39,443 bases of DNA from a virus, in IMG/VR virus record IMGVR_UViG_3300034101_001891, positions 1 to 39,443 of that record. One strand, given 5' to 3'. A program made the translations under genes and the position numbers. Under the pieces are notes generated by a model. That model was not told where the DNA came from. It worked only from the letters and a program-made list of their open reading frames with translations, and made no database searches. Positions 1-39,443 of this stretch are shown here, piece after piece. Positions within the stretch are counted from its first letter, which is position 1, and the number at the start of each line of letters is the position of its first letter.

Positions 1-1
1 G

Positions 2-487
2 TACACTATAAGCGTAACTGGATTAAATCAAAATACTGTTGCAGGAACATATGCTACTGTAAACCAAACTACAGGTGTTGCTGCACCATTCTTCCCTCCA
101 TTCTTCCCTCCATTCTTTGCTCCTACACCATTCTTCCCTCCATTCTTCCCTCCATTCTTTGCTCCTACCCCATTCTTCCCACCGTTCTTCCCACCGTTCT
201 TCCCACCGTTCTTCCCACCGTTCTTCGGAGCTGTAACACCAACAATTTCTGGTCTTTCAGTTAGTGGATCAGGAAGGTTTGGCAGAGTTCTAAGCTGGAG
301 TTCTACTAATCAGGCTACATATTCTATTTCAACTTCTCCTAGCACAGCTCTTAATGGAGCAACTGGTTTCACTGCTACATCTAGAACATTTAGTGGATTA
401 GCAGCTTCAACAACTTATAATGTTACGGTCACTGTTTTCTCATCTGGAGGAGCCTCAGCATCTGCCTCAACAAGCTTTAATACATAG
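2..487 (+). CDS. Pro/Phe-repeat protein with C-terminal FN3-like domain (5' end outside window)
   Basis: The reading frame is open from the first bases to the TAG at 485-487, so only the C-terminal 161 residues are seen. Residues 29-75 of this fragment are a tandem array of PFFPPFF units interrupted twice by an APT spacer. After the array comes a beta-type domain of about 85 residues with a conserved Trp (VLSWSS) and a YNVTVTVFSSGGASA strand, as in fibronectin type III domains. FN3 domains are common in tail fibres and virion surface proteins of phages, so a tail or surface role is the best inference. The missing N-terminus prevents a firmer call. The gene is followed by a promoter at 525-533. 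Confidence 0.6.
   Translation, partial: YTISVTGLNQNTVAGTYATVNQTTGVAAPFFPPFFPPFFAPTPFFPPFFPPFFAPTPFFPPFFPPFFPPFFPPFFGAVTPTISGLSVSGSGRFGRVLSWSSTNQATYSISTSPSTALNGATGFTATSRTFSGLAASTTYNVTVTVFSSGGASASASTSFNT
86..226 (+). repeat. Tandem Pro-Phe-Phe coding repeat
   Basis: About 47 codons encode repeated (P)PFF units. The first two blocks end in an FFAPT spacer and use CCT/CCA proline codons, while the third block uses CCA/CCG throughout. The codon difference between blocks suggests the array grew by duplication of short blocks at different times. It is a coding repeat, not a CRISPR array. Confidence 0.85.
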
Positions 488-524
488 CTGATGACCATAT
501 AAATGGGTATATGATAAATCAATA

Positions 525-533
525 TGATATACT
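525..533 (+). promoter_or_regulatory. Extended -10 promoter
   Basis: The sequence TGATATACT is an extended -10 element (TGn plus TATACT) in the gap after the FN3-like gene. Transcription would start near 540, upstream of the AAGGAG ribosome site at 551-556 that serves the gene at 562. I see no good -35 box. Confidence 0.5.
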
Positions 534-561
534 TAATAGGTACTACCAATAAGGAGCAAGA

Positions 562-777
562 ATGGCATACACATTAACAAAACAAGAAAAGATTGATATA
601 ATTAATCAACATCTTAAAAACTTAGAGTATTCTAAGTATAATTCTGAAATTTCTTTGGTTGAAGAATCAGCTGCAATTGAACCGCAGCCAATTTTAATTG
701 ATGAGATAAATAGCCAAATAGACAATATTAATGCAAAAACATCTGCACTGTTGTCAGAAATAGAATCTTTAGGATAA
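562..777 (+). CDS. Small helical protein, paralogue A
   Basis: This is a 71-residue acidic, mostly helical protein of unknown function. A strong AAGGAG site lies 5 nt before the ATG. It aligns without difficulty to the next gene: both share a core of the form QHLKN(L/I)-x-YS-x-YN followed by SL-x-x-E and a C-terminal heptad-like helix ending in E(L/I)xSL. The pair therefore arose by tandem duplication. The heptad pattern suggests a coiled coil and probably oligomerisation. The position just after an FN3-like surface protein would fit a tail or baseplate accessory role, but nothing in the sequence proves that. Confidence 0.75.
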   Translation: MAYTLTKQEKIDIINQHLKNLEYSKYNSEISLVEESAAIEPQPILIDEINSQIDNINAKTSALLSEIESLG

Positions 778-785
778 TATAATAA

Positions 786-998
786 ATGTCAGATCTCACT
801 AATGAAGAAAAATCTGTAATTGTTTTGCAACATTTAAAAAATATTGCATACTCAGAATACAATGCTGTTCTATCTTTAGCACAAGAACAAGCTGTATCGG
901 ATCCTAATCAAAAAAATATACAAACATTAACTGATCAATTATCAGATATACTTGCTCAAAAGCAGGTACTTCAAGAAGAGCTAGATTCTTTATCATAA
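786..998 (+). CDS. Small helical protein, paralogue B
   Basis: This is a 70-residue protein homologous to the preceding gene over its whole length (shared QHLKN, YS-x-YN and SL-x-x-E positions). It starts 8 nt after the upstream stop with only a weak AGG ribosome site, so it is probably expressed by translational coupling. The C-terminal 30 residues form a likely coiled coil rich in Gln and Leu. The function is unknown. Confidence 0.75.
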   Translation: MSDLTNEEKSVIVLQHLKNIAYSEYNAVLSLAQEQAVSDPNQKNIQTLTDQLSDILAQKQVLQEELDSLS

Positions 999-1017
999 AC
1001 AAAAAGGGGTGAAACAA

Positions 1018-1203
1018 ATGGACAACAAAGCAGATCTTGTAATCATGGCATTACAGCAACGTATTGGTGAGCTTGTATCAAATTATGAAACACAGGTTGC
1101 AATACTTAGAGCTGAAATTACTCAATCTGTACAAGAACAAGAAGAAAAAGAAAAGGCAGCAGAAGAATATTCTAAAAGCCTTAAAGAAAAAATTTCTAAG
1201 TAG
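1018..1203 (+). CDS. Small coiled-coil protein
   Basis: A 61-residue, highly charged, probably fully helical protein. I place the start at the ATG at 1018 because AAAAGGGG lies 8-9 nt upstream; the in-frame GTG at 1009 overlaps that ribosome site. The sequence is a regular amphipathic helix rich in Glu, Lys and Gln, with a Glu/Lys run near residues 40-48. Its job is unknown. It follows the two helical paralogues on the same strand. Confidence 0.65.
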   Translation: MDNKADLVIMALQQRIGELVSNYETQVAILRAEITQSVQEQEEKEKAAEEYSKSLKEKISK

Positions 1204-1212
1204 TATAGCGGA

Positions 1213-1404
1213 ATGTTGAAATGTAATAGATGCACTGGGCGAGTATTTGTAGATAGGCAGTATACAACTGCTGAACATATAGAGACAGCCTGCATAACAT
1301 GTGGAAATAGAAAATTTTATCACCCACCTTCAGCAACAAAAGAGGGACGATGGATACTTCAAAAGGAAAAATCCAGAGCCAAGCATACAATAACGAACCT
1401 GTAA
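1213..1404 (+). CDS. Small zinc-ribbon protein
   Basis: This 63-residue protein has two Cys-x-x-Cys knuckles, CNRC at residues 4-7 and CITC at 27-30, separated by about 20 residues. The arrangement is that of a one-metal zinc ribbon. It is preceded by a very weak ribosome site. Its last 55 nt overlap the next gene in another frame, where a good ribosome site sits inside this gene. It may bind DNA or RNA or serve as a protein adaptor; the sequence does not discriminate. Confidence 0.6.
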   Translation: MLKCNRCTGRVFVDRQYTTAEHIETACITCGNRKFYHPPSATKEGRWILQKEKSRAKHTITNL

Positions 1405-1892
1405 TAAAAGGTAAGGTTAAGGTATGGTTTATTAATGGAGATCTTGTAAAGGTCTACCATAGCTCACGTTCTACTGGAATGGTAACGTTTTACAATATAA
1501 CTAAAGATCGTTTAGAGACATGCTTACTTGCTGACTTTAAAAAAAGTCGTGAGCGTGCATATAGTGTAGCAGAAACTGCAAAGCTTGTCAATAGACACAG
1601 AAAATATATTCCAAGTTTAATTAAACGAGGAGTCATTCCTCCACCAATTGGTGCATCACTTAATGGTGAAAGATCTTTTAAAGTAAGAGCTTATTATTCA
1701 GAATCACATGTAAGAGAGATACGTGCTATACTTGCAAGTATACATATTGGACAACCAAGAAAAGACAAATTAATAACGAATAACATGACTCCTACAAGCC
1801 AAGAGTTGACACGGCGAATGGGAGACGGTATACTTACATATACGAGAACAGAAGATGGACGATTTATTCCAGTGTGGAATGAGTCTATATAA
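1350..1892 (+). CDS. HTH DNA-binding protein (MerR/excisionase-like helix-turn-helix)
   Basis: A 180-residue protein with AGAGGGA just before its ATG. The N-terminal 60 residues are beta-rich. Residues near 66-90 read YSVAETAKLVNRHRKYIPSL, the pattern of a MerR or excisionase-type helix-turn-helix that begins with a tyrosine and a conserved AxxL. It is followed by a basic, arm-like region. The likely role is sequence-specific DNA binding, as a regulator or recombination accessory factor. It sits directly upstream of the replication genes. Its 5' end overlaps the zinc-ribbon gene by 55 nt. Confidence 0.65.
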   Translation: MDTSKGKIQSQAYNNEPVIKGKVKVWFINGDLVKVYHSSRSTGMVTFYNITKDRLETCLLADFKKSRERAYSVAETAKLVNRHRKYIPSLIKRGVIPPPIGASLNGERSFKVRAYYSESHVREIRAILASIHIGQPRKDKLITNNMTPTSQELTRRMGDGILTYTRTEDGRFIPVWNESI

Positions 1893-1911
1893 TTTAGAAA
1901 TGGGTGGGGTA

Positions 1912-2139
1912 ATGGAAAATAGCAATTACGTAGTAACAAACGAACCAACAAAGGTAAATGTAACATTAGGATATACGCTTAATCTTGGTAACTTTCAGTC
2001 ACTAAGACTTGATCTAGGAGTTGTAGATAGCAAGCGTGATGGAGAAACTACAAACGAAGCTTTTGAACGTGTTTATAAGTTTGTAGAAGATAAGCTAACT
2101 GAAAAGATTAACGAAGCAAAGTCTGAAATTAACGAGTAA
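1912..2139 (+). CDS. Hypothetical phage protein
   Basis: The ATG at 1912 is preceded by GGGTGGGGT, and an upstream in-frame ATG at 1855 is a worse choice because it lies inside the previous gene. The protein has 75 residues: a beta-rich N-terminal half (LGYTLNLGNF, LRLDLGVV) and a helical C-terminal half (AFERVYKFVEDKL). Its stop overlaps the next ATG (TAATG), which makes translational coupling likely. I do not recognise the family by name. Its place next to helicase and primase genes suggests a replication accessory role. Confidence 0.6.
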   Translation: MENSNYVVTNEPTKVNVTLGYTLNLGNFQSLRLDLGVVDSKRDGETTNEAFERVYKFVEDKLTEKINEAKSEINE

Positions 2140-2447
2140 TGGCTGAACGCAAAGACCGTATGGCTTTGCTTAGTAGATACTCAAAATTGCATACAGCAAA
2201 GTACGAGCAAAAGCCATCCTTAAATTTAAATGTTGAACAGTGGGCAGCAGACGGACTCATTGAGTCATATGGTATGTCACAGTGTTATGACTTATTAGAA
2301 TACTACTTCTCTGTTGCACAGGAAGCAAGCTGGAACTATTTTGCATATAACGCAGAAAAGATTCTTAATGGTAAACTAGATGTAGAGCAAGATCTAAAAG
2401 AAAGACAAGAGCGCAGGGCTAAAGCAAAGGAGTGGCTAAGTGAATAA
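2139..2447 (+). CDS. Small protein upstream of helicase, possible helicase loader
   Basis: A 102-residue helical protein rich in Tyr, Glu and Lys (for example YDLLEYYFSVAQEASWNYF). It begins within the stop codon of the previous gene and overlaps the helicase start by 8 nt. Phages with a DnaB-type helicase often carry a small loader or helicase-assembly protein directly upstream, and the position fits. No motif confirms the role, so this is inference from context. Confidence 0.5.
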   Translation: MAERKDRMALLSRYSKLHTAKYEQKPSLNLNVEQWAADGLIESYGMSQCYDLLEYYFSVAQEASWNYFAYNAEKILNGKLDVEQDLKERQERRAKAKEWLSE

Positions 2448-3663
2448 TACGGAAGCTAAAGTAATTTCAGCGGTATTACAAGACAAGCAACTTCATGTAC
2501 TTCTACAAGCTAACGTAGAGACATTGCTTAGAACACACAACGATGTCTGGAACTTCATTCGCCTGTATGCTGAAAATAATGGAACAGTCCCACCATCATC
2601 TTTAGTTGTAGAAAAGTTTAGAGACTTTGAGATCCTTAAGGATGTTGGTGCAACAAAGCACCATCTGGAAGAACTACAGTCTGAGTACTTAAATGATAGC
2701 TTAAAAGATATTTTACGATCTGCTGCAACAGAAGTTCAGGGTGGGCAAGGTGTCCAAGCACTTGAAGATCTAATTGCCAAGACATCAACACTAAAGAAAA
2801 ATACATCTTCTATTCGTGATATTGATGCAACAGATATTGATTCTGCTATTGCATACTTTGAAAATGTTAAAGAGCAGCAGGCACTTGGAGTTCGTGGGAT
2901 TAAGACTGGACTTCCAGGATTTGATAACTACCTACCTTCTGGAATTATGCCAGGACAGCTAGGAGTCTTTTTAGCATACCCTGGTATAGGAAAGTCATGG
3001 ATGGCCCTATACTTCGCTGTACAGGCCTGGAAACAGGGTAAGACACCCCTTATTATCTCCCTTGAGATGAGCGAGACAGAAGTTCGTAATCGTGTATTTA
3101 CAATCATGGGTGAAGGACTTTGGTCACATCGTAAATTATCAAATGGTGAAATTGAACTTGACATGATGAAGAAGTGGCATGCAGATAGAATTGATGGTCG
3201 TCCACCATTTCATATTATTTCAAACGACTCTGGTGGAGAAGTAACACCTTCTGTAATTCGTGGAAAGCTAGATCAGTATAAGCCAGACTTTGTTGTAGTT
3301 GACTACCTTCAGTTGATGAGCCCAAATCAAAAGGCTGACAACGAAACGGTAAAGATGAAAAACCTTTCTCGTGAGCTTAAGCTTATGGCTATTAGTGAAG
3401 AAGTGCCTATCATAGCTATCTCATCTGCCACACCTGATGATGTAAAGGATATGTCTACTGTTCCTACGCTTGCACAAACAGCATGGTCAAGACAGATTGC
3501 TTATGATGCTGACTGGGTGATGGCTTTAGGTCGTGCTAGCAATAGCGATATCATTGAGTGTGCTTTTAGAAAGAACCGTAATGGTTTTATGGGAGACTTC
3601 TTAGTGCAGTGTGATTTTGATAAGGGCTACTATCGCTACAAGGATTTTGAAGATGGCAAGTAA
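2440..3663 (+). CDS. DnaB-like replicative DNA helicase
   Basis: A 407-residue protein starting with GTG, with AAAGGAG about 8 nt upstream. The N-terminal 120 residues are helical like the DnaB primase-interaction domain. The RecA-fold ATPase core follows: Walker A PGIGKS at 181-186, the sensor-like SLEMS near 207-211, and Walker B VVVDYLQLM near 285-293 with Asp288. These are the hallmarks of family-4 (DnaB/T7 gp4-type) hexameric helicases that unwind DNA at the phage fork. The A-box lacks the first glycine of GxxGxGKS (it reads AYPGIGKS), a tolerated change. The downstream primase overlaps by 11 nt, as expected for partners. Confidence 0.92.
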   Translation: MNNTEAKVISAVLQDKQLHVLLQANVETLLRTHNDVWNFIRLYAENNGTVPPSSLVVEKFRDFEILKDVGATKHHLEELQSEYLNDSLKDILRSAATEVQGGQGVQALEDLIAKTSTLKKNTSSIRDIDATDIDSAIAYFENVKEQQALGVRGIKTGLPGFDNYLPSGIMPGQLGVFLAYPGIGKSWMALYFAVQAWKQGKTPLIISLEMSETEVRNRVFTIMGEGLWSHRKLSNGEIELDMMKKWHADRIDGRPPFHIISNDSGGEVTPSVIRGKLDQYKPDFVVVDYLQLMSPNQKADNETVKMKNLSRELKLMAISEEVPIIAISSATPDDVKDMSTVPTLAQTAWSRQIAYDADWVMALGRASNSDIIECAFRKNRNGFMGDFLVQCDFDKGYYRYKDFEDGK

Positions 3664-4579
3664 AGATATTTACACAGAAGAACAAATTCGTCGTGTTCTC
3701 AATGGTGCAGGTTTAGATATTGAAGCTGAGTTTGGTAACGACTTCATAATCTATTGCCCATATCATAATAATACCAGAACACCTGCTGGAGAAGTAGCAA
3801 AAGATAGTGGTTTGTTTTTCTGCTTTGGATGTCAGGTAACAAAGAATCTTGTTGAGCTAATTATGTTTACTTCTAATAGATCATATTTTGAAGCGGTACG
3901 ATATATCAAAGGCAAAGAGCAGCAGTCTGATATACAAAACATAGTAGACAAAGCATTATATGCAGCACCTGATTTTGTTCAGTACGACGAGCTTTTGATT
4001 AAGAGATTAAATAAGCAAGCACTTGATACACCAAGGGCTATGAATTACTTTAATGGTCGTAGGATTAATAAAGATTCAGTTATTAAGTTTGATTTAGGAT
4101 ACTCTGAAAAGCAAGGATCTGTAACAATTCCAATTCACTCTCCTGATGGAATGTGTCTTGGATTTGTCGCTAGAACTATTGAAGGAAAAGATTTTAAGAA
4201 CACTCTGGGTCTTCCAAAAAGTAAGGTAATGTTTAACTTACATAGAGTAAAGAGTTCTAGTATAGTTTATGTAGTGGAGTCATCATTTGATGCTATCCGC
4301 TTAGACCAAGTAGGTTTTCCAGCAGTTGCAACGCTGGGTGCTAATGTGTCTGTATCTCAGATCAGACTATTAGAGAAGTACTTCAATAATGTTGTACTCA
4401 TTGCAGATAATGACGAGGCTGGTAGCATTATGAAAGATAAGCTAGTTGAAAAGCTAGGTCATCTTGTAACTGTTATTAGTCTAGATAAAAAATATAAAGA
4501 CATAGGAGACATGGAGGATGATGAAATTAAAAAGCTGGAGTTCCAGTTTGACAATTCAATCATGTCTATGCTAAAATAG
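3653..4579 (+). CDS. DnaG-type DNA primase
   Basis: The ATG at 3653 gives 308 residues. An N-terminal zinc-binding module has Cys35, His38, Cys57 and Cys60 (CPYH and CFGC), matching the CHC2 zinc finger of bacterial primases. A Toprim domain follows with the catalytic Glu209 (VVES) and Asp252/Asp254 (LIADNDEAG). The region around GSVTIPIHSPDG is the usual RNAP-basic subdomain core. At about half the length of host DnaG, it lacks the C-terminal helicase-binding domain. It makes RNA primers at the replication fork together with the overlapping helicase gene. Confidence 0.92.
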   Translation: MASKDIYTEEQIRRVLNGAGLDIEAEFGNDFIIYCPYHNNTRTPAGEVAKDSGLFFCFGCQVTKNLVELIMFTSNRSYFEAVRYIKGKEQQSDIQNIVDKALYAAPDFVQYDELLIKRLNKQALDTPRAMNYFNGRRINKDSVIKFDLGYSEKQGSVTIPIHSPDGMCLGFVARTIEGKDFKNTLGLPKSKVMFNLHRVKSSSIVYVVESSFDAIRLDQVGFPAVATLGANVSVSQIRLLEKYFNNVVLIADNDEAGSIMKDKLVEKLGHLVTVISLDKKYKDIGDMEDDEIKKLEFQFDNSIMSMLK

Positions 4580-4607
4580 AAAAAACAATAAACAAGGAGA
4601 AATAAAA

Positions 4608-5264
4608 ATGGCAATTGTAAAAGGACTAAAAAACATTAACGCATTAGTAGATAAGCCAAAGTTTGAAGGCACAGGTGCAAAGGTTCGTTGGTTTAAGATC
4701 GCTGATGGTCAAGCAGTAAAGATTCGCTTTATTGAAGAGCTTGATGAGGATTCAGCAAACTATAACGTAGATCGTGGATTGGCTCTTGTAGTATCAGAGC
4801 ACACAAACCCAAAGGACTACAAGCGTAAGGCTGTAGACACAATGGAATCAGAAGGACGTGACTGGGCAGAAGAAATGCATCGCAAGGATCCAAAGGCTGG
4901 ATGGCGTGCTCGTCTTCGTTTCTACTGCAACGTTCTTGTAGATGATGGCATTGAGACTCCATATGTTGCAATTTGGAACATGGGAGTTAGCAAGCAATCT
5001 GCATTTAATACTATTCGTGAGTATGCACTTGAAACAGGTAGCATCTCAAATCTTACTTGGAAGGTAAAGCGTAACGGTCAAGGTACTGAGACAAGCTATA
5101 CTCTTATTCCAAGTGGACCAGATTCTGCACCATTTGATTGGGCAGGAATTGAACCTTATCCATTGGAGAAGGCTCTTAACAAGGTTCCATACGCAGAACA
5201 AGAAGCCTTTTATCTAGGCTTTGATACTCCTTCATCTTCATCATCAGCAAACATTGACTGGTAA
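4608..5264 (+). CDS. Single-stranded DNA-binding-like protein
   Basis: A 218-residue protein with a good AAGGAG site. The N-terminal part (VRWFKIADGQAVKIRFIEEL) and the central beta-rich segment resemble the core of phage ssDNA-binding proteins that sit between primase and polymerase. The C-terminus is a serine-rich flexible tail ending in an Asp-Trp, like the acidic-aromatic tails that SSBs use to recruit partners. The Cys-type zinc ribbon found in T4 gp32-like SSBs is absent. The call rests on tail shape and gene order as much as on sequence, so homology should be tested by profile search. Confidence 0.6.
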   Translation: MAIVKGLKNINALVDKPKFEGTGAKVRWFKIADGQAVKIRFIEELDEDSANYNVDRGLALVVSEHTNPKDYKRKAVDTMESEGRDWAEEMHRKDPKAGWRARLRFYCNVLVDDGIETPYVAIWNMGVSKQSAFNTIREYALETGSISNLTWKVKRNGQGTETSYTLIPSGPDSAPFDWAGIEPYPLEKALNKVPYAEQEAFYLGFDTPSSSSSANIDW

Positions 5265-5267
5265 TAG

Positions 5268-8200
5268 ATGAACTACGTTGGCTTACATGTCCATACACAC
5301 TACTCCTTAATGGATGGTGTTGCTACTCCAGAAGAATACGTGAACCGTGCAGTTGAGTTAGGAATGACAGCAATTGCCATTACTGACCACGGTACTTTAT
5401 CTGGGCATAGGGAACTGCACCGTATTGCAAAAGCAAATGGAATTAAGCCAATACTTGGTGTAGAAGGCTATATGACGACAAGTATGGCAGATAAGAGAGC
5501 AAAGGCAGATCGTCTTGATCCTCTTGACCAAAACTATCATCATATAGTCCTTCTCGCTAAGAACCAACAAGGCTTAGAAAATCTTAATAAGATTAATGAA
5601 CTTGCTTGGACAGATGGTTTCTTTAGCAAGCCAAGATTTGATTTTGAAACATTGGCAAAGTATAAGGAAGGAATCATTGTTACATCTGCATGCCTTAGTG
5701 GATGGATAGCAAAGGCTGTTGAGCTAGGTGAACTTGCAACAGCAAAGAAACACATACAGTGGTTTAAAAAAGAATTTGGTGACGATTACTATATTGAGGT
5801 AATGCCACATAATCCACCAGAAGTTAATAAAGGAATTATTGAGCTTGCTGATGCAGCAAAGGTTAAGATTGTTGTAACACCAGACTGTCATCACTCTGAC
5901 ACAAGTCAAAAAGAAGTTCAGGAACTGATGCTTCTTCTTAATACTCATGCTAAGTTACAGAAAGATGTTACATACGAAAAGTCAAAGAAGCATGAATCCT
6001 TTATGGATCGCCTTGATTATTTGTATGGTGCAGATCGTATGATGAGTTTTAATAAGTTTGATATACATCTTCTTTCATATGATGAAATGAAGGATGCAAT
6101 GTTAAAGCAAGGCATTGATCGTGAAGACATGTTTGCATCAACAAATGAAATTGCTGATAAAGTAGAGGGCTATGATATTAAAGAACATCTAGACCTTCTT
6201 CCAGTTCAGTACAAGAAGCCTATGGATGAGCTTAAGAAGCTTGCACTTGAAGGTCTTAAGGAAAGAAAGTTAGACAAGAGTGAAGAATATCTTGCACGTC
6301 TTGATGAAGAGTTAAAAATTATTGGTGAGAAAAACTTTGGTCCATACTTTCTAGTTGTTCGTAACATGCTTAACTGGGCAAAGAGCGAAGGCATCATGGT
6401 GGGCCCAGGTCGTGGCTCTGCTGCAGGTTCTTTGTTGTGTTACGCACTTGGCATTACAGACATTGATCCGATTAAGCATGGCTTATTGTTCTTCCGTTTT
6501 ATCAATCCAGACCGTAACGACTTCCCTGATATTGATTCAGATATTCAAGATACTCGTCGTGATGAGGTAAAGGACTACCTAGTTCGTCAGTACCGTCACG
6601 TTGCATCTATTGCTACCTTCTTACAGTTTAAAGATAAGGGTGTTGTGCGGGATGTTGCACGGTGCTTAAACATTCCTTTACCAGATGTTAATAAGGTACT
6701 TAAGGTTGTTGATACATGGGATGACTTCTGTACTTCAAAAAATACTTATTGGTTTAGAGAAAAGTATCCAGAGGTAGAGCGCTATGGAGACCAACTTCGT
6801 GGAAGAATTCGTGGTACTGGAATTCACGCAGCAGGAGTTGTAACAAGCAAAGACCCAATCTTTAGATATGCACCATTAGAAACACGATCAGTTACTGGAC
6901 AAGATGAACGGATTCCAGTAGTAGCGGTAGACATGGGCGAAGCAGAAAACATTGGTCTGATTAAAATTGATGCACTTGGACTAAAGACTTTAAGCGTTCT
7001 CAAGGATTGCATTGATATTATTAAGGAACGTGAAGGCACAAAGATTGATCTATTAAAGATTGATATGGACGATGCAAACGTATATACAATGCTATCTGAT
7101 GGATACACAAAGGGTGTGTTTCAATGTGAAGCAGCACCATATACAAATCTTCTAGTTAAGATGCGTGTTAAGAATCTAGCTGAGCTTGCAGCATCAAATG
7201 CCCTTGTTCGTCCTGGTGCTATGAATACTATTGGTAAATCCTATATTGCTCGTAAGCATGGTCGTGAGAACATTGACTACAAGCACCAAGTTATGAAATC
7301 ATTTACGGAGGAAACATATGGCTGTATTCTTTACCAGGAACAAGTTATGCAAGCATGCGTACAGCTTGGCGGTATGTCCATGTCGGAAGCAGATAAAGTT
7401 AGAAAGATCATTGGAAAGAAAAAGGATGCTAAAGAGTTTGATGTCTTCAAGGATCAGTTTGTTAAGGGCGCTTCGCAATATCTTTCGCCAAATGATGCGC
7501 TAGACCTATGGCATGACTTTGAGGCTCACGCAGGGTACTCATTCAATAAGTCTCACGCAGTAGCATATTCAACACTCTCATACTGGACAGCATGGTTAAA
7601 ATATTACTATCCTCTTGAGTTTATGTTTGCATTGCTAAAGAATGAGAAGGACAAGAGCGGAAGAACAGAATATCTTATTGAGGCAAAGCGCATGGGAATC
7701 TCTGTTAAGCTTCCTCATATTAATGATTCAGATATTGACTTTAAGATTGAGGGCAAAGGTATCAGGTTTGGTCTTACTGGCATTAAGTACATATCTGATA
7801 AGATAGCCGAAAGGTATATTGCAAGTCGTCCATTTGCTTCATACAAAGAGGTAGAAGAATTTACTTTTACAAAAGGTAATGGAGTAAATAGTCGTGCTTT
7901 ACAAGCAATGAAATGTGTAGGCGCACTTACATTCCCAGACAATCCAATAAATATGGAAGAAGTTAAAGAGAACTTGTATGAGTACCTAAATCTTCCTGAG
8001 TTTAACACATCTATTCCACAGCATTACTATGCTTACATTAATGATGTTGAAGAATATGAGGAAACTGGATCGTTTGTATTATTGGGTATGGTAAAATCAA
8101 TTAAGCGAGGAACAGGGTGGTCAAGAGTTGAAGTTTTGGACAAGACTGGCAGTGTTGGTATATTTGATGAAGAGTCTACGTCTATTGAGACTGGTCGTAC

Positions 8201-8543
8201 TTATCTTATTCTTGCAAGTGACAATAGGATTGTATCTTCAGTACCTGCTGACGAGATAAAAGGATCTAAGAGTTCCTTGGTAAAGTTTTTAAACTATAAG
8301 ATGCTTCCGTATAAAGATGGTGAGCACTTTGTAGTTTCATTTAAGCCAAGAGTAACTAAAGCTGGAAAGAAGATGGCATCTTTAGTAGTGGCAGATGCAG
8401 GAAGAGAGATGCACTCAATCGTTGTGTTTCCAATGCAGTTTGCAAAAGCGTACATGAAGATTGAAGAAGGAAATGTATATAGGTTTGATTTTGGAAAAAC
8501 AAAGGATGGAACAATTACAATGAATGAGGTAGAAAATGTTTGA
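5268..8543 (+). CDS. dnaE: DNA polymerase III alpha subunit (DnaE type)
   Basis: This 1091-residue protein has the full C-family polymerase order. A PHP domain opens it (HVHTHYSLMDG at 7-17 and TDHGT near 39-43). The palm follows, with GPGRGSAAGS and the catalytic PDIDSD motif (Asp421, Asp423), and later IKIDALGLKTL carrying the third aspartate. Helix-hairpin-helix and C-terminal OB domains follow (FVLLGMVKSIKRG). The length is slightly below host DnaE (about 1160). It replicates the phage genome. The ATG follows the previous stop after 3 nt with no strong ribosome site, so it is probably coupled. Its 3' end overlaps the MazG-like gene by 8 nt. Confidence 0.95.
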   Translation: MNYVGLHVHTHYSLMDGVATPEEYVNRAVELGMTAIAITDHGTLSGHRELHRIAKANGIKPILGVEGYMTTSMADKRAKADRLDPLDQNYHHIVLLAKNQQGLENLNKINELAWTDGFFSKPRFDFETLAKYKEGIIVTSACLSGWIAKAVELGELATAKKHIQWFKKEFGDDYYIEVMPHNPPEVNKGIIELADAAKVKIVVTPDCHHSDTSQKEVQELMLLLNTHAKLQKDVTYEKSKKHESFMDRLDYLYGADRMMSFNKFDIHLLSYDEMKDAMLKQGIDREDMFASTNEIADKVEGYDIKEHLDLLPVQYKKPMDELKKLALEGLKERKLDKSEEYLARLDEELKIIGEKNFGPYFLVVRNMLNWAKSEGIMVGPGRGSAAGSLLCYALGITDIDPIKHGLLFFRFINPDRNDFPDIDSDIQDTRRDEVKDYLVRQYRHVASIATFLQFKDKGVVRDVARCLNIPLPDVNKVLKVVDTWDDFCTSKNTYWFREKYPEVERYGDQLRGRIRGTGIHAAGVVTSKDPIFRYAPLETRSVTGQDERIPVVAVDMGEAENIGLIKIDALGLKTLSVLKDCIDIIKEREGTKIDLLKIDMDDANVYTMLSDGYTKGVFQCEAAPYTNLLVKMRVKNLAELAASNALVRPGAMNTIGKSYIARKHGRENIDYKHQVMKSFTEETYGCILYQEQVMQACVQLGGMSMSEADKVRKIIGKKKDAKEFDVFKDQFVKGASQYLSPNDALDLWHDFEAHAGYSFNKSHAVAYSTLSYWTAWLKYYYPLEFMFALLKNEKDKSGRTEYLIEAKRMGISVKLPHINDSDIDFKIEGKGIRFGLTGIKYISDKIAERYIASRPFASYKEVEEFTFTKGNGVNSRALQAMKCVGALTFPDNPINMEEVKENLYEYLNLPEFNTSIPQHYYAYINDVEEYEETGSFVLLGMVKSIKRGTGWSRVEVLDKTGSVGIFDEESTSIETGRTYLILASDNRIVSSVPADEIKGSKSSLVKFLNYKMLPYKDGEHFVVSFKPRVTKAGKKMASLVVADAGREMHSIVVFPMQFAKAYMKIEEGNVYRFDFGKTKDGTITMNEVENV

Positions 8544-8853
8544 TAATCTAGCAGAACAAATTCATGCAAATGCAGTAGCAAAAGGATTTTGGGATCGCCC
8601 AGCAGATGAAATCTTTGTAACAAAACAAATGATGATGATAGTCTCTGAGGTTGTTGAGGCAATGGAAGCATTGAGAAAAGAAATGGACCCAGACCAAATG
8701 TCAGATGAGTTTGCAGATATTATCATTCGTACCTTAGACTTGTATGCAGGTATGGTAAAGGCAGGGTATATGACAAAATCTTTAGACTCTGCAATCAAAC
8801 AAAAGATGGATAAGAACTCTGATAGACCAAAGAAGCATGGGGTAAGATTCTAA
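8536..8853 (+). CDS. MazG-like nucleotide pyrophosphohydrolase
   Basis: A 105-residue all-alpha protein. The motif SEVVEAMEALRKE followed by DEFADIIIRTLDL carries the ExxE...ExxD arrangement of MazG/dUTPase-like NTP pyrophosphohydrolases (Mg-binding Glu and Asp residues). Members hydrolyse NTPs or dNTPs to monophosphates, and in phages are thought to adjust nucleotide pools or (p)ppGpp. It lies between polymerase and recA with overlaps on both sides, consistent with a nucleotide-metabolism role during replication. Confidence 0.8.
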   Translation: MFDNLAEQIHANAVAKGFWDRPADEIFVTKQMMMIVSEVVEAMEALRKEMDPDQMSDEFADIIIRTLDLYAGMVKAGYMTKSLDSAIKQKMDKNSDRPKKHGVRF

Positions 8854-9866
8854 TGATGACAGTAGAAGAAGTGTTAGCTCAGCTTAGTCCAAAGCTAAGA
8901 AAGACAGTCATGGCTGGAGATACAATTCCAGCAACACAGTATGCAGAAACACCTAGCTTTGGTTTAAACCGTGCACTCAATGGTGGACTACCATATGGTC
9001 GTCAGGTATTGGTATGGGGTTCAAAGTCTTCTGCAAAGTCCTCTCTATGCCTTCAAATGATAGGTCTAGCACAGAAGGAAGGAAAGATCTGTGCATGGAT
9101 TGATGCTGAGATGTCATATGATAAGAAGTGGGCAGAAAGTCTTGGTGTTGACTCATCAAAGCTTATTGTTTCACAGTGCCGTACGATTAATGAGATGGTT
9201 GATGTTGGAACTAACCTAATGAACGCTGGAGTTGATATAATAGTTATTGACTCTATTACATCATTGCTACCAGCAATTTATTTTGAAAAGGATTCAGATG
9301 AACTTAAGCAACTTGAAAATACAAAGCAGATTGGCGCAGAGTCAAGAGATTTTAGCAACGCTTGGAAAATGCTTAACTACGCTAATAATAAGATTAAGCC
9401 AACTATGTTGGTACTTATTAGCCAGTCTCGTAATAATATTAGTGCTATGTATACTAGCCAGCAGCCTACTGGTGGCCAAGCTACTAAGTTTTATTCTTCA
9501 ACAGTCATTAAACTTTTTTCATCAGAATCAGACAATCAAGCAATTAAAGGCAAGATTCATGTTGGAGATAAGCTCATTGAAGAAAAGATTGGTCGCAAGA
9601 TTCGTTGGGAACTCCAATTTTCTAAGACTTCTCCTGGCTTTCAGTCTGGCGAGTATGACTTTTATTTCAGGGGAGATAATGTTGGTATTGATAGCATTGG
9701 TGATCTTGTTGATACGGCTGAAATGATGGGTATTGTAGAGCGCACAGGTGCTTGGTATGTATTACCAGATGGCAGTAAGGTACAGGGTAGAGAAGGATTT
9801 GTAAATAGAGTTCGTGAAGATCTAGACCTACAAGATTCTATCAAGAATAAGATATTAGATGTCTGA
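8853..9866 (+). CDS. recA: RecA-like recombinase
   Basis: A 337-residue RecA homologue. Walker A reads GSKSSAKSS at 56-64, Walker B is DIIVIDSIT, and the DNA-binding region is LISQSRNN followed by a short loop 2 (QQPTGGQATKFY). The C-terminal portion (YDFYFRGDNVGIDSIGDLVDTAE) matches the RecA core end. It catalyses strand exchange for phage recombination and repair. One notable feature is Ala61 in place of the glycine normally preceding the Walker A lysine (Lys62). Tandem ATGs at 8853 and 8856 overlap the upstream stop; either may be used. Confidence 0.92.
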   Translation: MMTVEEVLAQLSPKLRKTVMAGDTIPATQYAETPSFGLNRALNGGLPYGRQVLVWGSKSSAKSSLCLQMIGLAQKEGKICAWIDAEMSYDKKWAESLGVDSSKLIVSQCRTINEMVDVGTNLMNAGVDIIVIDSITSLLPAIYFEKDSDELKQLENTKQIGAESRDFSNAWKMLNYANNKIKPTMLVLISQSRNNISAMYTSQQPTGGQATKFYSSTVIKLFSSESDNQAIKGKIHVGDKLIEEKIGRKIRWELQFSKTSPGFQSGEYDFYFRGDNVGIDSIGDLVDTAEMMGIVERTGAWYVLPDGSKVQGREGFVNRVREDLDLQDSIKNKILDV

Positions 9867-10041
9867 AAAATTTAAGATATTCTCAGGTAAGTTTCCTTGT
9901 AAGACATGTGGAGAAGAAGTTTTATCTTTAAGATTGTGGAAAGAAAGTGCAGACTTAACTTGGATGTGTTCTAACAAACATATATCAAAAGTACCTATTA
10001 TTATGACAAGGAAAGATTTTGAGCGAAAGAGCGGAAAGTAA
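9859..10041 (+). CDS. Small zinc-ribbon protein downstream of recA
   Basis: A 60-residue protein that overlaps recA by 8 nt. It has CKTCGEEV at residues 14-21 and, after a Trp-containing strand, MCSNKH with Cys37 and His41. The pattern is a treble-clef or zinc-ribbon fold. The remainder is basic. Function is unknown, but the tight coupling to recA suggests it acts in recombination or transcription of this gene block. Confidence 0.65.
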   Translation: MSEKFKIFSGKFPCKTCGEEVLSLRLWKESADLTWMCSNKHISKVPIIMTRKDFERKSGK

Positions 10042-10309
10042 AAGAATTGGTGCTAAGCAGCACAAAAATTCTGGACGTAATACACATAAAGGAGATGCTA
10101 CTTGGAAAAACTTTACTGTAGATTTTAAAGAATGCTCTAAGTCATTTACATTAAATAAAGATGTGTGGGCTAAGGCTGTTACAGATGCCATTAGAAATGG
10201 CAATGATCCAGCAATACTTGTTGTTCTTGGAGATGGTAATTCAAAAGTACGATTAATGATAACTGAGTTTGAAATAATGGAACAAATAATAGGAGAAGAA
10301 AATGAGTGA
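10019..10309 (+). CDS. Putative small PD-(D/E)XK endonuclease (Hjc-like)
   Basis: The start is a TTG at 10019 with AAGGAAA just upstream, giving 96 residues. The order GRNTHKGD, then VDFKE, then a Ser/Leu segment (KSFTLNKDVW) looks like the G-D...(D/E)xK core of small archaeal-type Holliday junction resolvases and related nucleases. A DFK replaces the usual ExK. A resolvase or structure-specific nuclease is therefore a reasonable inference given the flanking recA, Cas4-like and RuvC-like genes. No structural proof is available from the window. Confidence 0.5.
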   Translation: MSERAESKRIGAKQHKNSGRNTHKGDATWKNFTVDFKECSKSFTLNKDVWAKAVTDAIRNGNDPAILVVLGDGNSKVRLMITEFEIMEQIIGEENE

Positions 10310-10604
10310 ACAAACAACAATAGAAATGGTAAACGGACTATCTGAAATAGCTGAGTATATGCAGGATGAAGAGCTTACACAGGCTTTAACATTTATTGCT
10401 AAGATCATTATTAAGCCAGATATTCCTCTAAATGTAGCAACGGTAGAAATAGTCAGACTACAGGCTATAGCAGCAAAGATGGCTTTCAAGGCTACCTGGA
10501 TGGCTAATGTAGACAAAAATGACAGGGCAAAGAAGAATATTTATTATACAGCAGCAGAATCAATCAATAACTTAGTCTCAGCACTCAAATATATCATGCG
10601 CTAA
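10302..10604 (+). CDS. Hypothetical helical protein
   Basis: A 100-residue, mostly alpha-helical protein that begins 8 nt before the preceding stop, with GGAGAAG as ribosome site. It has no recognisable catalytic motif. Hydrophobic and charged residues alternate (VATVEIVRLQAIAAKMAFKA), as in a compact helical bundle. Position suggests a recombination or replication accessory protein. Confidence 0.55.
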   Translation: MSEQTTIEMVNGLSEIAEYMQDEELTQALTFIAKIIIKPDIPLNVATVEIVRLQAIAAKMAFKATWMANVDKNDRAKKNIYYTAAESINNLVSALKYIMR

Positions 10605-10606
10605 CC

Positions 10607-10615
10607 TGGTATACT
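10607..10615 (+). promoter_or_regulatory. Extended -10 promoter for the Cas4-like gene
   Basis: TGGTATACT is an extended -10 element in the 31-nt gap before the ATG at 10636. Transcription would begin near 10622, leaving a short leader with an AAAGGA ribosome site. No clear -35 is seen. Confidence 0.5.
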
Positions 10616-10635
10616 TATATAAACAAAGGAATACA

Positions 10636-11421
10636 ATGACAAAAAATTTACTAAAGCAGATCATGATTAAAGAGGTTGAGACACCAGCACAAATTGATGC
10701 ACAAGAGCTTGTAAAGGCTATTGAGGCTGGATATCTAGTTGGGCGTGAGCCTAAGCATACACAGAAGAAAACTTTTGGTCCTTCTACTATTGCTTATGGT
10801 CATGGAGAATGTCCTAGATATTGGTACCTTGCATTTGAAGGAGCAATATTTGAGGATAACTCTGATCCATATGCAGTAGCTAATATGACTAATGGAACTC
10901 TTGCTCATGGAAGAATTGAGACAGCGTTTAAGAACTCTGGTATTTCAATTGATTCAGAGTTTAAGATTTTCAATGACGATCCTCCAATTTTTGGTTATGT
11001 AGATAACTTTATTAATTGGAAGGGCGAAGAGGTTGTTGTTGAGGTTAAGACAACTAATAATGAAGTGTTTGAGTATCGTAAGCGTACAGGTAAGCCAAAG
11101 ATGGGTCACGTCGTGCAGATACTTATTTATATGAAGATTCTTAAGAAGGCAAAGGGTGTTCTTATTTATGAAAATAAAAATAACCATGAACTTCTTGTAA
11201 TTCCAGTTGAGGTAAATGATCATTACCGAAAGTGGATTGACGAAGCATTTGAATGGATGAGAGTAGTCCGTAAGTCTTGGGAAGTTAAAGAACTTCCAAC
11301 CAAGAATTACAGATCAAACTCCAAGGTTTGCAAGAACTGTCCAATCAAAAAAGCATGTGATGAAGCAGGAGCAGGCGTAGTTAAGATAGCCTCTCTGGAG
11401 GAATTGAGTGAAACTTTGTAG
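10636..11421 (+). CDS. Cas4/RecB-like PD-(D/E)XK exonuclease with Fe-S cluster
   Basis: A 261-residue nuclease. The catalytic core shows Asp123 (GYVDN), Glu136 and Lys138 (VEVKTT), then a Gln-containing helix (HVVQILIYM). Four cysteines, Cys59 (ECPRYW) and Cys232/235/241 (CKNCPIKKAC), are placed as in the 4Fe-4S clamp of Cas4 and AddB nucleases. Such phage enzymes resect DNA ends for recombination. No Cas1, Cas2 or CRISPR array is nearby, so a CRISPR role is unlikely. The gene has its own promoter and overlaps the next zinc-finger gene by 14 nt. Confidence 0.82.
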   Translation: MTKNLLKQIMIKEVETPAQIDAQELVKAIEAGYLVGREPKHTQKKTFGPSTIAYGHGECPRYWYLAFEGAIFEDNSDPYAVANMTNGTLAHGRIETAFKNSGISIDSEFKIFNDDPPIFGYVDNFINWKGEEVVVEVKTTNNEVFEYRKRTGKPKMGHVVQILIYMKILKKAKGVLIYENKNNHELLVIPVEVNDHYRKWIDEAFEWMRVVRKSWEVKELPTKNYRSNSKVCKNCPIKKACDEAGAGVVKIASLEELSETL

Positions 11422-11698
11422 CAGATGTGACAATAGGTTTGATCCCAAGGTCAGTTATCAAATATACTGCAGCCTTGAGTGCAGAGACCTTGCTACAAAA
11501 GATAAGATTAAGGAAAGATATCAAGTAACTCGTAGACAAAAAAGGAAGGGGAAGGATCGTAGATGTTTGGGCGGATGCGATACTTCTCTTTCTATTTACA
11601 ACGACTCTGGTTTTTGTGCTAACTGTAATGTAAGCAAAAAAGCAGTTGATAAAATGTTAAAAGAGATTAAGGGATTTATTGAGTATGAACAAGACTAA
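11408..11698 (+). CDS. Double zinc-finger protein
   Basis: Translation starts with GTG at 11408, with GGAGGAA upstream. The 96-residue protein has one CxxC...CxxxC finger near the N-terminus (CSRC, then YCSLEC), a strongly basic linker (RRQKRKGKDRR) and a second pair (CLGGC, then CANC). The fold suggests nucleic acid binding. It lies between two recombination nucleases. The exact role is unknown. Confidence 0.65.
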   Translation: MKLCSRCDNRFDPKVSYQIYCSLECRDLATKDKIKERYQVTRRQKRKGKDRRCLGGCDTSLSIYNDSGFCANCNVSKKAVDKMLKEIKGFIEYEQD

Positions 11699-12281
11699 GT
11701 GGGGTTTTCCAATTATGCCTAAAAGAATTTGTGCTATTGATGCTAGCACTAATAGTCTTGCATTTTCAGTTTTTGATACATTTACAAAAAGCATAGTAAC
11801 AGTGGGCAAAATTAATTTTGAAGGTAAAGATACCTATGAAAAGGTCATGGATGCAGGAAAAAAAGTAAAAGCTTTTTTTGATATATACGGTGGCTTTGAA
11901 GCAATCATTATTGAGCACACAGTATTTATGAATAGCCCTAAGACTGCTGCAGACCTTGCCTTGGTTCAAGGAGCTATTCTTGGATCAGCAGGACAAACTG
12001 GAACACAAATCATAGGTAAGGTTTCCCCAATTACATGGCAAAACTTTATTGGTAACAAAAAGATATCAAAAGAAGAGCAACTTGTGATTAGGTCTACGAA
12101 CCCTGGAAAGTCTGTTTCTTGGTACAAGTCTTACGAAAGAAACCTAAGAAAAGAAAGAACCATAAGATTTATTAATACTATTTACGATAGAACTATTAGT
12201 GATAACGATGTGGCAGATGCTTGCGGTATTGGTCATTGGGCTCTATCTAACTGGAGTAAAGCAATAGGAGTTGACAAATAA
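11685..12281 (+). CDS. RuvC-like Holliday junction resolvase
   Basis: An RNase H-fold protein of 198 residues from the ATG at 11685; starts at 11679 (TTG) or 11715 (ATG) are also possible. The active-site set is visible: Asp19 in CAIDAST, Glu77 in IIIEHTV, and Asp175/Asp178 in NDVADACGIG. This matches RuvC and related phage resolvases that cut four-way junctions before packaging. It overlaps the zinc-finger gene by 14 nt. Confidence 0.82.
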   Translation: MNKTKWGFPIMPKRICAIDASTNSLAFSVFDTFTKSIVTVGKINFEGKDTYEKVMDAGKKVKAFFDIYGGFEAIIIEHTVFMNSPKTAADLALVQGAILGSAGQTGTQIIGKVSPITWQNFIGNKKISKEEQLVIRSTNPGKSVSWYKSYERNLRKERTIRFINTIYDRTISDNDVADACGIGHWALSNWSKAIGVDK

Positions 12282-12285
12282 TACT

Positions 12286-12441
12286 ATGGCTGGTAAACTA
12301 TATACATCAGAAGTATGGCTAAAAAAAAGATTTCTTATTGATAAGAAGTCGCCAGAAGAGATTGCAAAAGAGTGTGGGGCAAGCGTAGAAACTATCTATG
12401 TTTACCTTGCTAAATTCGGATTAAGAAAGAGTAGACGATGA
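12286..12441 (+). CDS. Small helix-turn-helix protein
   Basis: A 51-residue ORF starting 4 nt after the resolvase stop. Residues 22-46 (SPEEIAKECGASVETIYVYL) form a clear helix-turn-helix with the Ala-x-x-x-Gly turn. Such minimal HTH proteins in phages bind DNA as regulators. A ribosome site is faint, and the stop overlaps the next ATG (ATGA), so translation is probably coupled. Confidence 0.65.
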   Translation: MAGKLYTSEVWLKKRFLIDKKSPEEIAKECGASVETIYVYLAKFGLRKSRR

Positions 12442-12572
12442 ATAAATTACAAAGAGTTCTTATTGGTCTAGGTGTTACGGGTGCAGTGGGTCTAACCTAT
12501 GTTGTTACAGCACTCAAGGGTATGCCAGAAGCATTTGATTGGGAAGATGACGAAGAGGAAAATAATGAGTGA
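12438..12572 (+). CDS. Small single-pass membrane protein
   Basis: A 44-residue ORF overlapping the HTH gene by ATGA. Residues 7-27 are a hydrophobic glycine-rich stretch suited to a membrane span, and the C-terminus is strongly acidic (DWEDDEEENNE). The ATG of the next gene lies within its last codons. The function is unknown. Confidence 0.55.
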   Translation: MNKLQRVLIGLGVTGAVGLTYVVTALKGMPEAFDWEDDEEENNE

Positions 12573-12807
12573 TAATTTAAATATCACGGTAGATCAAGTC
12601 AATCACCCACGTCATTATACAACAGACCCATCTGGTGTTGAGTGCATAGAGATTACACGTCATCGTAACTTTAACATTGGTAATGCCTTTAAGTATTTGT
12701 GGCGTGCAGGGCTTAAAGATGAATCAAAAACTATTCAGGACCTTGAGAAAGCAATATTCTATATCAAAGATGAAATCAATAGACTAGAGGGAAAGTATGT
12801 CAAGTGA
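12565..12807 (+). CDS. DUF3310 family protein
   Basis: From the ATG at 12565 (GAGGAAA upstream) the protein has 80 residues. It shows the DUF3310 signature: VNHPRHYT, a short spacer, GVECIEITRHRNFNIGNAFKYLWRAG, then DLEKAIFYI. This family is widespread in phages and is annotated as a nucleotide-metabolism protein; its exact reaction varies by report. It overlaps the small-terminase candidate by 11 nt. Confidence 0.8.
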   Translation: MSDNLNITVDQVNHPRHYTTDPSGVECIEITRHRNFNIGNAFKYLWRAGLKDESKTIQDLEKAIFYIKDEINRLEGKYVK

Positions 12808-13333
12808 AGAAGAGCTCGTAAAACACCTTGATGTAATGAATGATGTTGTTAGCGAATATCTAAAAGGTAGTGACCCAACGACAATCTCTAAAGAGTTAGC
12901 AATACCTAGAACACGTGTGGTTGCATACATTGATGAATGGAAAGAAAAAACATCAAATAACACTGCAATTCGTGCTCGTGCAAAAGATGCTCTCGCTGGC
13001 GCTGATGCACACTATAGCAAGCTAATATTAAAATCTTATGAAGTTATTGATGAAGCATCCATGACAAATAATCTTAGTGCAAAAACTGCTGCTATTAAAT
13101 TAGTGATGGACATTGAGTCTAAACGTATTGATATGTTGCAGAAAGCTGGATTACTTGAGAACAAAGAGCTTGCTGAAGAAATGGTTGAGATTGAGAGAAG
13201 ACAAGAAGTTCTTGTTGGAATTCTTCGTGATATTGCTTCTACTAATCCAGAAGTGAGAGATATTATTATGCAACGGCTATCTGCTATTGCAAAAGAAGGA
13301 GAAGTGATTACTGTTGTCCACGATGTTCAATGA
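12797..13333 (+). CDS. Putative terminase small subunit
   Basis: A 178-residue protein directly upstream of and overlapping the large terminase. The N-terminal third has an HTH-like segment (DPTTISKELAIPRTRVVAYIDEW), and the rest is a long helical region (MLQKAGLLENKELAEEMVEIERRQEVL). Small terminases recognise phage DNA and present it to the motor through an N-terminal HTH and a helical oligomerisation domain. Architecture and gene order support this, but no family-specific motif is seen. Confidence 0.7.
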   Translation: MSSEEELVKHLDVMNDVVSEYLKGSDPTTISKELAIPRTRVVAYIDEWKEKTSNNTAIRARAKDALAGADAHYSKLILKSYEVIDEASMTNNLSAKTAAIKLVMDIESKRIDMLQKAGLLENKELAEEMVEIERRQEVLVGILRDIASTNPEVRDIIMQRLSAIAKEGEVITVVHDVQ

Positions 13334-15095
13334 TTTCTTTGAGGTACTAAAAGAAAATCATTTTGTTGAGAAGCCTGTTGACGCAAAAACATTTGTTGAG
13401 TCACCAGACTATCTTGGGCAACCTCCACTATCTGATATACAGTATGACATAGTTGAAGCCATGAGTCAGATATACCGCAAAGAAGACGTTGTAGATATTC
13501 GTGGTGACGATGGTGAAGAATACTTTAAGAAATACACCAAGAATGAGATTATCCTGCAACTTGGCAAGGGATCTGGAAAAGACTTCGTATCTACAGTAGC
13601 ATGTGCATATGTGGTGTATAAGATGCTATGTTTGAAAGATCCAGCAGTTTACTACGGTAAGCCTGCTGGAGATGCTATTGATATCATTAACGTTGCTATT
13701 AACGCTCAACAGGCTAAAAACGTTTTCTTTAAAGGCTTTAAATCAAAGATTGAACGATCACCATGGTTTGCAGGAAAGTATAATCCAAAAGCAGACTCAA
13801 TTGAGTTTGATAAATCAATCACAGTTTACTCTGGTCACTCAGAGCGTGAATCACATGAGGGTTTGAACTTGTTTATGGCTGTACTTGATGAAATTTCTGG
13901 TTTTGCATCAGAGGTAGCAACAGGAAATGAACAAGGAAAAACTGCTGACAATATCTATAAAGCTTTCCGTGGAACTGTAGACTCTCGTTTCCCTGATCTT
14001 GGTAAGGTTGTTTTGCTTTCATTCCCAAGATATCCAGGAGACTTTATTTCTCAACGGTATGATGCAGTTATTGCTGATAAGGAAGTAGTAGAAAAAACAC
14101 ACAGATTCATAATAAATGAAGACCTGCCACACGATAACCCTGATAACTATTTTGAGATATCTTGGGATGAAGATCATATTTTGTCTTATAAGATTCCAAA
14201 AGTATTAGCATTAAAGCGTCCAACATGGGATGTAAACCCAACAAGACAGATTGATGACTTTAAGATTGCTTTTCTAACAGACCTAGGAGATGCAATGATG
14301 CGTTTCTTATGCACACCAACCTATGCATCTGATGCATTTTTTAAGCAAAAGGATAAGCTTATTAACTGTATGACCTTAACAAATCCTGTTGATAGTTTTA
14401 GAAGGTTTGCAGAAAACTTTAAGCCAGATCCAGATAAACAATACTATATACATGCTGACCTTGCACAAAAACACGATAAGTGTGCTGTTGCTATTGCTCA
14501 CGTTGACAAGTGGGTAAACATTCAGGTAATTAAAGATTATGAACAGGTAGCACCAATAGTTGTAGTAGATGCAGTAGCATGGTGGGAGCCAAAAGCAGAA
14601 GGACCTGTTAATTTATCTGAGGTAAAGCAATGGATTATTAATCTACGCAGACAAGGTTTTAATATTGGAATTGTTTCATTTGACCGTTGGCAGTCATATG
14701 ATATTCAGCAAGAGCTGAAGCAGGTAGGAATAAGAACTGATACTGTTTCTGTTGCCAAAAAACACTACGAAGATTTAGCAATGATGGTCTATGAGGAGCG
14801 TATTGCTATGCCCATGATTCCCTTGCTTCTGGATGAAATGTCAGAGCTTAAGATCATGAAGGGTAATCGTGTAGATCACCCTAGAAAGAAGTCTAAGGAC
14901 TTAGCAGATGCTGTTTGTGGGGCAGTATTTGGTGCCATCTCTCATACCCCAAAGGAAATGAATATTGAGATAGATATTCATACATGGGGATCTGCGGATA
15001 AAGTTGCAAGACAGCAGAGAGCTATGGTAGAATTGGAAGACAGGCAAATGCCTGAAGATGTCAAGAGTTTTCTTGATAACCTAAAACTAATATAA
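13314..15095 (+). CDS. terL: Terminase large subunit
   Basis: The packaging motor has about 593 residues. Its ATPase domain carries Walker A GKGSGKD at 84-90 and Walker B MAVLDEIS with Asp192/Glu193. The RNase H-like nuclease domain has Asp382 (YIHADLAQKHDKC), Asp457 (IVSFDRW) and Asp532 (KDLADAVCG). The start is uncertain: TTG at 13314 lies 12 nt after an AAGGAG site, whereas the ATG at 13323 is 21 nt away. It hydrolyses ATP to drive DNA into capsids and cuts the concatemer. Unusually, no portal gene follows; exported-protein genes do. Confidence 0.93.
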   Translation: MSTMFNDFFEVLKENHFVEKPVDAKTFVESPDYLGQPPLSDIQYDIVEAMSQIYRKEDVVDIRGDDGEEYFKKYTKNEIILQLGKGSGKDFVSTVACAYVVYKMLCLKDPAVYYGKPAGDAIDIINVAINAQQAKNVFFKGFKSKIERSPWFAGKYNPKADSIEFDKSITVYSGHSERESHEGLNLFMAVLDEISGFASEVATGNEQGKTADNIYKAFRGTVDSRFPDLGKVVLLSFPRYPGDFISQRYDAVIADKEVVEKTHRFIINEDLPHDNPDNYFEISWDEDHILSYKIPKVLALKRPTWDVNPTRQIDDFKIAFLTDLGDAMMRFLCTPTYASDAFFKQKDKLINCMTLTNPVDSFRRFAENFKPDPDKQYYIHADLAQKHDKCAVAIAHVDKWVNIQVIKDYEQVAPIVVVDAVAWWEPKAEGPVNLSEVKQWIINLRRQGFNIGIVSFDRWQSYDIQQELKQVGIRTDTVSVAKKHYEDLAMMVYEERIAMPMIPLLLDEMSELKIMKGNRVDHPRKKSKDLADAVCGAVFGAISHTPKEMNIEIDIHTWGSADKVARQQRAMVELEDRQMPEDVKSFLDNLKLI

Positions 15096-15106
15096 CAAGG
15101 AGAAAA

Positions 15107-16294
15107 ATGAATTCATTTAAGAAGATCGCCCTTGCCGTGGCTGCAGCCATGACTTTGGGCACAATGGTAGCAACACCTGCAAGTGCTAACACCATGTCAG
15201 TTGTAGCAACAACATGGAATGCATCGCTAACGCCAGCAGCGTTTGCCACACCAGCAACTGCTGGAACAGCACTAACTACTGCAATCGTACGTCCAGTACC
15301 TGCAGATAACACTATTGATAACGCTGATGTTATTAAGTTGGAAGCAACAGTCGTTGCTGGAACAAACGTAACAGCAACAGCAACTAATGCAACATTGGTA
15401 TCTGCATTGCACTCAACTGCTGCACCAGTAGGAGCATCGTCAGGTTCTTCAACCTTGACAGTTGCAACTGGTACAGGAACAACTGCAACATTCTATGTCT
15501 ATACAAAGACAACAGCAATTGGAACAGTTGTAATCACAAATGGCCCAGTAACACTTACATACTATGTACAGGGTACTGCTGGACTAATTAATAATCTATC
15601 AGTTTCTGCACCTGCTACAGGTGCTGCTGGTACAAAGCAAGACATCGTTGTAACTGCAACAGATGCTTTTGGAAACAAGGTATCTGGTAAGTCAATTACA
15701 GCAACAGTTTTTGCTTCAACAGCAGTGATGGATACAGCAACAGTAACAACTGGTGCCACACTTTCAGATTTTGGAACAGCAACCTTTAAGGCTACTCTTC
15801 CAACAACAGGAACACGCTCACTTATTACATTTGCACCAACGACATCAACAGATGCAGTTGCAGCAGCAGTAGTAGGATTAACCGCTCCAACACTTGCGCC
15901 ATTTGCAGAGATTACAGTTCGTGACCTAGTATCAGAACTTGCTGCACAGACAGCTGCTAAGGATGCAGCACTTGCTGCTAAGGCCGTGGCAGATGCTGCA
16001 GTTCTAAAGGCTGCTGCAGATGCAGTTGCTGCTAAGGCTGCTTCAGACAAGGCTCTTGCTGATGCAAAGGTTGCTGCAGATGCAGCACTTGCTGCAGCAG
16101 TTAAGGTAGAGACAGATAAGGCTGCAGCTGCTAAGCTAGCATCAGATGCTGCTCTTCTTGCTAAGGATGCACAGATTGCTAAGTTGACTGCAGATAATGC
16201 TGCAACAATTAAGTCTATGAAGGCTGCATTTAACAAGTTGGCCACTCAGTGGAACAAGAAGAATCCAAAGGCTAAGGTTGCTTTAGTTAAGTAA
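15107..16294 (+). CDS. Secreted Ig-like protein with Ala-rich coiled coil
   Basis: A 395-residue protein with an AAGGAG ribosome site. It has a classical signal peptide (basic start, hydrophobic core, cleavage after PASA near residue 27). Residues about 30-260 are beta-rich and Thr-rich, including a bacterial Ig-like stretch (DAFGNKVSGKSITATVF). Residues about 275-370 are an Ala/Lys/Asp-rich coiled coil, followed by a basic tail (WNKKNPKAKVALVK). The coding sequence is richer in GC than its neighbours because of alanine codons. The protein is presumably exported and surface-bound in the infected cell or attached to the virion. It resembles actinobacterial surface proteins, which suggests host origin. 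Confidence 0.75.
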   Translation: MNSFKKIALAVAAAMTLGTMVATPASANTMSVVATTWNASLTPAAFATPATAGTALTTAIVRPVPADNTIDNADVIKLEATVVAGTNVTATATNATLVSALHSTAAPVGASSGSSTLTVATGTGTTATFYVYTKTTAIGTVVITNGPVTLTYYVQGTAGLINNLSVSAPATGAAGTKQDIVVTATDAFGNKVSGKSITATVFASTAVMDTATVTTGATLSDFGTATFKATLPTTGTRSLITFAPTTSTDAVAAAVVGLTAPTLAPFAEITVRDLVSELAAQTAAKDAALAAKAVADAAVLKAAADAVAAKAASDKALADAKVAADAALAAAVKVETDKAAAAKLASDAALLAKDAQIAKLTADNAATIKSMKAAFNKLATQWNKKNPKAKVALVK

Positions 16295-16311
16295 CAATAA
16301 CTTAAAAGTTT

Positions 16312-16342
16312 GGGAGTCAGGAAACTGGCTCCCTTTCTTTTT
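16312..16342 (+). terminator. Rho-independent terminator
   Basis: An 8-bp stem (GGGAGTCA with TGGCTCCC, one G-U pair) with a 6-nt loop at 16320-16325 is followed by a T-rich tract at 16334-16342. It closes the replication-packaging-secreted protein transcription unit. Confidence 0.88.
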
Positions 16343-16366
16343 GCCAATATGTCTAACTGAATAATT

Positions 16367-16375
16367 TGATATAAT
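16367..16375 (+). promoter_or_regulatory. Extended -10 promoter
   Basis: TGATATAAT is a perfect extended -10 located 33 nt after the terminator. It would start transcription near 16382, close to the AGAGGAGAG ribosome site of the gene at 16398. Confidence 0.65.
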
Positions 16376-16397
16376 AGGCAAGAGGAGAGTACACCAC

Positions 16398-18500
16398 TTG
16401 AAAAAGCTCTTGCGTATATCCACCGTATTTACCCTTGCCTTTGCTTGGCTTCTTATAGCCCCTACAGAGGCTAATTCTGACGATCCTATAACTGTAGGTG
16501 CACAGAGGATACAAGCCTTAAATGAGAAGGTCTCAGACCTTACTGATAGTGCTGAGTTGGTCTCCCTTATTGATGTAGCACAGGACAAATATGACGCTGC
16601 CGTAATTTCCAGGGATAATAAAATTTCAGCACAAGAAGACTATGATGAAGCAGTAGAGACAGAAGCAGAATCCCTATCAACCCTCAATACAAAAATATCA
16701 AACCTTTCCTTAGCCCAGTCCTCAGTAGATGGACAAACAGCCACAGTTGCTTTAGCCTTAACACACAAAGATGATGCTCAAGAAGCATTGTCCATAGCCA
16801 ACATAAATCTTCAAACAGCACAGTCTAACATGCAGTCTGCTGGAGGAGAAGGTTTGGCCTATACTGTTTATAATCTTTTAAGAAATGGAAACCAGGCAAT
16901 TACTGGATCTGTAATATGTACTGGCACATGGAACTCAAATCATATGCAGCTTCCAGTATGTGGGAATAGATATGAAAACTTTATAGTTAATTTTAGTGGA
17001 CAAATAACAGTTCCAGATCATTGGACATCAACATATTTTGCAGGCTACACAGACGATGGTTTTAGAATGTACATTGATGGACAACTTGCAGTAAACAACT
17101 GGGTAGAGCAAGGTGTAAGGTGGAGCAACTATTCACCAGTATATGATGTTACAACAGATAAGACATTTGATGTAGAGATTTGGTGGTACAACGGTGGAGG
17201 ACCAGGATCCTATCATCTTGGATGGGCTATTCCTGGAGGATGGACTGGAGCAGGTTGTGATTACACTGGTGGTTGGGGAGTGGACTTTAGTTGTAATCTT
17301 GGAACATTTTCTTCTGGCCCAGGCGCAACACAAGAGCAGATAAATGATTATAACCAAGCACTTGCAGCAAGAACATCTGCTTTGGCAGTATATAACGATA
17401 AGTTATCTGTTTACAATCAGGAGGTTGCAACACTAAATGAATTACAAGATGATTTAGAATTAGCGCAGGAAGAAAAAGATTCTGCAGAAAGCACATATGA
17501 AATTGCAGAACTAAACACTGCTTTGACATTAGCAGCAAAAGATTTATCAATTGAAAACTACAATAATGCAATTGAAGATATGAATAATGCTATTACTGCT
17601 GCAGAAGAAGAGTATATTGCTCAATGGGATTTTGAAGAGAAGCAAAGAATAGCTGCTGCTATTGCTACTGCCCTTGCAAATCAACCACAGCCAACGCCTA
17701 CACCAGAGGTTACGGTTGAACCCACACCAGAACCTTCTCCAGAACCATCAACAGAGCCAACAGAGGAGCCTACTGAAGAACCTACACCAGAGCCTTCTCC
17801 AGAGCCTTCTCCAGAGCCTACAGATGAGCCTAAGCCAGATCCAACAGATGAGCCTACCCCAGATCCAGAACCAACAGATGAGCCAGTCGTAGACCCAACT
17901 GAAGAACCAACTCCAGAACCTACACCAGAACCAACTCCTGAACCAGAACCAACAACCAATCCTGAAATAGAAAATGAAGATTTGGCTGAACTTATTCCTG
18001 AAAAAGGAACGGGTACAGCAGAAGATTTATCTGGAGTTATTGCTAACCTTACAAGCAAGGATAACAAGTTAGTTACACTTTCACCTGAGCAAGTAGCAGC
18101 AGTTAGCCAAACCCTAAAGTCTTTGACCCAAGAAGCAAAAGTAGAGATTGCTGCAGACCTTGGCATTAAAGCATCAGAGGTTGCACAGATTGCTGAGCAG
18201 ATGAAAGATAACCCAGCACTTGCCTCAGCATTTGTTGAGTTCGCAGAAAGAGCAGGGGATGCAGGAGAAACCCCAATGCCATTTACACTAGCAGATGCAG
18301 TAACAGAAGTACAAACAGAAGCATTCTTAGCAGATCCACTTGGAGCAGTATTTAGTGTGGATGTTACAGAACTCCTATCCAATTTCTCTGAATTGGGTAT
18401 GGATATGACAGACGATCAAAGAGAAAAAGCCCAGGAAGTCATTATCCCAGTAATCATTGTTTCACAGATTGCTAACGTAATGATTGGGATGAGGAGATAA
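16398..18500 (+). CDS. Secreted PA14-domain protein with Glu-Pro repeats
   Basis: A 700-residue protein starting with TTG, with AGAGGAGAG upstream. The order is: signal peptide (residues 1-25, ending PTEA), a coiled coil to about 148, a PA14-like domain at about 152-300 (FAGYTDDGFRMYIDGQ and DVEIWWYNGGGPGSYHLGW), a second coiled coil to about 420, a Glu/Pro/Thr repeat at about 433-525, and a C-terminal domain of about 170 residues ending in a hydrophobic segment plus MRR. PA14 domains bind carbohydrates. The protein is probably displayed outside the cell or on the virion, perhaps for glycan contact; that role is inference. Confidence 0.75.
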   Translation: MKKLLRISTVFTLAFAWLLIAPTEANSDDPITVGAQRIQALNEKVSDLTDSAELVSLIDVAQDKYDAAVISRDNKISAQEDYDEAVETEAESLSTLNTKISNLSLAQSSVDGQTATVALALTHKDDAQEALSIANINLQTAQSNMQSAGGEGLAYTVYNLLRNGNQAITGSVICTGTWNSNHMQLPVCGNRYENFIVNFSGQITVPDHWTSTYFAGYTDDGFRMYIDGQLAVNNWVEQGVRWSNYSPVYDVTTDKTFDVEIWWYNGGGPGSYHLGWAIPGGWTGAGCDYTGGWGVDFSCNLGTFSSGPGATQEQINDYNQALAARTSALAVYNDKLSVYNQEVATLNELQDDLELAQEEKDSAESTYEIAELNTALTLAAKDLSIENYNNAIEDMNNAITAAEEEYIAQWDFEEKQRIAAAIATALANQPQPTPTPEVTVEPTPEPSPEPSTEPTEEPTEEPTPEPSPEPSPEPTDEPKPDPTDEPTPDPEPTDEPVVDPTEEPTPEPTPEPTPEPEPTTNPEIENEDLAELIPEKGTGTAEDLSGVIANLTSKDNKLVTLSPEQVAAVSQTLKSLTQEAKVEIAADLGIKASEVAQIAEQMKDNPALASAFVEFAERAGDAGETPMPFTLADAVTEVQTEAFLADPLGAVFSVDVTELLSNFSELGMDMTDDQREKAQEVIIPVIIVSQIANVMIGMRR
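17690..17956 (+). repeat. Coding repeat of Pro-Glu-Pro-(Ser/Thr) units
   Basis: About 89 codons encode short PEP(S/T), TEEPT and TDEP units within the PA14 protein. This is a typical extended wall-spanning or stalk linker. It also produces a long shadow frame on the other strand. Confidence 0.85.
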
Positions 18501-18501
18501 T

Positions 18502-18708
18502 ATGAAAATAATCAAAAAAGTTGTGAAGGGATTCTTCACATGGCTGAAAGATGCTGGAGTTGAAGTAATCGCACAAGCCTTTACTCTCCTTGGCTTCTTT
18601 ATTGCATGGCTAACATTAACAGGATCAGCCAGAGATATTGTTGGAATTGCGGTATTAGCAACAACAGTACTATGGCTAATCACAATACCACTACGAAAGG
18701 AAGATTAA
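18502..18708 (+). CDS. Small membrane protein
   Basis: A 68-residue protein starting two nt after the PA14 gene. It has two hydrophobic segments (about 23-43 and 46-63) and basic ends. It stands next to a holin, so it may be a lysis accessory or second holin. Nothing more specific is visible. Confidence 0.6.
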   Translation: MKIIKKVVKGFFTWLKDAGVEVIAQAFTLLGFFIAWLTLTGSARDIVGIAVLATTVLWLITIPLRKED

Positions 18709-18709
18709 A

Positions 18710-18997
18710 ATGGCAGCTAGAAAAAAGGTAGTAGAAGCTCCAAAAAAGGAGCACCCACAAAAAGCTTTGACAAATGTTTTGATGCGTATCGTAGCAGTCT
18801 TTGCTGCTTCTGGTCTATCAGTACTTGGTGCTGGAGCAGTAGTAGGAATTGATACAATTCAGGCAGTAATGCTTGCAGGTCTATTAGGAGTGGCAACAGT
18901 TATTGAAAGACTGGCACGAGCTTTTTTGGACGATGGCAAGCTTACTATCGCAGAAATAAATGATGCATTTAAAACTGTAGATAAAAAAGCTAATTAG
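18710..18997 (+). CDS. Putative holin
   Basis: A 95-residue protein preceded by AAAGGAAG. The basic N-terminus is followed by two membrane spans (IVAVFAASGLSVLGAGAVVG and AVMLAGLLGVATVIERLARA) and a conserved polar end FLDDGKLTIAEIN. This is the layout of actinophage holins, which form membrane lesions that release the endolysin. The endolysin gene lies about 4.6 kb downstream, so the lysis genes are split. Confidence 0.75.
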   Translation: MAARKKVVEAPKKEHPQKALTNVLMRIVAVFAASGLSVLGAGAVVGIDTIQAVMLAGLLGVATVIERLARAFLDDGKLTIAEINDAFKTVDKKAN

Positions 18998-19013
18998 TCA
19001 TATTTTAGGTTAA

Positions 19014-19042
19014 TTGACACTCGTGCCTACCTCTGGTATACT
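19014..19042 (+). promoter_or_regulatory. Consensus promoter (TTGACA, 17 nt, TATACT)
   Basis: A perfect -35 at 19014-19019, a 17-nt spacer, and TATACT at 19037-19042 with an extended TGG. It predicts a start near 19049 for the gene at 19070, making this the strongest-looking promoter in the window. Confidence 0.85.
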
Positions 19043-19069
19043 GGTAATACAGTAAACTTAGGGGTAGGC

Positions 19070-19588
19070 ATGACTTGTATTGCAGGAATAATGAAGGACG
19101 GTAAGGTATACCTTGCTGGAGAACGTGGTGCCTCTGAGGGTAGCTACATAGTACCAATTGATAAACCAAAGGTATGGAAGTCAGGACCTTATGTTTTTGG
19201 TTTTGCAGGAACATTTGATGGACAGATTATTCAATACAACTTTGTTCCACCTGCATTAGAGGGCAACCCTGATAAGTTTATGCATGGAAAATTCTTAAAA
19301 TCACTTAAATCATTTTACAGTGAGTGGGATATTGGCGGTAAAGATAGCGAACTATCCCTATTGATTGGAGTAAAAGGAAAGCTGTATGAACATGATGCAG
19401 ATGGCCTTACATTGGTTTCCTATGACAGAGATTTCTGTGCTATAGGATCTGGGGCAGACTTCGCTATGGGTTCTCTTCATGCTACCCAAAATCATAAAGA
19501 TCCCAAGCGTCGTCTGACTCTGGCACTAAATGCAGCGGTTGCATACAGTACATCTTGTATTGGTCCAGTTGACATTCTAACTGCATAA
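19070..19588 (+). CDS. Proteasome-like Ntn-hydrolase
   Basis: A 172-residue protein beginning MTCIAG, so removal of the initiator Met would expose Thr2 as the N-terminal nucleophile of the Ntn-hydrolase class (20S proteasome beta, HslV). Other family-like features are an early DGKVYLAGERGA strand, PYVFGFAGTFDGQ and the late CAIGSGADFAMGSLHA segment. Members form self-compartmentalised proteases. No propeptide and no ATPase partner are seen. Actinobacteria use proteasomes, so the phage version may act with or against host proteolysis. The gene has its own strong promoter. The specificity is not predictable. Confidence 0.75.
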   Translation: MTCIAGIMKDGKVYLAGERGASEGSYIVPIDKPKVWKSGPYVFGFAGTFDGQIIQYNFVPPALEGNPDKFMHGKFLKSLKSFYSEWDIGGKDSELSLLIGVKGKLYEHDADGLTLVSYDRDFCAIGSGADFAMGSLHATQNHKDPKRRLTLALNAAVAYSTSCIGPVDILTA

Positions 19589-19597
19589 GGGTATACT
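19569..19597 (+). promoter_or_regulatory. Consensus promoter for a leaderless mRNA
   Basis: TTGACA at 19569-19574 lies inside the end of the protease gene, 17 nt before TATACT at 19592-19597. The ATG at 19604 begins exactly 6 nt after the -10, so the predicted transcription start is the A of the start codon. Confidence 0.78.
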
Positions 19598-19603
19598 TAT
19601 ATT

Positions 19604-19825
19604 ATGGATGAAGATTTTGAAAAAATATTAAAAGATATTCAGGGTTCAGAAGCAGACTATAATGAGTTTGAAATCTGGCTAAATAATGGAATTGAGCGTG
19701 GATGGATAACAGAGCCTTTCTGTAATACTCATGATGGAGATCCATACATGAGTGATGAAGAGCAAGAAGAGTGGGAGTCTGGCGGAGATCCTTGCCAGGT
19801 AGTATTTAAAATAAAGGAGCAGTAA
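19604..19825 (+). CDS. Acidic hypothetical protein
   Basis: A 73-residue, very acidic protein rich in Glu, Asp and Trp (ITEPFCNTHDGDPYMSDEEQ). It has no Shine-Dalgarno site, consistent with the leaderless promoter that precedes it. The function is unknown; its charge resembles DNA-mimic or anti-host proteins, but this is only a resemblance. Confidence 0.65.
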   Translation: MDEDFEKILKDIQGSEADYNEFEIWLNNGIERGWITEPFCNTHDGDPYMSDEEQEEWESGGDPCQVVFKIKEQ

Positions 19826-19830
19826 TTTAA

Positions 19831-21279
19831 ATGTGTATAGTTTGTGTATCTACAGTAACAGTTGCGTCTTTGCTCGCACCAACCCAAGCACCAGTTGAAG
19901 TAAAGCCTATTCAAAAAAATATTCAAGAGTATGAGTTTACTAATAAGTCATGCTCTAAGTCTAACTTAAATAAAGTTAAAAACAATACAATATGTTTAAA
20001 AAATGGAAAAGTTTATAGATGGGCTGTAAAAAAATCACCTGTTGTTAAGCCAACTCCTACGCCTTCACCAACGCCCACATCAACAAAAAATATTACTTAC
20101 ACACCACCGTCTGAACCAAGTGACAAAATTGATCTATGCAAGATTAAGGAAGTTAATTTAAAAGGACCAAGAACTGGAAAGGGCTGGGATGCTCCAGAAG
20201 CACCTATATTGTCTTTACCGTCTGGCTTTCCATCTGTAACTCCATTGACTCAACGCAACGGAATACTTAAATGGGCCCTAATTCCAATTGATTTTCCAGA
20301 TTTGCCTGGAGAAAAAAACTTTAGAGCAAGAGTAGATGAACAAATGCAACTACTTTCTGAATGGTATTCAACTGTCAGTGAAGGAAAGTTAAAAATTGAA
20401 TGGGTTGTACTTGATAAGTGGGTAACAGTTCCTGGTAAATCTACTGATTATGTAACTCCACTTTCAGCAAATTTAAATAGTTCAAGTAACAATGAGAAAC
20501 TATTTAAGGATGCACTAAAAAGTGCTGATCCATTTTTTAATTTTACAAATGTAAAAACAATAAACTTCTTGTTGCCAGAAGCACAAACAGTTGTTAAAGA
20601 GTCAATCCAAGGATTTCCTTGGGATAAAGCACTGCAAGGTTCTATTACAAATGAGGGCCCAATCAGTTCCTTTTCAATGGCTGGTGCAATTTTCTCTAAA
20701 CCTGATAGAGAAATATGGTCCTATTGGGCTCATGAGTTTGGACATGCAATTGCAATCCCACATGTTGGAGCATCAAGAAATGCAAGTCCATTTCAAGTCA
20801 TGGACATCATGGGAAATGACAGCGGAATTACAAGAGAGCTGAGTGGGTGGCTCCGTTTTGTTGCTGGCTGGATGCCCAATGAAAAGATTTTTTGCAAATC
20901 TAAAGATAATTTAAAGCAAACTAATTTAACTCTCGTGCCACTTTCATCTCAAAAAGATGGAGTAAAAATGGCAGTAATTCCTGTGTCAGATACGAAAGCG
21001 GTAATCATTGAATCTCGTAGATCTTCCAAGTTTTCATGCAAAAATCCAATAATTAAAGATGGAGTTCTTGTTTATACCTATGACGCAAAATTAAGTCATG
21101 GGGAAGAGTTTCTTAAGCCAATCTTTCCAAGTGAAAGACCTGTACTTAGGAGCACCTGTTTGACTCCGCCTTCAGCAGACTTGTTACTACATGAGGGTGA
21201 AAAAGTAACTGTAGAGGGTTTAACTATTGAGGTTCTTGTCCATGGAGATTACGATAAAATTGTAGTCAGTAAAAAATAA
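19831..21279 (+). CDS. Secreted zinc metalloprotease, M6-like
   Basis: A 482-residue protein with an AAAGGAG site 12 nt before the ATG. The N-terminus is a hydrophobic export signal. A Pro/Thr/Ser linker (about residues 70-85) precedes the catalytic domain. The zinc site is HEFGHAIAIPH: His301, Glu302, His305 and third ligand His311, with metzincin spacing HExxHxxxxxH, and a Met-turn-like MDIMG follows. Overall this matches the M6 immune-inhibitor-A-like peptidases. It should act outside the membrane, possibly on host surface proteins. A lytic or entry role is inference. Confidence 0.8.
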   Translation: MCIVCVSTVTVASLLAPTQAPVEVKPIQKNIQEYEFTNKSCSKSNLNKVKNNTICLKNGKVYRWAVKKSPVVKPTPTPSPTPTSTKNITYTPPSEPSDKIDLCKIKEVNLKGPRTGKGWDAPEAPILSLPSGFPSVTPLTQRNGILKWALIPIDFPDLPGEKNFRARVDEQMQLLSEWYSTVSEGKLKIEWVVLDKWVTVPGKSTDYVTPLSANLNSSSNNEKLFKDALKSADPFFNFTNVKTINFLLPEAQTVVKESIQGFPWDKALQGSITNEGPISSFSMAGAIFSKPDREIWSYWAHEFGHAIAIPHVGASRNASPFQVMDIMGNDSGITRELSGWLRFVAGWMPNEKIFCKSKDNLKQTNLTLVPLSSQKDGVKMAVIPVSDTKAVIIESRRSSKFSCKNPIIKDGVLVYTYDAKLSHGEEFLKPIFPSERPVLRSTCLTPPSADLLLHEGEKVTVEGLTIEVLVHGDYDKIVVSKK

Positions 21280-21284
21280 AGATT

Positions 21285-21357
21285 TGGTCCATAGCTCAAT
21301 TGGCAGAGCGTCCGACTGTTAATCGGAAGGCTGTAGGATCGTGCCCTACTGGACCAG
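21285..21357 (+). tRNA. tRNA-Asn (GTT)
   Basis: A complete cloverleaf of 73 nt: acceptor TGGTCCA with TGGACCA, D stem GCTC/GAGC, anticodon stem TCCGA/TCGGA with loop CTGTTAA, and T stem GTAGG/CCTAC. CCA is not encoded (the end is followed by CAA). The T loop reads ATCGTGC, so positions 54 and 58 are swapped (A and T) relative to the standard T54 and A58. Confidence 0.88.
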
Positions 21358-21381
21358 CAACAAACAACAAAGGAGATTGCT

Positions 21382-21963
21382 ATGAGTCAGGTTATTTTTA
21401 ATTCTTTTCCAAGATCAGCCAACGTATATCTTGGTCGTGTCTCAGCTGAGATATTAATTTCTGATTATGCTACAGTTCATATACCAGAGATATTTAGCGT
21501 AAAAGAAATATATAACGTTACAGTTTTTAGAAAACCAGAGGACTCAATATCTTCACTTATAAATAAACGGATTGAGGTAAGTTCAAATACAACAGACTTA
21601 TCTATTAGGGATACTGCCAAAGAGCTATCTAATCTTTATAGAAAATATATGATGTATGCTAAGAATAATAGTGACAATATATATATAGCAAAGTTTGATG
21701 ACATCATAGAAAATACCGTAGCAAATTTTCTTAATATATCTAAAAGATTTGATATTAAGCTTAATGATAATTATGAGGATAGGTTTAAAAGTATATCTTT
21801 TTCTGGGAGGGTATGGGAAGACAGATATGATGGACACTACCCAAGAGAAAAGCATGAAGATAGACTTCATATAGAAGAATTGGTTAGATCTCTTGACTTT
21901 ATCCAAGAACTTAATAAGGATTATGAAGATTTTATAGAGGTCTATGCAACAAAGAATATATGA
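21382..21963 (+). CDS. Sulfotransferase-like protein
   Basis: A 193-residue protein with AAAGGAG as ribosome site. The N-terminal NSFPRSANVYLG at 7-18 matches the 5'-phosphosulfate loop (FPRSGxxWL) of PAPS-dependent sulfotransferases, and VTVFRKPEDSISSL matches the 3'-phosphate motif (RxPxDxxxS). The rest is helical and shorter than cellular enzymes. It would transfer sulfate from PAPS to an alcohol or amine; the acceptor cannot be read. An APS-kinase domain further on (26168) could feed it. The Ser-Ala-Asn in place of Ser-Gly-Thr is a variation. Confidence 0.7.
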   Translation: MSQVIFNSFPRSANVYLGRVSAEILISDYATVHIPEIFSVKEIYNVTVFRKPEDSISSLINKRIEVSSNTTDLSIRDTAKELSNLYRKYMMYAKNNSDNIYIAKFDDIIENTVANFLNISKRFDIKLNDNYEDRFKSISFSGRVWEDRYDGHYPREKHEDRLHIEELVRSLDFIQELNKDYEDFIEVYATKNI

Positions 21964-21969
21964 TATAAT
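21961..21969 (+). promoter_or_regulatory. Extended -10 promoter for hsp20
   Basis: TGATATAAT overlaps the end of the sulfotransferase gene and is 57 nt upstream of the Hsp20 ATG. A GAAAGGGG ribosome site lies before the gene, so this mRNA has a leader of about 50 nt. Confidence 0.65.
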
Positions 21970-22025
21970 ATATATGTATTGCCTACGGGGATACACTAAC
22001 TTATTCGCTTGAAAGGGGAATAAAA

Positions 22026-22442
22026 ATGGTAGTAACACATGCTATGGATCTTTTTAATGATCCATTTTTTATTGGCTTCAATAGGGAGCTATCTCGCTTA
22101 AATACAGCACACAAGACAAATCTACAGTCATATCCTCCATATGATCTTATTAAACTAGATCAAGATACATATAGGCTATCTCTTGCAGTTGCAGGATTCA
22201 TGAAGGACAATATTGACATATCAGTAGATAATGGAACCTTGATTATTAAAGGAGAAATTACAGAAGTAACAGATGCCGAAGTAGTTCACAAGGGTATTGC
22301 TGGTCGTAAGTTTGTACGATCATTTGCTCTTGGTGAATATATGGAAGTAACTGGTGCTGAACTAAAGGACGGTATGCTAAACATTAGTGTTGATCGTGTT
22401 GTGCCTGAAGAAAAGAAGCCTAAGACAATCAAAATCAAGTAG
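22026..22442 (+). CDS. Hsp20-family small heat-shock protein
   Basis: A 138-residue alpha-crystallin-domain protein (IbpA-like). The core includes YPPYDLIKLDQDTYRLSLAVAGFMKDNIDISVDNG-type strands, a short loop, and the late AELKDGMLNISV with terminal KTIKIK tail. Such holdases keep client proteins from aggregating. Phage Hsp20 genes are known from cyanophages and others and may protect phage proteins during assembly. Confidence 0.9.
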   Translation: MVVTHAMDLFNDPFFIGFNRELSRLNTAHKTNLQSYPPYDLIKLDQDTYRLSLAVAGFMKDNIDISVDNGTLIIKGEITEVTDAEVVHKGIAGRKFVRSFALGEYMEVTGAELKDGMLNISVDRVVPEEKKPKTIKIK

Positions 22443-22456
22443 TACAATATAATAGT

Positions 22457-22545
22457 CCCCACACAGGACCTTAGTGATGGATTAGTTACCCATTGGATAG
22501 AGACCGTGGCGCAAGTCAGGTGAATTGCCTGTGTGGGGCTTTTAA
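22457..22545 (+). ncRNA. Candidate structured small RNA closed by an 11-bp stem
   Basis: CCCCACACAGG at 22457-22467 pairs perfectly with CCTGTGTGGGG at 22528-22538, enclosing 60 nt with at least one internal hairpin (TGATGG at 22475-22480 with CCATTG at 22490-22495). A short CTTTTA tract follows. A TATAAT lies at 22448-22453, just upstream, so transcription could start at the base of the stem. It is not a normal tRNA because no T loop or anticodon arm fits. It could also act simply as a terminator for hsp20. Confidence 0.5.
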
Positions 22546-22549
22546 CATA

Positions 22550-22558
22550 TGATATAAT
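22550..22558 (+). promoter_or_regulatory. Extended -10 promoter for a leaderless mRNA
   Basis: TGATATAAT is followed by exactly 6 nt and the ATG at 22565, so the predicted +1 is the start codon. No ribosome site is present. It begins 12 nt after the closing stem of the candidate RNA. Confidence 0.75.
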
Positions 22559-22564
22559 CAAGAC

Positions 22565-23320
22565 ATGAAATCAATTTACGATATTCCACTAAACTCTGCT
22601 GAAGGTAATCCTAACTTCCTTGATCAATTCAAGGGCAAGGTAACAATGATTGTTAACACTACTGTTGGTTGCGGTAATGCCAATCAGTTAGAAGTCTTAC
22701 AGTGGCTTCAATCAAAATATGGGGGAGACGATTTCCAGATAGTTGCTATTCCAACAAACGATTACTGTGGCCCAGGAGTTACAAAGGGCAAGTGGTCAGA
22801 AGGTATTACATGTGGTTTAGATTCTCAAGAATACGGTAAAGATGCGTATGGTGTAACTTTCCAGTATTCTGAAATGATTGGTTCTAATCCACACCCAGAG
22901 GTATCTCAAGCACATGGTAAAAATGGTTTAGGTCAAGAAAATCTTCCAGTACACGCAATGTATCAGGAAATATCTAGTCAAATGATAGAGCTAAAGCAAG
23001 CTAATAATAAGTTAGGAATAGCTCCATCACAAGATTATTACTCTTGGTGGCTAAATCTTGGTTTTGATAATGGTGAAACTATGGGCGGTAATTTTGAAAA
23101 ATATCTTATTGATAAAGATGGATATGTTATTAAGCATTACCACTGTACAGTATTAAATTACGACATAGAGAAGACCCTAAAGGATTCATTAACTGAAGCT
23201 GGTCATCCTGTCATGATTGGCATAGGAAGATCTAAAAAGATCTTTCAAGAAGAATATGATTTAATTTGCAGTGATATTGAAGCTGCAATTACTGGCCAAA
23301 AGTCTGTTCTGAATAGCTAA
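22565..23320 (+). CDS. Glutathione-peroxidase-like thiol peroxidase
   Basis: A 251-residue protein. Residues 1-80 follow the GPx fold closely: SIYDIPLNSAEG, then NTTVGCGN with the peroxidatic Cys36 in the position of the catalytic Cys/Sec, then LQSKYGGDDFQIVAIPTNDY. The late FEKYLIDKDGYVIKHY is the standard C-terminal GPx segment. It should reduce H2O2 or lipid peroxides with thioredoxin-type donors, as most bacterial GPx proteins do. It is longer than common GPx (about 160) because of a central insertion and a C-terminal extension. It is translated from a predicted leaderless message. Confidence 0.82.
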   Translation: MKSIYDIPLNSAEGNPNFLDQFKGKVTMIVNTTVGCGNANQLEVLQWLQSKYGGDDFQIVAIPTNDYCGPGVTKGKWSEGITCGLDSQEYGKDAYGVTFQYSEMIGSNPHPEVSQAHGKNGLGQENLPVHAMYQEISSQMIELKQANNKLGIAPSQDYYSWWLNLGFDNGETMGGNFEKYLIDKDGYVIKHYHCTVLNYDIEKTLKDSLTEAGHPVMIGIGRSKKIFQEEYDLICSDIEAAITGQKSVLNS

Positions 23321-23337
23321 ATACTTGTTTATATAAT

Positions 23338-23613
23338 ATGACTAACAAGGAGTTAGAGCATTATAATAAGCAACAGTTTAAGAAACGACTCTCAGAAATA
23401 AAAGAGAATTCTGGATGCGTAGACTGTGGGGTAACTAATCCAATAGTCTTAGATTTTGATCACCTGCATGACAAAAAATACAATATCTCAAGAATGATTC
23501 ATGATGGATTTTCTTGGGCAGCTATTAAAAAAGAAATAGCAAAGTGTGAGGTTGTCTGTGCAAACTGTCATAGGATAAGAACTCATTATCGTTTGACACA
23601 CAAAGCCTCCTGA
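23338..23613 (+). CDS. HNH endonuclease
   Basis: A 91-residue protein with the HNH core: CVDCG, then DFDHLHDKKYN carrying the first histidine, then CEVVCANCHRIRTH. The two CxxC pairs bind a structural zinc. Such free-standing HNH proteins are common in phages as homing or packaging nucleases. Its position in an accessory region, far from terminase, favours a selfish homing type. No ribosome site is evident. Confidence 0.8.
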   Translation: MTNKELEHYNKQQFKKRLSEIKENSGCVDCGVTNPIVLDFDHLHDKKYNISRMIHDGFSWAAIKKEIAKCEVVCANCHRIRTHYRLTHKAS

Positions 23614-23622
23614 TGCTATAAT
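23593..23622 (+). promoter_or_regulatory. Promoter for the endolysin gene
   Basis: TTGACA at 23593-23598, an 18-nt spacer, then TATAAT at 23617-23622 with an extended TGC. The -35 lies inside the HNH gene. The start near 23629 leaves a short leader with the strong ribosome site TAGGAGGGG. Confidence 0.82.
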
Positions 23623-23648
23623 AGATAAATACCTATAGGAGGGGTAAA

Positions 23649-24302
23649 ATGGCAATTAAAGGATCACTAGAGGCAATCATTGAGGTTGCAAAGAAAGAAG
23701 TGGGTACAATTGAAGGCCCAAAGGATAACGAAACAAAGTACGGTGCATGGATTAAGGTTAACTTCCAACCATGGTGCCAGTCATTTGTTTCTTGGACGGC
23801 ATTCACTGCGGGAGTAAAGTCATTCCCTAAGTCTGCATCAACAGTTGCAGCAGCAGACTGGTTCAAGAAGGCGGAGCGTTGGTCAGATGCTCGTAATGAC
23901 GATCCAACTCCAGGAGACTGGATCTATTTTGATTTCCCAGATGATGGTGTAAATCGTATTTCACATGTTGGTCTTTGCATTAAGAACAATGGTGATGGAA
24001 CAATCCAAGTTATTGAGGGAAACACTTCAGGAACTGCAAAGGGAGACCAGCGAAATGGCGGTATGTGCGTAGAAAAGACTCGTGCATATGTTAAGAATAA
24101 CAAAAAGAAGTTAGTTAACGCTGTAGTTGGTTGGGGTCGTCCAGTTTATACTGGTGAAGAGAATGCTCCATTGCTTAACAAGATAGCAGCAAGTGCACCA
24201 ACACCAGTAAAGGCTACTTCAGCAGATGCTGCTAAGAAAGCAGCTAAGCCTGCTGCAAAGAAGTCATCTGGTGGTGGCAAGAATGCTAGCCAGGTAAAGT
24301 AA
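23649..24302 (+). CDS. CHAP-domain endolysin
   Basis: A 217-residue peptidoglycan amidase/endopeptidase. The CHAP catalytic pair is visible as Cys43 (PWCQSFVSW) and His106 (ISHVGLC), with a following acidic/asparagine-type residue (EGNTSG). Residues about 170-217 form a Lys/Ala-rich tail ending KKSSGGGKNASQVK, which nearly repeats the end of the protein at 34344-34649. The enzyme has no signal peptide, so it depends on a holin for access to the wall. Strong promoter and ribosome site suggest high late expression. Confidence 0.88.
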   Translation: MAIKGSLEAIIEVAKKEVGTIEGPKDNETKYGAWIKVNFQPWCQSFVSWTAFTAGVKSFPKSASTVAAADWFKKAERWSDARNDDPTPGDWIYFDFPDDGVNRISHVGLCIKNNGDGTIQVIEGNTSGTAKGDQRNGGMCVEKTRAYVKNNKKKLVNAVVGWGRPVYTGEENAPLLNKIAASAPTPVKATSADAAKKAAKPAAKKSSGGGKNASQVK

Positions 24303-24503
24303 ATGGAATCAACTAAAAGAACATTGCTAAAGACAGCAAGCTGGGAGACATTTCATTTGGTTGGTGTCGCTGGTGTAATTTATCTATTCACTGGTGAATG
24401 GGAGTATGCAAGCTTAGGTGCCTTATTATATATTGGTTGGGAAGCTGTTGGTTACTTTCTTCACGAAAGAGTCTGGGCTAAATTTGGAAATAAAGTTAAG
24501 TAA
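24303..24503 (+). CDS. DUF2061 membrane protein
   Basis: A 66-residue protein abutting the endolysin stop. KRTLLKTASWETFH at the start and YFLHERVWAKFG at the end are the typical DUF2061 signature, with two membrane spans between. The family is found in bacteria and viruses without a fixed role. A second copy lies at 26978-27181. Confidence 0.8.
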   Translation: MESTKRTLLKTASWETFHLVGVAGVIYLFTGEWEYASLGALLYIGWEAVGYFLHERVWAKFGNKVK

Positions 24504-24517
24504 TTGGTATATTAAAT

Positions 24518-25126
24518 ATGATTGATCCAACAAAAATACTAGCTGGAGCAGTCGCTATTTATGAAAATATATGGGACAGCTTGGCTGAAGATATTAAGTT
24601 TATAGATACAATATCTTCAGACCAAGAGTCTTTGGTATATTTTGAAAAAGCAAAAATCAAAAGTGAAGAAGATGGAGTGATTAAAGGGTTAGAACAAGTA
24701 AGAACAAACTCTACCTTGTCTTTAAAAAAATCCTCACAATTTAATGAATCATTAAAAAATATTGATGATAAGTTTAATAGTATTACTAAAGAATGCTTAA
24801 GTAGTTATCGTAAAATTTTTGATATCAATGAGCCATTTTATTATACAGAACACAACAATTTGCTAAAATATACTGACTCACAATACTTTAGGTCACATTA
24901 TGATGGAGATACTGGATCTAAACGTTCAATATCTTTAATTCTTTATTTAAACGATGAATATGATGGTGGAGAAATTGAGTTTGTTAACTTTGACATAAAA
25001 ATTAAACCAAGTGCTGGATCTTTATTTATATTTCCATCAAATTATGCATATAGGCATATAGCGCACCCAATAAAGTCTGGAACAAAATATGCAATTGTAA
25101 CATGGATTCACGATAGGATACAATGA
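24518..25126 (+). CDS. 2OG-Fe(II) oxygenase, prolyl-4-hydroxylase-like
   Basis: A 202-residue protein. The iron site is His127/Asp129 (HYDGD) and His180 (YRHIAHP), with Lys190 in the place of the 2OG-binding Arg/Lys (SGTKYAIVTW). These match the P4H-type Fe(II)/2-oxoglutarate dioxygenases, which hydroxylate side chains or small molecules. The N-terminal 90 residues are a helical extension. The next gene, another member of the superfamily, overlaps by 4 nt. Confidence 0.8.
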   Translation: MIDPTKILAGAVAIYENIWDSLAEDIKFIDTISSDQESLVYFEKAKIKSEEDGVIKGLEQVRTNSTLSLKKSSQFNESLKNIDDKFNSITKECLSSYRKIFDINEPFYYTEHNNLLKYTDSQYFRSHYDGDTGSKRSISLILYLNDEYDGGEIEFVNFDIKIKPSAGSLFIFPSNYAYRHIAHPIKSGTKYAIVTWIHDRIQ

Positions 25127-25719
25127 ATAACTTAGAGTATTTTAATGAAAATGGTTACGTTATAGTAAGAAATGTGGTAAGCAAAGAATTGACTGACTTT
25201 CTTACACAGTATGCATTTTTAGATGAAAAGAATAACTTTGAATCTGACATACAGGTTCCTGGGTCACATGCTAAATATGCAGATATGGCTATGGAATCTT
25301 TATTATTAATGCTTCAGGAAGTAGTAGAAGACAATACTGGTCTTAGTCTACACCCAACATATTCATACTATAGATTGTATAGGCCTGGTGCAGAATTAAA
25401 AAGACATAAGGATAGACCTTCATGTGAAATATCAATGACGGTAGCTATTGGAAATTATTATGTAGAAGATGGATATACTTGGCCAATATTCATAGATGGT
25501 CAAGAATGTGTGCTGAATACTGGAGACATACTTATATATAAAGGTATGCAGGTTGAGCACTGGAGAAATACTTTTGATACATCTGAAGGGTCATGGCATC
25601 TTCAAACATTCTTGCACTATGTTAATGCAGAAGGTCAGCATTCAGGCTGGAAGTATGATAAAAGACCTGAAATCGGATACATTCCTGAAAAAAATAACAA
25701 ACAATTAGAGATGGGGTAG
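25123..25719 (+). CDS. 2OG-Fe(II) oxygenase, second type
   Basis: A 198-residue protein whose first residues read like the start of phytanoyl-CoA-dioxygenase-type proteins (YFNENGYVIVRNVVS). His95 and Asp97 (KRHKDRPSCEIS) plus His146 (VEHWRN) give the iron facial triad. It overlaps the other oxygenase by 4 nt (ATGA), so the two are made together. The substrate is not indicated. Confidence 0.75.
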   Translation: MNNLEYFNENGYVIVRNVVSKELTDFLTQYAFLDEKNNFESDIQVPGSHAKYADMAMESLLLMLQEVVEDNTGLSLHPTYSYYRLYRPGAELKRHKDRPSCEISMTVAIGNYYVEDGYTWPIFIDGQECVLNTGDILIYKGMQVEHWRNTFDTSEGSWHLQTFLHYVNAEGQHSGWKYDKRPEIGYIPEKNNKQLEMG

Positions 25720-25721
25720 TT

Positions 25722-25904
25722 ATGGCAACTTACGAATATGACTGTATGCCTTGTGCAAAACGGTATATAAAAGAAAGATCTATCAAAGAAAATGATCCAG
25801 GTTACAGCTGTGAGACTTGTAATTCTGCATTAGTTCGTGTATACTCTAATGTAGGAGCAGTTTTTAATGGTAATGGATTTTATTCCACCGACAACAGAAA
25901 GTAA
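25722..25904 (+). CDS. FmdB-type zinc-ribbon protein
   Basis: A 60-residue protein preceded by GGGG. It shows the FmdB family layout: TYEYDCMPCAKRY, then CETCNSALVRVYS, a Gly/Phe segment and GFYSTD. FmdB-family proteins are putative regulators with one zinc ribbon. Phages carry them frequently; the function is unknown. Confidence 0.75.
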   Translation: MATYEYDCMPCAKRYIKERSIKENDPGYSCETCNSALVRVYSNVGAVFNGNGFYSTDNRK

Positions 25905-25913
25905 GTGTATACT

Positions 25914-26171
25914 ATGACTACAATGATTAAAGATGATACTATTAAGCCAGAGTGGGTTCTGAAAGCAACAGACCGTTGTGATTCTTGTGCAGCAGAAGCT
26001 TTGGTTCAGGTTACTGGACTAAATGGACAACTTCTTTTTTGTGGTCATCATTATAATAAAATTATGAATAATTCAGATGGGTATAAAAAAATGATGTCTT
26101 TTGCAATAACCATACTTGATGAGCGTGATAAGCTTATTGAAAACAAAGCAACAGAGGAGCCACACGCATGA
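25914..26171 (+). CDS. Actinobacterial-type cysteine-rich small protein (DUF7455-like)
   Basis: The protein has 85 residues from the ATG at 25914; an upstream GTG at 25905 and a downstream ATG at 25923 are alternatives. The segment WVLKATDRCDSCAAEALVQV followed by LLFCGHHYNK has a CxxC and a CxHH metal site. This pattern is typical of a small protein family in actinobacteria and their phages, and supports the host assignment. The role is unknown. Confidence 0.7.
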   Translation: MTTMIKDDTIKPEWVLKATDRCDSCAAEALVQVTGLNGQLLFCGHHYNKIMNNSDGYKKMMSFAITILDERDKLIENKATEEPHA

Positions 26172-26929
26172 TTATTCAGATTATTGGACTGCCAGGTTCT
26201 GGTAAAACAGAATTAGCAAAGGCACTTAAAGAACGCATTAATGCTATTCATCTTAATGCAGATGAGGTTCGTGCAACAGTCAACTCAGACTTGGGGTTTG
26301 CACCAGAAGATAGACTAGAACAGTCTCGTCGCATGGGAGAGATGGCTCGTCTAATTTCCAAGCAAGGCGTTGCTCCAGTCATTGTTGACTTTGTTTGTCC
26401 AACAGACCTAACTCGTGTAGCATTTGGCAAGCCAGACATTTTGGTATTCATGGACACAATTGCAGAGGGTCGCTTTGAAGACACAAATAAAATGTTTGAA
26501 AGACCAACAGAGTTTGATGTATCATTTATTAGTCACAACTTGGATGCAGAATCAAAAGCATCTCATATAATTGATAAGTTTAGCCTACATGATTGGTCTG
26601 CACCTACAACTCTTATGCTGGGTAGGTATCAGCCATGGCACGAGGGCCACCACGCCCTTTACAAGGAGGCTGGCAAGAGAACTGATCAAGTCCTTCTTGG
26701 AGTCCGTAATACCTACAATACAAGTGAGAAAGATCCTCTTAAGTTTGATCAGGTAAAAGAATATATTGCCAAGGACGAATTTATGGATGGGGCATTAGTA
26801 TTAAGATTGCCTAACATCACTAACATTGTGTATGGTCGTGATGTAGGGTATAAGATTGAGCAAGTAGATTTGGGGGCAGACATTCATGCTATATCGGCTA
26901 CGCAAAAACGTAAAGAAATGGGTATCTAA
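26168..26929 (+). CDS. Fused APS-kinase-like and nucleotidyltransferase protein
   Basis: A 253-residue protein with two domains. Residues 1-145 are a P-loop kinase: GLPGSGKT at 7-14 and the run LNADEVRATVNSDLGF, which matches the APS-kinase (CysC) pattern with its following SRRMGEMARL helix. Residues 146-253 are a cytidylyltransferase/NadM-type fold: GRYQPWHEGHH at 152-162 and ISATQKRKEMG near the end. The first domain may make PAPS; the second would adenylylate or cytidylylate an unknown substrate. Such fusions are seen in other phages. The start overlaps the previous stop (ATGA). Confidence 0.8.
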   Translation: MIIQIIGLPGSGKTELAKALKERINAIHLNADEVRATVNSDLGFAPEDRLEQSRRMGEMARLISKQGVAPVIVDFVCPTDLTRVAFGKPDILVFMDTIAEGRFEDTNKMFERPTEFDVSFISHNLDAESKASHIIDKFSLHDWSAPTTLMLGRYQPWHEGHHALYKEAGKRTDQVLLGVRNTYNTSEKDPLKFDQVKEYIAKDEFMDGALVLRLPNITNIVYGRDVGYKIEQVDLGADIHAISATQKRKEMGI

Positions 26930-26981
26930 AATTTGGAAAGTAATTAGTAAAGGCCCTGACAATATGGAGTGGCCAGCATGA
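26886..26981 (+). CDS. Possible 31-residue basic peptide
   Basis: A short ORF that starts inside the kinase fusion gene (GGGGG about 9 nt upstream) and ends with TGA overlapping the next ATG. It has a basic, amphipathic N-terminus (LRKNVKKWVSKIWKVI) and ends GPDNMEWPA. Coupling at both ends argues for translation, but no homologue is recognised. Confidence 0.35.
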   Translation: MLYRLRKNVKKWVSKIWKVISKGPDNMEWPA

Positions 26982-27181
26982 AAGTAACAAAGGCTAGGTC
27001 GTTTGCTAAGGCACTAAGTTATCGTATATGGGGAACACTTTCCTCAGTTGCTGTTGCTTATGTTATTACAAAGAATGCTGCCCTGTCTGTCACAATTGCA
27101 TTTTGGGAAACGGTAGTTAAAATATTCATTTACTACGCACATGAGCGTGGATGGAACTATGTACAGTGGGGGAGGAAATAA
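26978..27181 (+). CDS. DUF2061 membrane protein (second copy)
   Basis: The ATG at 26978 with GGAG upstream gives 67 residues; an in-frame GTG at 26969 is less likely. KARSFAKALSYRIWGT and YYAHERGWNYVQWG flank two hydrophobic spans, as in the copy at 24303. The TAA overlaps the halogenase ATG (TAATG), so the two may be made in proportion. Confidence 0.75.
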   Translation: MKVTKARSFAKALSYRIWGTLSSVAVAYVITKNAALSVTIAFWETVVKIFIYYAHERGWNYVQWGRK

Positions 27182-28704
27182 TGACAAAAAAAATAGTTGT
27201 TATTGGTGGAGGTAGTGCTGGATGGCTGACAGCTCTTTACATAAAAAAAGAATATCCAGATCTAGATTTAACTGTAGTTGAGTCTAAAGAAATTGGAATA
27301 TTGGGTGCTGGAGAAGGAACTACCCCAAGACTAATAGAATTTTTAGAGACACTTGACATACCTTTAAGCGATATAGTAAAAAACTGCGATGCTACAATAA
27401 AAAATGGAATTAAATTTACGAATTGGAACAATGATGGAAAGTTTTACTACCATGGTTTTGCATTAAAAGGTCCAACACTACTTGGCTTTGATGCAGAATC
27501 ACAAGACTTATTCTCAAGACCATTGGTGTTATCAAGTATTATTAAAAATAATTCACACTCAGATGTTGATTTTATTGAAAAAATTTCAGAATTAAACAAG
27601 GTTCCATTTACATATAAAGAGCATACTGTTGATGAACTAGATAGCCACCATGATAAGCTTGGTCTTCATGCAATACATTTTGATGCTGCAAAATTTGCAG
27701 CTAGACTAAAGCAAATTGGTATAGATCGCAATATAAAAATAATAGAAAAAACAATTACAGATATATCTGTAAATCAAAAAAATAATGTAGATAAAATATT
27801 ATTTGATGATGCTACACAAATTGAATGTGATTTTGTTTTTGACTGTAGTGGTTTTCATAGATTAATTATAGGAAAGATTTTTGATGCAAAGTGGAAGAGT
27901 TATGGCGACTTTTTGCCATCAGATTCTGCATTGCCATTTTTCACTGATGTTGAAAATGATATTCCACCCTATACTGAAGCAATTGCTATGAAGTATGGTT
28001 GGATGTGGAAAATTCCATTGCAATCAAGATTTGGCTGCGGATATGTTTATGACTCATCATTAATATCAGAAGATGAAGCAGCACAAGAGATAGAAGAGTT
28101 TCTTGGTTATACACCAACGTATCCAAGAAAAGGTAAGGGAGCATTTAAGTTTAGTGCTGGATGCTATGAAGAAACATGGGTTAATAACTGTGTAGCGATT
28201 GGACTGGCTGCAAACTTTATAGAACCTCTAGAGGCAACATCTATATGGATAAGCATTAATATGCTTAGAAGACTGTTAACAAATCCAGAATGGCTTTTTG
28301 ATGATGTTTCATGTATAAGAGATGAATTCAATAAAGATGTATTGTCTATGAATAACGACATGTCAGAGTTTATATATTTTCATTATATGAGCCAGAGAAA
28401 AGATACTGATTTTTGGAAAAAGTTTACTTATGAAAAAGCTCCAGAGTCATTGAAGCAAAGGCTAAATTTATGGAAACAAAGATTTCCAACAAAGAATGAC
28501 GGAGGACCTTACTGGGCTTCTGATAGCTGGCTAATAGTTGGTCTGGGTATTGATGTCATTAGTAAACATGTGGCTAGAAGATACATAGATAATTCAAAAA
28601 AATATAATGACTTTTTTAATAAATATTACCATTATCTTGCTAGACAAAATTCAAAAAGAGATGATTGCATGGACCATAGACAATTTTTGGAGTCATTAAA
28701 ATGA
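27181..28704 (+). CDS. Flavin-dependent halogenase (tryptophan-halogenase family)
   Basis: A 507-residue protein with the strong ribosome site GGGGGAGGA. The FAD-binding GGGSAGW lies at residues 9-15 and GEGTTPR near 44-50. Lys74 (TIKNGIKF) sits where the catalytic lysine of PrnA/RebH occurs, the WxWxIP signature is present (Trp274, Trp276, Ile278, Pro279), and Glu351 in FIEPLEATS matches the second catalytic residue. FADH2 and O2 would make HOCl or HOBr, directed by the lysine to an aromatic carbon. The enzyme needs a flavin reductase, which is not seen here. Flavin halogenases are known in cyanophages (VirX1 from Syn10). The substrate is unknown. Confidence 0.88.
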   Translation: MTKKIVVIGGGSAGWLTALYIKKEYPDLDLTVVESKEIGILGAGEGTTPRLIEFLETLDIPLSDIVKNCDATIKNGIKFTNWNNDGKFYYHGFALKGPTLLGFDAESQDLFSRPLVLSSIIKNNSHSDVDFIEKISELNKVPFTYKEHTVDELDSHHDKLGLHAIHFDAAKFAARLKQIGIDRNIKIIEKTITDISVNQKNNVDKILFDDATQIECDFVFDCSGFHRLIIGKIFDAKWKSYGDFLPSDSALPFFTDVENDIPPYTEAIAMKYGWMWKIPLQSRFGCGYVYDSSLISEDEAAQEIEEFLGYTPTYPRKGKGAFKFSAGCYEETWVNNCVAIGLAANFIEPLEATSIWISINMLRRLLTNPEWLFDDVSCIRDEFNKDVLSMNNDMSEFIYFHYMSQRKDTDFWKKFTYEKAPESLKQRLNLWKQRFPTKNDGGPYWASDSWLIVGLGIDVISKHVARRYIDNSKKYNDFFNKYYHYLARQNSKRDDCMDHRQFLESLK

Positions 28705-28985
28705 ATTTTAGAACAGAATGGATTAATGCATTAAAGACAATGAGACATAGGTCTTATTGGGATTTACCAAACACTGTAGAGTTTTTTGCTTTTATGACTA
28801 AAGTAGCAATTATTATTCCAGGTCTTATTTTTGGAATACAATTTTGGTGGCTATATATCTTTGCATTAATAACTAGTCTATCTTTGATTTGGTCATCAAC
28901 AGTTAAAACATTGCCAACAATTATTTGGTTTAATATAATCTGGTCAATTCTTGCAACAACTGCAATAATTAAATATTGGGTCTAA
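28701..28985 (+). CDS. Membrane protein downstream of halogenase
   Basis: A 94-residue protein overlapping the halogenase by 4 nt (ATGA). It has about three hydrophobic segments from residue 28 to the end, with aromatic-rich faces (FWWLYIFALITSLSLIW). Coupling to the halogenase hints at a shared function, for example at the membrane, but no family is recognised. Confidence 0.6.
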   Translation: MNFRTEWINALKTMRHRSYWDLPNTVEFFAFMTKVAIIIPGLIFGIQFWWLYIFALITSLSLIWSSTVKTLPTIIWFNIIWSILATTAIIKYWV

Positions 28986-28995
28986 GGGGGCTTAT

Positions 28996-29403
28996 ATGTA
29001 TGAATACTATGTAAGAAAAGTAGAGAATGTCGTAGATGGAGATACCATTGATGTTCTTATTGATTTAGGGTTTGACATCCTGTTCTCATCTCGTGTTAGA
29101 CTGGCTGGTATTGATACCCCTGAGTCTCGCACAAAGGATCTAAAAGAGAAGGCTCTTGGTCTTGAGTCTAAGGAGTACTTAAAGAAGGCTCTAAAAGATG
29201 CCAAGTCTGTTGTAATCAAGACAGAAAAGATGAACTCAACTGAAAAGTTTGGTCGTATTCTTGGTTGGATCTATGTTAATGGAGATACAGTTTCTTTAAA
29301 TGACATGATGATTAATGACGGTTATGCATGGGGATACTTAGGTGATACGAAGGTAAAAGATTTTGATGTTCTTGCAAAGGCTAGAAAGAAGTCTGGCAAG
29401 TGA
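28996..29403 (+). CDS. Staphylococcal-nuclease-like (SNase) protein
   Basis: A 135-residue OB-fold nuclease. NVVDGDTIDV is the first metal/strand motif, RVRLAGIDTPESR carries the catalytic Arg and Glu/Asp positions, and FGRILGWIYVNG is the late core segment. SNase-type enzymes cleave DNA and RNA with calcium. No export signal is visible, so it acts inside the cell, perhaps on host DNA or in recombination. It overlaps the thioredoxin start by 4 nt. Confidence 0.85.
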   Translation: MYEYYVRKVENVVDGDTIDVLIDLGFDILFSSRVRLAGIDTPESRTKDLKEKALGLESKEYLKKALKDAKSVVIKTEKMNSTEKFGRILGWIYVNGDTVSLNDMMINDGYAWGYLGDTKVKDFDVLAKARKKSGK

Positions 29404-29651
29404 GTCATGTACTATACTTTACTGCTGAGTGGTGTAATCCTTGTCAGCGTACCAGACCAATAGCAGAAGAGCTAAAGAAAGATGGAATGATTGATTTTAT
29501 TTTTGTTGATGCAGATACAGAAATAGAGCTACTTAAAAAGTTTGGTATTAAGTCTGTACCAACCTACGTACTTCTAGAAGATGGAAGAGAAGTAAAACGT
29601 ATGAATGGTGCAAAGACTCGTCAAGAGTTCCTGGACTTTGTAGATGTTTGA
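29400..29651 (+). CDS. Thioredoxin
   Basis: An 83-residue thioredoxin starting with GTG. The active site is AEWCNPC (Cys12, Cys15), and KSVPTYVLL supplies the cis-proline. It reduces disulfides and could supply electrons to the phage GPx-like peroxidase or to a ribonucleotide reductase elsewhere. It is shorter than common thioredoxin (about 105) and lacks the first strand-helix unit. Confidence 0.82.
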   Translation: MSHVLYFTAEWCNPCQRTRPIAEELKKDGMIDFIFVDADTEIELLKKFGIKSVPTYVLLEDGREVKRMNGAKTRQEFLDFVDV

Positions 29652-29988
29652 TGATGACTCTATTAGTAAAATAATAGATAACCTTATTCTTGAGGGTGGC
29701 ATAGAGGTGGCTGGTGTAGACCCTGATACTGGGGAAATGTTATACTCTTTTACTCCAAAGGTCAAAGAAATAATGCCAGAGTTGTATCATGACCACCTTA
29801 ACTTTGTTAATGCTGAGCTTATGGTGCTTTGGGAAAAAGGATATGTTGACATAGACTTTCTTCAAGATGACCCTCTAATATCATTAACTGAAAAATCTTA
29901 TAATCAAGAAGAGGTTTCCAAGCTTTCCAAACAAGAGAAGTGGTCTCTTCAAGAGCTAAAAAGAGTCGTAAAGCCCAAAGAATTCTGA
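29644..29988 (+). CDS. Hypothetical phage protein
   Basis: A 114-residue protein overlapping the thioredoxin by 8 nt. It has a winged-helix-like start (NLILEGGIEVAGVDPDTGEMLYSF), a helical centre and a basic, Lys-rich tail. It is of a type that recurs in environmental phages, but I know no function. Confidence 0.6.
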   Translation: MFDDDSISKIIDNLILEGGIEVAGVDPDTGEMLYSFTPKVKEIMPELYHDHLNFVNAELMVLWEKGYVDIDFLQDDPLISLTEKSYNQEEVSKLSKQEKWSLQELKRVVKPKEF

Positions 29989-29994
29989 TATAAT
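29986..29994 (+). promoter_or_regulatory. Extended -10 promoter for a leaderless mRNA
   Basis: TGATATAAT overlaps the end of the preceding gene and is followed by 6 nt and the ATG at 30001. The predicted transcript begins at the start codon, and no ribosome site is present. Confidence 0.75.
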
Positions 29995-30000
29995 CGTTAT

Positions 30001-30981
30001 ATGATAAAAGAAGGCGACTTCGTTATGGGCACAACATCTGAGGGTCTTGTCCATGGTGTTGTAGAACATATTATGGTTGAGGGTGGGGTATACGGAGTTC
30101 CTGGAACAGAGTATGCAATTCAGTCTATGCCACCAGAAAATCCAGCAATGGCTGTTAGAATTTATGAAGAAAAAGATGGTAAGTGGGAGCCAACCGCATA
30201 CAGTATTGGCATGATGTATCAGGATGCAACTATAGCAGATATGGAAAATCATACAATGGATTCAGAGGTAGAGATGGCTATGTACGACTCATCAATTGGC
30301 AAATCTCATTGTTGCCCAGCAGAGGCATCAATTGGTAAAGCATATCAAGGTTGTGGATGCGAAACATGCAAAGAGCTAAATGTTGATTGCCCAGAATGTC
30401 CAGTTTGTCAAGATGAAATGAACAAGAAAGCACCATGTTGGGATGGATATGTACAACGTGGAATGAAGCCTGGAGAAGGCGGTAGGATGGTTCCTAACTG
30501 TGTTCCAGTAGCAAAAGCAGATGACTTATTTGAAGACGATGACACAGTTGAATACGATACAGATACAGTATCAAAAGCAGAAGGTTACTCACCACCTGCT
30601 GGTGCAAGATCTGCAGCTCGTAGAGCACTTAAGTTTAAAGAAGATGGAAAAGCAACTGGTGCAGGAACTGCAGTTGGTTGGACTCGTGCAGGGCAGTTAG
30701 CAAGAGGAGAAACAATATCTCTTAGCACTGTTAAAAGAATGTACTCATACTTCTCACGCCATGAAGTAGATAAGAAGGGTAAGGACTGGGGCAACTCAGC
30801 AAACCCATCTAATGGATACATAATGTGGCTTGCGTGGGGTGGAGACGCAGGTTATTCATGGTCAAGAGGAATTGCTAATCGTGAAAGAGACAAAGCATTG
30901 TTTGCTGACTTTGGTAAAGACTACACAACGTCTCAATCATTGACACACATATTTAAACCAAAAGAAAATGGTAACGATTAA
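30001..30981 (+). CDS. Cys-rich phage protein, possibly structural
   Basis: A 326-residue protein. Residues 1-75 resemble a beta-rich domain (DFVMGTTSEGLVHGVVEHI). Residues about 103-145 hold eight or more cysteines (CCPAE, CGCETC, CPECPVC), probably metal-bound. The segment APCWDGYVQRGMKPGEG followed by VPNCVP and the C-terminal third (SPPAGARSAARRALKF, AWGGDAGYSWSRGI) is of a type I associate with phage capsid or portal-neighbouring proteins. No catalytic residues stand out. The structural role is tentative. Confidence 0.5.
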   Translation: MIKEGDFVMGTTSEGLVHGVVEHIMVEGGVYGVPGTEYAIQSMPPENPAMAVRIYEEKDGKWEPTAYSIGMMYQDATIADMENHTMDSEVEMAMYDSSIGKSHCCPAEASIGKAYQGCGCETCKELNVDCPECPVCQDEMNKKAPCWDGYVQRGMKPGEGGRMVPNCVPVAKADDLFEDDDTVEYDTDTVSKAEGYSPPAGARSAARRALKFKEDGKATGAGTAVGWTRAGQLARGETISLSTVKRMYSYFSRHEVDKKGKDWGNSANPSNGYIMWLAWGGDAGYSWSRGIANRERDKALFADFGKDYTTSQSLTHIFKPKENGND

Positions 30982-31115
30982 TGCCAAAGAAGAAGGCTGG
31001 ATCATTTAATCCAACACAGATTAAAAATGGCAAAATTGTCCGTTTAAATAAAAACGGTACAATTAAATCTATTATTGATAATTATACTGTTAAGCATCCT
31101 AAAAAGGAAAACTAA
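30981..31115 (+). CDS. Small basic protein
   Basis: A 44-residue ORF that starts in the stop of the gene above (TAATG) and ends overlapping the next ATG. It is Lys-rich (13 Lys and one Arg), with a repeated K/N-rich middle. It could bind nucleic acid. No motif is visible. Confidence 0.5.
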   Translation: MPKKKAGSFNPTQIKNGKIVRLNKNGTIKSIIDNYTVKHPKKEN

Positions 31116-31534
31116 TGATTGAGTTATTAGCTATCAACTTGACATTGATAGCAGTATGCTCTATAATTATAATAGCAGTAAAAAAGAAGGATAAATATTT
31201 TGCTAAAGTAGTATATACACAAAGTGATATACACAAAATAGTAAAGAATTTTATTCCTAATGATCTTTTTGAAAAGCCAAAACCGCTTTCTCAAGCAAGA
31301 AAACATTTGAAAAACAATACGGTTAGGGTTTTGATAATAGAAGATCATGCATATTGGGTTCATGACAATATGTTTTATATAGCTGATACTGTTGAAGGAT
31401 TGGTTAATCCAGAAACTGTAAGGCCAATTGATACAAACAATATGTCAAATCGGGATATTGATAAGATGCTATTCATTTTGGATAGTTTAAAGAATGGAAA
31501 TTCTGATGATAGTAGCGGTGCATGGAACAACTGA
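31115..31534 (+). CDS. Membrane-anchored hypothetical protein
   Basis: A 139-residue protein with AAAGGA upstream. Residues 4-22 form one hydrophobic anchor, followed by a basic segment and a cytoplasmic-type alpha/beta domain of unknown family. It is translated in coupled fashion with its neighbours. Confidence 0.55.
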   Translation: MIELLAINLTLIAVCSIIIIAVKKKDKYFAKVVYTQSDIHKIVKNFIPNDLFEKPKPLSQARKHLKNNTVRVLIIEDHAYWVHDNMFYIADTVEGLVNPETVRPIDTNNMSNRDIDKMLFILDSLKNGNSDDSSGAWNN

Positions 31535-31856
31535 CTTTGATGATTATCAAGTCTTTCTTCGTGCTATGGGTGTCGCTCTTTCTGGAATGCAAGATGGAGA
31601 CAAAGAATTTTTAGTTTACTCAGCAGGACCTGCTGCAGTTAACTCTTTTGTTTCTGAGTTTTGTAATCTTTCAGAAAGAGGTATGAAGTCTCGTGGACGA
31701 AAGATTAAGTTTATACAGGTGCCTACATGGTACATTGAAGAAAATATCAAGAGTGTAAACTACCTTGCTTTTCTTAGTAAGCCTAAGCAACCTGTTTCTA
31801 AACTTGTTACGACTGCAGAACAAAACAACATTGAAGTTGGAATTTTCCGATACTAA
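31506..31856 (+). CDS. Rossmann-like protein, possibly SLOG-related
   Basis: Starting at the ATG at 31506 (GGAA upstream), or alternatively at 31494, the protein has about 116 residues. MIVAVHGTTDFDDYQVFLRAM looks like the N-terminal strand-loop-helix of YspA/SLOG proteins, which bind nucleotide-like ligands; FLVYSAGPAAVNSF follows as a second strand. No catalytic residues are seen. The relation is a suggestion only. Confidence 0.45.
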   Translation: MIVAVHGTTDFDDYQVFLRAMGVALSGMQDGDKEFLVYSAGPAAVNSFVSEFCNLSERGMKSRGRKIKFIQVPTWYIEENIKSVNYLAFLSKPKQPVSKLVTTAEQNNIEVGIFRY

Positions 31857-31866
31857 AGGGGTAAAA

Positions 31867-32076
31867 ATGATCATAAATAATTTAAATACAATGGAAAAGA
31901 TTGTTGCAAAGAACTACAATCTACATTGGGATGGCTGGACAGTTGTAGAAACAAAACAATCAGATATGGCAAAGACAGCTATCAACGGAATCTATCGTAA
32001 TGGAAAATGGTTTTTAGCTAAAAACTTTGTACCTGATCGCAATGGGTGGGATATTCCAAATAGATATAAGGTATAA
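31867..32076 (+). CDS. Small hypothetical protein
   Basis: The ATG at 31867 with AAAGGGG upstream gives 69 residues, rich in Trp and Asn (NLHWDGWTVVETK, GKWFLAKNFV). It has no recognised motif. It directly precedes whiB by 2 nt. Confidence 0.55.
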   Translation: MIINNLNTMEKIVAKNYNLHWDGWTVVETKQSDMAKTAINGIYRNGKWFLAKNFVPDRNGWDIPNRYKV

Positions 32077-32078
32077 AT

Positions 32079-32366
32079 ATGAAACAACACTTATGGAAAG
32101 ATGAAGGCCGTTGTTTTGACTCAGATACCAATTTATTTTTTGACAAATATGAAGAAGATGAATCTCTCAGACCAAAAATAGATGATTTGTGTCAGTCATG
32201 CCCAGTTCAAAGAGTATGCTTTGCTAATGGTGTGTCAGGTAAAGAGTGGGGTGTCTGGGGCGGTATATACTTAGAGAATGGCGAAATATCAAGAGAGTTT
32301 AGCAGGCACAGAAATAAAGAAAAGTGGGGTCAAATGTGGACAAGTCTAACAACAGAAAAGAAGTAA
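32079..32366 (+). CDS. whiB: WhiB-family transcription factor
   Basis: A 95-residue protein with the WhiB cysteines Cys12, Cys38, Cys41 and Cys47 (CQSCPVQRVC), which hold a 4Fe-4S cluster, and the turn motif GVWGG at about 58-62, followed by a basic tail. WhiB proteins are found only in actinobacteria and their phages and bind the housekeeping sigma factor. A phage copy could redirect host transcription or sense redox state, which fits the redox gene content. The AAGG ribosome site is weak. Confidence 0.92.
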   Translation: MKQHLWKDEGRCFDSDTNLFFDKYEEDESLRPKIDDLCQSCPVQRVCFANGVSGKEWGVWGGIYLENGEISREFSRHRNKEKWGQMWTSLTTEKK

Positions 32367-32635
32367 CCAGTTTTGAATCAATCTGTTCAATACTAGGTGA
32401 ACTATGGATGGACTATAAGTCAGATAAATACTTTAAGGACTTTATTGAATATAACGATATTGGACTTCCAATTGCATTCCTAGTTGACAACGATCTTGTT
32501 GAGCCAAATGAACTTGCAAAACAGTATGTTTATGAAACATGGGATATATTTCTTGCAGCGTTAGAAGTTGATGAAGACATGGGCTGGGAATCACTTGAAG
32601 AAGTATTTAATTTTGTTGATAAGAAAAAGGATTAA
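32336..32635 (+). CDS. Hypothetical acidic protein
   Basis: The GTG at 32336 with GGGG upstream is preferred over the GTG at 32324. The protein has 99 residues, is acidic and helical (ELAKQYVYETWDIFLAALEVDED). It overlaps whiB by 31 nt. Function unknown. Confidence 0.5.
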   Translation: MDKSNNRKEVTSFESICSILGELWMDYKSDKYFKDFIEYNDIGLPIAFLVDNDLVEPNELAKQYVYETWDIFLAALEVDEDMGWESLEEVFNFVDKKKD

Positions 32636-32640
32636 AGTAA

Positions 32641-32871
32641 ATGTACACTGATTCAATGCGTAGAGCATTTCACTCTATTACTGCTCCTAAAGGTTTTTCA
32701 GTAAAACTAATAGACAATGATCATTTCCTTACAATCAAACTTAATGAGTATGACTTTATTGCTATGAATCATGATGAAAAAATAAAAGCATTACAGTATG
32801 TTGTTCAGCTTAAGAATGCTCTTGAGATGGAAGGTGCAATTGTGTTAGTATCTAGGGAAGCGGTAAAATAA
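32641..32871 (+). CDS. Hypothetical small protein
   Basis: A 76-residue alpha/beta protein with no recognised motif. The first half has two beta strands (VKLIDNDHFLTIKLNEYDFI) and the second a helix and strand. It may form a small adaptor. The stop is directly followed by the ATG of the next gene. Confidence 0.5.
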   Translation: MYTDSMRRAFHSITAPKGFSVKLIDNDHFLTIKLNEYDFIAMNHDEKIKALQYVVQLKNALEMEGAIVLVSREAVK

Positions 32872-33282
32872 ATGGATTTAACTACAATGATAATTGGACT
32901 ATTGCTTGTTGCTGTTAGTACGGCATCAATTTTATTGACATTAAAGGTTATTCTGCTTAGACAAAGAATGTTAACCCTAGCTATGTCTTTAGTAAGGGTG
33001 CAAGATGTTTTTAATAGCACTAAGCAACAAGAGTCTGACAACGACGTGCACAAAGAAAACTTTATCAAGTTTTTATCTGACTCTCGTGATTGGGCATACG
33101 AATATATTGAAGATGTTCAGTCTGGTCTTAAAAAGTTTGTTAATGAAATTGAGCCAGAGATCGCATACTTTGATGAGTATGGATTGGTAGGAGATGCTTA
33201 TCCACACTATCACTCAATGAAAAAAATATCACAAGAGTATAAAGAGCTAAAAAAACTTTTACCATCTGAGGAGGAAAAATGA
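32872..33282 (+). CDS. Membrane-anchored coiled-coil protein
   Basis: A 136-residue protein with one N-terminal membrane span (residues 6-26) and a cytoplasmic region rich in Asp, Glu and Lys (FIKFLSDSRDWAYEYIEDV). Similar anchors occur in actinophages next to small hydrophobic proteins. It overlaps the XapX gene by 4 nt (ATGA). Confidence 0.55.
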   Translation: MDLTTMIIGLLLVAVSTASILLTLKVILLRQRMLTLAMSLVRVQDVFNSTKQQESDNDVHKENFIKFLSDSRDWAYEYIEDVQSGLKKFVNEIEPEIAYFDEYGLVGDAYPHYHSMKKISQEYKELKKLLPSEEEK

Positions 33283-33437
33283 AAGACATATTCCTGTCAA
33301 TACTTACAGGTTTTGGTTGCGGTGTAGTATTTGCTGCATTTAAGCTACCAGTTCCAGCACCACCAGTTTTTGCTGGTGTCGCTGGCATTATTGGTTTATG
33401 GCTTGGCTACTACATACTTTCAGGATATATGAGATAA
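33279..33437 (+). CDS. XapX-domain small membrane protein
   Basis: A 52-residue protein with GAGGA upstream. The conserved core LPVPAPPVFAGVAGIIGLWLG with two flanking hydrophobic spans is the XapX (DUF1427) pattern, known from bacterial two-span membrane proteins of unknown function. Confidence 0.75.
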   Translation: MKDIFLSILTGFGCGVVFAAFKLPVPAPPVFAGVAGIIGLWLGYYILSGYMR

Positions 33438-33438
33438 T
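33430..33438 (+). promoter_or_regulatory. Extended -10-like element for a leaderless mRNA
   Basis: TGAGATAAT (TGn plus GATAAT, one mismatch) ends 6 nt before the ATG at 33445. The stop codon of the XapX gene lies in the same sequence, so the spacing may be partly coincidental. Confidence 0.5.
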
Positions 33439-33444
33439 AGTAAT

Positions 33445-34335
33445 ATGGAGTTTTATTACTTTGGTGGAAACTTTAATCCTGGTGAAATAACCAGATTAGA
33501 AAAGAGTCATTTTGATGGAGTTATGTTTGTATATGACGCAATTCTTGGTGACGTTTTTACAAAAGTAGCAAGAGATATAAGACTAAATGAAAAGATTAAA
33601 TATCTAGTTGCAATTAGACCCTATACAATATCTCCACAATATTTATGCATGATTAGCAAATCAATAAACTCAATTGCTCCAGGCAGAATACAGGTTAACC
33701 TAATATCTGGATATGTTAAAGAGCATGAAAAAGATTTTGGGGGCATCATAGGAGATATCAATGATGACTCAGATCGTATTGATAGGTCTAATTATTTGAT
33801 AGAATACGTAAAAATGCTTAACACTATGCCTGGAAATAAAAGAAAGCATTTATTAGATTTTTATGTATCAACAACCAACGAATATGTTTTTAATGAAGTT
33901 TCGCAAAACAGCAATAAAATGATATTGCCATACAGAGACTATAAAAATGGATACTGGACAGTAGTTAGTGAAAAAAGCGGTCAAGATGTAGGAAATAGTT
34001 TTGACATATCTGGTCAAAATATAATGTTAGCTTTGACACCAATAATTAGAAGGACAGAAGAAGAGCTTAGTATTTCTGAAGAATATGTTAATAGACCTGT
34101 ATGGCGAGATGGTGAAAAAACAGGTAAAGTAAATGACATTGAATTCTTTACTTTTCAACAGTTTGACGACTTCATGAAAAAGTTGCAAAGTGAAGGTATA
34201 AATCAAGTTTTAATTAATGGTTTTCCAGAAAAAGAAAGGGAAAACATTATTAATTTTATTAAACATTACAAAGAATTGGGGCTATCTAAAAATAGTTTGC
34301 CTCATGATGATCATAAAGATCATAGAATATCCTAG
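33445..34335 (+). CDS. Luciferase-like flavin monooxygenase
   Basis: A 296-residue protein of the bacterial-luciferase/SsuD TIM-barrel type. The N-terminal strand DGVMFVYDAILGD and the segment IKYLVAIRPYTISPQ, then APGRIQVNLISGY, match the conserved LLM region that binds FMNH2. The C-terminal part is shorter than in SsuD (about 380). It would oxidise an unknown organic substrate with O2 and a reduced flavin, which must come from a reductase not seen here. Sulfonate oxidation is one possibility because sulfotransferase and APS-kinase genes are near, but that is speculation. Confidence 0.7.
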   Translation: MEFYYFGGNFNPGEITRLEKSHFDGVMFVYDAILGDVFTKVARDIRLNEKIKYLVAIRPYTISPQYLCMISKSINSIAPGRIQVNLISGYVKEHEKDFGGIIGDINDDSDRIDRSNYLIEYVKMLNTMPGNKRKHLLDFYVSTTNEYVFNEVSQNSNKMILPYRDYKNGYWTVVSEKSGQDVGNSFDISGQNIMLALTPIIRRTEEELSISEEYVNRPVWRDGEKTGKVNDIEFFTFQQFDDFMKKLQSEGINQVLINGFPEKERENIINFIKHYKELGLSKNSLPHDDHKDHRIS

Positions 34336-34343
34336 GAGGAAAA

Positions 34344-34649
34344 ATGAATACAGAACAACTAAAGGCGCTACTATCTTCATATGGAAGATCAGTACTTGCA
34401 TCAGGCTTAGCCCTGTACATGGCAGGCGTGACAGATCCAAAGGATCTATGGACAGCATTAGTCGCAGCTATTGCACCAGTAGCAATCAGAGCACTTAACC
34501 CTAACGACAAGGCTTTTGGTCTATTGCCAGATGCTGAGTCCGTAGACAAGGCTCTGAAGGCTGCTAAGGCACCTGTAAAGAAGAAGGCAGCAAAAGCACC
34601 TGCCAAGAAATCTTCTGGTGGCGGGAAAACAAACAGTCAAGTAAAGTAG
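34344..34649 (+). CDS. Hydrophobic protein with Lys/Ala tail, holin-like
   Basis: A 101-residue protein with TAGGAGG upstream. Residues 14-46 are hydrophobic with the pattern RSVLASGLALYMAGVTDPKDL and AIAPVAIRALNPNDKAFG, a type found near lysis genes in actinophages. Residues 66-101 are Lys/Ala-rich and end KKSSGGGKTNSQVK, nearly identical to the endolysin tail at 24303. A terminator follows. Function is uncertain; a holin or wall/membrane adaptor is possible. Confidence 0.6.
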   Translation: MNTEQLKALLSSYGRSVLASGLALYMAGVTDPKDLWTALVAAIAPVAIRALNPNDKAFGLLPDAESVDKALKAAKAPVKKKAAKAPAKKSSGGGKTNSQVK

Positions 34650-34664
34650 TATAAAACAAAGAAG

Positions 34665-34696
34665 GCCAGCCTAGAAATGGGCTGGCTTTTCTTTTT
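34665..34696 (+). terminator. Rho-independent terminator
   Basis: A 7-bp GC-rich stem (GCCAGCC at 34665-34671 with GGCTGGC at 34680-34686), loop of 8 nt, then the T-rich tract at 34687-34696. It ends the long accessory transcription unit. Confidence 0.92.
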
Positions 34697-34714
34697 GTAT
34701 GATAGGATATAGTC

Positions 34715-35413
34715 ATGGCTGATTTTGGATCATTATGGATAGGCAATCCATTAAGTAAGGTTGAACAGACAGCTCTTGCTTCATTTATATACTATGGACA
34801 TTCCTTTACCCTTTTTGTTTACGACATGGACATGAAGGTTCCAAACGGTGTAGTTAAGTCTGATGCCAATGAGATAATTCCTGAGTCTGAAATTTTCAAG
34901 GTACAGAATTCATATGGACCATTCGCAGATATGTTTAGATATACAATGATACAAAAAACAGGTCTTACATGGACTGATACAGACTCTATATGCCTTAGAC
35001 ACAAATGGGATTTTGGAGATTACCTGTTTGGGTATGAAGAAGAGGGGCGACTTGCAAACGGTATATTAAGAATGCCACAAGACTCTGAACTTGTTACCAT
35101 GCTAATAGATAACTCAGTTAAGTACGATAAGACAAAGATAGTTTGGTCAGAGATAGGACCACTACTTGTAACAAAGTGTGCTAAAAAGCTTGGTCTTTTA
35201 AGATATGCACAGCAACCAAAGGTTTTCTATCCAATTCATTTCTGGCAATGGAAAAAGATTTGGATGAGCGAGCACCTAGATGAGGTTTTAGATAAATGTA
35301 AATACTCTCATACACTGCAGATCTGGAATCAATTTTTAAATAGAGAAGGCATTGACAAAAATGAACTTCCTAAAGGCTCTGCAATAGAATATTTTTACAA
35401 TAAGTTTGTTTAA
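34715..35413 (+). CDS. Glycosyltransferase (GT32-like)
   Basis: A 232-residue protein with AGGA upstream. ADMFRYTMIQKTG followed by TWTDTDSICL gives the DxD sugar-nucleotide motif preceded by the aspartate-rich helix of GT32/capsular-type glycosyltransferases. The gene meets the next one tail to tail; the palindromic TTAA supplies both stops. It likely adds a sugar to a surface, wall or virion glycan. Confidence 0.7.
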   Translation: MADFGSLWIGNPLSKVEQTALASFIYYGHSFTLFVYDMDMKVPNGVVKSDANEIIPESEIFKVQNSYGPFADMFRYTMIQKTGLTWTDTDSICLRHKWDFGDYLFGYEEEGRLANGILRMPQDSELVTMLIDNSVKYDKTKIVWSEIGPLLVTKCAKKLGLLRYAQQPKVFYPIHFWQWKKIWMSEHLDEVLDKCKYSHTLQIWNQFLNREGIDKNELPKGSAIEYFYNKFV

Positions 35414-36885
35414 AGATAGCCAGTCATGTCTTGCTTTTTTGTATGCTGAACAGTTGATGTTGTTGAATATATGTTACAAATGTTTGCTCTGTTGTATTTA
35501 ATAGCATACACATTTAGTTCTTCATTATAAAATAGATAGTGATCAATTGGTCTTGATACTGGAGTCTTTACCATTTCAAGCAGCTTCTTTGCACCAGACT
35601 TGCTTACAACATAGCATAAGCATGACCAAGACTGATAAACCTTACAAACATTTTTCTTTCCAACGTCTAAATGTTTTCCATCTTTTTTATATCTAATATT
35701 ACCAGTAGGTGGAACATAGACAGTGAATACATCCCAGTCCTCTGGCAGCTCATCTATGTATTCGTATAGTCTTTGACTAAAATCTTTTGAAAGCTGTATA
35801 TCATCTTCCATTAATATTATATGGTCATATTTAGAGTTAGCAAAGTTTGCCCATGCTGTATAGTTGCTTGCCCAAATTCCAAGCTCCCCAGGCTTCCACC
35901 CTTCTTCAAGCCATCCTTTTGGGTCAACTTTAATTGCTGCGTCTTTATAGAATGATTGTATGTCTTCAATACTTCTCATCATAATGGTTGGTGTATCAAA
36001 ATTATCAAAGTCTTTTATAAGCTGGTCTGTAGCACGCTTAGTAAGTATGTTTCTTTTTTTCATTATTTCAGTATTTTCTTCATTATGAAATATCTTAAAG
36101 CATATGTTTGGTTTATCAATTTTAAAATTCAGACCTTCATTAATATTAAAGAACTGTTCTTTAGAGTAAAGCCTACCATTTTTTTCCCACCACTTGTTTA
36201 TATAGTTGCTGGATTTTAAATGAAAGTCCTCATGGTTTTTATTGATTGAGTTTTTAGGATCTAGTATGTGAGTAAATAGTGGCATAGAGTATGCTTCACC
36301 AAGACTATACAAAATAACATCAGCTGCTTGATTTGGTAATCCGTAGCTTTTAAGAACATATTTATCCTCAAATGTATGAGATTTAACAATTGACTCTGCA
36401 TACTTTCTATTAATTATGTAGCATGCAGTTGACCATTCATATGAAGCTCTTGTGTTGACATTATATTTTTCTTTTTTATGAAGGCTAAACTTAACTGGCT
36501 GATTCTTAATCATTATTAGCTGGATAATGTCCCACCTTTTGGGTAGATTTTTAATTACATATTCCCAGTCCCATGACCAATGCTCAACAGTATCAAAACT
36601 AAAATCATCTTCCATTATAATGGCGTACTCACTATTAGATGTATTCAACCAGAGATTAATTGTTTTGATGTGAGACATAATGCAGCCAATTTCTGATGGT
36701 TTTAACTTAGGATACTTTCCAGATATTTGATCAGAAAGATCGCTTTTCCTACCATCAACTGCTTCAACAATAGTATAATCAGTTACTCCGTATTTATCAA
36801 ACTGCTTTTTTACACTGCTTAATCTATGAGTGTGGTCTTTAAGATTTATAACATACGTTGGCCCAAACCCTTTAAGCTTACTCAT
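35410..36885 (-). CDS. Tandem GT25-type glycosyltransferase
   Basis: A 491-residue protein with two GT25-like domains. The first begins YVINLKDHTHRLSS, with SEIGCIMSHIKTINLWL and the acidic MEDD (Glu92 to Asp94). The second repeats the same run: ELGIWASNYTAWANF and LMEDD (Glu360 to Asp362), followed in each case by YxxxLPxxWD. The conserved acidic clusters are predicted to bind metal and sugar nucleotide. Two domains in one chain suggest processive or dual transfer. It is on the minus strand, opposite to the GT32-like gene, and overlaps the methyltransferase by 8 nt. Confidence 0.82.
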   Translation of the reverse strand: MSKLKGFGPTYVINLKDHTHRLSSVKKQFDKYGVTDYTIVEAVDGRKSDLSDQISGKYPKLKPSEIGCIMSHIKTINLWLNTSNSEYAIIMEDDFSFDTVEHWSWDWEYVIKNLPKRWDIIQLIMIKNQPVKFSLHKKEKYNVNTRASYEWSTACYIINRKYAESIVKSHTFEDKYVLKSYGLPNQAADVILYSLGEAYSMPLFTHILDPKNSINKNHEDFHLKSSNYINKWWEKNGRLYSKEQFFNINEGLNFKIDKPNICFKIFHNEENTEIMKKRNILTKRATDQLIKDFDNFDTPTIMMRSIEDIQSFYKDAAIKVDPKGWLEEGWKPGELGIWASNYTAWANFANSKYDHIILMEDDIQLSKDFSQRLYEYIDELPEDWDVFTVYVPPTGNIRYKKDGKHLDVGKKNVCKVYQSWSCLCYVVSKSGAKKLLEMVKTPVSRPIDHYLFYNEELNVYAIKYNRANICNIYSTTSTVQHTKKQDMTGYL

Positions 36886-37453
36886 GTTTTAATATCCAAA
36901 CTTGCTCATCCATAATCAGTATCTGATATTTACCACTATGCTCTTGTAAAAACCTATCTATTCCTGGCTTAGGTCTAAGGTGTTCTTGGTATGTATCATG
37001 TTGCCATAGATAGTCATCAAATGCCATTATCCCATTAATTTTTAGCTTATCCCAGCCAAGTATTGCATCTGTATATACTCCATGTGCAGTATGATCGCCA
37101 TCTATGTATATAAAATCATAGTGTGATTTTTCAGCGGTATTAAGGAACTCTTCAGAGTACCCTTTAACTTTACATACATTTGTATAAGCAGACATTCTGC
37201 TATCATAAAACTGTTCAAGTTCATTCCAGTCAAATTTCTTGTGTACTTCTTCTTCAGACCCAGACCAGGTATCAACATCAGTAAGCCATGAGGTTGGATC
37301 TGTAAGTATATTATCTAACATCCACTGGCTAGCATCTCCAGTGTATGCACCTATTTGTAGAAAGTCTATTAAGGGCTTACCTGCAAACCTGCGTGGCAAG
37401 ATTAAATTAAAATATTTCACGGCGCTTATATTAAACCAATTTGGATACCCCAT
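36878..37453 (-). CDS. Class I SAM-dependent methyltransferase (Methyltransf_24-like)
   Basis: The ATG at 37453 is chosen because it lies 7 nt after a TATAAT; an ATG at 37462 overlaps that box. The protein has 191 residues. DFLQIGAYTGDASQW is the glycine-rich SAM loop, and YDFIYIDGDHTAHGV and GIMAFDDYLW follow as in sugar and amino-acid-type methyltransferases of this family. It is followed immediately by the GT25 gene, so it probably decorates the same glycan or substrate. Confidence 0.75.
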   Translation of the reverse strand: MGYPNWFNISAVKYFNLILPRRFAGKPLIDFLQIGAYTGDASQWMLDNILTDPTSWLTDVDTWSGSEEEVHKKFDWNELEQFYDSRMSAYTNVCKVKGYSEEFLNTAEKSHYDFIYIDGDHTAHGVYTDAILGWDKLKINGIMAFDDYLWQHDTYQEHLRPKPGIDRFLQEHSGKYQILIMDEQVWILKHE

Positions 37454-37460
37454 ACATATC

Positions 37461-37466
37461 ATTATA
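37461..37466 (-). promoter_or_regulatory. -10 box for the minus-strand methyltransferase
   Basis: On the minus strand, TATAAT lies 7 nt before the ATG at 37453, predicting a leaderless message. It faces away from the plus-strand promoter at 37479. Confidence 0.6.
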
Positions 37467-37478
37467 CACTAGAGACTC

Positions 37479-37487
37479 TGATATACT
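37479..37487 (+). promoter_or_regulatory. Extended -10 promoter for a leaderless mRNA
   Basis: TGATATACT is followed by exactly 6 nt and the ATG at 37494. With the minus-strand box at 37461-37466 this 40-nt gap drives both divergent genes. Confidence 0.72.
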
Positions 37488-37493
37488 AGGCTT

Positions 37494-38075
37494 ATGCCTA
37501 TTAAAACTATATCACAAGAACAGCTTAATAATGCAAGACTTTTTACTAGCAAGGAAGAATTTGCAAAGCATATTCCAAAAGGATCAAGGATACTTGAGAT
37601 AGGCACGCTTGCTGGAGACTATGCAGAAGTACTTATAAAAGAAGTTAATCCAGCCTCTATTGACCTTGTAGACGTGTTTAAGGCTAACGATTGGCCTGAC
37701 TGTAACAGATTTAATAAAGCAGGACATTTTGATTTTGTAAAAAATAGATTTAAGAATGTTAAGACTATTACTTATCACCAAGGGTATAGCGAAAAAATAA
37801 TGCCAACACTTGATAAGAAATTTGATTATGTATACATAGATGCTAACCATGACTATGAGCATTGCAGGGCTGACCTTATTAATTCCCTTGCATTATTGGC
37901 AGAAGGTGGAATTATTGGATTCAATGATTACATAGTTGATCAGGATCACGGTGTTGATTATGGTGTTATTGAAGTAGTTTGTGAATTTCTCAATGATAAC
38001 AAGGATTGGGAAGTAATTGGTTTTGCTCTGCAAGAAAATATGTATGCAGATATTTATATAAGAAAGTGCCCCTAG
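37494..38075 (+). CDS. Class I SAM-dependent methyltransferase
   Basis: A 193-residue protein with SAM loop SRILEIGTLAGDYAE and the conserved FDYVYIDANHDYEHCRADL followed by GGIIGFNDYI. It belongs to the same broad family as the divergent neighbour. It likely methylates a sugar or peptide group. Its stop codon lies inside the antisense tRNA-Arg gene, an overlap of 9 nt. Confidence 0.78.
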   Translation: MPIKTISQEQLNNARLFTSKEEFAKHIPKGSRILEIGTLAGDYAEVLIKEVNPASIDLVDVFKANDWPDCNRFNKAGHFDFVKNRFKNVKTITYHQGYSEKIMPTLDKKFDYVYIDANHDYEHCRADLINSLALLAEGGIIGFNDYIVDQDHGVDYGVIEVVCEFLNDNKDWEVIGFALQENMYADIYIRKCP

Positions 38076-38138
38076 AAGGATTTGAACCTCCGACCTAACG
38101 GGTAGAAGCCGTCCGCTCTTCCGCTGAGCTATAGGGGC
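38067..38138 (-). tRNA. tRNA-Arg (TCT)
   Basis: A 72-nt cloverleaf on the minus strand: acceptor GCCCCTA with TAGGGGC, anticodon stem GACGG/CCGTT, loop CTTCTAC (anticodon TCT for AGA codons) and T loop TTCAAAT. CCA is not encoded. The 5' end is separated from the next tRNA by one base. Confidence 0.93.
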
Positions 38139-38139
38139 G

Positions 38140-38213
38140 TACACCAGGCAGGACTTGAACCTACGATCTTCAGTATATAAGACTGATGCCTTAACCAACT
38201 TGGCTACTGGTGC
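38140..38213 (-). tRNA. tRNA-Ile (TAT)
   Basis: A 74-nt cloverleaf: acceptor GCACCAG with CTGGTGT, anticodon stem TCAGT/ACTGA with loop CTTATAT (anticodon TAT, reading AUA) and T loop TTCAAGT. CCA is not encoded. An unmodified TAT anticodon is unusual in bacteria, where AUA is normally read by a lysidine-modified CAT tRNA. Confidence 0.88.
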
Positions 38214-38222
38214 ATATTAAAT

Positions 38223-38297
38223 TGGAGCGAAAGACGAGATTTGAACTCGCAACATCTACCTTGGCAAGGTAGTACTCTACCATTGAGTTACTTTCGC
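38223..38297 (-). tRNA. tRNA-Gly (GCC)
   Basis: A 72-nt cloverleaf plus encoded CCA: acceptor GCGAAAG with CTTTCGC, discriminator T, then CCA. The anticodon loop TTGCCAA sits in a CTACC/GGTAG stem, and the T loop is TTCAAAT. It is the only tRNA of this cluster with CCA in the gene. Confidence 0.93.
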
Positions 38298-38333
38298 ATT
38301 TTGGGCAGTTTTAGTCATACCCAGGACTTTTTT

Positions 38334-38459
38334 TTACTTACGCTTCATTACCTTTTCTTTTGCATTGCTTGCTGCCTGCTTAAGCCCATACACATATGAA
38401 CCAATCATTAAGCCAACAATTGCTGTTGAATGTAATAGATAAAACATTGCACTTCTCAT
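38334..38459 (-). CDS. Small membrane protein coupled to katG
   Basis: A 41-residue ORF whose ATG abuts the katG stop (TAA then ATG), with AAGGAG inside the end of katG as ribosome site. Residues about 4-26 form a hydrophobic span (MFYLLHSTAIVGLMIGSYVYG) and the tail is basic. The close coupling suggests it is made together with KatG. Its function is unknown. Confidence 0.6.
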   Translation of the reverse strand: MRSAMFYLLHSTAIVGLMIGSYVYGLKQAASNAKEKVMKRK

Positions 38460-39443
38460 TTATTTATTCTCCTTAAGAAATAGATCAGCATTCATAACCT
38501 TGGTCCATGCAGAAACAAAGTCATTTACAAACTTTTGTTTAGCATCATCTGCAGCATAAACTTCAGCAATTGCTCTAAGCTCTGAGTTAGATGCAAGGAT
38601 TAGGTCAACACGAGGAATGTTGACTGCTTCATTAGCATTAACATATGAAAGTAGTTGAACTAGATAGCTATTGTCTAGGTTATCATTGCTCAATGTTCTC
38701 ATACCAGCTAGCAATACCACTAACTCTACTGGATTTAGTCCTAGCAGATTAGCCTTTTCTACCAGAAGAACTTCTGCTGGCTCTGTAATGCTACTGTGAA
38801 TATAGTTGCGGAAAGGATCAAACTTTGGCTCAAGAACTGTAAATGATTCAACATCTGTCTGCTCTTGTGTTGCATCTCCACGCATAAACTTTGCAGTGAT
38901 ATCAGCACCAAATCCAGAGTTCTTAGCACCAATACCAACAGCAACGCTACCAGCAAATACAATTAGATCTGCAAGAGATACATTGAAGTCTTCTTTAATA
39001 CTATTTAAAACAGAAACCACTCTGTTAATAGCTTCATGGTCATTTACTTCCCATGTATTCTGTGGAGCAAGAACAATTCTTGCACCGTTAGCTCCACCAC
39101 GCTTGTCTGTCTTTCGGAATGTTGATGCAGATGCCCAAGCAGTTGTAACTAAATCAGAAACAGAAAGCCCAGATTCAATAATTCTTTCCTTAATGATATC
39201 CACTTCCTCTTGTACCAATGTAGTTCTTGTTACATTGCTAACAGGATCTTGCCAGATAAGCTGCTCAGAAGGAACTTCTTTGCCAAGGTATCTTGAAATT
39301 GGACCCATATCACGATGAGTTAGCTTAAACCAAGCACGAGCAAATTGATCTGAGAAGTAGTCAAAGTCTTCAAGGAATCGTCGTGAAATCTTTTCATACT
39401 CTGGATCAAACTTTAATGCGAGGTCTGCAGTTGTCATCACTGG
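38460..39443 (-). CDS. katG: Catalase-peroxidase KatG (C-terminal part; gene runs off the window)
   Basis: The frame is open to the window edge and covers about 328 C-terminal residues. The sequence begins with the family motif [20 protein letters not shown], then [23 protein letters not shown] and WQDPV, and continues through the C-terminal heme-less domain ([26 protein letters not shown]). The length remaining fits about the last 45 percent of a KatG of about 730 residues; the heme half lies outside. KatG destroys H2O2. No frame break is seen in the part present. It lies upstream of a small membrane gene and three tRNA genes on the same strand. Confidence 0.93.

Follow-up and report, generated by a model that had tools for sequence, protein, structure and literature searches.

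A predicted flavin-dependent halogenase and a coupled small membrane protein inserted as a pair in an actinophage-like genome

The halogenase gene and the membrane protein behind it

The window, by which we mean the whole stretch of DNA analysed, is a linear fragment of 39,443 bases that covers its IMG/VR record entirely and has a GC content of 37%. Positions 27181-28704 (+) encode a protein of 507 residues that matches the Pfam profile PF04820 (Trp_halogenase) over profile positions 1-451 of 458 (E 6.6e-105), the PHROGs entry PHROG 2928, 'tryptophan halogenase' (E 2.5e-107), and solved halogenases at E-values down to 1e-68. The reading frame runs from an ATG at 27181 to a TGA at 28702-28704 and is free of internal stops. 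A GGAGG Shine-Dalgarno sequence, read directly from the DNA, lies at 27171-27175 (+), five bases before the ATG. An alternative ATG at 27151 is a less likely start: it is the codon at 27181 that the GGAGG precedes and that overlaps the stop of the DUF2061 gene upstream.

The signature residues of this enzyme family are in place. The FAD-binding motif GGGSAGW (residues 9-15; 27205-27225, +) and the WMWKIP form of the WxWxIP signature (residues 274-279; 28000-28017, +) were identified from the sequence and an alignment of relatives. Lys74 (27400-27402, +), the lysine of a TxK motif, occupies the alignment column of K79 in PrnA and RebH, and Glu351 (28231-28233, +), within EPLEATS, occupies that of E346 in PrnA, aligning as the second glutamate of EPLEST/EPLEAT in solved halogenases. 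The catalytic roles of this lysine and glutamate have been described (PMC5945002). Among 80 aligned viral relatives, GGGSAGW, the lysine, WxWxIP and the glutamate are invariant save for gaps, truncated copies and residue 12, which is serine or threonine, and the catalytic residues also fall in the catalytic columns of our tree alignment with VirX1 and with bacterial and phage enzymes. A sequence-only reading of the window had listed these four elements; their positions are as we read them, and both alignments place the lysine and the glutamate where catalysis requires them. By its sequence, the gene is a PF04820 flavin-dependent halogenase with intact signature residues, for which catalysis is predicted.

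Directly behind the halogenase lies a gene for a small membrane protein of 94 residues (hereafter MP; 28701-28985, +), whose ATG overlaps the halogenase stop as ATGA (28701-28704), an arrangement that couples their translation. MP has three predicted helices in a low-confidence model (pLDDT 65.5, pTM 0.41), a polar N-terminal stretch, a strictly conserved core and 8 tryptophans, several of them invariant across halogenase clades. We found no match to it in Pfam (up to E 1), in PHROGs or in 50,697 phage records, which speaks against a known family and leaves it an orphan; for a transporter like SemiSWEET or PnuC, a fold search with the low-confidence model was uninformative, returning SemiSWEET (4x5n) only at E 7.8.

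The association of the two genes extends far beyond the window. MP is the next gene after the halogenase in 78 of the 80 loci examined, always with 94 residues, and starts at -3 relative to the halogenase end in 72 loci and at -10 in 6. At least 519 related halogenase stretches occur in IMG/VR, and a scan with MP itself returned at least 530 relatives. Among 73 newly listed MP loci, a window-type halogenase is directly upstream in 66, a halogenase of 31% identity overlaps MP by 10 nt in 4, the contig edge intervenes in 2, and one (L253) has no halogenase. The coupled downstream membrane protein had already been noticed from the letters of the window, and the survey turns it into a stronger signal than that reading could have known. 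As far as the databases and literature were searched, this conserved membrane partner of a halogenase is new. Comparisons of close relatives give dN/dS values of about 0.05-0.15 in the halogenase gene and 0.04-0.16 in the MP gene (the value for the window against L005 was left out as an alignment-offset artefact), and these low ratios imply that both genes are kept by purifying selection.

Phage lineage and insertion site

Several genes place the window among actinophages. The DnaE-like DNA polymerase III alpha subunit (5268-8543, +) is about 55% identical to Streptomyces phage polymerases, and the terminase large subunit (TerL; 13314-15095, +) is about 53% identical to those of Streptomyces phages Karimac and Yaboi; polymerase and terminase together are 53-56% identical, at 100% coverage, to proteins of Streptomyces phages of 126-134 kb (Wakanda, Jay2Jay, Karimac). 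By sequence homology, the phage is kin to this Karimac/Wakanda group, which we take to be the family Stanwilliamsviridae. Contigs related to the window reach 115-120 kb in length. A WhiB-like transcription factor (32079-32366, +; PF02467 above cut-off), also found in 7 of 8 related contigs, belongs to a family described as an actinophage marker (PMC6802176, PMC10202952). WhiB, the polymerase and terminase homologies and the 37% GC content support a low-GC actinophage, in agreement with the earlier description of the genome as actinophage-like, and we infer that the host belongs to the low-GC actinobacteria of aquatic habitats, such as Nanopelagicales or Actinomarinales. The halogenase family is common, and the hosts of its phages are probably of this kind.

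The two genes lie between a DUF2061 membrane protein gene (26969-27181, +), whose stop overlaps the halogenase start as TAATG, and a gene for an SNase-family nuclease (28996-29403, +). Outside these borders, an APS-kinase-like P-loop kinase with a C-terminal half resembling NMN-adenylyltransferase (26168-26929, +) served as the anchor in a search for empty sites and does not belong to the inserted module; this kinase is 86-98% conserved in the best 80 matches, with DUF2061 nearly always behind it. In all 61 anchored contigs that have no halogenase in the stretch fetched, which had room for it, MP was absent from the site as well. In 28 of these, DUF2061 is joined to SNase by a stop-start overlap, TAATG, identical to the one by which DUF2061 meets the halogenase in the window. 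Halogenase and MP have thus been inserted seamlessly, as a pair of genes, in a cargo slot. Other cargo has been found there: in L286, a gene similar to Asp/Asn hydroxylases (PF05118; 6240-6815) occupies the slot before SNase instead, making the site a swap point for accessory enzymes, and an ORF similar to that gene holds the same slot in L303 (1693-2268).

Some further observations concern the surroundings. Small sulfotransferase-like genes with weak PF00685 matches lie near the kinase in L303 (1067-1696) and L253 (3280-3909), and a window ORF at 21382-21963 is similar in look, with no Pfam match. At the end of the contig, a heme peroxidase gene (38460-39440, -; PF00141 E 5e-22, above cut-off), unusual in a phage, is possibly cut off by the contig end.

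Linkage or partnership

Gene linkage in a cargo slot could by itself produce a conserved pair, and the distribution of MP was therefore examined both by position and over whole contigs. The contigs share ancestry and are incomplete, and some of them are short. When the window genes were tested with regard to position, MP was present in 74 of 74 informative loci with a halogenase and in 0 of 57 without, and no other window gene tested combined full presence in the former with full absence from the latter. Other candidates for a shared pathway behaved differently. One 2OG-Fe(II) oxygenase gene (24518-25126) is rarer in halogenase loci (6/53 vs 27/49) and a second (25123-25719) is nearly absent from both kinds of locus, while a thioredoxin gene (29400-29651), considered as a redox partner, is likewise rarer beside the halogenase (8/58 vs 21/42); we rejected all three. 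A gene similar to glutathione peroxidases (22565-23320, +; PF00255 E 5e-10) occurs in 19 of 54 halogenase loci and 0 of 20 others by position, a weak association. The case of a divergent luciferase-like flavin monooxygenase resembling RutA and SsuD (33445-34335, +; PF00296 E 9.7e-5, below cut-off; RutA E 1.3e-4) is instructive. By position it accompanies the halogenase in 47 of 59 loci against 1 of 23 without (p 2e-10); over whole contigs it is equally common in the two classes (about 8/18 vs 8/19). We therefore rejected it as a third partner, and its rejection demonstrates that the whole-contig test is able to dismiss a candidate.

MP was put to the same test. The whole-contig tally comprised 36 contigs chosen by their kinase or polymerase, mostly blind to halogenase and MP; one of them, L321, entered with a halogenase already known to lack an adjacent MP, a bias against the result. 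Both genes were present in 4 contigs, neither in 31, MP alone in none, and a halogenase alone in 1, the latter of the unrelated S-H38/P-SSM2 type (Fisher 8.5e-5, with independence overstated because the contigs are related).

The strongest alternative to a functional partnership is that the halogenase is active and that MP has an independent role, for example in superinfection exclusion or membrane remodelling, and is carried along by linkage in the cargo slot. Many short contigs do have MP at a primase site with no halogenase beside it, two fragments of 30-40 kb (G041, G044) have MP and no halogenase, and in L253 the halogenase is missing, so MP may have a role of its own. The alleles also reassort: between the window and L004, dS is 0.013 for the halogenase and 0.54 for MP. 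Halogenase and MP alleles recombine freely, and their pairing is consequently not allele-specific. Against independence, the co-occurrence holds over a distance: in G032, MP lies at the primase site and the halogenase 27 kb away in the cargo slot, with both present. It also extends to halogenases of two clades and to three or more gene neighbourhoods: MP stands behind VirX1-clade halogenases in different surroundings (L264, L411, L416, L420), and the gene order in G027 is primase, MP, halogenase and an ssb-like gene. Finally, every contig of the whole-record set with a halogenase of the window type or the VirX1 type also had MP. An independent MP is thus a possible but rather unlikely reading, and the distribution of the two genes suggests that halogenase and MP work together. 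In G027 (L505), a second halogenase, partial or divergent, lies at 111672-112811, 28 kb from the first.

If the two proteins do cooperate, MP would most likely act as an anchor or feeder for the enzyme, ahead of roles as transporter or substrate; the reassortment of alleles favours this, as it argues against a tight residue-by-residue fit. A further idea is that the tryptophan-rich MP is itself the substrate, the phage halogenating its Trp or Tyr residues through a dedicated protein-halogenating pair of enzyme and substrate, which we regard as improbable.

Predicted activity and comparison with known halogenases

At a probability of roughly 0.6, we favour the reading that the gene specifies an active enzyme, a flavin-dependent halogenase with the tryptophan-halogenase fold, and that MP is its functional partner. 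A host reductase would supply reduced FAD to the GGGSAGW domain, where its reaction with O2 and halide would generate HOX; the HOX would pass to Lys74 and, with the help of Glu351, an electron-rich aromatic group would be halogenated in an open pocket. Because this pocket has no motif for free tryptophan, its substrate probably exceeds tryptophan in size or is attached to a membrane or peptide. The three-helix MP would place the enzyme at the inner membrane or feed substrate from there, and the pair would be an accessory module that enters and leaves the cargo slot and that, during infection, modifies some molecule of the host or the phage. The flavin is assigned to the host because neither the window nor any of 19 related contigs, with lengths up to 120 kb, yielded a Flavin_Reduct gene (PF01613); no flavin reductase appeared among the ORFs scanned with Pfam, and the earlier remark that the window encodes no reductase holds for its relatives as well.

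The lack of a neighbouring gene for a reductase or carrier protein could also be read as pointing to an enzyme with this fold that has lost halogenation and acts as a flavin monooxygenase or hydroxylase, and the actinophage enzyme of DSL-LC01, discussed below, offers an example of a phage copy losing signature residues; yet WxWxIP, the lysine and the glutamate, which are linked to halogenation, are invariant in the aligned relatives, and we consider such a loss highly improbable. Also highly improbable is a classical free-tryptophan halogenase making halo-tryptophan in the manner of PrnA and RebH, to which the Pfam and PHROG names, an identity of about 22-26% and the shared fold would point, but which the missing Trp4 motifs of both known Trp-halogenase groups and a C-terminal region like that of Xcc4156 and BrvH, which refuse free tryptophan, speak against.

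Trp4 is the motif that clamps the amino and carboxy groups of free tryptophan (PMC8269204). Neither its group A nor its group B pattern was found in the window enzyme with 6 and 2 mismatches allowed, and the last 107 residues of the protein match Xcc4156 (6y1w) best. On motifs, then, the window enzyme is not a free-tryptophan halogenase. As to group C, the open-pocket family of BrvH and Xcc4156 that is marked by short substrate loops and the lack of Trp4, in the window enzyme Trp4 is absent and the C-terminus is nearest to 6y1w, while the pocket model (pLDDT 67) is unreliable. This low-confidence model still matches the structures of Thal, PrnA and RebH (E about 1e-27 to 1e-26); it is too weak in residues 225-349, and we judged the pocket by sequence for that reason. 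The comparison with the PrnA and RebH pockets proposed in the sequence-only reading was accordingly answered at the level of sequence, by the missing Trp4.

In the topology of a tree from a single FastTree run on VirX1, bacterial and phage enzymes and viral relatives, the window enzyme groups with phage enzymes that include that of pelagiphage HTVC008M, apart from VirX1. HTVC008M and four MAG contigs (L084-L087) branch near the base of this group. One of the four, L086, from a MAG labelled Klebsiella pneumoniae, has a halogenase 40% identical to the phage enzyme and is possibly a misbinned phage contig. Near-identical copies aside, identity to the other members found is at most 66%, whereas identities above 90% are frequent for the genes around it in the same phages, which indicates a mosaic genome whose halogenase is one of several deeply diverged alleles.

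VirX1 of cyanophage Syn10 (PDB 6qgm), which the sequence-only reading had named for comparison, resembles the window enzyme in being a virus-encoded PF04820 enzyme with the same catalytic residues and no Trp4, and has a broad, open active site (PMC8407142). It differs in clade, in its cyanophage host and in having no MP, and its match to the window enzyme (phmmer E 5e-52) is weaker than those of Trp halogenases; closeness to VirX1 is not supported. In related IMG/VR phage contigs (L264, L420), halogenases of the VirX1 clade do carry MP. The nearest annotated phage enzyme is instead that of Pelagibacter phage HTVC008M (40% identity over 91%), in the same broad clade; its locus has a phytanoyl-CoA dioxygenase-like gene before it, terL after it and no MP.

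An actinophage halogenase is not itself new, contrary to the earlier expectation: a 'tryptophan halogenase' of Actinomycetia phage DSL-LC01 (OQ999401) was published in 2023 (PMC10611076). Like the window phage, DSL-LC01 is an actinophage with WhiB and a PF04820 gene (L082, 8977-10548); the enzyme is only 29.5% identical to the window enzyme, has GWVSKIP in place of the window's GWMWKIP and EPLD in place of its EPLE, adjoins collagen-like and glycosyltransferase genes and has no MP match. The degenerate WxWxIP and the change of glutamate to aspartate make its catalysis doubtful, and in the records searched the family of the window enzyme may be the first actinophage example with all signature residues.

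Among bacterial enzymes, PrnA, RebH and Thal share with the window enzyme the fold, the FAD motif, the lysine, WxWxIP and the glutamate; the window has neither their Trp4 clamp nor a biosynthetic gene cluster nor a reductase. Xcc4156 and BrvH (PDB 6y1w, 6frl) lack Trp4 as the window enzyme does and are closest to it in the C-terminal region, although they are bacterial and its region 1 is longer than in related chromosomal enzymes. Both are described as having an open pocket and not accepting free tryptophan, and larger substrates, perhaps peptides, have been suggested for them (PMC5945002, PMC7336383). The occurrence of MP with halogenases of two clades, in several arrangements, provides a handle on the substrates of phage and group C halogenases. 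To our knowledge, no natural substrate is known for phage halogenases, VirX1 included, or for many group C enzymes such as BrvH and Xcc4156. Set beside these systems, the enzyme family is an ordinary one, and the new element, as far as we have searched, is its conserved and testable membrane partner.
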